Source of the DNA: an uncultured Bacilli bacterium
GTDB lineage: Bacteria > Bacillota_I > Bacilli_A > RF39 > UBA660
Length of the DNA stretch: 37,645 nt
Direction of reading: 5' to 3'
Assembly: GCA_944331915.1 (NCBI GenBank)
Contig: CALVIR010000009.1
Span: 1-37,645 of the forward strand
In this document: piece by piece, positions 1 through 37,645 of the stretch
Layout: every line of letters starts with the position of its first letter
How positions within the stretch are numbered: position 1 is the first letter of the stretch
The notes under the pieces: generated by a model
Database searches by the model: none
What the model saw: the letters and a program-made list of their open reading frames with translations, nothing else
Told to the model about the DNA's origin: nothing
Program-made: the position numbers and the translations under genes

Positions 1-279
1 TTACAAAATAACAAGCAAGATAAAAATTATATAGAAAATAAAATTAATGAATTAAAAAAGATGTTAGATAATTGTTTAACTGATGATGAGTGTTTCAGTG
101 ATATTTTTAATGAATTAATTGATAGAATTTATGTTTATAAAGAAGAGAATAAAAAGATAAAATTAGATATTTATATAAAAACAGGAGAAAGTATAAATAC
201 ATTCTCTGATAATTTAGGTAGAAAGTTTCATTTAATAGACAACTATACAACAAATAACCGCAATATCAGCAGTTATTAA
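1..279 (+). CDS. C-terminal end of a large serine recombinase (integrase), 5' end outside window
   Basis: The reading frame is open from base 1 and ends at TAA 277-279, so only about 92 C-terminal residues are visible. The charged helical segment followed by 'FNELIDRIYVYKEENKKIKL' is typical of the end of large serine recombinases (phage and integrative-element integrases), after the zinc ribbon and coiled coil. The catalytic serine domain lies outside the window. The family integrates and excises elements at attP/attB sites, and its gene usually sits at an element end. That fits here: immediately downstream, in another frame, is penicillin-binding-protein coding sequence. The last roughly 13 residues and the stop codon appear to be encoded by the disrupted host gene. 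The family call rests on C-terminal features only. Confidence 0.66.
   Translation, partial: LQNNKQDKNYIENKINELKKMLDNCLTDDECFSDIFNELIDRIYVYKEENKKIKLDIYIKTGESINTFSDNLGRKFHLIDNYTTNNRNISSY
236..256 (+). other. Probable attachment-site junction (element end / PBP gene)
   Basis: In the PBP frame there is a stop (TAG) at 236-238. From 239 the frame reads T-T-I-Q-Q-I-T-A-I-S-A-V-I-N-G-G, the conserved block that precedes the KTG motif in class B PBPs. The recombinase frame runs across the same bases. The crossover must therefore lie in or close to 236-256, which contains the short imperfect repeat ACAACTATACAACAA. The exact core cannot be fixed without the other element end or an empty site. Confidence 0.55.
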
Positions 280-913
280 TGGGGGAGATCTTTTAAAGCC
301 TTATGTTTTAAAAAACATTTTAGAGCCAGAGACTGGTAATGTAATGGAACATAATAGTAAAACTGTAGTTAGAGAAACAATAAGTGATGAAACAAGTGAG
401 ATTATGCGTTATGCTTTAGAAAGTGTAGTAGCTTTAGGTGGAGGTAAAGCAGCTTATATTGATGGCTATAGAATTGGTGGTAAAACTGGTACAGCTCAAA
501 AGGCAGTTAATGGTGCCTATCTTGCTAATAATTATATTATGTCCTTTGTAGGTATTGTCCCTTCAAATGATCCTGCAGCTGTTTTATATATCGCGATTGA
601 TAACCCTAAAGATACAGCTTTACTTTCTAGTTATACAACAACGCCAATTGCAAGACGAATTCTTTTAGACATTATTGAGGCTTTAGACATTGAAAAACAA
701 GAAGGTGGTATTGAAAAAGATTGGGAATGGAGTGATAAAGTCTATTATGAGGTAGTAGATGTTGTTGGCAAGACTCCTAGTGAAGCGAAAGAATTACTTT
801 CTCACTTTGCTTTAGAATATTCGGGTAGTGGGGAAAAGATTATTAGTCAGTCTCCTATAGCTGGAACACGACTTGAAGATGGTAGTACGGTAAAATTAAT
901 GTTAGGTGATTAA
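239..913 (+). pseudogene. 3' fragment of a class B penicillin-binding protein (SpoVD/FtsI type) with PASTA domain
   Basis: This frame encodes the C-terminal third of a D,D-transpeptidase that cross-links peptidoglycan at the outer face of the membrane. The conserved block ending SAVINGG, the KTG motif in 'GGKTGTAQKAV', and 'SFVGIVPSNDPAAVLYIAID' are all characteristic. One C-terminal PASTA domain follows (from about 'EVVDVVGKTPSEAKELL' to the end), as in SpoVD/PbpB of Bacillus. The SxxK and SxN motifs and the membrane anchor are absent because the gene is cut at about 239 by the element upstream. An ATG at 344 exists but no good ribosome site precedes it, and a product from there would lack the active serine. 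mraY and ftsW follow, as in a dcw cluster. Type is given as pseudogene because the fragment is split; precise excision could restore it. Confidence 0.82.
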
Positions 914-1007
914 GCATAAACTTATCTTTTAAACATAAACTTAAATGACTAAGGAGTGTCAAATTTAGGGTGTGATTTAAATATTTATAGAATAATATAG
1001 TTTCTTA

Positions 1008-1016
1008 TGCTATAAT
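1008..1016 (+). promoter_or_regulatory. Extended -10 promoter before mraY
   Basis: TGC-TATAAT at 1008-1016 is a perfect extended -10. No good -35 is seen 17 bases upstream (TAGAAT at 988-993). It would start mraY-ftsW transcription independently of the interrupted PBP gene. Confidence 0.5.
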
Positions 1017-1044
1017 ACAAAAAGAAAGAAACAGGTGATCGGTC

Positions 1045-2025
1045 GTGTTATTACTAACCAAGGCAGTATTTGCAATTATGATAGGTTTTCTTTTTAGTGT
1101 GGTGTTAGGTCTATTTCTCCTTCCCCTTTTAAGAAAGCTAAAAGTAAGTCAAACTATAAGTAGTTATGTTAGTTTTACGCATCGGAAAAAGGCGGGAACA
1201 CCAACTATGGGTGGCTTAATCTTTATTATTCCAACAGTTTTAATAACTTTAGGTCTTCTTATAACTAAAAAGATAGATTATTCAGATAATTTGATTATTG
1301 TCTTATTAGTCTTTATTGGTTTTGCAATTATTGGCTTTTTAGATGACTTTTTATCGTTAAGAAAACATCGTAATGAAGGATTAACAACTTATCAAAAACT
1401 ATTTGGACAGATTATCATTTCAACGATATTTTTCTATATTTATATGAAGAATGGTGGTCAAACCTCATTTGTAGTAGGGACTTTAGGAATTGATATTGAA
1501 TTAACTTGGTTATATGGCTTATTTATTCTCTTTATTTTAATAGGAGCTTCTAATGCTGTTAATTTAACTGATGGTTTAGATGGGTTAGCAGGTAGTCTTT
1601 CAGCAGTAGCTTTTATTGCATTTTCCCTTATTTCTTTTATGGTTGGTTTTGAAGATATTGGGATATTTTGTTTAATCTTAGTTGGTTCACTAATTGGTTT
1701 CCTTGTCTTTAATACTCATCCTGCTAAAGTGTTTATGGGAGATACTGGATCTTTAGCTTTAGGTGGAGTTATGGGAGCGGTTGCGATACTAACTCACCGG
1801 GAATTAACTTTATTAGTGGTAGCAGGGGTATTTGTAATTGAAACATTATCAGTTATCTTACAAGTATTTTGGTTAAGAGTTTTTCATAAAAAGTTATTTT
1901 TAATGACACCACTCCATCATCACTTTGAAAAGTTAGGTTGGCAAGAGACGGATATTGTTAAGTTATTCTGTGTCTTTGGCCTTTTACTTGCCATGGGTGG
2001 TATTATCTTTGGTGTTTGGTTATAA
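1045..2025 (+). CDS. mraY: Phospho-N-acetylmuramoyl-pentapeptide transferase
   Basis: MraY transfers phospho-MurNAc-pentapeptide from UDP to undecaprenyl phosphate, making lipid I at the inner face of the membrane. The 326-residue length is normal, with about ten hydrophobic segments. Family motifs are present: the early 'HRKKAGTPTMGGL', the aspartate pair in 'GFLDDFLSLRKHRNEGL', 'NAVNLTDGLDGLAG', 'FNTHPAKVFMGDTGSLALGG' and the late histidine motif 'TPLHHHFE'. The start is GTG 1045, with AGGTGA at 1033-1038 six bases upstream. It is followed after 15 bases by ftsW, forming a two-gene remnant of a dcw cluster; murD and murG are not adjacent. An extended -10 promoter lies just upstream. Confidence 0.96.
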   Translation: MLLLTKAVFAIMIGFLFSVVLGLFLLPLLRKLKVSQTISSYVSFTHRKKAGTPTMGGLIFIIPTVLITLGLLITKKIDYSDNLIIVLLVFIGFAIIGFLDDFLSLRKHRNEGLTTYQKLFGQIIISTIFFYIYMKNGGQTSFVVGTLGIDIELTWLYGLFILFILIGASNAVNLTDGLDGLAGSLSAVAFIAFSLISFMVGFEDIGIFCLILVGSLIGFLVFNTHPAKVFMGDTGSLALGGVMGAVAILTHRELTLLVVAGVFVIETLSVILQVFWLRVFHKKLFLMTPLHHHFEKLGWQETDIVKLFCVFGLLLAMGGIIFGVWL

Positions 2026-2040
2026 AGAAAGGGGTTATTC

Positions 2041-3132
2041 ATGAAGAAAAAGGTAGATTTGCCTTTAGTCATAACCGTAATTTCTCTAGTAACATTTGGA
2101 CTCATAATGATTTATTCCGCTTCAAGCATTTGGGCAGAATATAAGTTTCAAGATAGTTTTCACTATGTGAAACAACAAGCATTATTTACCGTTATAGGAT
2201 TTGTTATAATGTATATTGTTAGTAAGATAGACTATACTATCTATTTAAAGAAGGCAAATATGATTTTAGGTATTTGCTTTTTATTATTGATTTTAGTTTT
2301 AATACCCGGTATAGGTAGTATTAGAAATGGTAGTAGAAGCTGGTTTGGTATTGGTCCTTTTGGAATTCAACCTAGCGAGTTTATAAAAATTGCACTAATT
2401 ATTTTTACTAGTAAATATCTTGTAAATAGTAATAAGTTTTTAAAAAGTTATAAAAAAGGGGTTATTCCTATTTTAGGTATTGCCGTAGTAGCATTTGGTC
2501 TTATTATGTTACAACCTGATTTAGGAACTGGACTTGTCTTAATGTTAAGTATTATCGCTTTATTATTTGTTGCTGGTGTTAATATGAAATTTTTCTATAT
2601 TTTAGGTGCAATAGGTGTAGTTGGAGTTGTTGTTTTAATTGCTATTGCTCCTTATAGAATGGATAGAATAACATCATTCATAAATCCTTGGGCTGATCCT
2701 TTAGGAACAGGATTTCAAATTATTCAGTCTCTTTATGCGATTGGTCCAGGGGGACTCTTAGGAACAGGCTTTTTAAACTCAAGACAAAAACATTTTTATT
2801 TACCAGAACCGCAAACAGATTTTATCTTTTCTATTATTTGTGAAGAGTTTGGAGTGGTGGGAGCTTTAGTCATTGCTTTATTATTTTTCTCCTTATTATA
2901 TAGAGGCCTTAAGATTGCACTTAACAGTAAAGATCTCTTTGCTAAATATCTTTGTTTTGGTTTAATCTTTCAAATGATCTTTCAAGCGGTTATGAATCTA
3001 GCGGTTGTTATTGGGTTAATTCCGGTAACAGGAGTTACTTTACCATTTTTATCTTATGGTGGTAGTAGTTTATTAATAAGTTTATTAAGTATTGGAATTA
3101 TTCTTAATATTGCCAAAAAAAATAATCAGTAG
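2041..3132 (+). CDS. ftsW: SEDS-family glycosyltransferase FtsW/SpoVE
   Basis: SEDS proteins polymerise lipid II into glycan strands in partnership with a class B PBP. This 363-residue protein has about ten membrane segments and SEDS signatures: 'SIRNGSRSWFGIGPFGIQPSE', 'MLQPDLGTG', the catalytic-region 'PEPQTDFIFSIICEEFGVVG' and the C-terminal 'PFLSYGGSSLL'. An AAAGGGG ribosome site precedes the ATG. Position after mraY favours FtsW/SpoVE over RodA, but the three are similar and the name rests mainly on context. Its natural partner would be the PBP interrupted just upstream. Confidence 0.9.
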   Translation: MKKKVDLPLVITVISLVTFGLIMIYSASSIWAEYKFQDSFHYVKQQALFTVIGFVIMYIVSKIDYTIYLKKANMILGICFLLLILVLIPGIGSIRNGSRSWFGIGPFGIQPSEFIKIALIIFTSKYLVNSNKFLKSYKKGVIPILGIAVVAFGLIMLQPDLGTGLVLMLSIIALLFVAGVNMKFFYILGAIGVVGVVVLIAIAPYRMDRITSFINPWADPLGTGFQIIQSLYAIGPGGLLGTGFLNSRQKHFYLPEPQTDFIFSIICEEFGVVGALVIALLFFSLLYRGLKIALNSKDLFAKYLCFGLIFQMIFQAVMNLAVVIGLIPVTGVTLPFLSYGGSSLLISLLSIGIILNIAKKNNQ

Positions 3133-3224
3133 CTGTGTATTATATAATAGAGGTACAATGTTTTGATATTAAAATTATGACCTTAAAAGGATATGAAATA
3201 TGTCTTTAAAGTAATAAGGAGGTT

Positions 3225-4094
3225 ATGGTTATAAACGATTTAATAGAAAAAGAAAATATTAAAATAGAAGATATGATATATGAGATTAGAGGAAAGCAAG
3301 TGATGCTTGTTAACGATGTTGCTGAAATATATAATTCTGAGACGAAAGTAGTTAATCAGACCATTAAAAGAAATATAAAGAGATTTCCAGAAGAGTTTTG
3401 CTTTCAATTAACTGATATAGAATGGGAAATCTTGAGGTCACAATTTGTGACCTCAAATAATAAAGCTCATGAAATAACACGTGGTGGTATAAGATATCTA
3501 CCATATGTTTTGACAGAACATGGAATTATAATGTTATCTGGTCTTTTAAAAAGTGATTTTGCAATAAAGATGAATATAAGAATTGTTAATGCTTTTGTGG
3601 CAATGAGAAGATATATTTCAAATGATTTAAAAGATTATGATAAAATGTTAATAAATCATGAAAATAGGATTTTGTTATTAGAGAAAACTTTTGAAAGATT
3701 TAAAGAAGAAAATAATCATTTGTTTTTTGAAGGGCAGATTTATGATGCATATTCTTTGATGCTTAAAATGTTTGAAAAAGCTAAAGAAAGTATTGTAATA
3801 ATAGATAATTATGTTGATAAGAATATTTTAGATATATTGTCTAAAACAGATAAAAAAGTTACTTTAATTACTAATAGATACAATAATAGTGATTACGAAA
3901 AGTATCAAGGGCAATATAATAATGTTACTTTAGTAGTTAATAACTCTTTTCATGATAGATTTATTATTTTAGATAAGAGGATTTTATATCACTCTGGAGC
4001 AAGTTTTAAAGATTTAGGTAAGAAATGTTTTGCTATTACAAGAATGGAGAGCAAAGAAATATTAGATAGTTTGTTAGATAAGTTAGAGAATTAG
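3225..4094 (+). CDS. ORF6N-domain protein with C-terminal PLD-like region
   Basis: Residues about 15-130 match the ORF6N domain, a DNA-binding/antirepressor-type domain common in phages and gut bacteria. Visible marks are 'EIRGKQVMLVNDVAEIYNSETK', the run NIKRFPEEFCFQL, and 'GGIRYLPYVLTEHGIIMLSGLL'. A helical linker follows (about 140-170). The C-terminal part (about 175-289) contains 'SIVIIDNYVD' and 'FHDRFIILDKRILYHSGASF', which resembles the single-HKD-type phospholipase-D-like module paired with ORF6N in related proteins. AGGAGG is at 3217-3222, only 2 bases from ATG 3225. An ATA at 3231 sits at the ideal distance and is matched in the decayed copy at 4199. No substrate or target can be inferred. 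It probably came with mobile DNA. Confidence 0.8.
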   Translation: MVINDLIEKENIKIEDMIYEIRGKQVMLVNDVAEIYNSETKVVNQTIKRNIKRFPEEFCFQLTDIEWEILRSQFVTSNNKAHEITRGGIRYLPYVLTEHGIIMLSGLLKSDFAIKMNIRIVNAFVAMRRYISNDLKDYDKMLINHENRILLLEKTFERFKEENNHLFFEGQIYDAYSLMLKMFEKAKESIVIIDNYVDKNILDILSKTDKKVTLITNRYNNSDYEKYQGQYNNVTLVVNNSFHDRFIILDKRILYHSGASFKDLGKKCFAITRMESKEILDSLLDKLEN

Positions 4095-4184
4095 AAATAA
4101 TTAGATACTGTAAATTATTATGAATAACTGTAGGTATTAGTTAAAGATTTTGTTTGAAGACTTATAAGAATGATATATGATTGT

Positions 4185-4521
4185 AGGAGGTTATATTTAT
4201 AAACGATTTAATAGAAAAAGATAATATTAAAATAGAAGATATGATATATGAGATTAGAGGAAAACAAGTTATAGTTGATAGAGATCTAGCAGGACTATAT
4301 TATATTAAAACATGGTACTTATACAAAAGGTTAAAAGAAACAAGGAAAGATTTCCTGAAGATTTTTGTTTTCAAATGTCAGAACTTGAGTTTAAAAATTG
4401 GAAATCACAAATTGTGATGTCCAATTCTGATAAGATGGGTTTGAGAATAGCACCTTATGTATTTACAGAACAAAGATTCAAACAGAATACATCTATTAGA
4501 AGATGTGTTTTCAGGTTTTAA
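4185..4521 (+). pseudogene. Decayed second copy of the ORF6N gene
   Basis: After AGGAGG (4185-4190) the sequence repeats the start of the preceding gene almost base for base: codons from ATA 4199 read I-N-D-L-I-E-K-D-N-I-K-I-E-D-M-I-Y-E-I-R. The ATG is gone. A frameshift near 4300-4315 moves the ORF6N core ('NKERFPEDFCFQMSELEF', 'RIAPYVFTEQ') into another frame. The product then stops at 4521, before the PLD-like part. Loss of start, frameshift and truncation together mark a pseudogene arising from tandem duplication. Confidence 0.8.
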
Positions 4522-4643
4522 AAATGTTAAAATAGTTCTATAGTTATATATGTGTTTTATATTTTTAGTAATTGCCCTTGCTTAACAAACTCTTGATTAC
4601 CGGGAGACTCAAATACTTGTAGAATTAAGATTAAGGAAAACAA

Positions 4644-4672
4644 TTGACAATCTAATAACTACATAATAAAAT
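4644..4672 (+). promoter_or_regulatory. Sigma-A promoter for the 4701 gene
   Basis: TTGACA (4644-4649), a 17-base spacer and TAAAAT (4667-4672) lie 29 bases before the coding sequence. Confidence 0.65.
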
Positions 4673-4700
4673 TAGCTCAGATAGGGAAGAGTGTGTAATA

Positions 4701-5213
4701 ATGAAAAAAATTGTTAATTATTTAGGGCTAAAAGCGGCTATAGCTTTATTCTTTGTGTTGATAGTGATTATTTTGTTTTTAGGAGCAATGTTTTATACAG
4801 AGGTTCTTTCTAACTATAAAATAATTTCTTCTGATAATATAAGTGACATATTAATATCAGATAACTCTATAGAGTGGACTAATCTTGGTAATCGTAATAG
4901 TGATTCTAAAGAAGAATGGATAAAGATTAATATAAATTCTAACTTAGAATCTGGTACGTATGAAATCATTCAAACAAGTAGTGATGATGATATAGAAGAA
5001 CAGAGGGTATATAGTATATATATTAGTAGTCTTGATGCTGATAGATCTAATACGGTTGAAGATTATTCTTCTCCGACAACAGTTGGGGGAGCTAATGGTT
5101 CTTTAAAAGAAATAGAGATACGAAGCGGTTTTAGAGTTGATAATTATCTTTATATTAAGAAAGAAAAGGGTGGAGTTGTTGGTAGCTTAAAAATAATAAT
5201 GGTTGAAGATTAG
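4701..5213 (+). CDS. Membrane-anchored protein of unknown function
   Basis: This 170-residue protein is not recognised. Residues about 12-34 form one strongly hydrophobic segment after a lysine-containing N-terminus, consistent with a signal anchor. The rest is acidic and serine/asparagine-rich with beta-like alternation ('WIKININSNLESGTYEIIQ') and two aromatic-rich stretches, so it is probably an extracytoplasmic beta-type domain. It contains no cysteine, no LPxTG motif and no lipobox. It has its own sigma-A promoter and is followed by a convergent DUF2798 gene, so it is likely a single-gene unit. Its function cannot be assigned from sequence. Confidence 0.6.
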   Translation: MKKIVNYLGLKAAIALFFVLIVIILFLGAMFYTEVLSNYKIISSDNISDILISDNSIEWTNLGNRNSDSKEEWIKININSNLESGTYEIIQTSSDDDIEEQRVYSIYISSLDADRSNTVEDYSSPTTVGGANGSLKEIEIRSGFRVDNYLYIKKEKGGVVGSLKIIMVED

Positions 5214-5229
5214 AAAGTGTAATTAATAA

Positions 5230-5265
5230 AAAAACAAGCTAGGCTTTTTTACTTAACTTGTTTTT
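5230..5265. terminator. AT-rich hairpin between convergent genes
   Basis: AAAAACAAG (5230-5238) pairs with CTTGTTTTT (5257-5265). The stem is flanked by A- and T-runs on both sides, as for a bidirectional terminator between the 4701 gene and the minus-strand gene, whose last codons lie inside it. The stem is AT-rich, so strength is uncertain. Confidence 0.4.
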
Positions 5266-5718
5266 AAAAATTGTTCTAAATATAAATCTTACCAATGGTC
5301 CGGCATAAAATAATTGAAAACATAAAGCCATAGGAAAACTTAAGACCATTGCTTGTAACCAACTGGAAATAAAGGTATCAAGGCTTGGACTATTTATGAA
5401 AATAGTAGCGATAAGACTCATAATAGGACACATAAAAGAAACTATTACTATAGAAATACCATAACTTATAATAATGGCTGGTGTTTTCTTAGGATCAAGA
5501 GCTTTAAAGGTAAGTTTATGAGCAATTTTACCAATTAGAAAGAATTCTAAAATAATAGCTGCTGGCCACATAAGAGGTAATTCTTTAAAGGCTTCGATGA
5601 AGACAAAATTACTTAAACCACCAGTATGAATAGCAATATTATAACAAACCATTGCATATACCATAACAAAAGCCATAATAAGTGTATAGATAAAATCTTG
5701 AAATTTTGTTTCTGGCAT
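5239..5718 (-). CDS. DUF2798 family membrane protein
   Basis: The protein starts MPETKFQDFIYTLIMAFVMV and has four hydrophobic segments, the layout of DUF2798 proteins, which are small integral membrane proteins of unknown function. The motifs 'YAMVCYNIAI' and 'FIGKIAHKL'-like positions with conserved proline and histidine fit the family. The start is chosen at 5718 because a perfect AGGAGG lies just upstream on the minus strand. A longer frame to 5841 exists but its extra N-terminus is polar and lacks a ribosome site. A leader of about 110 bases lies between a possible promoter and the start. Confidence 0.75.
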   Translation of the reverse strand: MPETKFQDFIYTLIMAFVMVYAMVCYNIAIHTGGLSNFVFIEAFKELPLMWPAAIILEFFLIGKIAHKLTFKALDPKKTPAIIISYGISIVIVSFMCPIMSLIATIFINSPSLDTFISSWLQAMVLSFPMALCFQLFYAGPLVRFIFRTIFKNKLSKKA

Positions 5719-5831
5719 AGTTATCCTCCTTTCTTTCAAATAAAAAACAGCATCATTTTTCAATGTGTTGTTCGTTTGCATCCATAAAGATGTGTCGTTT
5801 CCAATTAAACCATGAATCTGTTTCCTAAAAG

Positions 5832-5861
5832 ATTTTAGCATAAAATAAAAAAATATGTAAG
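5832..5861 (-). promoter_or_regulatory. Possible promoter for the DUF2798 gene
   Basis: On the minus strand CTTACA (5856-5861), an 18-base spacer and an extended -10 TGC-TAAAAT (TAAAAT at 5832-5837) are seen. The -35 matches only 4 of 6 bases. Confidence 0.4.
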
Positions 5862-5926
5862 AAAAAATTTATTTTTATAGTATTTTGTGGCGATTTATTG
5901 TATATTGTCATTGAGGAGGAGTAGAA

Positions 5927-6352
5927 ATGATATTTTTTTGGTTAGGACTATTTATTATCTTAGCTATTTTTGAACTTATCACCATAAATTTAGTATCCAT
6001 TTGGTTTGCATTAGGAGCCTTAATTACAACTTTTGTAACCCTTGTTACTGATAATATGATGATTCAATTAGCAGTTTTTACAATTAGTTCTTTTCTGTTA
6101 CTAATTTTAACAAGATGCTTAGTTAAAAAAATAAAAAAGACAAAAGTTATACCTACTAATTTAGATCAAGTGATTGATAAGATAGGAATTGTTACAGAAG
6201 ATATAGAGAAAAATGCGATTGGAGAAGTTAAAGTTCTAGGTAAAAAGTGGAGTGCATATAGTGATAGAGAAATAAAGAAAGATGAAAAAGTAAGGGTTAT
6301 TTCTATTGAGGGAGTTAAACTTAAAGTAGAAAAAATAAAGGAGAGTGATTAA
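5927..6352 (+). CDS. Short NfeD-family membrane protein
   Basis: This 141-residue protein has two or three N-terminal hydrophobic segments (about 2-70), then a soluble C-terminal beta domain (about 85-138, 'KIGIVTEDIEKNAIGEVKVLGKKWSAYS') that matches the OB-fold of NfeD proteins. Short NfeD proteins of this kind pair with an SPFH/flotillin partner, and that partner begins two bases after this stop, so the two form an operon. They are thought to act together in membrane microdomains or membrane stress. The start is ATG 5927 after GAGGAGGAG. Confidence 0.88.
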   Translation: MIFFWLGLFIILAIFELITINLVSIWFALGALITTFVTLVTDNMMIQLAVFTISSFLLLILTRCLVKKIKKTKVIPTNLDQVIDKIGIVTEDIEKNAIGEVKVLGKKWSAYSDREIKKDEKVRVISIEGVKLKVEKIKESD

Positions 6353-6353
6353 A

Positions 6354-7235
6354 ATGTTTTGGATAATTTTGATTGTAATTTTAATTGTTATTATTTTAGG
6401 GGTAAAAGTTATTCCCCAATCACAAGCGAAAGTTATAGAAAGACTCGGAACATACTTTAAAACTTTAGGAACAGGACCACATTATGTAATTCCTTTCATT
6501 GATCGTGTTGCTAGTACAGTTAGTTTAAAAGAGATTGTTAAAGATTTCGATCCTCAACCAGTTATTACTAAAGATAATGTTACGATGCAAATAGATACAG
6601 TTGTATATTTTCAAATAACTGATCCAAAGCTTTATACATATGGAGTAGAAAATCCTATTAATGCCATTGAAAACTTAACAGCAACAACCCTTCGTAATAT
6701 TATTGGAGAATTAGAACTTGATCAAACATTAACTTCTAGAGATATAATTAATTCTAAGATGAGATCAATTCTAGATGAAGCGACAGATCCTTGGGGTATT
6801 AAAGTAAATAGAGTTGAGGTTAAAAATATTATTCCCCCTCGAGATATTCAAGATGCGATGGAAAAACAAATGCGAGCTGAACGTGAAAGGCGTGAGAAGA
6901 TTTTACAAGCTGAAGGAGAAAAGAAAGCGGCTGTTTTAATTGCAGAAGGAGAAAAAGAAAGTACAATATTAAGAGCAGATGCAATGAAAGAAGCTGCTAT
7001 TAAAAAAGCGGAAGGAGAAGCAGAAGCGATTATTAAAATAAAAAATGCCGAAGCAGAAGGAATTAGACTTTTAAAAGAAGCAAAAGCTGATAGTGCTGTT
7101 TTAAAACTTAAGAGTTATGATGCGATGGTTAGTGTTGCTAATGGTCAAGCGACAAAGATAATTGTTCCTAGTGAATTACAAAGTTTAGTAACAGCAGGAA
7201 CAGTTTTGAGTGAATCATTTAAAGATAAGAAATAA
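6354..7235 (+). CDS. SPFH/Band 7 (stomatin/QmcA-like) membrane protein
   Basis: One N-terminal membrane segment (about 1-20) is followed by the SPFH domain: 'VIPQSQAKVIERLGTYFKTL', 'GPHYVIPFIDRV', and 'NAIENLTATTLRNIIGELELD'. A long charged, alanine-rich helix follows (about 165-250, 'EKQMRAERERREKILQAEGEK' type). This is the stomatin/QmcA plan, in which oligomers form membrane scaffolds. ATG 6354 is chosen over the GTG at 6345 because AAGGAGA (6338-6344) is then properly spaced. The preceding NfeD gene is its usual operon partner. Confidence 0.92.
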   Translation: MFWIILIVILIVIILGVKVIPQSQAKVIERLGTYFKTLGTGPHYVIPFIDRVASTVSLKEIVKDFDPQPVITKDNVTMQIDTVVYFQITDPKLYTYGVENPINAIENLTATTLRNIIGELELDQTLTSRDIINSKMRSILDEATDPWGIKVNRVEVKNIIPPRDIQDAMEKQMRAERERREKILQAEGEKKAAVLIAEGEKESTILRADAMKEAAIKKAEGEAEAIIKIKNAEAEGIRLLKEAKADSAVLKLKSYDAMVSVANGQATKIIVPSELQSLVTAGTVLSESFKDKK

Positions 7236-7289
7236 TTTACAAAGTAATCTCTCTTTAGTATAATAACTACTACTAAAGGGGGATTTTTT
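7236..7289 (+). promoter_or_regulatory. Promoter nested in a terminator-like hairpin that also contains the next ribosome site
   Basis: AATCTCTCTTTAGTA (7246-7260) pairs with TACTAAAGGGGGATT (7271-7285) through 15 pairs, including two G-T, followed by a T-run: an intrinsic-terminator shape for the SPFH operon. The same DNA holds TTTACA (7236-7241), a 17-base spacer and TATAAT (7259-7264). A transcript from this promoter would start near 7271, inside the second arm, leaving the AAAGGGGG ribosome site of the 7290 gene free. Confidence 0.6.
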
Positions 7290-8066
7290 ATGCTTTTTAG
7301 CAAGAAGAAAATTATTGAAAGGGATTTTAAATCATATACAGAACAAGATTTTATTGAAAAGGTTGGTATTACTAAACAACAATATGATGATATTTTGGAA
7401 AACTATTTAGTTCTAATGGAAGATGGTTATTACTATCATAAAGAGATAGGGGAAGGGTTACTTATTAATGAACTTATAGGAAGATATTTATGTCATAAAG
7501 TTGATCTTGCAACTACTAAGATAGAGATACTAAAAGAAGAAGCTTGTTTTTTTCAAGTTGCTACTCCTAATTATCGCAAAAAAGGATATACCTATTTAGA
7601 ACCTAAAGATAATTTTGAATATGGGGAAAAGATTAGTGACTTTAATGATCAATTGTTTAAAGATTTACCTTCGTCTTTAAAAATAGATCTTTTGAAACTA
7701 ACTGCTGTTGACTTAATGATGGAACAAATAGATAGATATGCTAGAAATATGGAACTTGCTATTAGTAGTGAGATGAAAATAAGGTTAGCACCAATAATTG
7801 ATTTTGAATATGCTTTTGATAAAGAGACTATCTATAACTATTATAATCCTTATATAGCACTTGAAAAGAAACCAGAAGCACTTATTAAATTTTGTTATAA
7901 GTATCCAGAATTTTATCCTTATCTTACAAAGACTTTTAGTGTTGATAGTGAAGAAATGTTTTCTTACTTAAAAAATACTTATCATTTGGAACCTAGTTTT
8001 GTGCCTAGAGAACATATTATAGCAACAACAGATAGAAATCAAAAAATACTCGAAAAAATTCGTTAA
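7290..8066 (+). CDS. HipA-like / PI-kinase-fold protein (putative)
   Basis: The 258-residue protein is not closely recognised, but its middle resembles the C-terminal lobe of HipA-type kinases. D148-R149-x-x-R-N153 ('EQIDRYARNMEL') matches the catalytic D(R/H)xxxN loop, and 'IRLAPIIDFEYAF' (D171) matches the metal-binding aspartate strand. Earlier, 'LLINELIGRYLCHKV' and 'FFQVATPNY' fit the region before the catalytic loop. The N-terminal nucleotide-binding lobe seen in HipA is missing or very short. No HipB-like antitoxin lies next to it. It may be an active small kinase, a pseudokinase, or an unrelated protein with a chance match. Its own promoter overlaps the upstream terminator. Confidence 0.45.
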   Translation: MLFSKKKIIERDFKSYTEQDFIEKVGITKQQYDDILENYLVLMEDGYYYHKEIGEGLLINELIGRYLCHKVDLATTKIEILKEEACFFQVATPNYRKKGYTYLEPKDNFEYGEKISDFNDQLFKDLPSSLKIDLLKLTAVDLMMEQIDRYARNMELAISSEMKIRLAPIIDFEYAFDKETIYNYYNPYIALEKKPEALIKFCYKYPEFYPYLTKTFSVDSEEMFSYLKNTYHLEPSFVPREHIIATTDRNQKILEKIR

Positions 8067-8132
8067 TTTTCCCTAAAATTCTGATGAAATTTCCATAGTT
8101 ATAGTTTATAATTATAGTAGAAGGTGATACTT

Positions 8133-8834
8133 GTGGCTTATATTAGTGTTAAGAACTTAACTAAAAAATATAAAATGGGAGAAATAGAGATAAAAGCCCT
8201 TGATAATGTTTCTTTTGATATTGAAGAAGGGGAACTTACGGTTATTTTAGGGCCTAGTGGAGCAGGGAAGACGACAATATTAAATATTCTTGGAGGTATG
8301 GATAAAGTTACTAGTGGTAGTGTAATTATTGATAATGCTGATATTTCCAAATATAATAACAAAAAATTAACTGATTATAGACGCTATGACATTGGGTTTG
8401 TCTTTCAGTTTTATAATTTAGTTGGGAATTTAACAGCTTTAGAAAATGTATCTTTAGCTAGTCAAATATGTAAAAAACCAATGGATGCTAGTGAGGCTTT
8501 AAAAAGAGTAGGACTATTGGATAGAAAAGATCATTTTCCAGCGCAATTATCTGGAGGAGAACAACAAAGGGTTTCAATTGCTAGAGCGATTGCGAAAAAT
8601 CCAAAAATCTTACTTTGTGATGAACCAACAGGAGCTTTGGATTCTAAAACGGGTAAGAAAATAATTGAACTATTACAAGATACTTGTCATAAGATGAAGA
8701 CAACAACTATTATTATTACCCATAATGCTGTTATCGCTGATATTGCTGATAAAGTTATTAGAGTAAAAAATGGGAAAATAGAAAGTATTACTATTAATAA
8801 AAAGCCTAAACTAGTTAAGGAGATTGATTGGTAA
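8133..8834 (+). CDS. ABC transporter ATP-binding protein (MacB/LolD type)
   Basis: This is the cytoplasmic ATPase of a type VII ABC system. It has Walker A 'GPSGAGKTT', a Q-loop in 'VFQFYNLVGNLTALENV', signature 'LSGGEQQRVSIARAIAKNP', Walker B 'ILLCDEPTGALD' and H-loop 'IIITHN'. GTG 8133 is preferred: AAGGTGA (8121-8127) is five bases upstream, and the first residues (AYISVKNLTKKY) align with the family. Its stop overlaps the start of the permease gene (TAATG), so the two are translationally coupled. Such pairs export antimicrobial peptides or drive extracytoplasmic processes; the substrate is unknown. Confidence 0.93.
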   Translation: MAYISVKNLTKKYKMGEIEIKALDNVSFDIEEGELTVILGPSGAGKTTILNILGGMDKVTSGSVIIDNADISKYNNKKLTDYRRYDIGFVFQFYNLVGNLTALENVSLASQICKKPMDASEALKRVGLLDRKDHFPAQLSGGEQQRVSIARAIAKNPKILLCDEPTGALDSKTGKKIIELLQDTCHKMKTTTIIITHNAVIADIADKVIRVKNGKIESITINKKPKLVKEIDW

Positions 8835-11800
8835 TGTTAATCTTTAAAAATAGTTTCCGGAAAATTTGGAAAGCGAAAGGCAGATTTTTATCTTTAATAC
8901 TAATTGTTATTTTGGGAACATCTTTCTTTGCTGGAGTTAGAGAAACAGCTAGTGATATGTTAAGGACATTAGATAATTATTATGATGAGACTGATTTATA
9001 TGACTTTAAAGTAGTAAGCACAATGGGATTGACAGAAGATGATTTAACCTCCTTAGAAAATATTAACGGAATAGATAAAGTTGAAGGAGGGTATTCCTTT
9101 GATACTTTAATAGATGGTAATGTTGTTAAGATAATATCTTTAACAGATATAAGTAAAGTAACTTTAGTATCTGGAAGAATGCCTAATAATAATAGTGAAT
9201 GTTTAGGTGAAAATGGAAAATTTGAGGTTGGTGAAGATATTAAGATTGATGATGATACCTATCTTAATAATAATACTTGTAAGATTGTTGGAACGATTAA
9301 TAGTAGTAGTTATATTTATGAAAATAAAGGTATATCAACAGTAGGAGATGGAAAGCTTGATAGTTTTATTTACGTACCTAAAGATAACTTTAAATTAGAT
9401 TATTATACAGAAATATACTTAATAGCTAAAGGTACTAAAGAAGAAATATCTTATTCTTTAGAATATGATGATATTATTGCAAACGTAAATAAAAGCTTGC
9501 AAGAATTAAAACCATTAAGAGAAACAGCACGATATGAAGAGATACTCAAAGAAGCGATGGATAAAGTTACCAAAGCAGAAAATGAACTTAATGAGGTTAA
9601 AACTACTAATGAAGCAAAATTTAATGAGGCTTTGACAACGCTTAATTCTAATAAAATTAAATTAGATGAGGCACTATCTTCATACAACAGTAACCTAGCT
9701 AGTTTAAATAGAACAAAAGAGAGTACAGAAACAGAACTTAATAAGGGCTTTGCTGCTTTAAATAATGCTAAGAGTGCGTTTAATAATGCTTTAGCTAGTG
9801 CTAATTTAACGGTTGATTCACTAGATTCTACTTTAGATGCTGTAAATACTAATATTAAAGAGATAGAACAACAATTAGAGAATCTTGATTCTACTAGTAG
9901 TTTATATGAAACTTTAACAGCTACTTTAAATGAATTAAAATTAAATAAAACTAATATAGAAACCTTAATTAGTACTAATAATACTTTAATAGAGCAAGAG
10001 AACACTTTAAATAGTTCTTTGAATACGTGGAATACTGAATATAGTAGAGCACTTAATGGGCTTAATAGTGCAAAGAGAGAAATAGATAGTGGTTATCAAG
10101 AATTAGAAGATGGCTATAAAGAATATAATAATAACTATAATCTTTATCTTGAAGAAATAGCAAAGTATGAAGAAGAGATTGCCAGTGCTAAAGAGGAAAT
10201 TCAAAATATTGAGAAACCAGTTTGGTATTTATTAACAAGAGAAGATTTGACTGGTTATACCTCTTTTTATGAAAGTGCTACTAAAGTAGATTCTATTGCA
10301 GCTATTTTCCCAATTTTCTTTATTTTAATTGCTTTCTTAATGGCTTTTAATACGATGAATAGAATGATAGAAGAAGAACGTAGTGAAATAGGAGCTTTTA
10401 TTTCTTTAGGAATTAGTAGGAGCAAAGTGTTTATTAGTTATCTTCTTTATATTATTATCGCTTGTATTATTGGTCTTATTATAGGTTTAAGTGTTGGTTA
10501 TACTTTAATACCACGGATACTTTATACCGTATATGCCGCTTCCTTTACAATACCATCCTTAACAACTTATGCTAATCCTGTTGCTTGTTTTGTTATTGTC
10601 TTTACAACAATTATTCTTATGAGTTTAGTAGCATTATTAAGTCTTGCGAAAGACTTTAGATTGGCCCCAGCGACAATATTAAGACCAGAAGCACCTAAGA
10701 GTGGAAAAAAGATTTTATTAGAAAGATTTACCTTGTTATGGAGACATTTATCTTTCTCTTGGAAAATAACACTTAGAAACTTATTTAGATATAAAAAGAG
10801 AATTATCATGACAGTTCTAGGAATAGGAGGTTGTACTGCTTTACTATTAACTGGTTTTGGTATAAAAGATAGTCTTAGTGATTTGTTAACTATTCAATAT
10901 GATGAGATTCAACACTATGATGCAACTTTAGTCTTAAATGATGAGGTAAATAAAGAAGAGGCTGTTAAAACTTTAGAAGATAATAATGTAACAAGGTATC
11001 TTAAAACTAATATTGCTAGTTATACCTTTAAAGCAGATAGTAAAAATCTAGATTTTACTCTTATAGCTTTTATGGATGATAATTCTTATGATGATTATTT
11101 AACTTTAAATGATCTTAGTGGTAATCCTCTTACTCTTAGTGATAAAGGGGTAGTTATAACAGAAAAAATGGCTGAGTTATTAGATGTTTCTATAGGAGAA
11201 AATATTAGTATTAGAAATAGTGATAATGAGTTATTTATTGTAAGAGTAACTGGTATTTGTGAAAATTATATTGGTAATTACTTATATATGAATGAAACTT
11301 ATTATGAAGAGATATTTTCTGATAGTGACTATAACAGTTTCATTATAAACATTTCTAACGATACCCCTAGAGAAGAATTATCTAATAATTTGTTAGCAAC
11401 TAATAACTTTGCAACTATCCAATATACAACAGATAATATGGAGATGTTCGAAGACATAATAGCAGGTATGAATAATATAGTATATCTAATTATTGCTTTC
11501 TCTAGTTTCCTTGCTATAACAGTACTTTATAATTTGACAATCATAAATATTAATGAACGTAAAAGAGAAATAGCAACTTTAAAAGTATTAGGTTTTAGAG
11601 ATAATGAGGTTTCTAGTTATGTTTATAGGGAAACAATTATTATGACAATAATAGGTATAATAGTAGGTGTATTCTTAGGATTTTCTCTTAATACCTTTAT
11701 TTTAATGATTGCTGAGACTGATGAGATATTATTTATTAAAACAATTAAACCTTTAAGTTATATTTTATCCTTTATAATCATTATTGTCTTTAGTGTAATA

Positions 11801-11869
11801 GTTCAGGTTATAACTTACTTTATCTTAAAGAAAATAGATATGATAGATTCTTTAAAATCTGTGGAATAA
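8834..11869 (+). CDS. Large FtsX-type ABC transporter permease
   Basis: The 1012-residue permease has an N-terminal membrane segment (about 15-35) and an extracytoplasmic domain to about 235. A long low-complexity coiled coil (about 240-460) ends in 'SGYQELEDGYKEY'. A first FtsX core of three or four segments follows (about 485-605), then a membrane segment (about 655-675), a second extracytoplasmic domain (about 700-840) and a second FtsX core (about 880-1005). Two FtsX units in one chain plus an external coiled coil match the family of predicted large permeases paired with MacB-type ATPases. The start is ATG 8834, overlapping the ATPase stop, with AAGGAG at 8818-8823. A strong terminator follows directly. 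Confidence 0.9.
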   Translation: MLIFKNSFRKIWKAKGRFLSLILIVILGTSFFAGVRETASDMLRTLDNYYDETDLYDFKVVSTMGLTEDDLTSLENINGIDKVEGGYSFDTLIDGNVVKIISLTDISKVTLVSGRMPNNNSECLGENGKFEVGEDIKIDDDTYLNNNTCKIVGTINSSSYIYENKGISTVGDGKLDSFIYVPKDNFKLDYYTEIYLIAKGTKEEISYSLEYDDIIANVNKSLQELKPLRETARYEEILKEAMDKVTKAENELNEVKTTNEAKFNEALTTLNSNKIKLDEALSSYNSNLASLNRTKESTETELNKGFAALNNAKSAFNNALASANLTVDSLDSTLDAVNTNIKEIEQQLENLDSTSSLYETLTATLNELKLNKTNIETLISTNNTLIEQENTLNSSLNTWNTEYSRALNGLNSAKREIDSGYQELEDGYKEYNNNYNLYLEEIAKYEEEIASAKEEIQNIEKPVWYLLTREDLTGYTSFYESATKVDSIAAIFPIFFILIAFLMAFNTMNRMIEEERSEIGAFISLGISRSKVFISYLLYIIIACIIGLIIGLSVGYTLIPRILYTVYAASFTIPSLTTYANPVACFVIVFTTIILMSLVALLSLAKDFRLAPATILRPEAPKSGKKILLERFTLLWRHLSFSWKITLRNLFRYKKRIIMTVLGIGGCTALLLTGFGIKDSLSDLLTIQYDEIQHYDATLVLNDEVNKEEAVKTLEDNNVTRYLKTNIASYTFKADSKNLDFTLIAFMDDNSYDDYLTLNDLSGNPLTLSDKGVVITEKMAELLDVSIGENISIRNSDNELFIVRVTGICENYIGNYLYMNETYYEEIFSDSDYNSFIINISNDTPREELSNNLLATNNFATIQYTTDNMEMFEDIIAGMNNIVYLIIAFSSFLAITVLYNLTIININERKREIATLKVLGFRDNEVSSYVYRETIIMTIIGIIVGVFLGFSLNTFILMIAETDEILFIKTIKPLSYILSFIIIIVFSVIVQVITYFILKKIDMIDSLKSVE

Positions 11870-11872
11870 TTG

Positions 11873-11920
11873 AAAAAGTCCTTATACTTATGTTAATCAT
11901 AAATTATAAGGACTTTTTTT
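11873..11920 (+). terminator. Intrinsic terminator after the ABC transporter
   Basis: AAAAAGTCCTTATA (11873-11886) pairs perfectly with TATAAGGACTTTTT (from 11905), followed by further T. Confidence 0.85.
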
Positions 11921-11987
11921 CAACTATAGATAATTCCTTTTAAACGATCTATAGCGAATTTTAAACTGATTCAATTACTACATTTTG

Positions 11988-12240
11988 TATAATAAACTTA
12001 TACTATATGTTTAACTGCATAAACCTAGGGTTAAGACTTTATAGTAAGTCTATTACCTTAGTACTAAATATAAAAGGTATTTAGTTGTAATTGTTCACTA
12101 TATAAGAGTTTTCTTTCTCGGCTATTTCTTTTTGAGAAATAGTTCCTCATAGCAAGTGAAGCATTTCAGCAACCAGGCAAGGATAAGGATATTAAAGCTT
12201 TTATAAAAGCTCAACTCCTTCCTGCCAAAAAATTGGCAAT
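11988..12240 (+). ncRNA. Probable structured non-coding RNA or long structured leader of cotJB
   Basis: In the 470-base gap before cotJB, a TATAAT at 11988-11993 (no clear -35) is followed by closely packed helices. These are CTAGGGT 12025-12031 with ACCTTAG 12055-12061, enclosing GACTT 12035-12039 / AAGTC 12046-12050. Next come ACTAAATA 12063-12070 / TATTTAGT 12078-12085, and CTATTTCT 12122-12129 / AGAAATAG 12135-12142. An imperfect G/C-rich helix joins 12174-12183 with 12216-12224 around the palindrome AGCTTTTATAAAAGCT (12196-12211). Last is GCCAA 12224-12228 / TTGGC 12233-12237. Unpaired G/C-rich joints (12143-12175) are unlike the AT-rich surroundings. No frame codes here. I do not recognise the class. 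A weak CCCTTT/AAAGGG pairing (12291-12296 / 12322-12327) lies near the cotJB ribosome site. Confidence 0.5.
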
Positions 12241-12339
12241 TAAATTATAACAAAAAAGATCGATAAGTTCAAATATAATGTAGGTAAAGGCCCTTTCTAA
12301 TGAAAATAACTAGAATAGAATAAAGGGAAGGGAGAAATT

Positions 12340-12771
12340 ATGAATAAAGAATTTAACTATAATTATAATTGCTATCCTAAATATATGGATAGGGATATGG
12401 AGAATCCTAAGTTTTTTACAGAAAGGGAAGGCTATTTAAGAGGTAATATGTTTAGAAACTTATATAGCCAATATAAGAATTATCAACCACAAGTTTTAAG
12501 ACCAACTAATGAACAAGAAGAGATGTTTCTAAGAATGTCAGAAGCAGAGTTTGCTGCTCATGACCTTAATTTATATTTAGACTTATATCCTAATGATGGT
12601 AATGCTTTAGATCTATTTAATAAATATAGAAGAGAAGCGAATAGATTGATGATGGAATATGAAGAAAAGTATGGACCAATCCTAACTAGTAGTGATAGTT
12701 TAAATACTAGTCCGTTCTTATGGCAGACATTAATATTTCCTTGGAATATGGAGGGGTTAAGTAATGTTTAA
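12340..12771 (+). CDS. CotJB-type spore-coat-associated protein with CotJA-like N-terminus
   Basis: Residues about 62-143 match CotJB: 'MSEAEFAAHDLNLYLDLYP', 'ALDLFNKYRREANRLMMEYE' and the aromatic end 'FLWQTLIFPWNMEG'. The preceding part (about 30-60, 'GYLRGNMFRNLYSQYKNYQP') resembles the short CotJA protein that precedes CotJB in Bacillus. The chain therefore looks like a CotJA-CotJB fusion, although it is longer than CotJB alone by only about 55 residues. In Bacillus the CotJ proteins enter the inner coat under sigma-E. Here the gene overlaps cotJC by 8 bases and AGGGAAGGGAG precedes the start. CotJ proteins also occur in genomes not known to form spores, so sporulation cannot be concluded. 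Confidence 0.8.
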   Translation: MNKEFNYNYNCYPKYMDRDMENPKFFTEREGYLRGNMFRNLYSQYKNYQPQVLRPTNEQEEMFLRMSEAEFAAHDLNLYLDLYPNDGNALDLFNKYRREANRLMMEYEEKYGPILTSSDSLNTSPFLWQTLIFPWNMEGLSNV

Positions 12772-13336
12772 ATATGCTAAAAGATTACAGTATCCTATTA
12801 ATATTAAGAAAAAAGATATAGGAATGGCAAAGCAATTAATTACGCAATATGGAGGTAGTAATGGGGAGTTAGCAGCAGCTCTTCGTTATTTAAATCAAAG
12901 ATATACAATGCCTGATCAAAAAGGGCAAGCGTTACTTACTGATATTGGAACTGAAGAGTTAGCTCATGTAGAAATGATTTCTACCATGGTGTATCAATTA
13001 TTAAAAGATGCAACAGTTGAGGAATTAAAAGCTGCGGGACTTGCTTCTAATTATGCCGAACATAAAAAAGCTTTATATCCAACTGATGCTAATGGGGTTC
13101 CTTTTACAGTTGCTTATTTTGCTACAACAGGAGATCCTTTAGCAGATATTATGGAAGATATGGCGGCAGAACAAAAAGCAAGAGCAGTTTATGAAAACTT
13201 AATTGATCTTACAGATGATCCTGATGTTATTGGACCACTTTTATGGTTAAGACAAAGGGAAATAGTTCATTATAATGCTTTTGAAGATTTATTTAATTAT
13301 TATGATAAAATGTTAAATAAGAAAGATAGATATTAA
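12764..13336 (+). CDS. cotJC: CotJC / manganese-catalase family protein
   Basis: The 190-residue protein matches CotJC, a non-heme manganese catalase-like four-helix-bundle protein. Visible metal-ligand segments are 'TDIGTEELAHVEMISTMVYQL' in the first half and 'LWLRQREIVHYNAFED' in the second, with the glutamate pairs and histidines expected of the di-manganese site. 'GELAAALRYLNQRYTMPD' is also typical of the family. GGAGGGG precedes ATG 12764, inside the end of the cotJB-like gene, so the two are coupled. A terminator overlaps its stop codon. Confidence 0.92.
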   Translation: MFKYAKRLQYPINIKKKDIGMAKQLITQYGGSNGELAAALRYLNQRYTMPDQKGQALLTDIGTEELAHVEMISTMVYQLLKDATVEELKAAGLASNYAEHKKALYPTDANGVPFTVAYFATTGDPLADIMEDMAAEQKARAVYENLIDLTDDPDVIGPLLWLRQREIVHYNAFEDLFNYYDKMLNKKDRY

Positions 13337-13359
13337 GATTTAATTATCTGTCTTTTTTT
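13322..13359 (+). terminator. Intrinsic terminator overlapping the cotJC stop
   Basis: AAAGATAGATA (13322-13332) pairs with TATCTGTCTTT (one G-T), followed by a T-run ending at 13359. Confidence 0.75.
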
Positions 13360-13422
13360 AAAGTAATGTTATAGATAAGAATATATACTTAGTAATTATA
13401 AAAAATAATATAACTGTTGTCC

Positions 13423-13451
13423 TTGTCTAAAATACTATTCTTTGATAAAAT
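13423..13451 (+). promoter_or_regulatory. Sigma-A promoter for smc
   Basis: TTGTCT (13423-13428), a 17-base spacer and TAAAAT (13446-13451) lie 26 bases before the smc start. Confidence 0.6.
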
Positions 13452-13477
13452 GATAAAAGTAGAGAGTGGTGTTTTAA

Positions 13478-16423
13478 ATGTACTTGAAAGAAATAGTAAC
13501 TAATGGATTTAAATCTTTTGCAGATAAGATGGAAATAAAATTAGATGATTCTATTACTTGTATTGTTGGACCTAATGGTAGTGGTAAAAGTAATGTTGTT
13601 GATGCGGTAAGATGGGTTTTAGGAGAACAATCAGTTAAAAACTTACGTGGTGAAGGTAGTATGAGTGATGTTATTTTTGCTGGAAGTGACTCAAGAAAAC
13701 CTAAAAACCAAGCGAGTGTAGAACTTATCTTTGATAATAGTGATCACTATCTAAACATCGATTACAATGAGGTTAGTATTAAACGAAGAATATATCGGAG
13801 TGGAGAGAATGAATATTTCCTTAATAACAATAAATGTCGTCTTAAAGATATTACCGATTTGTTTTTAGATAGTGGAGTGTCAAAAGAATCATTTAATATT
13901 ATATCGCAAGGAGAGGTTGCAAGAATATTAAGTGAAAGTAAAGATGATAGACGCCTTGTCTTTGAAGAAGCGGCGGGTATTTTAAAATATAAAAAAAGAA
14001 AAGAAGAGGCTTTAAGAAAACTTGCCAAAACTAATGAAGCGATGGCTAGAGTTGAAGATATAATTAGTGAGTTAGAAATTCAAGTTAATCCCTTGAAAGA
14101 ACAAAGTAAAAAAGCCCTACAATATAAAAATACAAAAGAAGCTTTAGAAAAACTAGAAATAGCTTTAATCGCTTATGATATATATAACTTATCAAGTGAA
14201 GAAGAAATATTAAAAGAGAAAAAAGAAGCCTTAGATAAAGAAATTACGACGATTAAAAGTCAAACTAATCTTGATAGTAGTACAACTTTAAAAAGTAAAA
14301 CAGACTTATTAACAAAAGAAAAAGATTTAGAATTTGTGCAAAAAGAATTACTGACAATTACAGAAAGTTTAGGCTCATTAAATCTTGATCTTAATCTATT
14401 AAGAGAAAATAGAAAAAATAAAGATAAAAATGATAAAGAAGCAATACTTAGAAATTTGTATGAGACTAAAGCTGATTTAAATAAAGAAATAGAGTTATTA
14501 GAAGAAGAAATAAAAATAAATGATGGCAATATTAGTAGTTTTAATAAAGATATAGAAGCATATCAAAATAATATGAATAACTTAAAGATTATGCTTAAAG
14601 ATTATGATCAAACATATAGTAAACAAGATAGAGATATATTATCAACAAAGCATAAAATAGAATTATTAAAATTAGAAGCCGAAAGAGGGACAGCTATTCC
14701 TGATACGGTCAGAAAAATATTAAATACAGAAACCTTAAAAGGAATCTATGACATTATTGGTAATGTAGTTGAGACAAAAGAAGAATATGCTAGATGTTTA
14801 GATGTAGCGATAAGTAGTAGTAAAAACTTTGTTATTACTAAAGATGAAGAAACTGCTAAAGAAGCGGTTAGATACTTAAAACATAATAATTTAGGAAGAG
14901 CTACTTTCTTTCCTTTAGATGTTATAAAGAAACGTTATATAGATAAAGAAAGTCTAGAACTTTTAAAAAAACAAGATGGTTTTGTAGGCGTCTTAGCAGA
15001 TTTAGTTACAACAGATGAAAAATATAAAAATATTATCTATAATCAATTAGGTTTAGTTCTAGTAGCAGGGGATTTAGATACCGCTACTACAATTAGTAAA
15101 AAAATTAATAGGCGTTATAAAGTAATAACTCTTGCGGGAGATGTAATTAATGTTGGAGGATCATTAACAGGTGGATCTAATTATAAAGGTAGAAGTAGAG
15201 TTATAATTAAGCAAGAAATTACAAATCTTACTAATATCGTGATGAGTTTAACAGAAGCGAATAAGAAAATAGTCTTAGATATTAATGAGACAAGAAATAG
15301 TAGTAAGAAACTAGAAGATAAATTATATGATTTAGAGAAAAATCTAAAACTATTAACAGAAAGTAATGAACAGAAAAATAATTCTTTAAAGAATAAAAAG
15401 AAAGATTTAGATAATACTCTTAAAAATATTGCTAACTATGAAGGAGATAGTGAAGAGTTTGATAATAAAGAAATAACTCTATTAGAGCAGATAAGTAAAT
15501 CTAGTGCTTATAAAGAAAAATTAGAATTAAAATTAATAACCTTAAAGAAAGAGATAAGTCTATTAAAAGAAAAAATAGAAGAAGAAGAAAGTAATAGTAA
15601 GTATCAAAATAATTTGGTTAGAAAAAAAGAAGAAGAGAAGACAGCTTTAGAGATTAAGCTAAGTAGAATTGATGTTAAATTAGATACTTTATTAAATACT
15701 TTAAATAGTGAATATGCGATTACTTATGAAAAAGCTAGAGAAAGTTATTCTTTAGATGAAGAGGTAGAAGAAGCAAGATACAAGGTTAATAATTATAAAG
15801 CGGTTATTAAAAGTTTAGGAATGGTTAATTTAGCAGCAATAGAAGAATATGAAAGAGTAAGCACTAGATATGAATTTTTATTACATCAAAAAGAAGATTT
15901 AGAGAAAGCAGAAGCAACGCTTATGGAAATAATGAGAGAAATGGATGAGGTTATGAAGAGTGAATTCTTAAAGACCTTTGAACAGATAAGAAGCGAATTT
16001 AAACAAGTATTTAAAGAATTATTTCATGGCGGCCATGCCGATTTAAAACTAACTGATGATGATATTTTAACAACAGGAATTGAGATAACTGCTTGTCCTC
16101 CAGGTAAAAAGTTAACGACAATTAGTCTTTTATCAGGAGGAGAGAAGACTTTGACAGCGATTAGTTTATTATTTGCTATTATAAATATTAGAACTATTCC
16201 TTTTTGTATCTTTGATGAGGTAGAAGCAGCATTAGATGAAGCGAATGTTATTGAATTTGGTAATTATTTAGCTAATTATAAAAATAAAACTCAATTTTTA
16301 ATTATAACGCATAAAAAGAAGACAATGGAGTTTGCCGATACATTATATGGTATAACCATGCAAGAATCTGGGGTTTCAAAGTTAGTTAGTGTAAAATTAA
16401 CAGGACATGAAGAAATTATTTAG
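13478..16423 (+). CDS. smc: Chromosome segregation protein SMC
   Basis: SMC is the ATPase of the condensin-like complex (with ScpA and ScpB) that compacts and segregates chromosomes. Walker A 'GPNGSGKSNVVDAVRWVLGE' is at about residue 32, signature 'LLSGGEKTLTAISLLFAI' and Walker B 'PFCIFDEVEAALDEAN' are near the C-terminus. The hinge lies at about 420-565, with the glycine-rich 'TLAGDVINVGGSLTGGS'. Two long coiled coils separate the parts. At 981 residues it is about 200 shorter than Bacillus SMC, and the loss appears to be in the coiled-coil arms, since head and hinge motifs are intact. It has its own promoter, and neither ftsY nor rnc is next to it. Confidence 0.97.
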   Translation: MYLKEIVTNGFKSFADKMEIKLDDSITCIVGPNGSGKSNVVDAVRWVLGEQSVKNLRGEGSMSDVIFAGSDSRKPKNQASVELIFDNSDHYLNIDYNEVSIKRRIYRSGENEYFLNNNKCRLKDITDLFLDSGVSKESFNIISQGEVARILSESKDDRRLVFEEAAGILKYKKRKEEALRKLAKTNEAMARVEDIISELEIQVNPLKEQSKKALQYKNTKEALEKLEIALIAYDIYNLSSEEEILKEKKEALDKEITTIKSQTNLDSSTTLKSKTDLLTKEKDLEFVQKELLTITESLGSLNLDLNLLRENRKNKDKNDKEAILRNLYETKADLNKEIELLEEEIKINDGNISSFNKDIEAYQNNMNNLKIMLKDYDQTYSKQDRDILSTKHKIELLKLEAERGTAIPDTVRKILNTETLKGIYDIIGNVVETKEEYARCLDVAISSSKNFVITKDEETAKEAVRYLKHNNLGRATFFPLDVIKKRYIDKESLELLKKQDGFVGVLADLVTTDEKYKNIIYNQLGLVLVAGDLDTATTISKKINRRYKVITLAGDVINVGGSLTGGSNYKGRSRVIIKQEITNLTNIVMSLTEANKKIVLDINETRNSSKKLEDKLYDLEKNLKLLTESNEQKNNSLKNKKKDLDNTLKNIANYEGDSEEFDNKEITLLEQISKSSAYKEKLELKLITLKKEISLLKEKIEEEESNSKYQNNLVRKKEEEKTALEIKLSRIDVKLDTLLNTLNSEYAITYEKARESYSLDEEVEEARYKVNNYKAVIKSLGMVNLAAIEEYERVSTRYEFLLHQKEDLEKAEATLMEIMREMDEVMKSEFLKTFEQIRSEFKQVFKELFHGGHADLKLTDDDILTTGIEITACPPGKKLTTISLLSGGEKTLTAISLLFAIINIRTIPFCIFDEVEAALDEANVIEFGNYLANYKNKTQFLIITHKKKTMEFADTLYGITMQESGVSKLVSVKLTGHEEII

Positions 16424-16510
16424 GGAGTGTTAAAAGTAACTATAGGTTATTGATGTTAATAGTAAATTATGTTAATATATAGTAAATATAATAAGAAAGA
16501 AGGTATGAAA

Positions 16511-16561
16511 ATGAGAACCAACACTCGTTTACAACAAGTTACCTGGGGGGGGGTACTTTAG
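16511..16561 (+). CDS. 16-codon leader peptide with nine-G tract, copy A
   Basis: After a GAAGG ribosome site (16499-16503), ATG 16511 opens MRTNTRLQQVTWGGVL and stops at TAG 16559. An ATG at 16505 is in frame but too close to the ribosome site. A G9 run (16545-16553) encodes the W-G-G-V part, striking in such AT-rich DNA. A paralogous peptide (MRASTSLQMVTWGGVL) stands in the same place before the next surface gene. The C-terminal half is identical at the base level, while the N-terminal half differs at several codons. Directly downstream are a GTACTT/AAGTAC hairpin (16553-16558 / 16568-16573) and a terminator, the layout of a leader-peptide attenuator. It could also be an independent small peptide. 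Translation is not proven. Confidence 0.55.
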   Translation: MRTNTRLQQVTWGGVL

Positions 16562-16591
16562 AAGCTTAAGTACTTTCTTTAATCATAGAAT

Positions 16592-16624
16592 AAGAACAGG
16601 ATAGGTGTATTCTGTTCTTTTTTG
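16592..16624 (+). terminator. Leader terminator (possible attenuator), copy A
   Basis: AAGAACAGGAT (16592-16602) pairs with ATTCTGTTCTT (16609-16619; one G-T), followed by a T-run. It lies between the peptide ORF and the surface-protein gene, so read-through is needed to express the latter unless another promoter exists. Confidence 0.8.
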
Positions 16625-16647
16625 TGGTTAAATGAAAGGAGTAAGAG

Positions 16648-18486
16648 ATGAAGAGATTATTATTAAATACTAAAGTATCAAATATATATATAATAAGTGT
16701 AATATTAATAACTATATTACTATTAGCAAGTTACTTTTCTTATGCTATGTTTACTGTTAGTAAGGAAAAGAATAATGCGATAAGTATTGTCACAGGAACT
16801 TTAAATTATGACTTAAAAGTAGATGGAGTTAGTACTGATGAACTAGTTGTTGGTCCAAATGAAGAAAAAACTTTTACTATTACCTTAAGTAATCCAAATG
16901 AGAGGATGGCTAGATTTAATTTTTATTATGTCGGAGCTTTACCTGAAGATGTAACCGCTGGTTATTTAGTAGATAAAGACATTAATATTCCGCCTTTAGC
17001 AGAAGGACTTAATTTAGAAATATCTGGTAGTGTCGGAGCTAGTAATGTTTATAAGATAAGAGTAACTAATAACTCTAATAGTAACGTAACTATTACTTTA
17101 GGAGTAGAGGTAGGACTAGACTATAATGATTTAAGCCTACCTAGTAACGGTCATTTATTTGATGAGTATAAAGGAAAGTTACTAGCAGAGTTATTATTAG
17201 CAGATAATTCTAATAATATAAATACAACAGATAAAGAACAGACTTTTATAACGGGAGAGGATCCTAATAACTATATCTGGTATAGTGGTAAGTTATGGAG
17301 AGCGGTATCAATAGATCCAAGTGATAATAGTGTAAAATTAGTGACACAGTGGAATATAAGTTCTATATCATATAATGAATCTAGTAATACATCTTTTGTA
17401 GGTAGTAATATGGAAGCATGGTTAAATGATACAAGTGTGGATGGTTTTCTTAATAATTTAAGAGACCCAGAGAAATTTATTAAAATGGATAGTGTGTGGA
17501 ATGCGTCTGAGACTACTGATCCAACAAAACTTGATAAAACAGTAATGGTAACAGATCCTGTAGGACTTTTAAATATCTATGAATATACGATGAGTTCTAG
17601 TGGTGTTGGAGTCAGTAATGGCTATTTAAATAATAATACTATCTGGTGGACTATGACTCCTTATACAGATAACAATACCATTTACGAGGTTTTTCCTGAT
17701 GGTACCTGTAATCCAACTTATTTGCCAGGTTCTTCTTTCGGAATAAGACCGTGTATCAATTTAAAATCCGATGTAGGTGTGGTGGAGGGTAATGGAACAA
17801 TAGATGATCCCTACCGTTTATATGGAGATAATGATAAAGACCTTTCAGGAACACTATTAAGTACAAGATATAGTGGCGAATATATAAGGCTTGGTACGGG
17901 AGAAAATAATTTATATCGAATAGTTAGTCATGAAAATGGTACAGGAACAAAGATAACAAGTGCTGAACCTTTAAAGAGTAATGGCGAATTTATAACTTTA
18001 GATTATAAAAAAGATAATATTTTTGAAAGCTTTTCGCCTAATAGTAATATTGGTAGTTTTTTAAACAATACTTATTTAAATACTTATATTGATAGTACTT
18101 ATTTAAATATGATTGAAGAAAATACTAATTGGTATTTAGGAGTAGTTGATGGAAATGGAACAAGTTATAAATTAGCAAAATATGTAGATGTAAATTTATC
18201 TACTACTGTATCTTATACTACTGCAACAATAGGTTTACTTAGATATGGTGAATTAATGGCAGGACAATTTAATGTTATAAGTAATAATATTATTTATGGT
18301 ACTTTAACAATGATCAATAATAATAATGAATATTTACGTGTAGTTAGTGAAGATAGTAAAGCCTATGATTATTATCCAATAACATATGTGTTTGGTATCA
18401 AACCTTCCTTTAATTTAAAAAGCAATGTTATAATAACAAGTGGGACAGGAACTAAAGATAATCCATTTGAAATAGCTCTTGATTAA
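16648..18486 (+). CDS. Membrane-anchored surface protein with two DUF6273-like domains
   Basis: The 612-residue protein has a lysine-rich start and one hydrophobic segment (about 12-33) that should anchor it with the bulk outside. Residues about 40-190 form a beta-rich domain ('VTGTLNYDLKVDG', 'FTITLSNPNERMARFNFYY') shared with the next gene. Two tandem domains of one type follow: about 205-380 ('YIWYSGKLWRAVSIDPSDNS', 'WWTMTPYTDNN', 'FGIRPCINLKSDV') and about 395-612 ('YIRLGTGENNLYRIVS', 'FGIKPSFNLKSNV'). These resemble DUF6273, found in surface proteins of gut Firmicutes. AAAGGAG precedes ATG 16648. The gene follows the poly-G peptide leader and terminator, so its expression may be conditional. 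Ligand and role are unknown. Confidence 0.72.
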   Translation: MKRLLLNTKVSNIYIISVILITILLLASYFSYAMFTVSKEKNNAISIVTGTLNYDLKVDGVSTDELVVGPNEEKTFTITLSNPNERMARFNFYYVGALPEDVTAGYLVDKDINIPPLAEGLNLEISGSVGASNVYKIRVTNNSNSNVTITLGVEVGLDYNDLSLPSNGHLFDEYKGKLLAELLLADNSNNINTTDKEQTFITGEDPNNYIWYSGKLWRAVSIDPSDNSVKLVTQWNISSISYNESSNTSFVGSNMEAWLNDTSVDGFLNNLRDPEKFIKMDSVWNASETTDPTKLDKTVMVTDPVGLLNIYEYTMSSSGVGVSNGYLNNNTIWWTMTPYTDNNTIYEVFPDGTCNPTYLPGSSFGIRPCINLKSDVGVVEGNGTIDDPYRLYGDNDKDLSGTLLSTRYSGEYIRLGTGENNLYRIVSHENGTGTKITSAEPLKSNGEFITLDYKKDNIFESFSPNSNIGSFLNNTYLNTYIDSTYLNMIEENTNWYLGVVDGNGTSYKLAKYVDVNLSTTVSYTTATIGLLRYGELMAGQFNVISNNIIYGTLTMINNNNEYLRVVSEDSKAYDYYPITYVFGIKPSFNLKSNVIITSGTGTKDNPFEIALD

Positions 18487-18557
18487 TAAAAGTATTGTTA
18501 TGATATTAAATTTATGTTAAACTTATATCAAGTTAATAATAGAAAGAAGGTATGAAA

Positions 18558-18608
18558 ATGAGAGCAAGCACCAGTTTACAAATGGTTACCTGGGGGGGGG
18601 TACTTTAA
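18558..18608 (+). CDS. 16-codon leader peptide with nine-G tract, copy B
   Basis: ATG 18558 opens MRASTSLQMVTWGGVL, ending at TAA 18606, with GAAGG just upstream. Compared with copy A, five codons in the first half change (four of them altering the amino acid). The last eight codons before the stop are identical in bases, including G9 (18592-18600), and the stop differs (TAA against TAG). The ORF has been kept despite substitutions, which supports translation, but the stretch of base-level identity runs past the stop, so the DNA or RNA sequence itself may be what is conserved. Confidence 0.55.
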   Translation: MRASTSLQMVTWGGVL

Positions 18609-18638
18609 AAGCTTAAGTACTTTCTTTAATCATAGAAT

Positions 18639-18670
18639 AAGAACAGGATAGAAGGATTCTGTTCTTTTTT
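18639..18670 (+). terminator. Leader terminator (possible attenuator), copy B
   Basis: AAGAACAGGAT (18639-18649) pairs with ATTCTGTTCTT (18656-18666), followed by a T-run. The stem is identical to copy A; only the loop differs. Confidence 0.8.
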
Positions 18671-18694
18671 GTGGTTAAATGGAAGGAGTAAAAG

Positions 18695-20467
18695 ATGAAA
18701 AGACTATTATTAAATACTAAAGTATCAAAAATATATATAATAAGTGTAATATTAATAACATTATTACTATTAGCAAGTTACTTTTCCTATGCGATGTTTA
18801 CTGTAAGCAAAGAAAAAAGCAATGCTATTAGTATTATTACGGGAACACTGGATTATAAACTAGAAATAGATGGAAAAGAAGGAAATACTTTAACTATTCC
18901 TGGTGGGAAGTCTATAGAGTTTATAGTTACTTTAAGCAATCCTAATGAGTGAATAGCAAGATTTAACTTTTACTACTTAAATGAAATACCAGAAAATGTA
19001 AATGTTGGTTATATAACAGATTGTGAAACTAATCCATTACCAGAAGAAATAGGAGTTAATCTAGAAACAAGTAAAAGTATAGGTAGTAGTAATAAATATA
19101 AAATAATGGTCGAAAATAATACTAATAATGAAGTAGTAATAGAATTAGGGGTACAAGTAGGGCTTGATTATAATGAATTAAGTTTGCCAAGTAATGGACA
19201 TTTATTTAAAGAATATATAAATGAACCAAATGCTCCCGAATTAGATAGTAATATGATTGCCGTAAAATATGAAAATAATAACTGGGTGAAAGCAGATACA
19301 AATAATAGTAATAATGATTGGTATAACTATAGTAGCCAGAAATGGGCTAATGCTGTTACTGTTAGTAGTAATACAAGAGAAAGTTATAAGAGTGCAAGTG
19401 TAGGAACCATAATAAATATGGATGATATAGAAACTATGTGGGTATGGATACCAAGATATAGTTATAGTATTGCAAGTGAAGATGGAACTAATTATTATGG
19501 AAGAAAGAGCTGTTATTTAGAAAATAAAGCCACTAGAGAATTACCAGGAGAAATAGATATAAGATTTGTCAGTAAAGAAATAAAAGATAGGGGTAGTGCA
19601 AAATACATAACAACAACAGGAGCAAGAGAGTATTATACTCCAGATGCCTTTACATTCGGAGATGAGGAACTAAGTGGAATCTGGGTTGGAAAGTTTGAGA
19701 CAAGTAGTAGTGATCCAAACGTTACTAATGGAGGAGGAAATACAACAGACTTAGATCCGATGATAAAACCAAATGTTACAAGTTGGAGATATATTAATGT
19801 AAGTAATGCTTTTAATGTCAGTTTAAAAATGAATGATGAAGAGAATAGATATGGTTTTAGTAGTAATGTCGATACACATATGATGAAAAATAGTGAATGG
19901 GGAGTTGTAGCATATCTATCCCAAAGTCGATATGGAAAGTTAGGAAACGCTGATTATAGTGGAATAAATAAAGAGGTATATCAGAACAAGAGTGATAAAT
20001 ATATAACAGGATGTAGTTGGGGCTATCCTGGAGGTGGAACAGAAGAGGATTATGGATGTCAATATACATATGATATTGATATAAATGGGACAGGAGCAAG
20101 TACAACAGGAAATATTTATGGAATCTATGATATGAGTGGAGGAGCCTGGGAATATGTGATGGGTAACTATAATGATATAATTGCTAGTTCTGGATTTATA
20201 GAAATGCCGGAATCTAAATACTATGATAAATATACAACAGATAATATTTTAACGGCTTGTAATGGAAAAGAATGTTTATCACATGGTTTGTCAGAAACAA
20301 AAGGATGGTATAATGACTATGATAATATGATTAATAATATTTATCCTTGGTTATTACGTGGTGGTGGTTACAATGATTTTGGAGCTGGCATTTTCTACTT
20401 TGATGCTCCTGTTCATATTGGCAATGCTAATAACGGCATTTCCTTTCGCTTTGTAATTGTTTTATAA
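18695..20467 (+). pseudogene. Surface protein with FGE/C-type-lectin-like C-terminus, interrupted by an in-frame TGA
   Basis: The frame is continuous for 590 codons except one TGA at 18950-18952 (codon 86). The intact paralogue has arginine there (NPNE-R-MARFNFYY against NPNE-TGA-IARFNFYY), so this looks like a point mutation from AGA or CGA. The N-terminus repeats the anchor and beta domain of the preceding gene. The C-terminal half, from 'IETMWVWIPRYSYS', carries formylglycine-generating-enzyme/C-type-lectin-fold marks: 'GIYDMSGGAWEYVMGNY', 'WLLRGGGYND' and the end 'SFRFVIVL'. The last 40 codons look like a retroelement variable region. ATG 19106 could restart the frame but has no ribosome site. 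It may be a true pseudogene, a strain variant or a sequencing error. Confidence 0.72.
20345..20466 (+). other. Candidate variable region (VR) of a diversity-generating retroelement target
   Basis: From CGT 20357 to CGC 20449, 30 of 31 codons end in C or T (the exception is one GGA), whereas the rest of the gene favours A-ending codons (GGA, AGA, ACA). NNY codons are what adenine mutagenesis of an AAY-rich template produces. The protein it encodes, R-G-G-G-Y to S-F-R-F-V, is the usual end of C-type-lectin-fold retroelement targets (RGG...GFR). A perfect 12-bp hairpin lies 12 bases after the stop, where known systems have a recognition hairpin. No reverse transcriptase or template repeat is in the window, so the donor would act from elsewhere. 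Confidence 0.55.
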
Positions 20468-20478
20468 AGGAAGATACA

Positions 20479-20509
20479 AAAAACCTCTAGCAATTAACTA
20501 GAGGTTTTT
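20479..20509. terminator. Bidirectional terminator between convergent genes
   Basis: AAAAACCTCTAG (20479-20490) and CTAGAGGTTTTT (20498-20509) form a perfect 12-bp stem with a 7-base loop, A/T-runs on each side. It serves the surface gene and the minus-strand CPBP gene, whose stop codon overlaps it. Confidence 0.88.
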
Positions 20510-21191
20510 AAAGAGCCATAATTGATAGGATAATTAAAGCGGTGTTATGAAGAGCATGCATACAAATGGATGGAAAAACATTTTTTGTCTCATAGAATGT
20601 TAGGGCAAAGAAGAAACCTAAACTACCATATGGAATAATATAAAGATACTCTAAAATGTTGTTGCTACCTATGACATGTAAAAGTCCAAAGACAAATCCT
20701 GAGGCAAAACAGTAAAACCATTTATTTTTAAATATCTTAGCAAAACCGCTTCTAAAAGTAATTTCTTCAGCAATAGGTGCTAATATTCCTGCTGTTAAAA
20801 TCATTAAATATGGGGTGGTACTGATTAATCCTTGTACCGCTTGTTCATTAGAAGATGTTCCTAAACTTGTTACAATACCAATAATAATATTAGATACACA
20901 CATAATAACTAAACCAACTATCCAATACTTTAAAGCTATATCTAGGAAAGACTTATAATTCTTTTTAAAGCTTTTAAATTGTTCTTTTAAATCCTTAAAA
21001 TAAAGAATTACTAAGATAATAACTAATAAAGCCTCACAAAAAGCATTTACAATAGATAAATCAGTCGCTGTATAATTATTCCGGTCAATACCAAATAAAA
21101 GTATTGGAATAACTACTAAATAACTACTAAAATAAAATATTACAAAAGTAAGTATTCCCTTTAAAATTTCTAAAATTCTTGTTTTATTCAT
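20508..21191 (-). CDS. CPBP-family intramembrane glutamic protease
   Basis: The protein is hydrophobic with about eight membrane segments and carries the CPBP (CAAX/bacteriocin-processing) motifs in order: EExxxR in 'APIAEEITFRSGF', 'FGLLHVIG' and 'ICMHALHNT'. Family members cleave membrane or prenylated substrates, or serve in bacteriocin self-immunity; the substrate here is unknown. Start 21191 is preferred because AAAGGTG ends six bases upstream; in-frame ATG 21197 and GTG 21200 overlap that site. It is transcribed divergently from the rimP operon. Confidence 0.88.
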   Translation of the reverse strand: MNKTRILEILKGILTFVIFYFSSYLVVIPILLFGIDRNNYTATDLSIVNAFCEALLVIILVILYFKDLKEQFKSFKKNYKSFLDIALKYWIVGLVIMCVSNIIIGIVTSLGTSSNEQAVQGLISTTPYLMILTAGILAPIAEEITFRSGFAKIFKNKWFYCFASGFVFGLLHVIGSNNILEYLYIIPYGSLGFFFALTFYETKNVFPSICMHALHNTALIILSIMAL

Positions 21192-21244
21192 TATCATCAC
21201 CTTTACTAATTATACACTAAAAACACTAACCTTAAAATATATTT

Positions 21245-21273
21245 TTGACAAAAACTAAATAATAGGTTATACT
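21245..21273 (+). promoter_or_regulatory. Sigma-A promoter of the rimP-nusA-ylxR-infB operon
   Basis: TTGACA (21245-21250), a 17-base spacer and TATACT (21268-21273) are a near-consensus sigma-A promoter. Confidence 0.85.
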
Positions 21274-21283
21274 TATAGACAAG

Positions 21284-21320
21284 AAAGGAGTGGGAAATAA
21301 AATGCCCACTCTTTAGTTTT
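21284..21320 (+). promoter_or_regulatory. Leader hairpin before rimP (attenuator-like)
   Basis: GAGTGGG (21288-21294) pairs with CCCACTC (21305-21311), extended by three more pairs (one G-T), and is followed by a T-rich tail. It lies within 15 bases of the expected transcription start. Its shape is that of an early terminator for the operon; comparable hairpins precede rimP/nusA operons in other Firmicutes, where NusA may control its own synthesis. Confidence 0.65.
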
Positions 21321-21336
21321 TGTTAAAGGAGGTATT

Positions 21337-21597
21337 ATGGAAGAGAAAGTAAAAGAACTTGTAGATCCAAGTATTAAAGACTTAGACCTTTATGTTAGTA
21401 GTGTTTATTACAGCAAAGAAGAAGGAGTTAAGACTTTAAATGTTGAACTTGATAGTTCTAATACCATTGATGTTAACTTAATAACAGAAGCGACGAAAAT
21501 TATTAATCCTATTATGGATGATAATGGCTTTTGTGATGATATCGAGGTTTTAGACATACATTCTAAAAGTAAGGGAGATGAGCAAGATGAACAGTAA
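21337..21597 (+). CDS. rimP: Short RimP-like ribosome maturation factor (N-terminal domain only)
   Basis: RimP helps assemble the 30S subunit. The 86 residues match the N-terminal alpha/beta domain ('VKELVDPSIKDLDLYVSSVY', 'INPIMDDNGFCDDIEVLDI'). The usual C-terminal SH3-like domain, including the 'SSPGLDRPL' region, is absent; typical RimP is about 150 residues. The frame ends in a natural stop overlapping nusA by 11 bases, so no frameshift is evident. An AAAGGAGG site precedes ATG 21337. Its place at the head of the nusA operon supports the name. Whether it is still functional is uncertain. Confidence 0.78.
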   Translation: MEEKVKELVDPSIKDLDLYVSSVYYSKEEGVKTLNVELDSSNTIDVNLITEATKIINPIMDDNGFCDDIEVLDIHSKSKGDEQDEQ

Positions 21598-22780
21598 AGA
21601 GTTTTTAATGGCTGTAGATAATATAGTAAAAGAAAAAAATATTGATAAAAGTATTGTCTATGATGCGATGCGAGGAGCTTTAACTAGTGCTTATAAGAAA
21701 AATGCAAAGACAAAAAATAATAATGTTAAAGTTTTAATTAATGAAGAGACAGGGGAAATAAAAGTATATTCCTTTTTAACAGTTGTTCCTGATGACAAAA
21801 TGACTAAAGAAGAATATGAAGACTACTTATTTGAACATTATACTGATGAAGATGAGGAAGAAGAGGAAGATACTGTTACTGAAGAAGAGGATAAAGAAGA
21901 GAAAGAAAAAATTAGTTTCTTTAATCCTGAGTGTGAAATTAAATTAAGTGATGCTAGAAAAATAGATAAATCACTTAATATTGGAGATACTATTGATACT
22001 GAGGTTACACCTAAAGACTTTGGTAGAGTTGCAGCATCTACTGCTAAACAAGTGGTTATTCAAAAAATTAGAGAAGCTGAACGTAATAGTATTACCGAAG
22101 AATTTGGAGATAAACAAGATGAATTACTTGTTGGAACTGTAGCTTTAGAAGATACAGATAACTACTTTATTGATCTTGGACGTACTAATGGAATCTTACC
22201 TAAAAAAGATATTATTCCTGGTGAGAAGATTAAAATGGGTAGTACAATTAAAGTCTATGTAAGTAAAGTAGATAATAATGGACGTAACCTTTTAGTGCTT
22301 CTTAGCAGAAGACATTATGGATTTGTTAAAAGATTATTTGAACATGAAATACCAGAGTTAGCTGATGGTACAGTTCTTCTATACAGTGTAGCTAGAGAAG
22401 CAGGGGTTAGAAGTAAAGTGGCTGTATATTCAGAAAATCCTAAAGTAGATCCTATTGGAGCTTGTATTGGTGAAAAGGGAAGCCGGATTGCTAATATTAT
22501 TACTGAGTTAAATGGAGAGAAAATAGATATCGTTAAATACGATAATGATCCTGCTACTTTTATCGCTAATGCCTTATCACCTGCTAAAGATGTAACAGTT
22601 TTAGTTACAGATCCTAAGAAGAAAGAAGCTTTAGTAATAGCAGATGGAGATAATTTCTCTTTAGCGATAGGTAAAAAAGGACTTAATGCACGCCTAGCAA
22701 CAAAGCTTACTAAATACAAATTAGATATTAAAACAAGTGAACAAGCGAAAGAATTAGGTATTTCCATTAAATCAGAATAG
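21587..22780 (+). CDS. nusA: Transcription elongation/termination factor NusA
   Basis: NusA binds RNA polymerase and nascent RNA and modulates pausing, termination and antitermination. The N-terminal polymerase-binding domain is followed by S1 ('LVGTVALEDTDNYFIDLGR', 'PGEKIKMGSTIKVYV') and two KH domains ('SVAREAGVRSKVAVYS', 'GACIGEKGSRIANI', 'AIGKKGLNARLATKLTKYK'). An acidic stretch of about 25 residues rich in D and E ('TDEDEEEEEDTVTEEEDKEE') is inserted in the N-terminal domain. ATG 21587 is chosen over 21578 because AGGGAG at 21572-21577 would abut the earlier one. There are no C-terminal acidic repeats, as is normal in Firmicutes. Confidence 0.96.
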   Translation: MNSKEFLMAVDNIVKEKNIDKSIVYDAMRGALTSAYKKNAKTKNNNVKVLINEETGEIKVYSFLTVVPDDKMTKEEYEDYLFEHYTDEDEEEEEDTVTEEEDKEEKEKISFFNPECEIKLSDARKIDKSLNIGDTIDTEVTPKDFGRVAASTAKQVVIQKIREAERNSITEEFGDKQDELLVGTVALEDTDNYFIDLGRTNGILPKKDIIPGEKIKMGSTIKVYVSKVDNNGRNLLVLLSRRHYGFVKRLFEHEIPELADGTVLLYSVAREAGVRSKVAVYSENPKVDPIGACIGEKGSRIANIITELNGEKIDIVKYDNDPATFIANALSPAKDVTVLVTDPKKKEALVIADGDNFSLAIGKKGLNARLATKLTKYKLDIKTSEQAKELGISIKSE

Positions 22781-22788
22781 GAGGGTAT

Positions 22789-23052
22789 ATGAAACAAAGA
22801 AAGATTCCTCTTAGAACTTGTGTAGTAACAGGAGAACAGTTTCCTAAGAAAGAACTGCTTAGAGTAGTTAAAGATAAAGAAGGAAATGTTTTTGTTGATG
22901 AAACAGGTAAAAAAAATGGGCGTGGAGCATATATTAAAAAAGATATAGATGTTTTAGAATTAGCTATAAAAAAGAAAAGTTTAGAAAGACGCCTAGAGAT
23001 TACTATTCCAAGTGAGGTATATGATGAAATAAGAAAAATAATAGAAAATTAA
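22789..23052 (+). CDS. ylxR: YlxR-family RNA-binding protein
   Basis: The 87-residue protein matches YlxR: 'KIPLRTCVVTGEQFPKKELL' at the start, 'RVVKDKEGNVFVDETGK' and the central 'NGRGAYIKKD'. In this family the RGAY motif and basic surface suggest RNA binding, and its gene sits between nusA and infB. The ylxQ (L7Ae-like) gene normally next in line is missing: infB starts 16 bases downstream. Confidence 0.93.
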   Translation: MKQRKIPLRTCVVTGEQFPKKELLRVVKDKEGNVFVDETGKKNGRGAYIKKDIDVLELAIKKKSLERRLEITIPSEVYDEIRKIIEN

Positions 23053-23068
23053 GAAAGAGGTGAATGAT

Positions 23069-25195
23069 ATGACAATAAAAGAATACGCCATTGACATAAA
23101 TAAAAGTATCGATGAGGTCATTAAACATATGGAAAGGCTTTCTATGGATTATAGTGACCTAGAGAGAGTTTTAAGCGATGATGAGATCATTCTTTTAGAT
23201 AATTCCATTCAAGATGAAGAAGACTATGTGGAAGAATCACCTGATGAAGAATTAGTTAAAGATATAGCTTTAGATGAAAAAGCAGAACAAATTGCTTATG
23301 ATAGTAATTTAGATCATGATAATAAAATTAAAGTTACGAAAGTAAAAAATAAAGGCAGTAAAGTTAAAGATAAAAAAGAAGAATTTAGGCAAGAGAGAAA
23401 AAATATTTATAAACATAAAGAAAAGTTACAAAGTAATGAACAAGAAATAGATAAAGATGTAATTCTTTATAAAGAAGGGATGACAGTAGCAGATTTAGCT
23501 TCTAGTTTAGGAGATGGTGTTAATAAACTTATTATGAAATTAATGAGTTTAGGAATCATGGCTACTGCTAATAATTCTTTAAGTTATGATGATGCAGAAC
23601 TTATTGCTTTAGAATATAATAAAACGTTAAAGAAAGAAGAAGCGGTTGATATTTCTAATTTTGAAAATTATGAGATAAAAGATAAAGAAGAAGATTTAGT
23701 TCCAAGACCTCCAGTAGTTACAATTATGGGACATGTTGATCATGGTAAAACTACTCTTTTGGATGCTATTAGAAAAACTAATGTAGCTAGTGGAGAAGCC
23801 GGAGGTATTACACAAGCGATTGGGGCTTATCAAGTAGAGGTTAAAGATAAAAAGATAACTTTTATTGATACACCAGGACATGCTGCATTTACAGAAATGA
23901 GGGCAAGAGGTGCTAGTGTTACTGATATAGTTATTATTATTGTCGCTGCTGATGATGGAGTTATGCCACAAACTAAGGAAGCAATTGATCATGCTAAAGC
24001 GGCAAAAGTACCAATTATCGTTTGTATTAATAAAATAGATAAACCAGAAGCTAATATAGAAAGAACAATGACAGGACTTGTAGAAGCTGGTCTTACGCCA
24101 GAAGAATGGGGAGGAGACGTAATTGTTAGTAAGATTTCTGCTGTAACAGGAGAAGGTATTGAAGAGTTATTAGATAATATTCTTTTAGTAGCAGAGATGA
24201 GTGAGTTAAAAGCTAATCCTAATCGTTATGCAACAGGAGTTGTACTTGAAAGTAAGATGGATAAACATGTAGGTCCGATTGCTACTTTATTAATTCAAAA
24301 TGGAACTTTAAGGTTAGGAGACCCTATTGTTGTAGGAACAAGTTTTGGTAAAGTTAGAACGCTTAAAAATGATTTAGGTAAAGATATTGTGGAAGCGCCA
24401 CCTTCAATGCCAGTTTCTATTACAGGTTTATCGACAGTTCCTGATGCTTCATCTAAATTTATGGCTTTTGAAACTGAAAAACAAGCGAAACAGATTGCTC
24501 ATGATAGAGAACTTAGAGAGAAAGCTGCAGATACAAATAGAACAGGTATGAGTCTTGATGAGTTATTTGGACAAATTAATGAAGGTCTTAAAGAAATTAA
24601 TATTGTCTTAAAGACTGATGTTAATGGTAGTTTGGAAGCAGTTAGAAGTTCTTTAGAGAAAATAGATGTTGAAGGAGTTAAAATTAATATTATTAGAGGA
24701 GCAGTTGGAGCTATTACAGAAAGTGATATTGTACTAGCACAAGCATCTAATGCGATTATTATTGGTTTTAACGTTAGAGGTAATAGTAAAGTTCTTGATT
24801 TAGCGAAAGAATATGGAGTAGAAATAAGATTATACGATATTATCTATAAAGTAGTTGAAGATATGGAAAATGCAATGAAAGGCATGCTTGAACCTGTTTA
24901 TGAGGAAGAGATAACAGGAACAGTTGAGGTTAGACAACTATTTAAATTCTCTAAAGTAGGAATGATAGCAGGTTGTCATGTTTTATCTGGGGTTGTAAAA
25001 ATAAATGATAAAGCTAGAGTAGTTAGAGATGGTATTGTTATCTATAATGGGGCAATTAAATCTTTACAACATGAAAAAGATACAGTTAAAGAAATAACTA
25101 AAGATCACGATTGTGGTCTAACGTTAGAGAATTTTCAAGATTATAAAGAAAATGATTTAATTGAGGTTTATAAATTAGTAGAGATAAAAAGATAA
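23069..25195 (+). CDS. infB: Translation initiation factor IF-2
   Basis: IF-2 is the GTPase that delivers initiator fMet-tRNA and joins the ribosomal subunits. Two helical N-terminal modules precede the G domain. G1 is '[14 protein letters not shown]' (about residue 220), G3 '[10 protein letters not shown]', G4 'CINKIDKPE'. Beta-barrel domain 2, domain 3 ('[20 protein letters not shown]') and the fMet-tRNA-binding C-terminal domain ('[13 protein letters not shown]') follow. The start is ATG 23069, six bases after AAGAGGTG; GTG 23060 lies within that site. The N-terminus is short for the family. A terminator overlaps the stop and closes the operon. Confidence 0.97.
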
Positions 25196-25217
25196 GAAGG
25201 CTTAGGCTTTCTTTTTA
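25194..25217 (+). terminator. Terminator after infB
   Basis: AAGAAGGC (25194-25201) pairs with GCTTTCTT (25206-25213, one G-T) around a TTAG loop, followed by T's. Confidence 0.7.
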
Positions 25218-25253
25218 TATATAAGGAAAGTGTGTTTAAAATTCAAAAAGTCA

Positions 25254-25376
25254 TTGACAAACATTTGTTTTGTATGATAAGCTTTGGTTGGTGATAGATA
25301 TTTAGGTGATTTCTTTAATAGGATTAGGGTGGAGTTTTAAGTTTTATTCTATCACACTAGGTCTTTACTAGGAGGT
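25254..25376 (+). promoter_or_regulatory. Promoter-like element and structured leader of sbcDC
   Basis: TTGACA (25254-25259) and TATGAT (25273-25278) are separated by only 13 bases, so the promoter is doubtful. Downstream, GTGATAGA (25291-25298) can pair perfectly with TCTATCAC (25348-25355) across 49 bases, and CTAG (25357-25360) with CTAG (25368-25371) immediately before the AGGAGG of sbcD. The leader is G-rich on one side (GGATTAGGGTGGAG). No known riboswitch class is recognised. Confidence 0.4.
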
Positions 25377-25380
25377 ACTC

Positions 25381-26499
25381 ATGAAAATATTACATACAAG
25401 TGATTTGCATTTAGGCAAAAATTTATTAGAAGAATCACTTTATGAAGACCAAAAAGAAATGTTACAACAGTTAATTAATATTGTTATTAATAAACAAATT
25501 GATGTTTTAATAATACCAGGAGATATTTATGATAAAAGTATTCCATCAACGGATGCAGTTAACTTGTTTAATAATTTTTTAGAAGCTTTAACAACTTTAA
25601 AAGTCGATGTTTTAATAATAAGTGGTAATCATGATTCTAGAGATAGATTATCATTTGGTTCTAATATCTTTAATAAGTTAAATATTCATATTGTTACAGA
25701 TTATAGGGGAGAAATATATAAGTTTTATAAAGATGATGTTGTTTTTTATATGTTACCTTTTATTAAACCATTTCATCTTAAACATATTGTTGCTGAAGAA
25801 ACATATGAAAAAATTACAAGTTCTAATGAAATGATGAAATGGATTCTTGCTAGAGAAAAGATTGATAAAAGTAAAAAGAATATTTTGTTAGCTCATCAAT
25901 TTGTTATAAATAAAGGGGAAGATATAGATTTTTCTCTTTCAGAAAGTGCTACTAATGTAGGGACAATTGATGCGATTGATGTTAATTTGTTAGATGATTT
26001 TGATTATGTAGCTTTAGGGCATCTTCATCGACCTCAAAAGATTAAAAGGGATACTATAAGGTATTCAGGGACACCATTAAAGTATTCTTTTAGTGAAGCA
26101 AGTGATAATAAGAGTATGGTTATTATAGATACAAGTGATATGAGTTTAGAGTTTCTTCCTGTTGCTCCTTTAAGAAAACTTAGAGTTATTACAGGTACTT
26201 TTGATAGTGTTATGAAAATGGAAGCAAGTGATGATCTTATTAAAGTGGTTTTAGAAGATGATACGCTTTTAGTTTCTCCTATGGATGAGATTAAAAAGAG
26301 ATTTCCTAATGCTTTATCTTTAAGTTTTGCTAGTAAAAATAATTCTACTTTAGATGATATAAATAATATTGATATTAGTAAAGAAGCCTCTCCTTTAGAG
26401 TTATTTAATGAATTTTTTAAGTTACAACACGATAGGACTCTTACAGATGATGAACAAAAATATTTAGAAACTTTGATTAATAATTTGGAGGAAGAGTAA
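25381..26499 (+). CDS. sbcD: Nuclease SbcD (Mre11 family)
   Basis: SbcD is the nuclease subunit of SbcCD, which cuts hairpins and processes DNA ends during repair. All metallophosphoesterase motifs are present in order: 'DLHLGKNL', 'IPGDIYDKS', 'ISGNHDSRDR', 'LLAHQF' and 'ALGHLHRPQ'. The 372-residue length is normal. AGGAGG stands just before the ATG. One base separates its stop from sbcC, so they form an operon. The pair lies between infB and rbfA, an unusual place for it. Confidence 0.96.
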   Translation: MKILHTSDLHLGKNLLEESLYEDQKEMLQQLINIVINKQIDVLIIPGDIYDKSIPSTDAVNLFNNFLEALTTLKVDVLIISGNHDSRDRLSFGSNIFNKLNIHIVTDYRGEIYKFYKDDVVFYMLPFIKPFHLKHIVAEETYEKITSSNEMMKWILAREKIDKSKKNILLAHQFVINKGEDIDFSLSESATNVGTIDAIDVNLLDDFDYVALGHLHRPQKIKRDTIRYSGTPLKYSFSEASDNKSMVIIDTSDMSLEFLPVAPLRKLRVITGTFDSVMKMEASDDLIKVVLEDDTLLVSPMDEIKKRFPNALSLSFASKNNSTLDDINNIDISKEASPLELFNEFFKLQHDRTLTDDEQKYLETLINNLEEE

Positions 26500-26500
26500 G

Positions 26501-29071
26501 ATGAGATTAAAGAAATTGACTATGCAAGCTTTTGGACCTTTTAAAGATAAAGTAGAGATTGATTTTGAACAAGCAAAAATTGACCAGGGCTTACTATTAA
26601 TAACTGGTGATACAGGGGCAGGGAAAACAACAATTTTTGATGCTATTTGTTATGCTTTATATGGGGAGTCATCAGGAACAACGAGAAAAGCTAATTCTCT
26701 TAGGAGTGATTTTTCTTCTTCTGATACGGAAACATATGTAAAGTTAGAGTTTTACCATAATAATAAACTATATACTGTTAGAAGAAGCCCTGAATATATG
26801 CGAAAGAGTAAAAGAGGTAATGGGGAAACCAAGCAGCCAGCGACCGCAGAATTTGAAATTAATGGTCGGATGGAGACTAAAACAAATGCTGTGACTAAAG
26901 AGATTGAATCCTTAATTGGACTTGATTTTAAACAATTTAGACAAGTAGCGATGTTATCACAAGGAGAATTTACCAAGTTTCTATTAGCATCAGCAGAAGA
27001 GAAAACATCAATATTTAGAAAGATATTTAATACCAATATTTATAGTGATATTACTTTAAAATTAAAAGATGATTTGGCTTTAAAAGAGTTAAAATATAAA
27101 CGAACTAAAGAAGAGATAGAAAAAGAGAAAAATAAAATAACAGACTTTGATCTTTCTAATCTAACTAACGAGGAATTAATTAAGTATTTAGAAGAGAAAA
27201 TTATTAGTGATACAAAAACGTTAGAGGAAAAGAAAAAAGTAGTAGCTAAATTAAACGAAGAAATAACAACAAAGAAAGTAGAATTAGAGAAAATAGAGGA
27301 GACAAATAAAAAAATAAAGGAGCTTGAAAATAGTAAAGAAAGTTTACAAGCATTATTAAATAATAATAAGATGATTGAAGGAGAGAAAGAGATTCTTGAT
27401 TATAATCTTCATAAAGCTCCAAAGATAAGTAATTTACTAAACTTAATTAATAAAGAAGAGAATAATATTAAAGATACTACAAAGAGTCTTAATGAAAGCA
27501 AGGAAAAATTAACTGCTTTGAAACTTTTATATGACAAAAATAAAAAAACTTATGATGATTTAGATAAATATAGTGATAGAGTAACAGAGATAAATAAGGA
27601 AATTGTTAGTACAAAAGAACAGCTAAAAAATTTAACGAAGTTTAAAGAGTTAAATAACTACTTAATAGAAAATGAGACTAAATTAAAAGAAATATTAGAT
27701 CAAGAAGCTTTAGAACATAATAAATATGATTACTTAAGTAGAAATTATTACTTGAATGAAGCTTTTATCTTAGCGGAAACTTTAGAGGAAAATACACCAT
27801 GTCCTGTTTGTGGTTCTTATATTCATCCAAATAAAGCTGAGAAAAATGATTATAGTGTTACAAAAGAAGATTTAGAAAAGCAGAATGAGCTTCTTAATAA
27901 GATTATTGATGCTAGAAAAACTTATGAATCTAAAATCGAGTCTTTAAAACAAAATATTAAAGAATTAAATTTAGATAGTAATACTAATGGGGATACAGCT
28001 ATTAAAGAGTTAGATCTTTTACTTGATAAGTTAAATAATAAGTTAAAAGAGATAAAAGATAACTATAATAAACTATTGAAGGAAAAAACAGATTTGACGA
28101 CTAATATAAGTAAAGTTGAAAAAGAGATTGAACTATATAATAATACGATTATTAAAGCTAATACTGATTTAGAAAAATATAATAAAGACTTGAAGCAATT
28201 ATATTTAGAGTTAAATACCTCACACGATGATTTTATGAAGAAGAAGATAACACAATCTGAATTAAATACCTTAAGTGCGAAAATTAAAACATATGACACT
28301 GAGTATAATAAATATGTGACAACAATTGATTTATATACTAAAGAGGTAGGAACTAAGAAAATAGTAAATATAGATGATAAAATAGAAGAGTTAAATAAAA
28401 ATATTTCTTCTTATGAATTATTAAATAGTGAATATAATGACTATTATGTTATCTTAAAGAAAGAACAAGAGGTTTTAACTAATATAAAAATTTATATTAA
28501 TAACGTAGAAAAAGAAGAGAAAGAGTATTTAATGGTTAAACTGTTAAGTGATACTGCTAATGCAAAATTAATTGGTAAACAAAGAATTACGTTTGAAAAC
28601 TATGTTCAGTCCTATTATTTAAATAATGTTTTAATTGAAGCGAATAAAAGATTAATAAAAATGACTGATGGAAGATATGATCTAAGAAAAAAAGAGGTTT
28701 CTAGTTCTTTAACCGAGAAAATGGGATTAGAGTTTTCTATCTTTGATTCTTATACAGGTAAAGAAAGAGAGGTCTCATCTTTATCAGGAGGAGAAAAGTT
28801 TAAAGCGGCTTTAGCCCTAGCTTTAGGTTTAAGTGATGTTATAAGTATGTTTGCAGGAGGAATTAAAATTGATGCTCTCTTTATTGATGAAGGCTTTGGT
28901 TCTTTAGATCAAGAGTCATTAAATCAAGCTTTAAATACACTATCAGATTTAGTAGATGATGATAAACTAGTGGGTATTATTTCTCATGTATCGGAGTTAA
29001 TATCTAGAATAGATAAGAAAATTGTCGTTAAAAAGAATAGTAATGGTAGTTATATTCAAATTGAAAGTTAG
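26501..29071 (+). CDS. sbcC: ATPase SbcC (Rad50 family)
   Basis: SbcC is the SMC-like ATPase partner of SbcD. Walker A 'GDTGAGKTTIFDAICYALYG' is near residue 37. The zinc hook CPVC at 434-437 ('NTPCPVCGSYIHP') sits between two coiled coils. Signature 'LSGGEKFKAALALALGLSD' and Walker B 'ALFIDEGFGSLDQE' are C-terminal. At 856 residues the arms are shorter than in E. coli (1048) but all functional parts are kept. The ribosome site GGAGGAAGAG is inside the end of sbcD, giving coupling. Confidence 0.96.
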   Translation: MRLKKLTMQAFGPFKDKVEIDFEQAKIDQGLLLITGDTGAGKTTIFDAICYALYGESSGTTRKANSLRSDFSSSDTETYVKLEFYHNNKLYTVRRSPEYMRKSKRGNGETKQPATAEFEINGRMETKTNAVTKEIESLIGLDFKQFRQVAMLSQGEFTKFLLASAEEKTSIFRKIFNTNIYSDITLKLKDDLALKELKYKRTKEEIEKEKNKITDFDLSNLTNEELIKYLEEKIISDTKTLEEKKKVVAKLNEEITTKKVELEKIEETNKKIKELENSKESLQALLNNNKMIEGEKEILDYNLHKAPKISNLLNLINKEENNIKDTTKSLNESKEKLTALKLLYDKNKKTYDDLDKYSDRVTEINKEIVSTKEQLKNLTKFKELNNYLIENETKLKEILDQEALEHNKYDYLSRNYYLNEAFILAETLEENTPCPVCGSYIHPNKAEKNDYSVTKEDLEKQNELLNKIIDARKTYESKIESLKQNIKELNLDSNTNGDTAIKELDLLLDKLNNKLKEIKDNYNKLLKEKTDLTTNISKVEKEIELYNNTIIKANTDLEKYNKDLKQLYLELNTSHDDFMKKKITQSELNTLSAKIKTYDTEYNKYVTTIDLYTKEVGTKKIVNIDDKIEELNKNISSYELLNSEYNDYYVILKKEQEVLTNIKIYINNVEKEEKEYLMVKLLSDTANAKLIGKQRITFENYVQSYYLNNVLIEANKRLIKMTDGRYDLRKKEVSSSLTEKMGLEFSIFDSYTGKEREVSSLSGGEKFKAALALALGLSDVISMFAGGIKIDALFIDEGFGSLDQESLNQALNTLSDLVDDDKLVGIISHVSELISRIDKKIVVKKNSNGSYIQIES

Positions 29072-29107
29072 AAAATATAATTAAAGTGTGAATTTAAGGA
29101 GGAAAAT

Positions 29108-30043
29108 ATGTCACAATATTGTTCAAGATTAAATATAAGAATAAAAGAGAAAGAAACATGGCAAAAATTACAGAAAGTCAATTTTGAAAAGTATGGAATA
29201 TCACAAAAATTTATTGATGATTTTGCAGAAGACTATGTTATTGATAGTGATTGGTCTTGTGGTGAAAGCTCACTATATAGTTTGGTCAATTCTATTGTAA
29301 ATACTGTAGGACAAGATATAATAGTTGTTGCAGATACCACAAATATAGATTCTGATGTTTATAATTATTGTGTGTATTATATTGGAGGTAATGTAAAAGA
29401 TAGATACTTTACTGATGACTCACCTAAAGCAAATATGTTTTTTGAAACCAATATAAATAAAATAGAGGCTTGGCTTAAATATGGTGGTTTTAGAATATAT
29501 GATAAAGAGTTAGACTTGCTTCATTCCTATGGTTATATGAAAGATATTGAAAAGAAAGAAAAGTCTTTAGAAAATAAAATTTTATCTAATAATATAGATC
29601 ATAAACCTAAATACATATCTAAAATAAATATTTTAGTTCCAGATTTAGATGAATGGAAAGGATTACCTAAAAACTTTTTTAAACAGAATGGGTTTCAATA
29701 TTGTTTTGATATTGCTGATGCAAAAGAATTCTTTAAAAATTATAATAAAAAAAGTTTATGTATCGAAAATGGCTTTGAAATTGATCCCAAGAAAATGATG
29801 TGGTTTTGCCTTCGTTCTGTTTGTATAGATTCTATTATATTAATAGAAACTCGTAAGAATACCAAATCTTCTAAAACTGAATGTTATTGCAGCTTTCCAT
29901 ATCCTAATAAAGCCACTCATACAGTTTTTGATAAACCCTTAAAAGCAAATATCTCCGAGGTTGAAAAATGGTTAAAAGAAGCGAAAGTTAGAATGACTCC
30001 AAATAAGAAAAAAATTTTAGAACAGTGTTTAGAAGAAATATAA
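29108..30043 (+). CDS. Unknown protein with internal tandem duplication
   Basis: This 311-residue protein is not recognised. Its two halves align with each other. About 5-135 has 'TWQKLQKVNFEKYGI', 'CGESSLYSLVNSIV', 'FETNINKIEAWLKYGGFRI'. About 170-305 has 'EWKGLPKNFFKQNGF', 'FCLRSVCIDSIILIE', 'KANISEVEKWLKEAKVRM'. A lysine-rich linker joins them. It has no membrane segment or signal, and is likely cytoplasmic. It follows sbcC by 36 bases with an AAGGAGG site and could be co-transcribed. Cysteines are frequent but not in a clear metal-binding pattern. Confidence 0.6.
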   Translation: MSQYCSRLNIRIKEKETWQKLQKVNFEKYGISQKFIDDFAEDYVIDSDWSCGESSLYSLVNSIVNTVGQDIIVVADTTNIDSDVYNYCVYYIGGNVKDRYFTDDSPKANMFFETNINKIEAWLKYGGFRIYDKELDLLHSYGYMKDIEKKEKSLENKILSNNIDHKPKYISKINILVPDLDEWKGLPKNFFKQNGFQYCFDIADAKEFFKNYNKKSLCIENGFEIDPKKMMWFCLRSVCIDSIILIETRKNTKSSKTECYCSFPYPNKATHTVFDKPLKANISEVEKWLKEAKVRMTPNKKKILEQCLEEI

Positions 30044-30112
30044 CATAAAAAAATATCTATTAAGTAATTAAAATATATGTTAAGATAAATTAATAAAGAA
30101 AGGTGTGAGATT

Positions 30113-30457
30113 ATGGCTAATATTAAAATAGAAAGAATAAATCATATGATTATGGAAGAGGTTAGTAAAATATTAATGTTAGAAATTAAAGATGAGGATA
30201 TTAAATTTGTTACTGTTACTGATTGTGATACTGCCGCTGATTTAAGTGTGGCCAAAATATATGTAACAATATTAGATAAAGATAATAAAGATGAGATTTT
30301 GGCTTCATTAAATAAAGCTAGTAGTTTTATAAGAGGAGAGTTAGCTAAGAGAATTGAAATTAGACATACACCAGAGTTAAAGTTTCTTTATGATAATTCT
30401 ATTGCTTATGGAGAACATATTGATGAGGTTATTGAACGGATTAATGAGGAAAAATGA
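30113..30457 (+). CDS. rbfA: Ribosome-binding factor A
   Basis: RbfA binds the 30S precursor and assists 16S rRNA 5'-end maturation. The 114 residues show the KH-like fold: 'RINHMIMEEVSKILMLEIKD', 'VTVTDCDTAADLSVAKIYV', 'LAKRIEIRHTPELKFLYDNS'. The normal ylxP-rbfA-truB order is recognisable, except that sbcDC and an unknown gene come before. TGA 30455-30457 overlaps ATG 30454 of the next gene, a tight ATGA coupling, and is the only TGA used as a normal stop in the window. Confidence 0.95.
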   Translation: MANIKIERINHMIMEEVSKILMLEIKDEDIKFVTVTDCDTAADLSVAKIYVTILDKDNKDEILASLNKASSFIRGELAKRIEIRHTPELKFLYDNSIAYGEHIDEVIERINEEK

Positions 30458-31857
30458 ATTATAAAATAGTAGTTAATAAAAATAATCCTTATCAAGAATC
30501 TTTAATGCAAAATAGAAAATTAAAAAGAATTGTTACAGAGTTTAAAGAAGAATTTTACTTAGAAAGTAAAACTTTGAAAGCTTATTTAGAGTTAAAAAAA
30601 GCTTTAGAAGAAATAAATATTATTATTGCTCTTGTTAGTGGTTATAGGAGTGTAGAAGAACAAGCAGAGCTCAGATTAGAATATGAGCAAAAGTATGGTC
30701 TTGCTTATACTAATAATTATGTAGCATTTCCTTCATTTAGTGAACATCATACAGGTCTATGTTTTGATATTTCTTTAGTTATAGATGGTAAAATTAGTGA
30801 AGAAAATACTTTAACTACGAGGGAAGAAGATATCTATAAAAAAATACATCCACTATTGAGTTCATTTGGTCTAATTTTAAGATATCCTAAAAACAAAGAA
30901 GAAATTACGGGCTATAGTTATGAGGCTTGGCATTTTCGTTATGTCGGAATAAAGACAGCTCATATTATTATGGATAATAATTTAACTTTAGAAGAGTATG
31001 ATAGACTTTATAATAAATCTGGGGTTTTAATCATTAACAAACCACCGATGTTAACCTCTCGCGATGTTGTCAATAAGATAAGTGATATATTTGATACTAG
31101 GAAAGTTGGACATAACGGGACACTTGATCCTTTAGCAGAAGGAGTTCTTGTTGTTACTATTAATAAAGCGACGAAAATTAATGAATTATTGACTAGTACA
31201 GAAAAAGAATATATTGCAACAGTTAAAATGGGAGTCGAGACAGATACATTAGATATAATGGGAAAAGTTCTTGCTACTAGTAATCTAAGGTCCACGAAAG
31301 ATGAATTAGAAAATCTATTTCAAAAATTTCCAAGAGAGTATTTTCAAGAGGTACCCAAATATTCTGCTGTTAAAATAGAAGGAAAAAAGTTATATGAATA
31401 TGCTAGAGAAAATAAAGAGATAGAATTACCAAAGAGATTAGTTACTATAAAAGAGTTAGAATTATTAGATTTTAAGGAAGATACTTTTACTTTTAGAACG
31501 GTAGTATCTAAGGGAACTTATATTAGAAGCCTTATTAATGATATTGGAGAAATTCTTGCTGTACCTTGTACGATGGAAAAACTGATTAGAACAAGACAAG
31601 GTAATTTTAGTATTAAAGAAGCGATAGAACTTGATGATGTTAAGATAAATAGTAAGTTAATACCTATTGCTGAAGCTTTAAATATACCAGTTAAAGAGGT
31701 TTTAAAAGAAGATAGTAAATTAATAAAAAATGGTGGGGTAATTAGTAATAAATATCAAATAAAAGATAGAGTATTATTTAAAGAACATGATAAAATGCTA
31801 GCTATTTATCAAGTCTCTCCTAATAATAAATTAGAATGCTTTAAAATGTTAACATAA
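30454..31857 (+). CDS. Fusion of an M15 (VanY-type) peptidase with tRNA pseudouridine synthase TruB
   Basis: Residues about 1-188 match peptidase M15B (D,D-/L,D-carboxypeptidase). 'VSGYRSVEEQ' is followed by S96-x-H98-x-x-G101-x-C-x-D105 and 'EAWHFRYVG' with E157 and H160, so the zinc ligands and catalytic glutamate are present. Residues about 189-467 are TruB, which makes pseudouridine 55 in tRNA: 'GVLIINKPPMLTSRDVV' and the catalytic D225 in 'GHNGTLDPLAEGVL'. The join ('LYNKSGVLIINKPP') has no start codon or ribosome site, so TruB can only be made as part of the fusion. No signal peptide is seen, so both halves should be cytoplasmic. Coupled to rbfA by ATGA overlap. Confidence 0.9.
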   Translation: MNYKIVVNKNNPYQESLMQNRKLKRIVTEFKEEFYLESKTLKAYLELKKALEEINIIIALVSGYRSVEEQAELRLEYEQKYGLAYTNNYVAFPSFSEHHTGLCFDISLVIDGKISEENTLTTREEDIYKKIHPLLSSFGLILRYPKNKEEITGYSYEAWHFRYVGIKTAHIIMDNNLTLEEYDRLYNKSGVLIINKPPMLTSRDVVNKISDIFDTRKVGHNGTLDPLAEGVLVVTINKATKINELLTSTEKEYIATVKMGVETDTLDIMGKVLATSNLRSTKDELENLFQKFPREYFQEVPKYSAVKIEGKKLYEYARENKEIELPKRLVTIKELELLDFKEDTFTFRTVVSKGTYIRSLINDIGEILAVPCTMEKLIRTRQGNFSIKEAIELDDVKINSKLIPIAEALNIPVKEVLKEDSKLIKNGGVISNKYQIKDRVLFKEHDKMLAIYQVSPNNKLECFKMLT

Positions 31858-31874
31858 TTTAGGGAGGTTTAAAA

Positions 31875-32636
31875 GTGCATAAAAAAGAAGAACTACAAGA
31901 AACATTGAAAATGTATAAAGGAATATTAATTAATCCTATTGCAGATTATTTAAATTCTCTATTAGAATTAGAGTTTTCGGTTGTAAGAGATTATATTGAT
32001 GATACTAATAGAAATGTTTTAGCTAATTTAGATATATATAAAAGAATTGCTCAATATAACATTTATACGAGAGCTTTAAATATAATTGGAGATAGTGGAT
32101 TGAGTTATAAGAAGGAAGAGGAAAATACTAATTTAAGTGTCATTGCTTCCTTAAAATTTGAAAATATTAAACTGTTTGCTTTTGATTATAGTAATGGCTT
32201 AAATAATTCTTCTATTATTCAAGAAGAAATTGTGACTGAAAGAATAGGTGATATCTTTTTGTATCAGACTTTGGAAGATGGAAAATTTAGAGAAGAAAAA
32301 TTAGAAAAAGTAATGTATAAGCTAGAAAGTTTAGGTAATGCTAAAAATCCATATAAATCAAACCCATATATTTATGAAGGGCCAGCTTCTTACTGGGAGA
32401 TAAAAAGAGAACGAGAAATAAGAAAATATGAAACATTACGGAAAGAACTTGAACGGTGGAAAGAACTAAGTGATGATGAGAAAAGAGAAATAGAAATAAC
32501 AAATAAAGTTTATGAGATGTTATTAGAAGATTATGGCTTGACTAATAATTCTAAAGATGAAGAAATTAGTGAAGATATGAAACTAGTCAAAAAAATGCCA
32601 AATTTAAATGTTATTACTAAGATTAACCGCATGTAA
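31875..32636 (+). CDS. Unknown cytoplasmic protein
   Basis: This 253-residue protein is not recognised. It is charged, largely helical, with no membrane segment. The C-terminal third has a strong amphipathic lysine/glutamate helix ('EIKREREIRKYETLRKELER'). GTG 31875 is the start, with GGGAGG at 31862-31867. It occupies the place where ribF is usual downstream of truB, but shows no ribF motifs. Its position between truB and rpsO may mean only that it rides on the operon. Confidence 0.55.
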   Translation: MHKKEELQETLKMYKGILINPIADYLNSLLELEFSVVRDYIDDTNRNVLANLDIYKRIAQYNIYTRALNIIGDSGLSYKKEEENTNLSVIASLKFENIKLFAFDYSNGLNNSSIIQEEIVTERIGDIFLYQTLEDGKFREEKLEKVMYKLESLGNAKNPYKSNPYIYEGPASYWEIKREREIRKYETLRKELERWKELSDDEKREIEITNKVYEMLLEDYGLTNNSKDEEISEDMKLVKKMPNLNVITKINRM

Positions 32637-32652
32637 AAAAGCGAGAAATTTA

Positions 32653-32681
32653 TAGACAAAATAATAATTTTATAGTATAGT
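32653..32681 (+). promoter_or_regulatory. Sigma-A promoter for rpsO
   Basis: TAGACA (32653-32658), a 17-base spacer and TATAGT (32676-32681). Confidence 0.65.
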
Positions 32682-32690
32682 AGTAACGTT

Positions 32691-32743
32691 ACCAATTCTT
32701 AGTGAGAGGAGTTCTTCCTTACACCTTTTACCAAGAATTAGGT
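32691..32743 (+). promoter_or_regulatory. Structured rpsO leader (S15 autoregulation candidate)
   Basis: ACCAATTCTT (32691-32700) pairs with AAGAATTAGGT (32733-32743, one bulged base), enclosing GTGAGAGGA (32702-32710) with TCCTTACAC (32716-32724, internal mismatches). The helix stack starts soon after the predicted transcription start and ends about 20 bases before the ribosome site. In other bacteria S15 binds such leaders to control its own synthesis; that role is inferred here. Confidence 0.65.
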
Positions 32744-32772
32744 GGATTAAAAATAAGAAAGGAAGATTTAAA

Positions 32773-33042
32773 ATGGCTTTAACAAAGAGTGAAAAAGAAA
32801 AATTAGTTAAAGAATTCGGTAAAGATGCTAATGATACTGGATCTGTTGAGGTACAAATTGCTATTTTAACAAAAGAAATAGAGAATTTAACAGCTCATTT
32901 AAAAGAACATATCCATGATCATCATTCACGTCGTGGTCTTTTAATGAAAGTTGGAAGACGCCGTAATATGCTTAATTATTTAGCAAGAACTGATATTACT
33001 AGATATCGTGAAGTTGTTAAAAAATTAGGATTAAGAAAATAG
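32773..33042 (+). CDS. rpsO: 30S ribosomal protein S15
   Basis: S15 binds the central domain of 16S rRNA early in 30S assembly. The 89 residues match throughout, with the rRNA-binding '[20 protein letters not shown]', '[20 protein letters not shown]' and '[18 protein letters not shown]'. It has its own promoter and leader, and a terminator directly overlaps the stop codon. Confidence 0.98.
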
Positions 33043-33066
33043 AGCTCATAAAGAGTTCTTTTTCTT
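33041..33066 (+). terminator. Terminator after rpsO
   Basis: AGAGCTC (33041-33047) pairs with GAGTTCT (33053-33059, one G-T), followed by T's. Confidence 0.8.
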
Positions 33067-33070
33067 TCGT

Positions 33071-33088
33071 TAAAACCTAAGAAAGAGT
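33071..33088 (+). repeat. 18-bp direct repeat, left copy
   Basis: TAAAACCTAAGAAAGAGT is repeated exactly at 33328-33345, flanking the nested inverted-repeat element. Confidence 0.85.
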
Positions 33089-33096
33089 GTTAAACA

Positions 33097-33295
33097 TTAG
33101 TTAAAATGTCACCGATTTTATAGTATAATTTCTTTATAATTCCTCATTGACAACAGGGACCCAGTAAAAACTCTTTTGAAGTGCGTAATATCTTAAAAAT
33201 AAGATATTACAGCAAGTATGACGAGTTATTACTGCCTATTATCAATGATTTGCTTATAAAGAAATTATAAAACTTAGTGGTGACATTTTAACTAA
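33097..33295. repeat. Nested inverted-repeat element (MITE-like or structured RNA)
   Basis: Five concentric inverted repeats are seen. TTAGTTAAAATGTCACC 33097-33113 / 33279-33295 is a perfect 17. TATAATTTCTTTATAA 33124-33139 / 33254-33269 is a perfect 16. TCATTGA 33144-33150 / 33242-33248 is a perfect 7. CAGTAAAAACTC 33162-33173 / 33223-33234 has 11 of 12. GTAATATCTTA 33185-33195 / 33200-33210 is a perfect 11 with an AAAA loop. The outer end is repeated directly at 33302-33314, as happens at ends of some IS21-like elements. No coding frame is present. It fills most of the 417-base gap between rpsO and pnp; the rest (33346-33459) shows only T-rich sequence and the pnp ribosome site. Confidence 0.8.
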
Positions 33296-33327
33296 AGATA
33301 TGGTGACATTTTAAAAAAGGATTAACA

Positions 33328-33345
33328 TAAAACCTAAGAAAGAGT
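33328..33345 (+). repeat. 18-bp direct repeat, right copy
   Basis: Exact second copy of 33071-33088; see the nested element between them. Confidence 0.85.
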
Positions 33346-33459
33346 AGAATTTTTTTTCTTTTTCTGTTATTCTATTAGTAGCTTTACGTTTTTATAGGTT
33401 TATGGATTAAAAAAGAACGGATAAGAATGGTTTAATGTGTATAGAAAGAAGGAAATGTA

Positions 33460-35613
33460 ATGGTTAAGAAAGTGTTTGAATATGATTTTTATGGAAAGAA
33501 GATAGTGGTTGAACATGGAGAATTAGCGAAACAAGCGAGTGGGTCTGTTTTAGTTAGATATAATGATACAGTTATCTTGACAGCGACAGTTATTAATAAA
33601 AAAGCTAATTTATTAAGTGATTTTTTTCCATTAACAGTTAACTATCAAGAAAAACTTTATTCAGTAGGGAAAATACCTGGTGGTTTTATTAAACGGGAGG
33701 GACGACCTACAGAAGCGGCTACTTTAGCAGCGAGAATGATTGATCGACCTATGCGTCCTTTATTTAAAGAAGACTTTAAAAATGAGGTGCAAGTTATTAA
33801 TACAGTTTTATCAGTTGATCAAGATTGTTCTCCAGAACTTACAGCTCTTTTAGGTTCATCAGTAGCGACAATGATATCAGGAGCTCCTTTTGAAGGACCT
33901 ATTGCAGGAGTTAAAGTTGGCTATGTTGATGGAGAATATATCATTAATCCTGATGCTTCTCAATTAGAAAAAAGCAGTTTAGATCTTACAGTGGCAGGTA
34001 CAATAGATGCGATTAATATGGTTGAAGCTGGAGCTAAAGAGGTTAGTGAAAGTATAATGCTAGAAGGATTAATGAAAGGTCATGAAGCTGTTAAAGAACT
34101 ATGTAAATGGCAGAAAGAAATTATTGAAGAGATTGGTGTTACTCCTTTTGAATATGAGAGTTTAACAATAGAAGATTCTTTAGTTAAAGAGGTAACAGCT
34201 TTAGTAGAAACTAAACTTGATCAAGCTTTAAGAATTAAAGAGAAATTAGAGCGGTATGCAGCAATAGATAAGATAAAAGAAGAGGTAATAGAACAGTATA
34301 AGGAAAATAATAAAGATAAAGAAGAAGATGAGGTTAACCTTTTACTTGTAAAAGTAGCTAAGATAATGGAAGATGTTGAGTACCGATTATTTAGAAATAT
34401 TGTTGTTAAAGAAAAAACAAGAGCTGATGGAAGAAGAATGGACGAGATTAGACCGTTATCTACGGCTATAGATTTATTACCTAGAACTCATGGTTCAGCA
34501 TTATTTACTCGTGGGGAAACACAATGCTTATCCGTAACAACTTTAGGAGCTTTAGGAGAACATCAGATTCTTGATGGCCTTAGTTTAGAAGATGAAAAAA
34601 GATTTATGTTGCATTATAACTTTCCTCAATTTTCAGTAGGAGAAACAGGAAGATATGGAGCTCCAGGAAGAAGAGAGATTGGTCATGGGGCTTTAGGAGA
34701 AAGAGCTTTATTACAAGTAATACCTAGTGAAGATGAATTTCCATATACTATTAGAGTAGTTTCTGAAATATTAGAAAGTAATGGTAGTAGTTCACAAGCA
34801 TCTATTTGTGCTGGTTGTATGAGTTTGATGGCAGCAGGTGTTCCTATTAAAGCTCCAGTTGCCGGTATTGCGATGGGACTTATTACTAGTGATGATGACT
34901 ATACAATTTTAACTGATATCGCTGGAATGGAAGATCATTTAGGAGATATGGACTTTAAAGTAGCAGGAACTCGTGATGGTATCTGTGCTTTACAAATGGA
35001 TATTAAAATTAAAGGGGTAACAAGGGAAATACTTGGTGAAGCTTTAGAACAAGCTAAAAAGGCTAGATTAGAAATACTTGATGTTATTAAAAAACAAATT
35101 AGCAAGCCAAGAAGCGAGGTTTCTAAATATGCTCCTAAGACTAAAGTTTTCTATATTTCCCCTCATAAAATAAGAGATGTTATTGGTAAAGGCGGAGAGA
35201 TGATTACAAAAATTATCTGTGAAGCTAGTAATGTTACAGATGTTAATAATATTAATGCTGTTAAAGTAGATTTAGAAGATGATGGTAGAGTAATCGTTTA
35301 CCATACTGATAGTGAGGTAATTGAGAAAACTGTTAAAATGATTCAAGATGTAGCAAGAGAAATAGAAATAGGTAAAACTTATGAAGCTAAAGTCGTTGCA
35401 GTTCATGATTTTGGTTGCTTTGTAGAACTTTGGCCAGGCTGTGAAGGATTGGTTCATGTTTCGCAATTAGATACTAAACGAGTAGAAAAAGCAGAAGATG
35501 TTGTAAAAGTAGGAGATACAATTCTTGTAAAAGCAATGGGTCTTGATAAAAAAGGTAAACAAAATTTCTCTCGAAAAGAGGTATTGTTAGAGAAAAAGAA
35601 GAAGAGTGAATAA
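33460..35613 (+). CDS. pnp: Polyribonucleotide nucleotidyltransferase (PNPase)
   Basis: PNPase degrades RNA 3' to 5' using phosphate and is a core of the RNA degradosome. Two RNase PH domains ('PGGFIKREGRPTEAATLAAR' in the first, 'LPRTHGSALFTRGETQCL' and 'GRREIGHGALGERAL' in the second) are joined by a helical linker. KH ('KIRDVIGKGGEMITKI') and S1 ('AKVVAVHDFGCFVELWPG') domains follow. The 717 residues are of normal length. rpsO-pnp order is widely conserved. AAGAAGG precedes the ATG and no clear promoter is seen just upstream, apart from a weak TTAAAA-17-TATAAT inside the inverted-repeat element (33101-33129). Confidence 0.98.
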   Translation: MVKKVFEYDFYGKKIVVEHGELAKQASGSVLVRYNDTVILTATVINKKANLLSDFFPLTVNYQEKLYSVGKIPGGFIKREGRPTEAATLAARMIDRPMRPLFKEDFKNEVQVINTVLSVDQDCSPELTALLGSSVATMISGAPFEGPIAGVKVGYVDGEYIINPDASQLEKSSLDLTVAGTIDAINMVEAGAKEVSESIMLEGLMKGHEAVKELCKWQKEIIEEIGVTPFEYESLTIEDSLVKEVTALVETKLDQALRIKEKLERYAAIDKIKEEVIEQYKENNKDKEEDEVNLLLVKVAKIMEDVEYRLFRNIVVKEKTRADGRRMDEIRPLSTAIDLLPRTHGSALFTRGETQCLSVTTLGALGEHQILDGLSLEDEKRFMLHYNFPQFSVGETGRYGAPGRREIGHGALGERALLQVIPSEDEFPYTIRVVSEILESNGSSSQASICAGCMSLMAAGVPIKAPVAGIAMGLITSDDDYTILTDIAGMEDHLGDMDFKVAGTRDGICALQMDIKIKGVTREILGEALEQAKKARLEILDVIKKQISKPRSEVSKYAPKTKVFYISPHKIRDVIGKGGEMITKIICEASNVTDVNNINAVKVDLEDDGRVIVYHTDSEVIEKTVKMIQDVAREIEIGKTYEAKVVAVHDFGCFVELWPGCEGLVHVSQLDTKRVEKAEDVVKVGDTILVKAMGLDKKGKQNFSRKEVLLEKKKKSE

Positions 35614-35628
35614 AACTCTTTTTTCTTT
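35602..35628 (+). terminator. Terminator after pnp
   Basis: AAGAGT (35602-35607) pairs with ACTCTT (35615-35620), followed by a long T-run; the stop codon is in the loop. Confidence 0.7.
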
Positions 35629-35700
35629 TCTAAAATAAGACTAGGAAAATTTGCCAAAAAGATATAAAATAAAATTAAGAGTTTTAGTGAGGTGACTAAT

Positions 35701-36480
35701 ATGGGAAAATACAATTTAGTGGGATCTTATTATGATAAATATAGTAAAGGACATAAATATAAAAGTGAAGAGATTATAAAAATAGATAATCAAGATTTAA
35801 CAACTCTTGAAAGTATTGATTATGTAACCGCAGGATATTCTGGTTTTACCTCTTTTAGTGCTTCTTTAGCGCCTTTTTATCAAGATAAAAATACTTTTTC
35901 AATTAGGGGAATAACAAGTAAAGGAGAATACTTTTATAAAAGTGTTATCTATGATAATAAACCTTTACAAGAACTTATTAAATCTATCAAGCCAAAGACA
36001 ATATATACTACTAATGGGTACCGGAGTATTAAGAAAATAACTGGTAATACAGCTTTGTTTACTAGTAACTTTAAAGAGTTTAAAACTTTGGTAGCTGATA
36101 AAAATGAAGATGCTCTTAAAATTATTTTTGGTGAGAAAAGTGACTTTTCCTTCTTTTTACATCAATATTTATCTAGTGCTAAAGAAGAAGATGCTATTCT
36201 TGAAGAAGATAGAGCCTTAGAAGAGAATTTTCGTAATTATGAGGTGTTTAGACGTTTTTTAACTAATAAAGGAAAAATAAATTGTCAAAATTTAAAAATT
36301 AGAGATTCTGTTACTGTCTTTAGTGATTATAAAGCTAAACCTACACCTAATATGACAGTTTCTTTTGTTAGTTCTACTACAGATGATGAATATGATCCAG
36401 ATGAATATGCCTTTTATGATGAAAAAGAAATGGAAATGATGGCTGGAGGAGAGGGTAATTTCTATGGACGTAGAAGATAG
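35701..36480 (+). CDS. Unknown protein upstream of a Xer-type recombinase
   Basis: This roughly 259-residue protein is not recognised. It has no membrane segment. It starts MGKYNLVGSYYDKYSKGHKY, is rich in tyrosine and phenylalanine, and ends with an acidic stretch ('DDEYDPDEYAFYDEKEMEMM') and a basic tip (GRRR). ATG 35701 is chosen because GAGGTGA (35689-35695) lies five bases upstream; GTG 35692 is inside that site. It overlaps the recombinase gene by 17 bases, which suggests co-expression, though no functional link can be read from the sequence. Confidence 0.6.
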   Translation: MGKYNLVGSYYDKYSKGHKYKSEEIIKIDNQDLTTLESIDYVTAGYSGFTSFSASLAPFYQDKNTFSIRGITSKGEYFYKSVIYDNKPLQELIKSIKPKTIYTTNGYRSIKKITGNTALFTSNFKEFKTLVADKNEDALKIIFGEKSDFSFFLHQYLSSAKEEDAILEEDRALEENFRNYEVFRRFLTNKGKINCQNLKIRDSVTVFSDYKAKPTPNMTVSFVSSTTDDEYDPDEYAFYDEKEMEMMAGGEGNFYGRRR

Positions 36481-37357
36481 TAACTTAAGAAAATATCTTG
36501 AGTACTTAGAATATCAAAGACATTATTCAAGATATACGATTGATAGTTATTATAATGATATTATAGAGTTTTTGACTTACTTGGAAAAAGAAGAGCTAAA
36601 CTATTTAAATTTAGAATATAGTGATATTAGACTTTACTTAATGTACTTAAGAGAAGAAAAGCAAGAGAAATCCACCTCTATATCTCGTAAACTTAGTAGT
36701 TTAAGAAGCTATTATAATTTTTTAGAAAATAATAAATTAGTTAAGAGTAATCTTTTTTCTTTGATAACCTCACCAAAGAAAGAACAGAGACTACCACGTT
36801 ATTTTGAATATAATGAATTAGAAGAATTATTTAATGTTCCTGATTTGAAAACTGTCTTAGGAATTAGAGATAGACTGATTATAGAGATTTTATATGCGAC
36901 AGGGATAAGAGTGGGGGAATTAGTTAATATTAAGATTAAAGATATTAATAAGAGTGAGAGAACTATTTTAATTCATGGTAAAGGTAGTAAAGAAAGAATT
37001 GCTAATTATGGTGAGTATGCTAGTGATATTTTAAAACTTTATTTAAGTGATTCTTATCCTAGTTTAAATAAGTATCATAGTGAGTATTTGATTCTAAATA
37101 ATCAAGGAAGAAAGATAACTGAAAGAGGAATTAGATATATATTAACTAATATGATTAAGAAAACATCTATTCATAAGAATATATCTCCTCATATGTTAAG
37201 ACATTCTTTTGCAACCCATTTACTTAATGAAGGTTGTGATATTTTATCAGTTAAAGAATTATTAGGTCATGAAAGTATATCTTCAACGCAAATATATACA
37301 CATATTACTAATGATAAATTAAAAGAAATTTATTTACATAGTTTTCCTAGAAAATAG
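36464..37357 (+). CDS. Tyrosine recombinase of the XerC/XerD type
   Basis: Xer recombinases resolve chromosome dimers at dif with FtsK. The 297-residue protein has an N-terminal SAM-like DNA-binding domain ('YLEYLEYQRHYSRYTIDSYY') and a complete C-terminal catalytic domain. The catalytic residues are R149 ('ATGIRVGEL'), K173 ('HGKGSKER'), H243-x-x-R246 ('HMLRHSFATHLL'), H269 ('LGHES') and Y278 ('QIYTH'). The length fits XerC/XerD rather than an element integrase, and no attachment site is seen nearby. Whether it is XerC or XerD cannot be settled here. ATG 36464 has GGAGGAGAGGG eight bases upstream. Confidence 0.9.
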   Translation: MDVEDSNLRKYLEYLEYQRHYSRYTIDSYYNDIIEFLTYLEKEELNYLNLEYSDIRLYLMYLREEKQEKSTSISRKLSSLRSYYNFLENNKLVKSNLFSLITSPKKEQRLPRYFEYNELEELFNVPDLKTVLGIRDRLIIEILYATGIRVGELVNIKIKDINKSERTILIHGKGSKERIANYGEYASDILKLYLSDSYPSLNKYHSEYLILNNQGRKITERGIRYILTNMIKKTSIHKNISPHMLRHSFATHLLNEGCDILSVKELLGHESISSTQIYTHITNDKLKEIYLHSFPRK

Positions 37358-37367
37358 TTTTTACTAA

Positions 37368-37398
37368 AAAAGAGCAATTAAACAAAGATTGCTCTTTT
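37368..37398. terminator. Bidirectional terminator
   Basis: AAAAGAGCAAT (37368-37378) and ATTGCTCTTTT (37388-37398) form a perfect 11-bp stem with a 9-base loop between the convergent recombinase and Rpn-type genes. Confidence 0.85.
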
Positions 37399-37645
37399 AT
37401 ACTTTATTAAGTAAATTTTCTAGTTCTTGGGTACTAAGTCCTGTGTTTTTAGATACCATTTCAATTGATAGACCATCTTTAAGAAAGTTTTTAGCAATAG
37501 TGATTCTTTCTTCTTTTTTTCCATCATCATGAGCGAATTTTAACATTTTCTTCTGCATTATTTCATTGTCATAAACAGCACCTAATTCATCATTAATGGC
37601 AAGTCTTTCTAATTCATCCAACACCTTTAAAGCCTCCTTTTCATC
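37397..37645 (-). CDS. C-terminal end of an Rpn/PD-(D/E)XK nuclease family protein, 5' end outside window
   Basis: The frame is open to the window edge, giving about 82 residues. 'LERLAINDELGAVYDNEIMQ' followed by 'GKKEERITIAKNFLKDGLS' and a short helix-turn-helix-like end ('SKNTGLSTQELENLL') is the typical tail of Rpn-family recombination-promoting nucleases (formerly PDDEXK transposase-like). The catalytic domain is outside the window. This family is abundant and repeated in gut Firmicutes genomes. Confidence 0.7.
   Translation of the reverse strand, partial: DEKEALKVLDELERLAINDELGAVYDNEIMQKKMLKFAHDDGKKEERITIAKNFLKDGLSIEMVSKNTGLSTQELENLLNKV

Follow-up and report, generated by a model that had tools for sequence, protein, structure and literature searches.

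The two leader units described here, together with the related copies found throughout the genus, are very likely (probability about 0.8) phase-variable, ribosome-controlled transcription attenuators placed before surface genes. In the absence of expression data, both the switching and the assignment of OFF and ON states are inferred. It is likewise very probable, again by inference, that each surface gene is flipped off and on at random by the length of a G-run located in a short leader ORF.

Architecture of the leader units

The window (the whole stretch of DNA that was analysed, 37,645 nt) carries two like-built leader units, 2047 nt apart, which have in common a direct repeat of 300 nt that is 90% identical. 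Each unit comprises a short ORF with a strong Shine-Dalgarno sequence (SD) and ending in a G9 tract, a small hairpin with CTTTCTTT, an intrinsic terminator, and a surface gene 24 nt past the T-run. These parts are shown by the sequence, and are located as follows.

16470..16478, + strand: extended -10 promoter-like TGTTAATAT (TGnTAnnnT), ~15 nt upstream of the leader SD
16494..16503, + strand: leader Shine-Dalgarno AGAAAGAAGG, identified in the sequence
16511..16561, + strand: leader ORF copy 1, MRTNTRLQQVTWGGVL, 16 codons, from ATG 16511 to TAG 16559-16561; state A (stop just 3' of the G-run)
16545..16553, + strand: G9 tract setting the reading frame, copy 1, identified in the sequence
16573..16580, + strand: CTTTCTTT copy 1, frame-locked to the long frame; complementary to the SD region of the surface gene
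16592..16619, + strand: intrinsic terminator 1, 12-bp stem, T-run to 16623, from terminator detection and folding
16648..18486, + strand: surface protein gene 1, 612 aa, signal-anchor N-terminus, DUF6273 domain, 24 nt past the T-run
18558..18608, + strand: leader ORF copy 2, MRASTSLQMVTWGGVL, state A
18592..18600, + strand: G9 tract, copy 2
18620..18627, + strand: CTTTCTTT copy 2, identified in the sequence
18639..18666, + strand: intrinsic terminator 2, with the long-frame stop TAG 18649-18651 inside
18695..20467, + strand: surface protein gene 2, N-terminus as in gene 1, in-frame TGA 18950-18952

The original prediction had described a 16-codon ORF with G9, followed by a small hairpin and an intrinsic terminator, and a recurrence of this arrangement at 18558; both points held. 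It had also stated that one G less would bring the leader frame to a TAG in the terminator stem, which held, and that one G more would end it at TAA 16566, which held except for one base. The stops of the three frames in copy 1 are TAG 16559-16561, TAA 16567-16569 and TAG 16602-16604, the last of these inside the terminator hairpin. The chance expectation for G8 matches in the window is 0.04, and G9 is present twice; the two terminators compare with an expectation of 0.5 in shuffled sequence. A search of Rfam with positions 15000-20500 of the window returned no family at the gathering score.

Two further observations concern the window. In gene 2, a TGA is found at 18950-18952 where gene 1 has AGG, and the frame then resumes to 20467; the gene is predicted to be OFF, and the change looks like a nonsense mutation. 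Separately, an ORF6N-domain gene (phage antirepressor type) is located at 3225-4094, directly 3' of cell-division and wall genes.

Conservation and distribution of the leaders

Leader copies were gathered by searches and by regions. The sample of genome contigs (genome_contigs) was picked with a pattern fixing the core and at least five G; for this reason, only copies retrieved by similarity were used to assess how conserved the core is. In most of the 156 non-identical copies the frame LQxVTW is open, with an in-frame ATG. An SD is present in 135 of the 145 copies that have both an in-frame ATG and enough upstream sequence, and an extended -10 motif lies upstream of 109 of these 135 SD-bearing leaders, compared to 20/135 in shuffled sequence. 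Every leader ORF contains the G-run, and the N-terminal modules vary in sequence and length with the frame kept. Translation of the leader, and its effect on expression, are inferred.

Recurrent in-frame N-terminal modules, QGKINRQFWGKLIRHFSKTSG and MMVYPPEKVYQNYTSTR, were seen upstream of the core in L054, L055, L057 and L061. In L061, L119 and L135, the same G-run core is followed by a different module, consisting of a hairpin of the GGCAGTTTTTATCCTTAAGCATAAAAACTGCC type with a separate terminator, AAGTCCTTATGATATAAGGATTTTTTT.

A search for the motif in the genome and its relatives identified 18 copies in the window's own genome, and leaders in 33 of the 35 genomes of the genus (with Candidatus Onthousia among the relatives), mostly with surface genes behind them. 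All runs of at least 8 G in the own genome (1.37 Mb) fall within leaders. The core pattern GTTTACAAnnnGTTACCTGGGGG was found in at least 114 stretches, from species genomes and from metagenome assemblies labelled uncultured Bacilli, Tenericutes, bacterium, or Candidatus Onthousia; it gave no match in viral contigs. In a family-wide search with the core pattern (291 genomes), the element was not found beyond the genus except for a lone match in G173, which I take to be due to chance. An order-wide search with a looser pattern, a G-run then CTTTCTTT (241 genomes), identified beyond the genus only G266, where the arrangement differs. This candidate was rejected as a leader switch: its G10 sits at the start of the gene's own ORF, and it is therefore a different kind of switch. 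In this sequence, from another genus of the family (L212, G-run at ~1501; G266:C12 near 14230), the G10 occupies the first codons of an ORF that continues into a signal-anchor protein, which corresponds to ordinary in-gene phase variation of a surface protein.

A single frame is open to the terminator in all copies compared

For the 137 copies whose terminator could be recognised, of which 67 are dissimilar, I compared the three frames following the G-run. In all 137, the frame locked to CTTTCTTT contains no stop between the G-run and the terminator. The stop of this long frame is found inside the terminator hairpin, 5-12 nt into its 5' arm, in 136/137 copies, and exactly 10 nt into the arm in 87. 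Both other frames are closed 24 nt or more upstream of the terminator, except in one of 274 cases.

The probability that a given frame is open in shuffled sequence is 0.26 per copy. Since the copies are related, the 67 are not independent, and this value should not be multiplied naively. The frame rule holds, however, over 24 distinct hairpin segments and 26 spacings. The distance from the G-run to CTTTCTTT takes 26 different values, from 17 to 68 nt, and the rule therefore survives many insertions and deletions; the hairpin-1 segments number 24 at <80% similarity, and 10 at <70%. The rule itself is thus shown by sequence comparison, and that the long frame corresponds to the ON state is inferred.

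Natural variation of the G-run

The G-run is 4 to 13 nt long among the copies, mostly 9. Its length selects the frame, and natural copies are found in all three states. The long frame is occupied in 14 of 137 copies, with none of the 18 leaders in the own genome compared to 4/19 in G002.

Pairs of closely related copies illustrate this variation. For a locus common to G000 and G002 (L169/L187), 99.7% identical over 3 kb, the tract is G11 in one and G10 in the other, which moves the stop between the two short states. A second pair, L055/L086, comes from two different assemblies and shows 54 substitutions in 4.65 kb, with G9 versus G11 as the only internal indel. Here the stop shifts from a short frame to inside the terminator, and the G9 allele is predicted to be OFF and the G11 allele ON, as inferred from sequence alone. 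In a third pair (L064/L147, 97.4%), tract and frame differ too, but with further changes beside the tract. For the first two pairs, the sequences are metagenome assemblies assigned to different species. All the copies come from metagenome-assembled genomes, in which a population is collapsed to a single sequence; the length of a G-run may therefore be miscalled, and mixtures are hidden.

Length variation and alleles in both states are shown in natural copies, and slippage in growing populations is inferred. The original prediction of slippage-driven phase variation through an attenuator is supported by the comparative frame rule and by these natural alleles, with the OFF and ON states and the switching itself remaining inferences.

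Pairing with the ribosome-binding site of the surface gene

The conserved CUUUCUUUCAU pairs, with covariation, with the ribosome-binding site of the gene behind the leader. Specifically, the segment CUUUCUUUCAUnAU pairs with the surface-gene SD plus its flank, at -10.1 kcal/mol for matched partners compared to -9.0 (sd 0.25) for permuted partners, and none of 200 permutations was as good. The flanks covary, CATTAT occurring with ATAATG, and CATAAT with ATTATG. The pairing of CUUUCUUUCAUnAU with the SD is also seen in the folded first leader of the window. The covarying pairing is shown by sequence, and its action in vivo is inferred. It is likely, on this inference, that transcripts leaking past the terminator would yield little protein as long as no long-frame ribosome opens the pairing.

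Pairing of the G-run with CUUUCUUU was also considered as the main switch. It is weaker on average than the gene-SD pairing (-6.0 compared to -10.1), and was therefore kept only as a possible side feature.

Proposed mechanism

In the proposed model, each unit would be read from the promoter and SD through a short leader ORF that ends in the G-run, the small hairpin with CUUUCUUU and the intrinsic terminator to the SD and start of the surface gene. Strand slippage would alter the length of the G-run, and this would set the frame of the leader. In two of the frames, translation would end at the G-run or shortly past it, leaving at least 24 nt to the terminator, which would then form and keep the gene OFF. 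In the third frame, the ribosome would read through the hairpin and CUUUCUUU and stop in the terminator; with a ribosome stopped there the terminator could not form, and the gene would be transcribed (ON). As CUUUCUUUCAU would also be paired with the SD of the gene at the foot of the terminator, the passing ribosome would free this SD, providing a second lock, at the level of translation.

Genes behind the leaders

A gene with an SD directly follows the terminator in 98 of the 127 leaders with enough sequence, mostly 21-39 nt past the T-run, and 96 of these 98 genes encode a hydrophobic signal or anchor N-terminus. Searches of the surface proteins against Pfam and NCBIfam identified DUF6273 in several, and the others are unnamed. 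No directly following gene was found for the other 29/127 leaders, and at some of these a promoter-like stretch precedes the next gene; attenuation is therefore not the whole story at these loci. In L013, L014, L015 and L018, a second hairpin (GTAAACTGGTTATATAACCAG) comes after the terminator, and a promoter-like stretch then precedes the next surface gene.

At several loci common to G000 and G002, the 1 kb of upstream sequence shows 92-96% identity, while the genes that follow the leader are only 47-63% alike; for the first locus of the window, the values are 92% upstream and 54% in the gene. I conclude from this that the genes behind the leaders have been exchanged.

Alternative explanations

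The alternative that survives best, although unlikely, is that the G-run acts without DNA slippage. Ribosome frameshifting or RNA polymerase slippage would then yield short and long leader products in fixed proportions in every cell, with read-through at a constant basal level. A long G-run ahead of a hairpin is in principle prone to frameshifting, and the frame rule fits this explanation as well as it fits DNA slippage. However, near-identical natural alleles differ in the length of the G-run, which moves copies between frames, and DNA-level change therefore does occur over evolutionary time.

I consider the remaining alternatives very unlikely. The G-run could be the target of a trans-acting, C/U-rich small RNA, as reported for RepG and the tlpB leader (PMC8295292), with its length tuning repression. 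In its favour are the RepG precedent and the fact that the mRNA leader in front of the gene carries a G-repeat of variable length. Against it, all G8/C8 runs of the own genome are within leaders, and there is therefore no C8 RNA elsewhere; a loop with a shorter C/U-rich stretch remains possible. This alternative also leaves both the frame rule and the stop inside the terminator unexplained.

Two further alternatives, a signalling peptide and a recombination site, had been listed with the original prediction; both explain less than the attenuator, though genes behind the leaders are indeed exchanged. In the first, the leader would code for a peptide (LQxVTWGG) that is functional or secreted, with the terminator merely marking the end of the peptide gene. 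In favour of this, the core is strongly conserved, and the N-terminal modules stay in frame despite their differing lengths. However, the N-termini are wholly different between copies, the C-terminus changes with the G-run, and the surface genes start ~20-40 nt past the terminator, which leaves little space for a promoter of their own. As for a leader serving mainly as a recombination site for surface-gene exchange, with the G-run and frames incidental, the G000/G002 loci described above are in its favour, but incidental sequence would not hold one frame open to the terminator in 137/137 copies, and homologous exchange within a conserved repeat requires no special site.

Comparison with known systems

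It had been stated with the original prediction that no described system of such design was known to its author. Such a system is in fact described, namely the pil1 and pil3 loci of Streptococcus gallolyticus (PMC3894217). A literature search for phase-variable leader-peptide/terminator attenuation gave this one real precedent; it returned no described G-run version, genome-wide family or genus-wide spread. In pil1, GCAGA repeats are located in the leader peptide, and the principle has been proven experimentally (Danne et al., 2014; PMC3894217). As in pil1, the units described here have a leader ORF with SD and ATG, a terminator before a surface gene, and a repeat number that differs at the same locus. 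As in both pil1 and pil3, simple repeats lie in a short leader ORF, out-of-frame changes in their number shift the stop toward an intrinsic terminator, surface structures are controlled, and the ribosome prevents the terminator (here by inference); in the pil systems, most cells are low-expressing. The pil1 OFF stop lies 39-49 nt upstream of the terminator, and the ON stop within or next to it; wild-type behaviour is seen in isolates whose stops lie at least 28 nt upstream (PMC3894217). The stop-to-terminator distances in the poly-G leaders match these.

There are also differences. The repeat unit is a GCAGA pentamer in pil1/pil3 and a mononucleotide G-run here, and I therefore consider that the poly-G leaders work like pil1, but do not file them as the same family by descent. 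Two loci are described for pil1/pil3, compared to 18 per genome here. One frame is OFF and both others ON in pil1/pil3, whereas two are inferred to be OFF and one ON in the poly-G leaders. The gene-SD pairing and the exchange of genes behind the leaders are found here, unlike in pil1/pil3 (the sequence relation was compared by repeat type only). The principle itself is thus known; the new elements are the poly-G tract, its genus-wide use in multiple copies, the likely second lock, and the gene exchange behind the leaders.

More distant parallels can be drawn. In the E. coli trp and pyrBI attenuators, translation of a leader peptide likewise decides whether a terminator forms. These attenuators respond to charged tRNA or UTP. 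In contrast, nothing here points to a metabolite signal, and the length of the G-run is the proposed control variable; the leader also lacks a trp-type series of regulatory codons for a single amino acid, having one Trp codon and otherwise Gly codons from the G-run. In Helicobacter pylori, the mRNA leader of tlpB similarly possesses a variable G-repeat, bound by the small RNA RepG (PMC8295292), but a trans-acting small RNA is needed there, and its description includes neither a frame rule for a leader ORF nor a terminator. Finally, phase variation through homopolymers within genes is known, for example in Campylobacter and Neisseria. Slippage in a G/C homopolymer changes the reading frame in those cases as proposed here, but in the poly-G leaders the frame change affects a separate leader ORF and would act on transcription, not on the frame of the surface protein.

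Implications

A bolder reading is that, throughout the genus, ~20 independent one-base switches per genome, each with a double lock of terminator and masked gene SD, constitute together with gene exchange a system of combinatorial antigenic variation that evolved independently of the streptococcal pilus system. I would give this reading even odds. If such attenuators are found to be the standard control of the surface repertoire across an uncultured gut genus, this would make the attenuator design a general solution. Because metagenomes directly reveal which state, ON or OFF, is predicted for a leader, population-level switching in animal guts is testable without culture.
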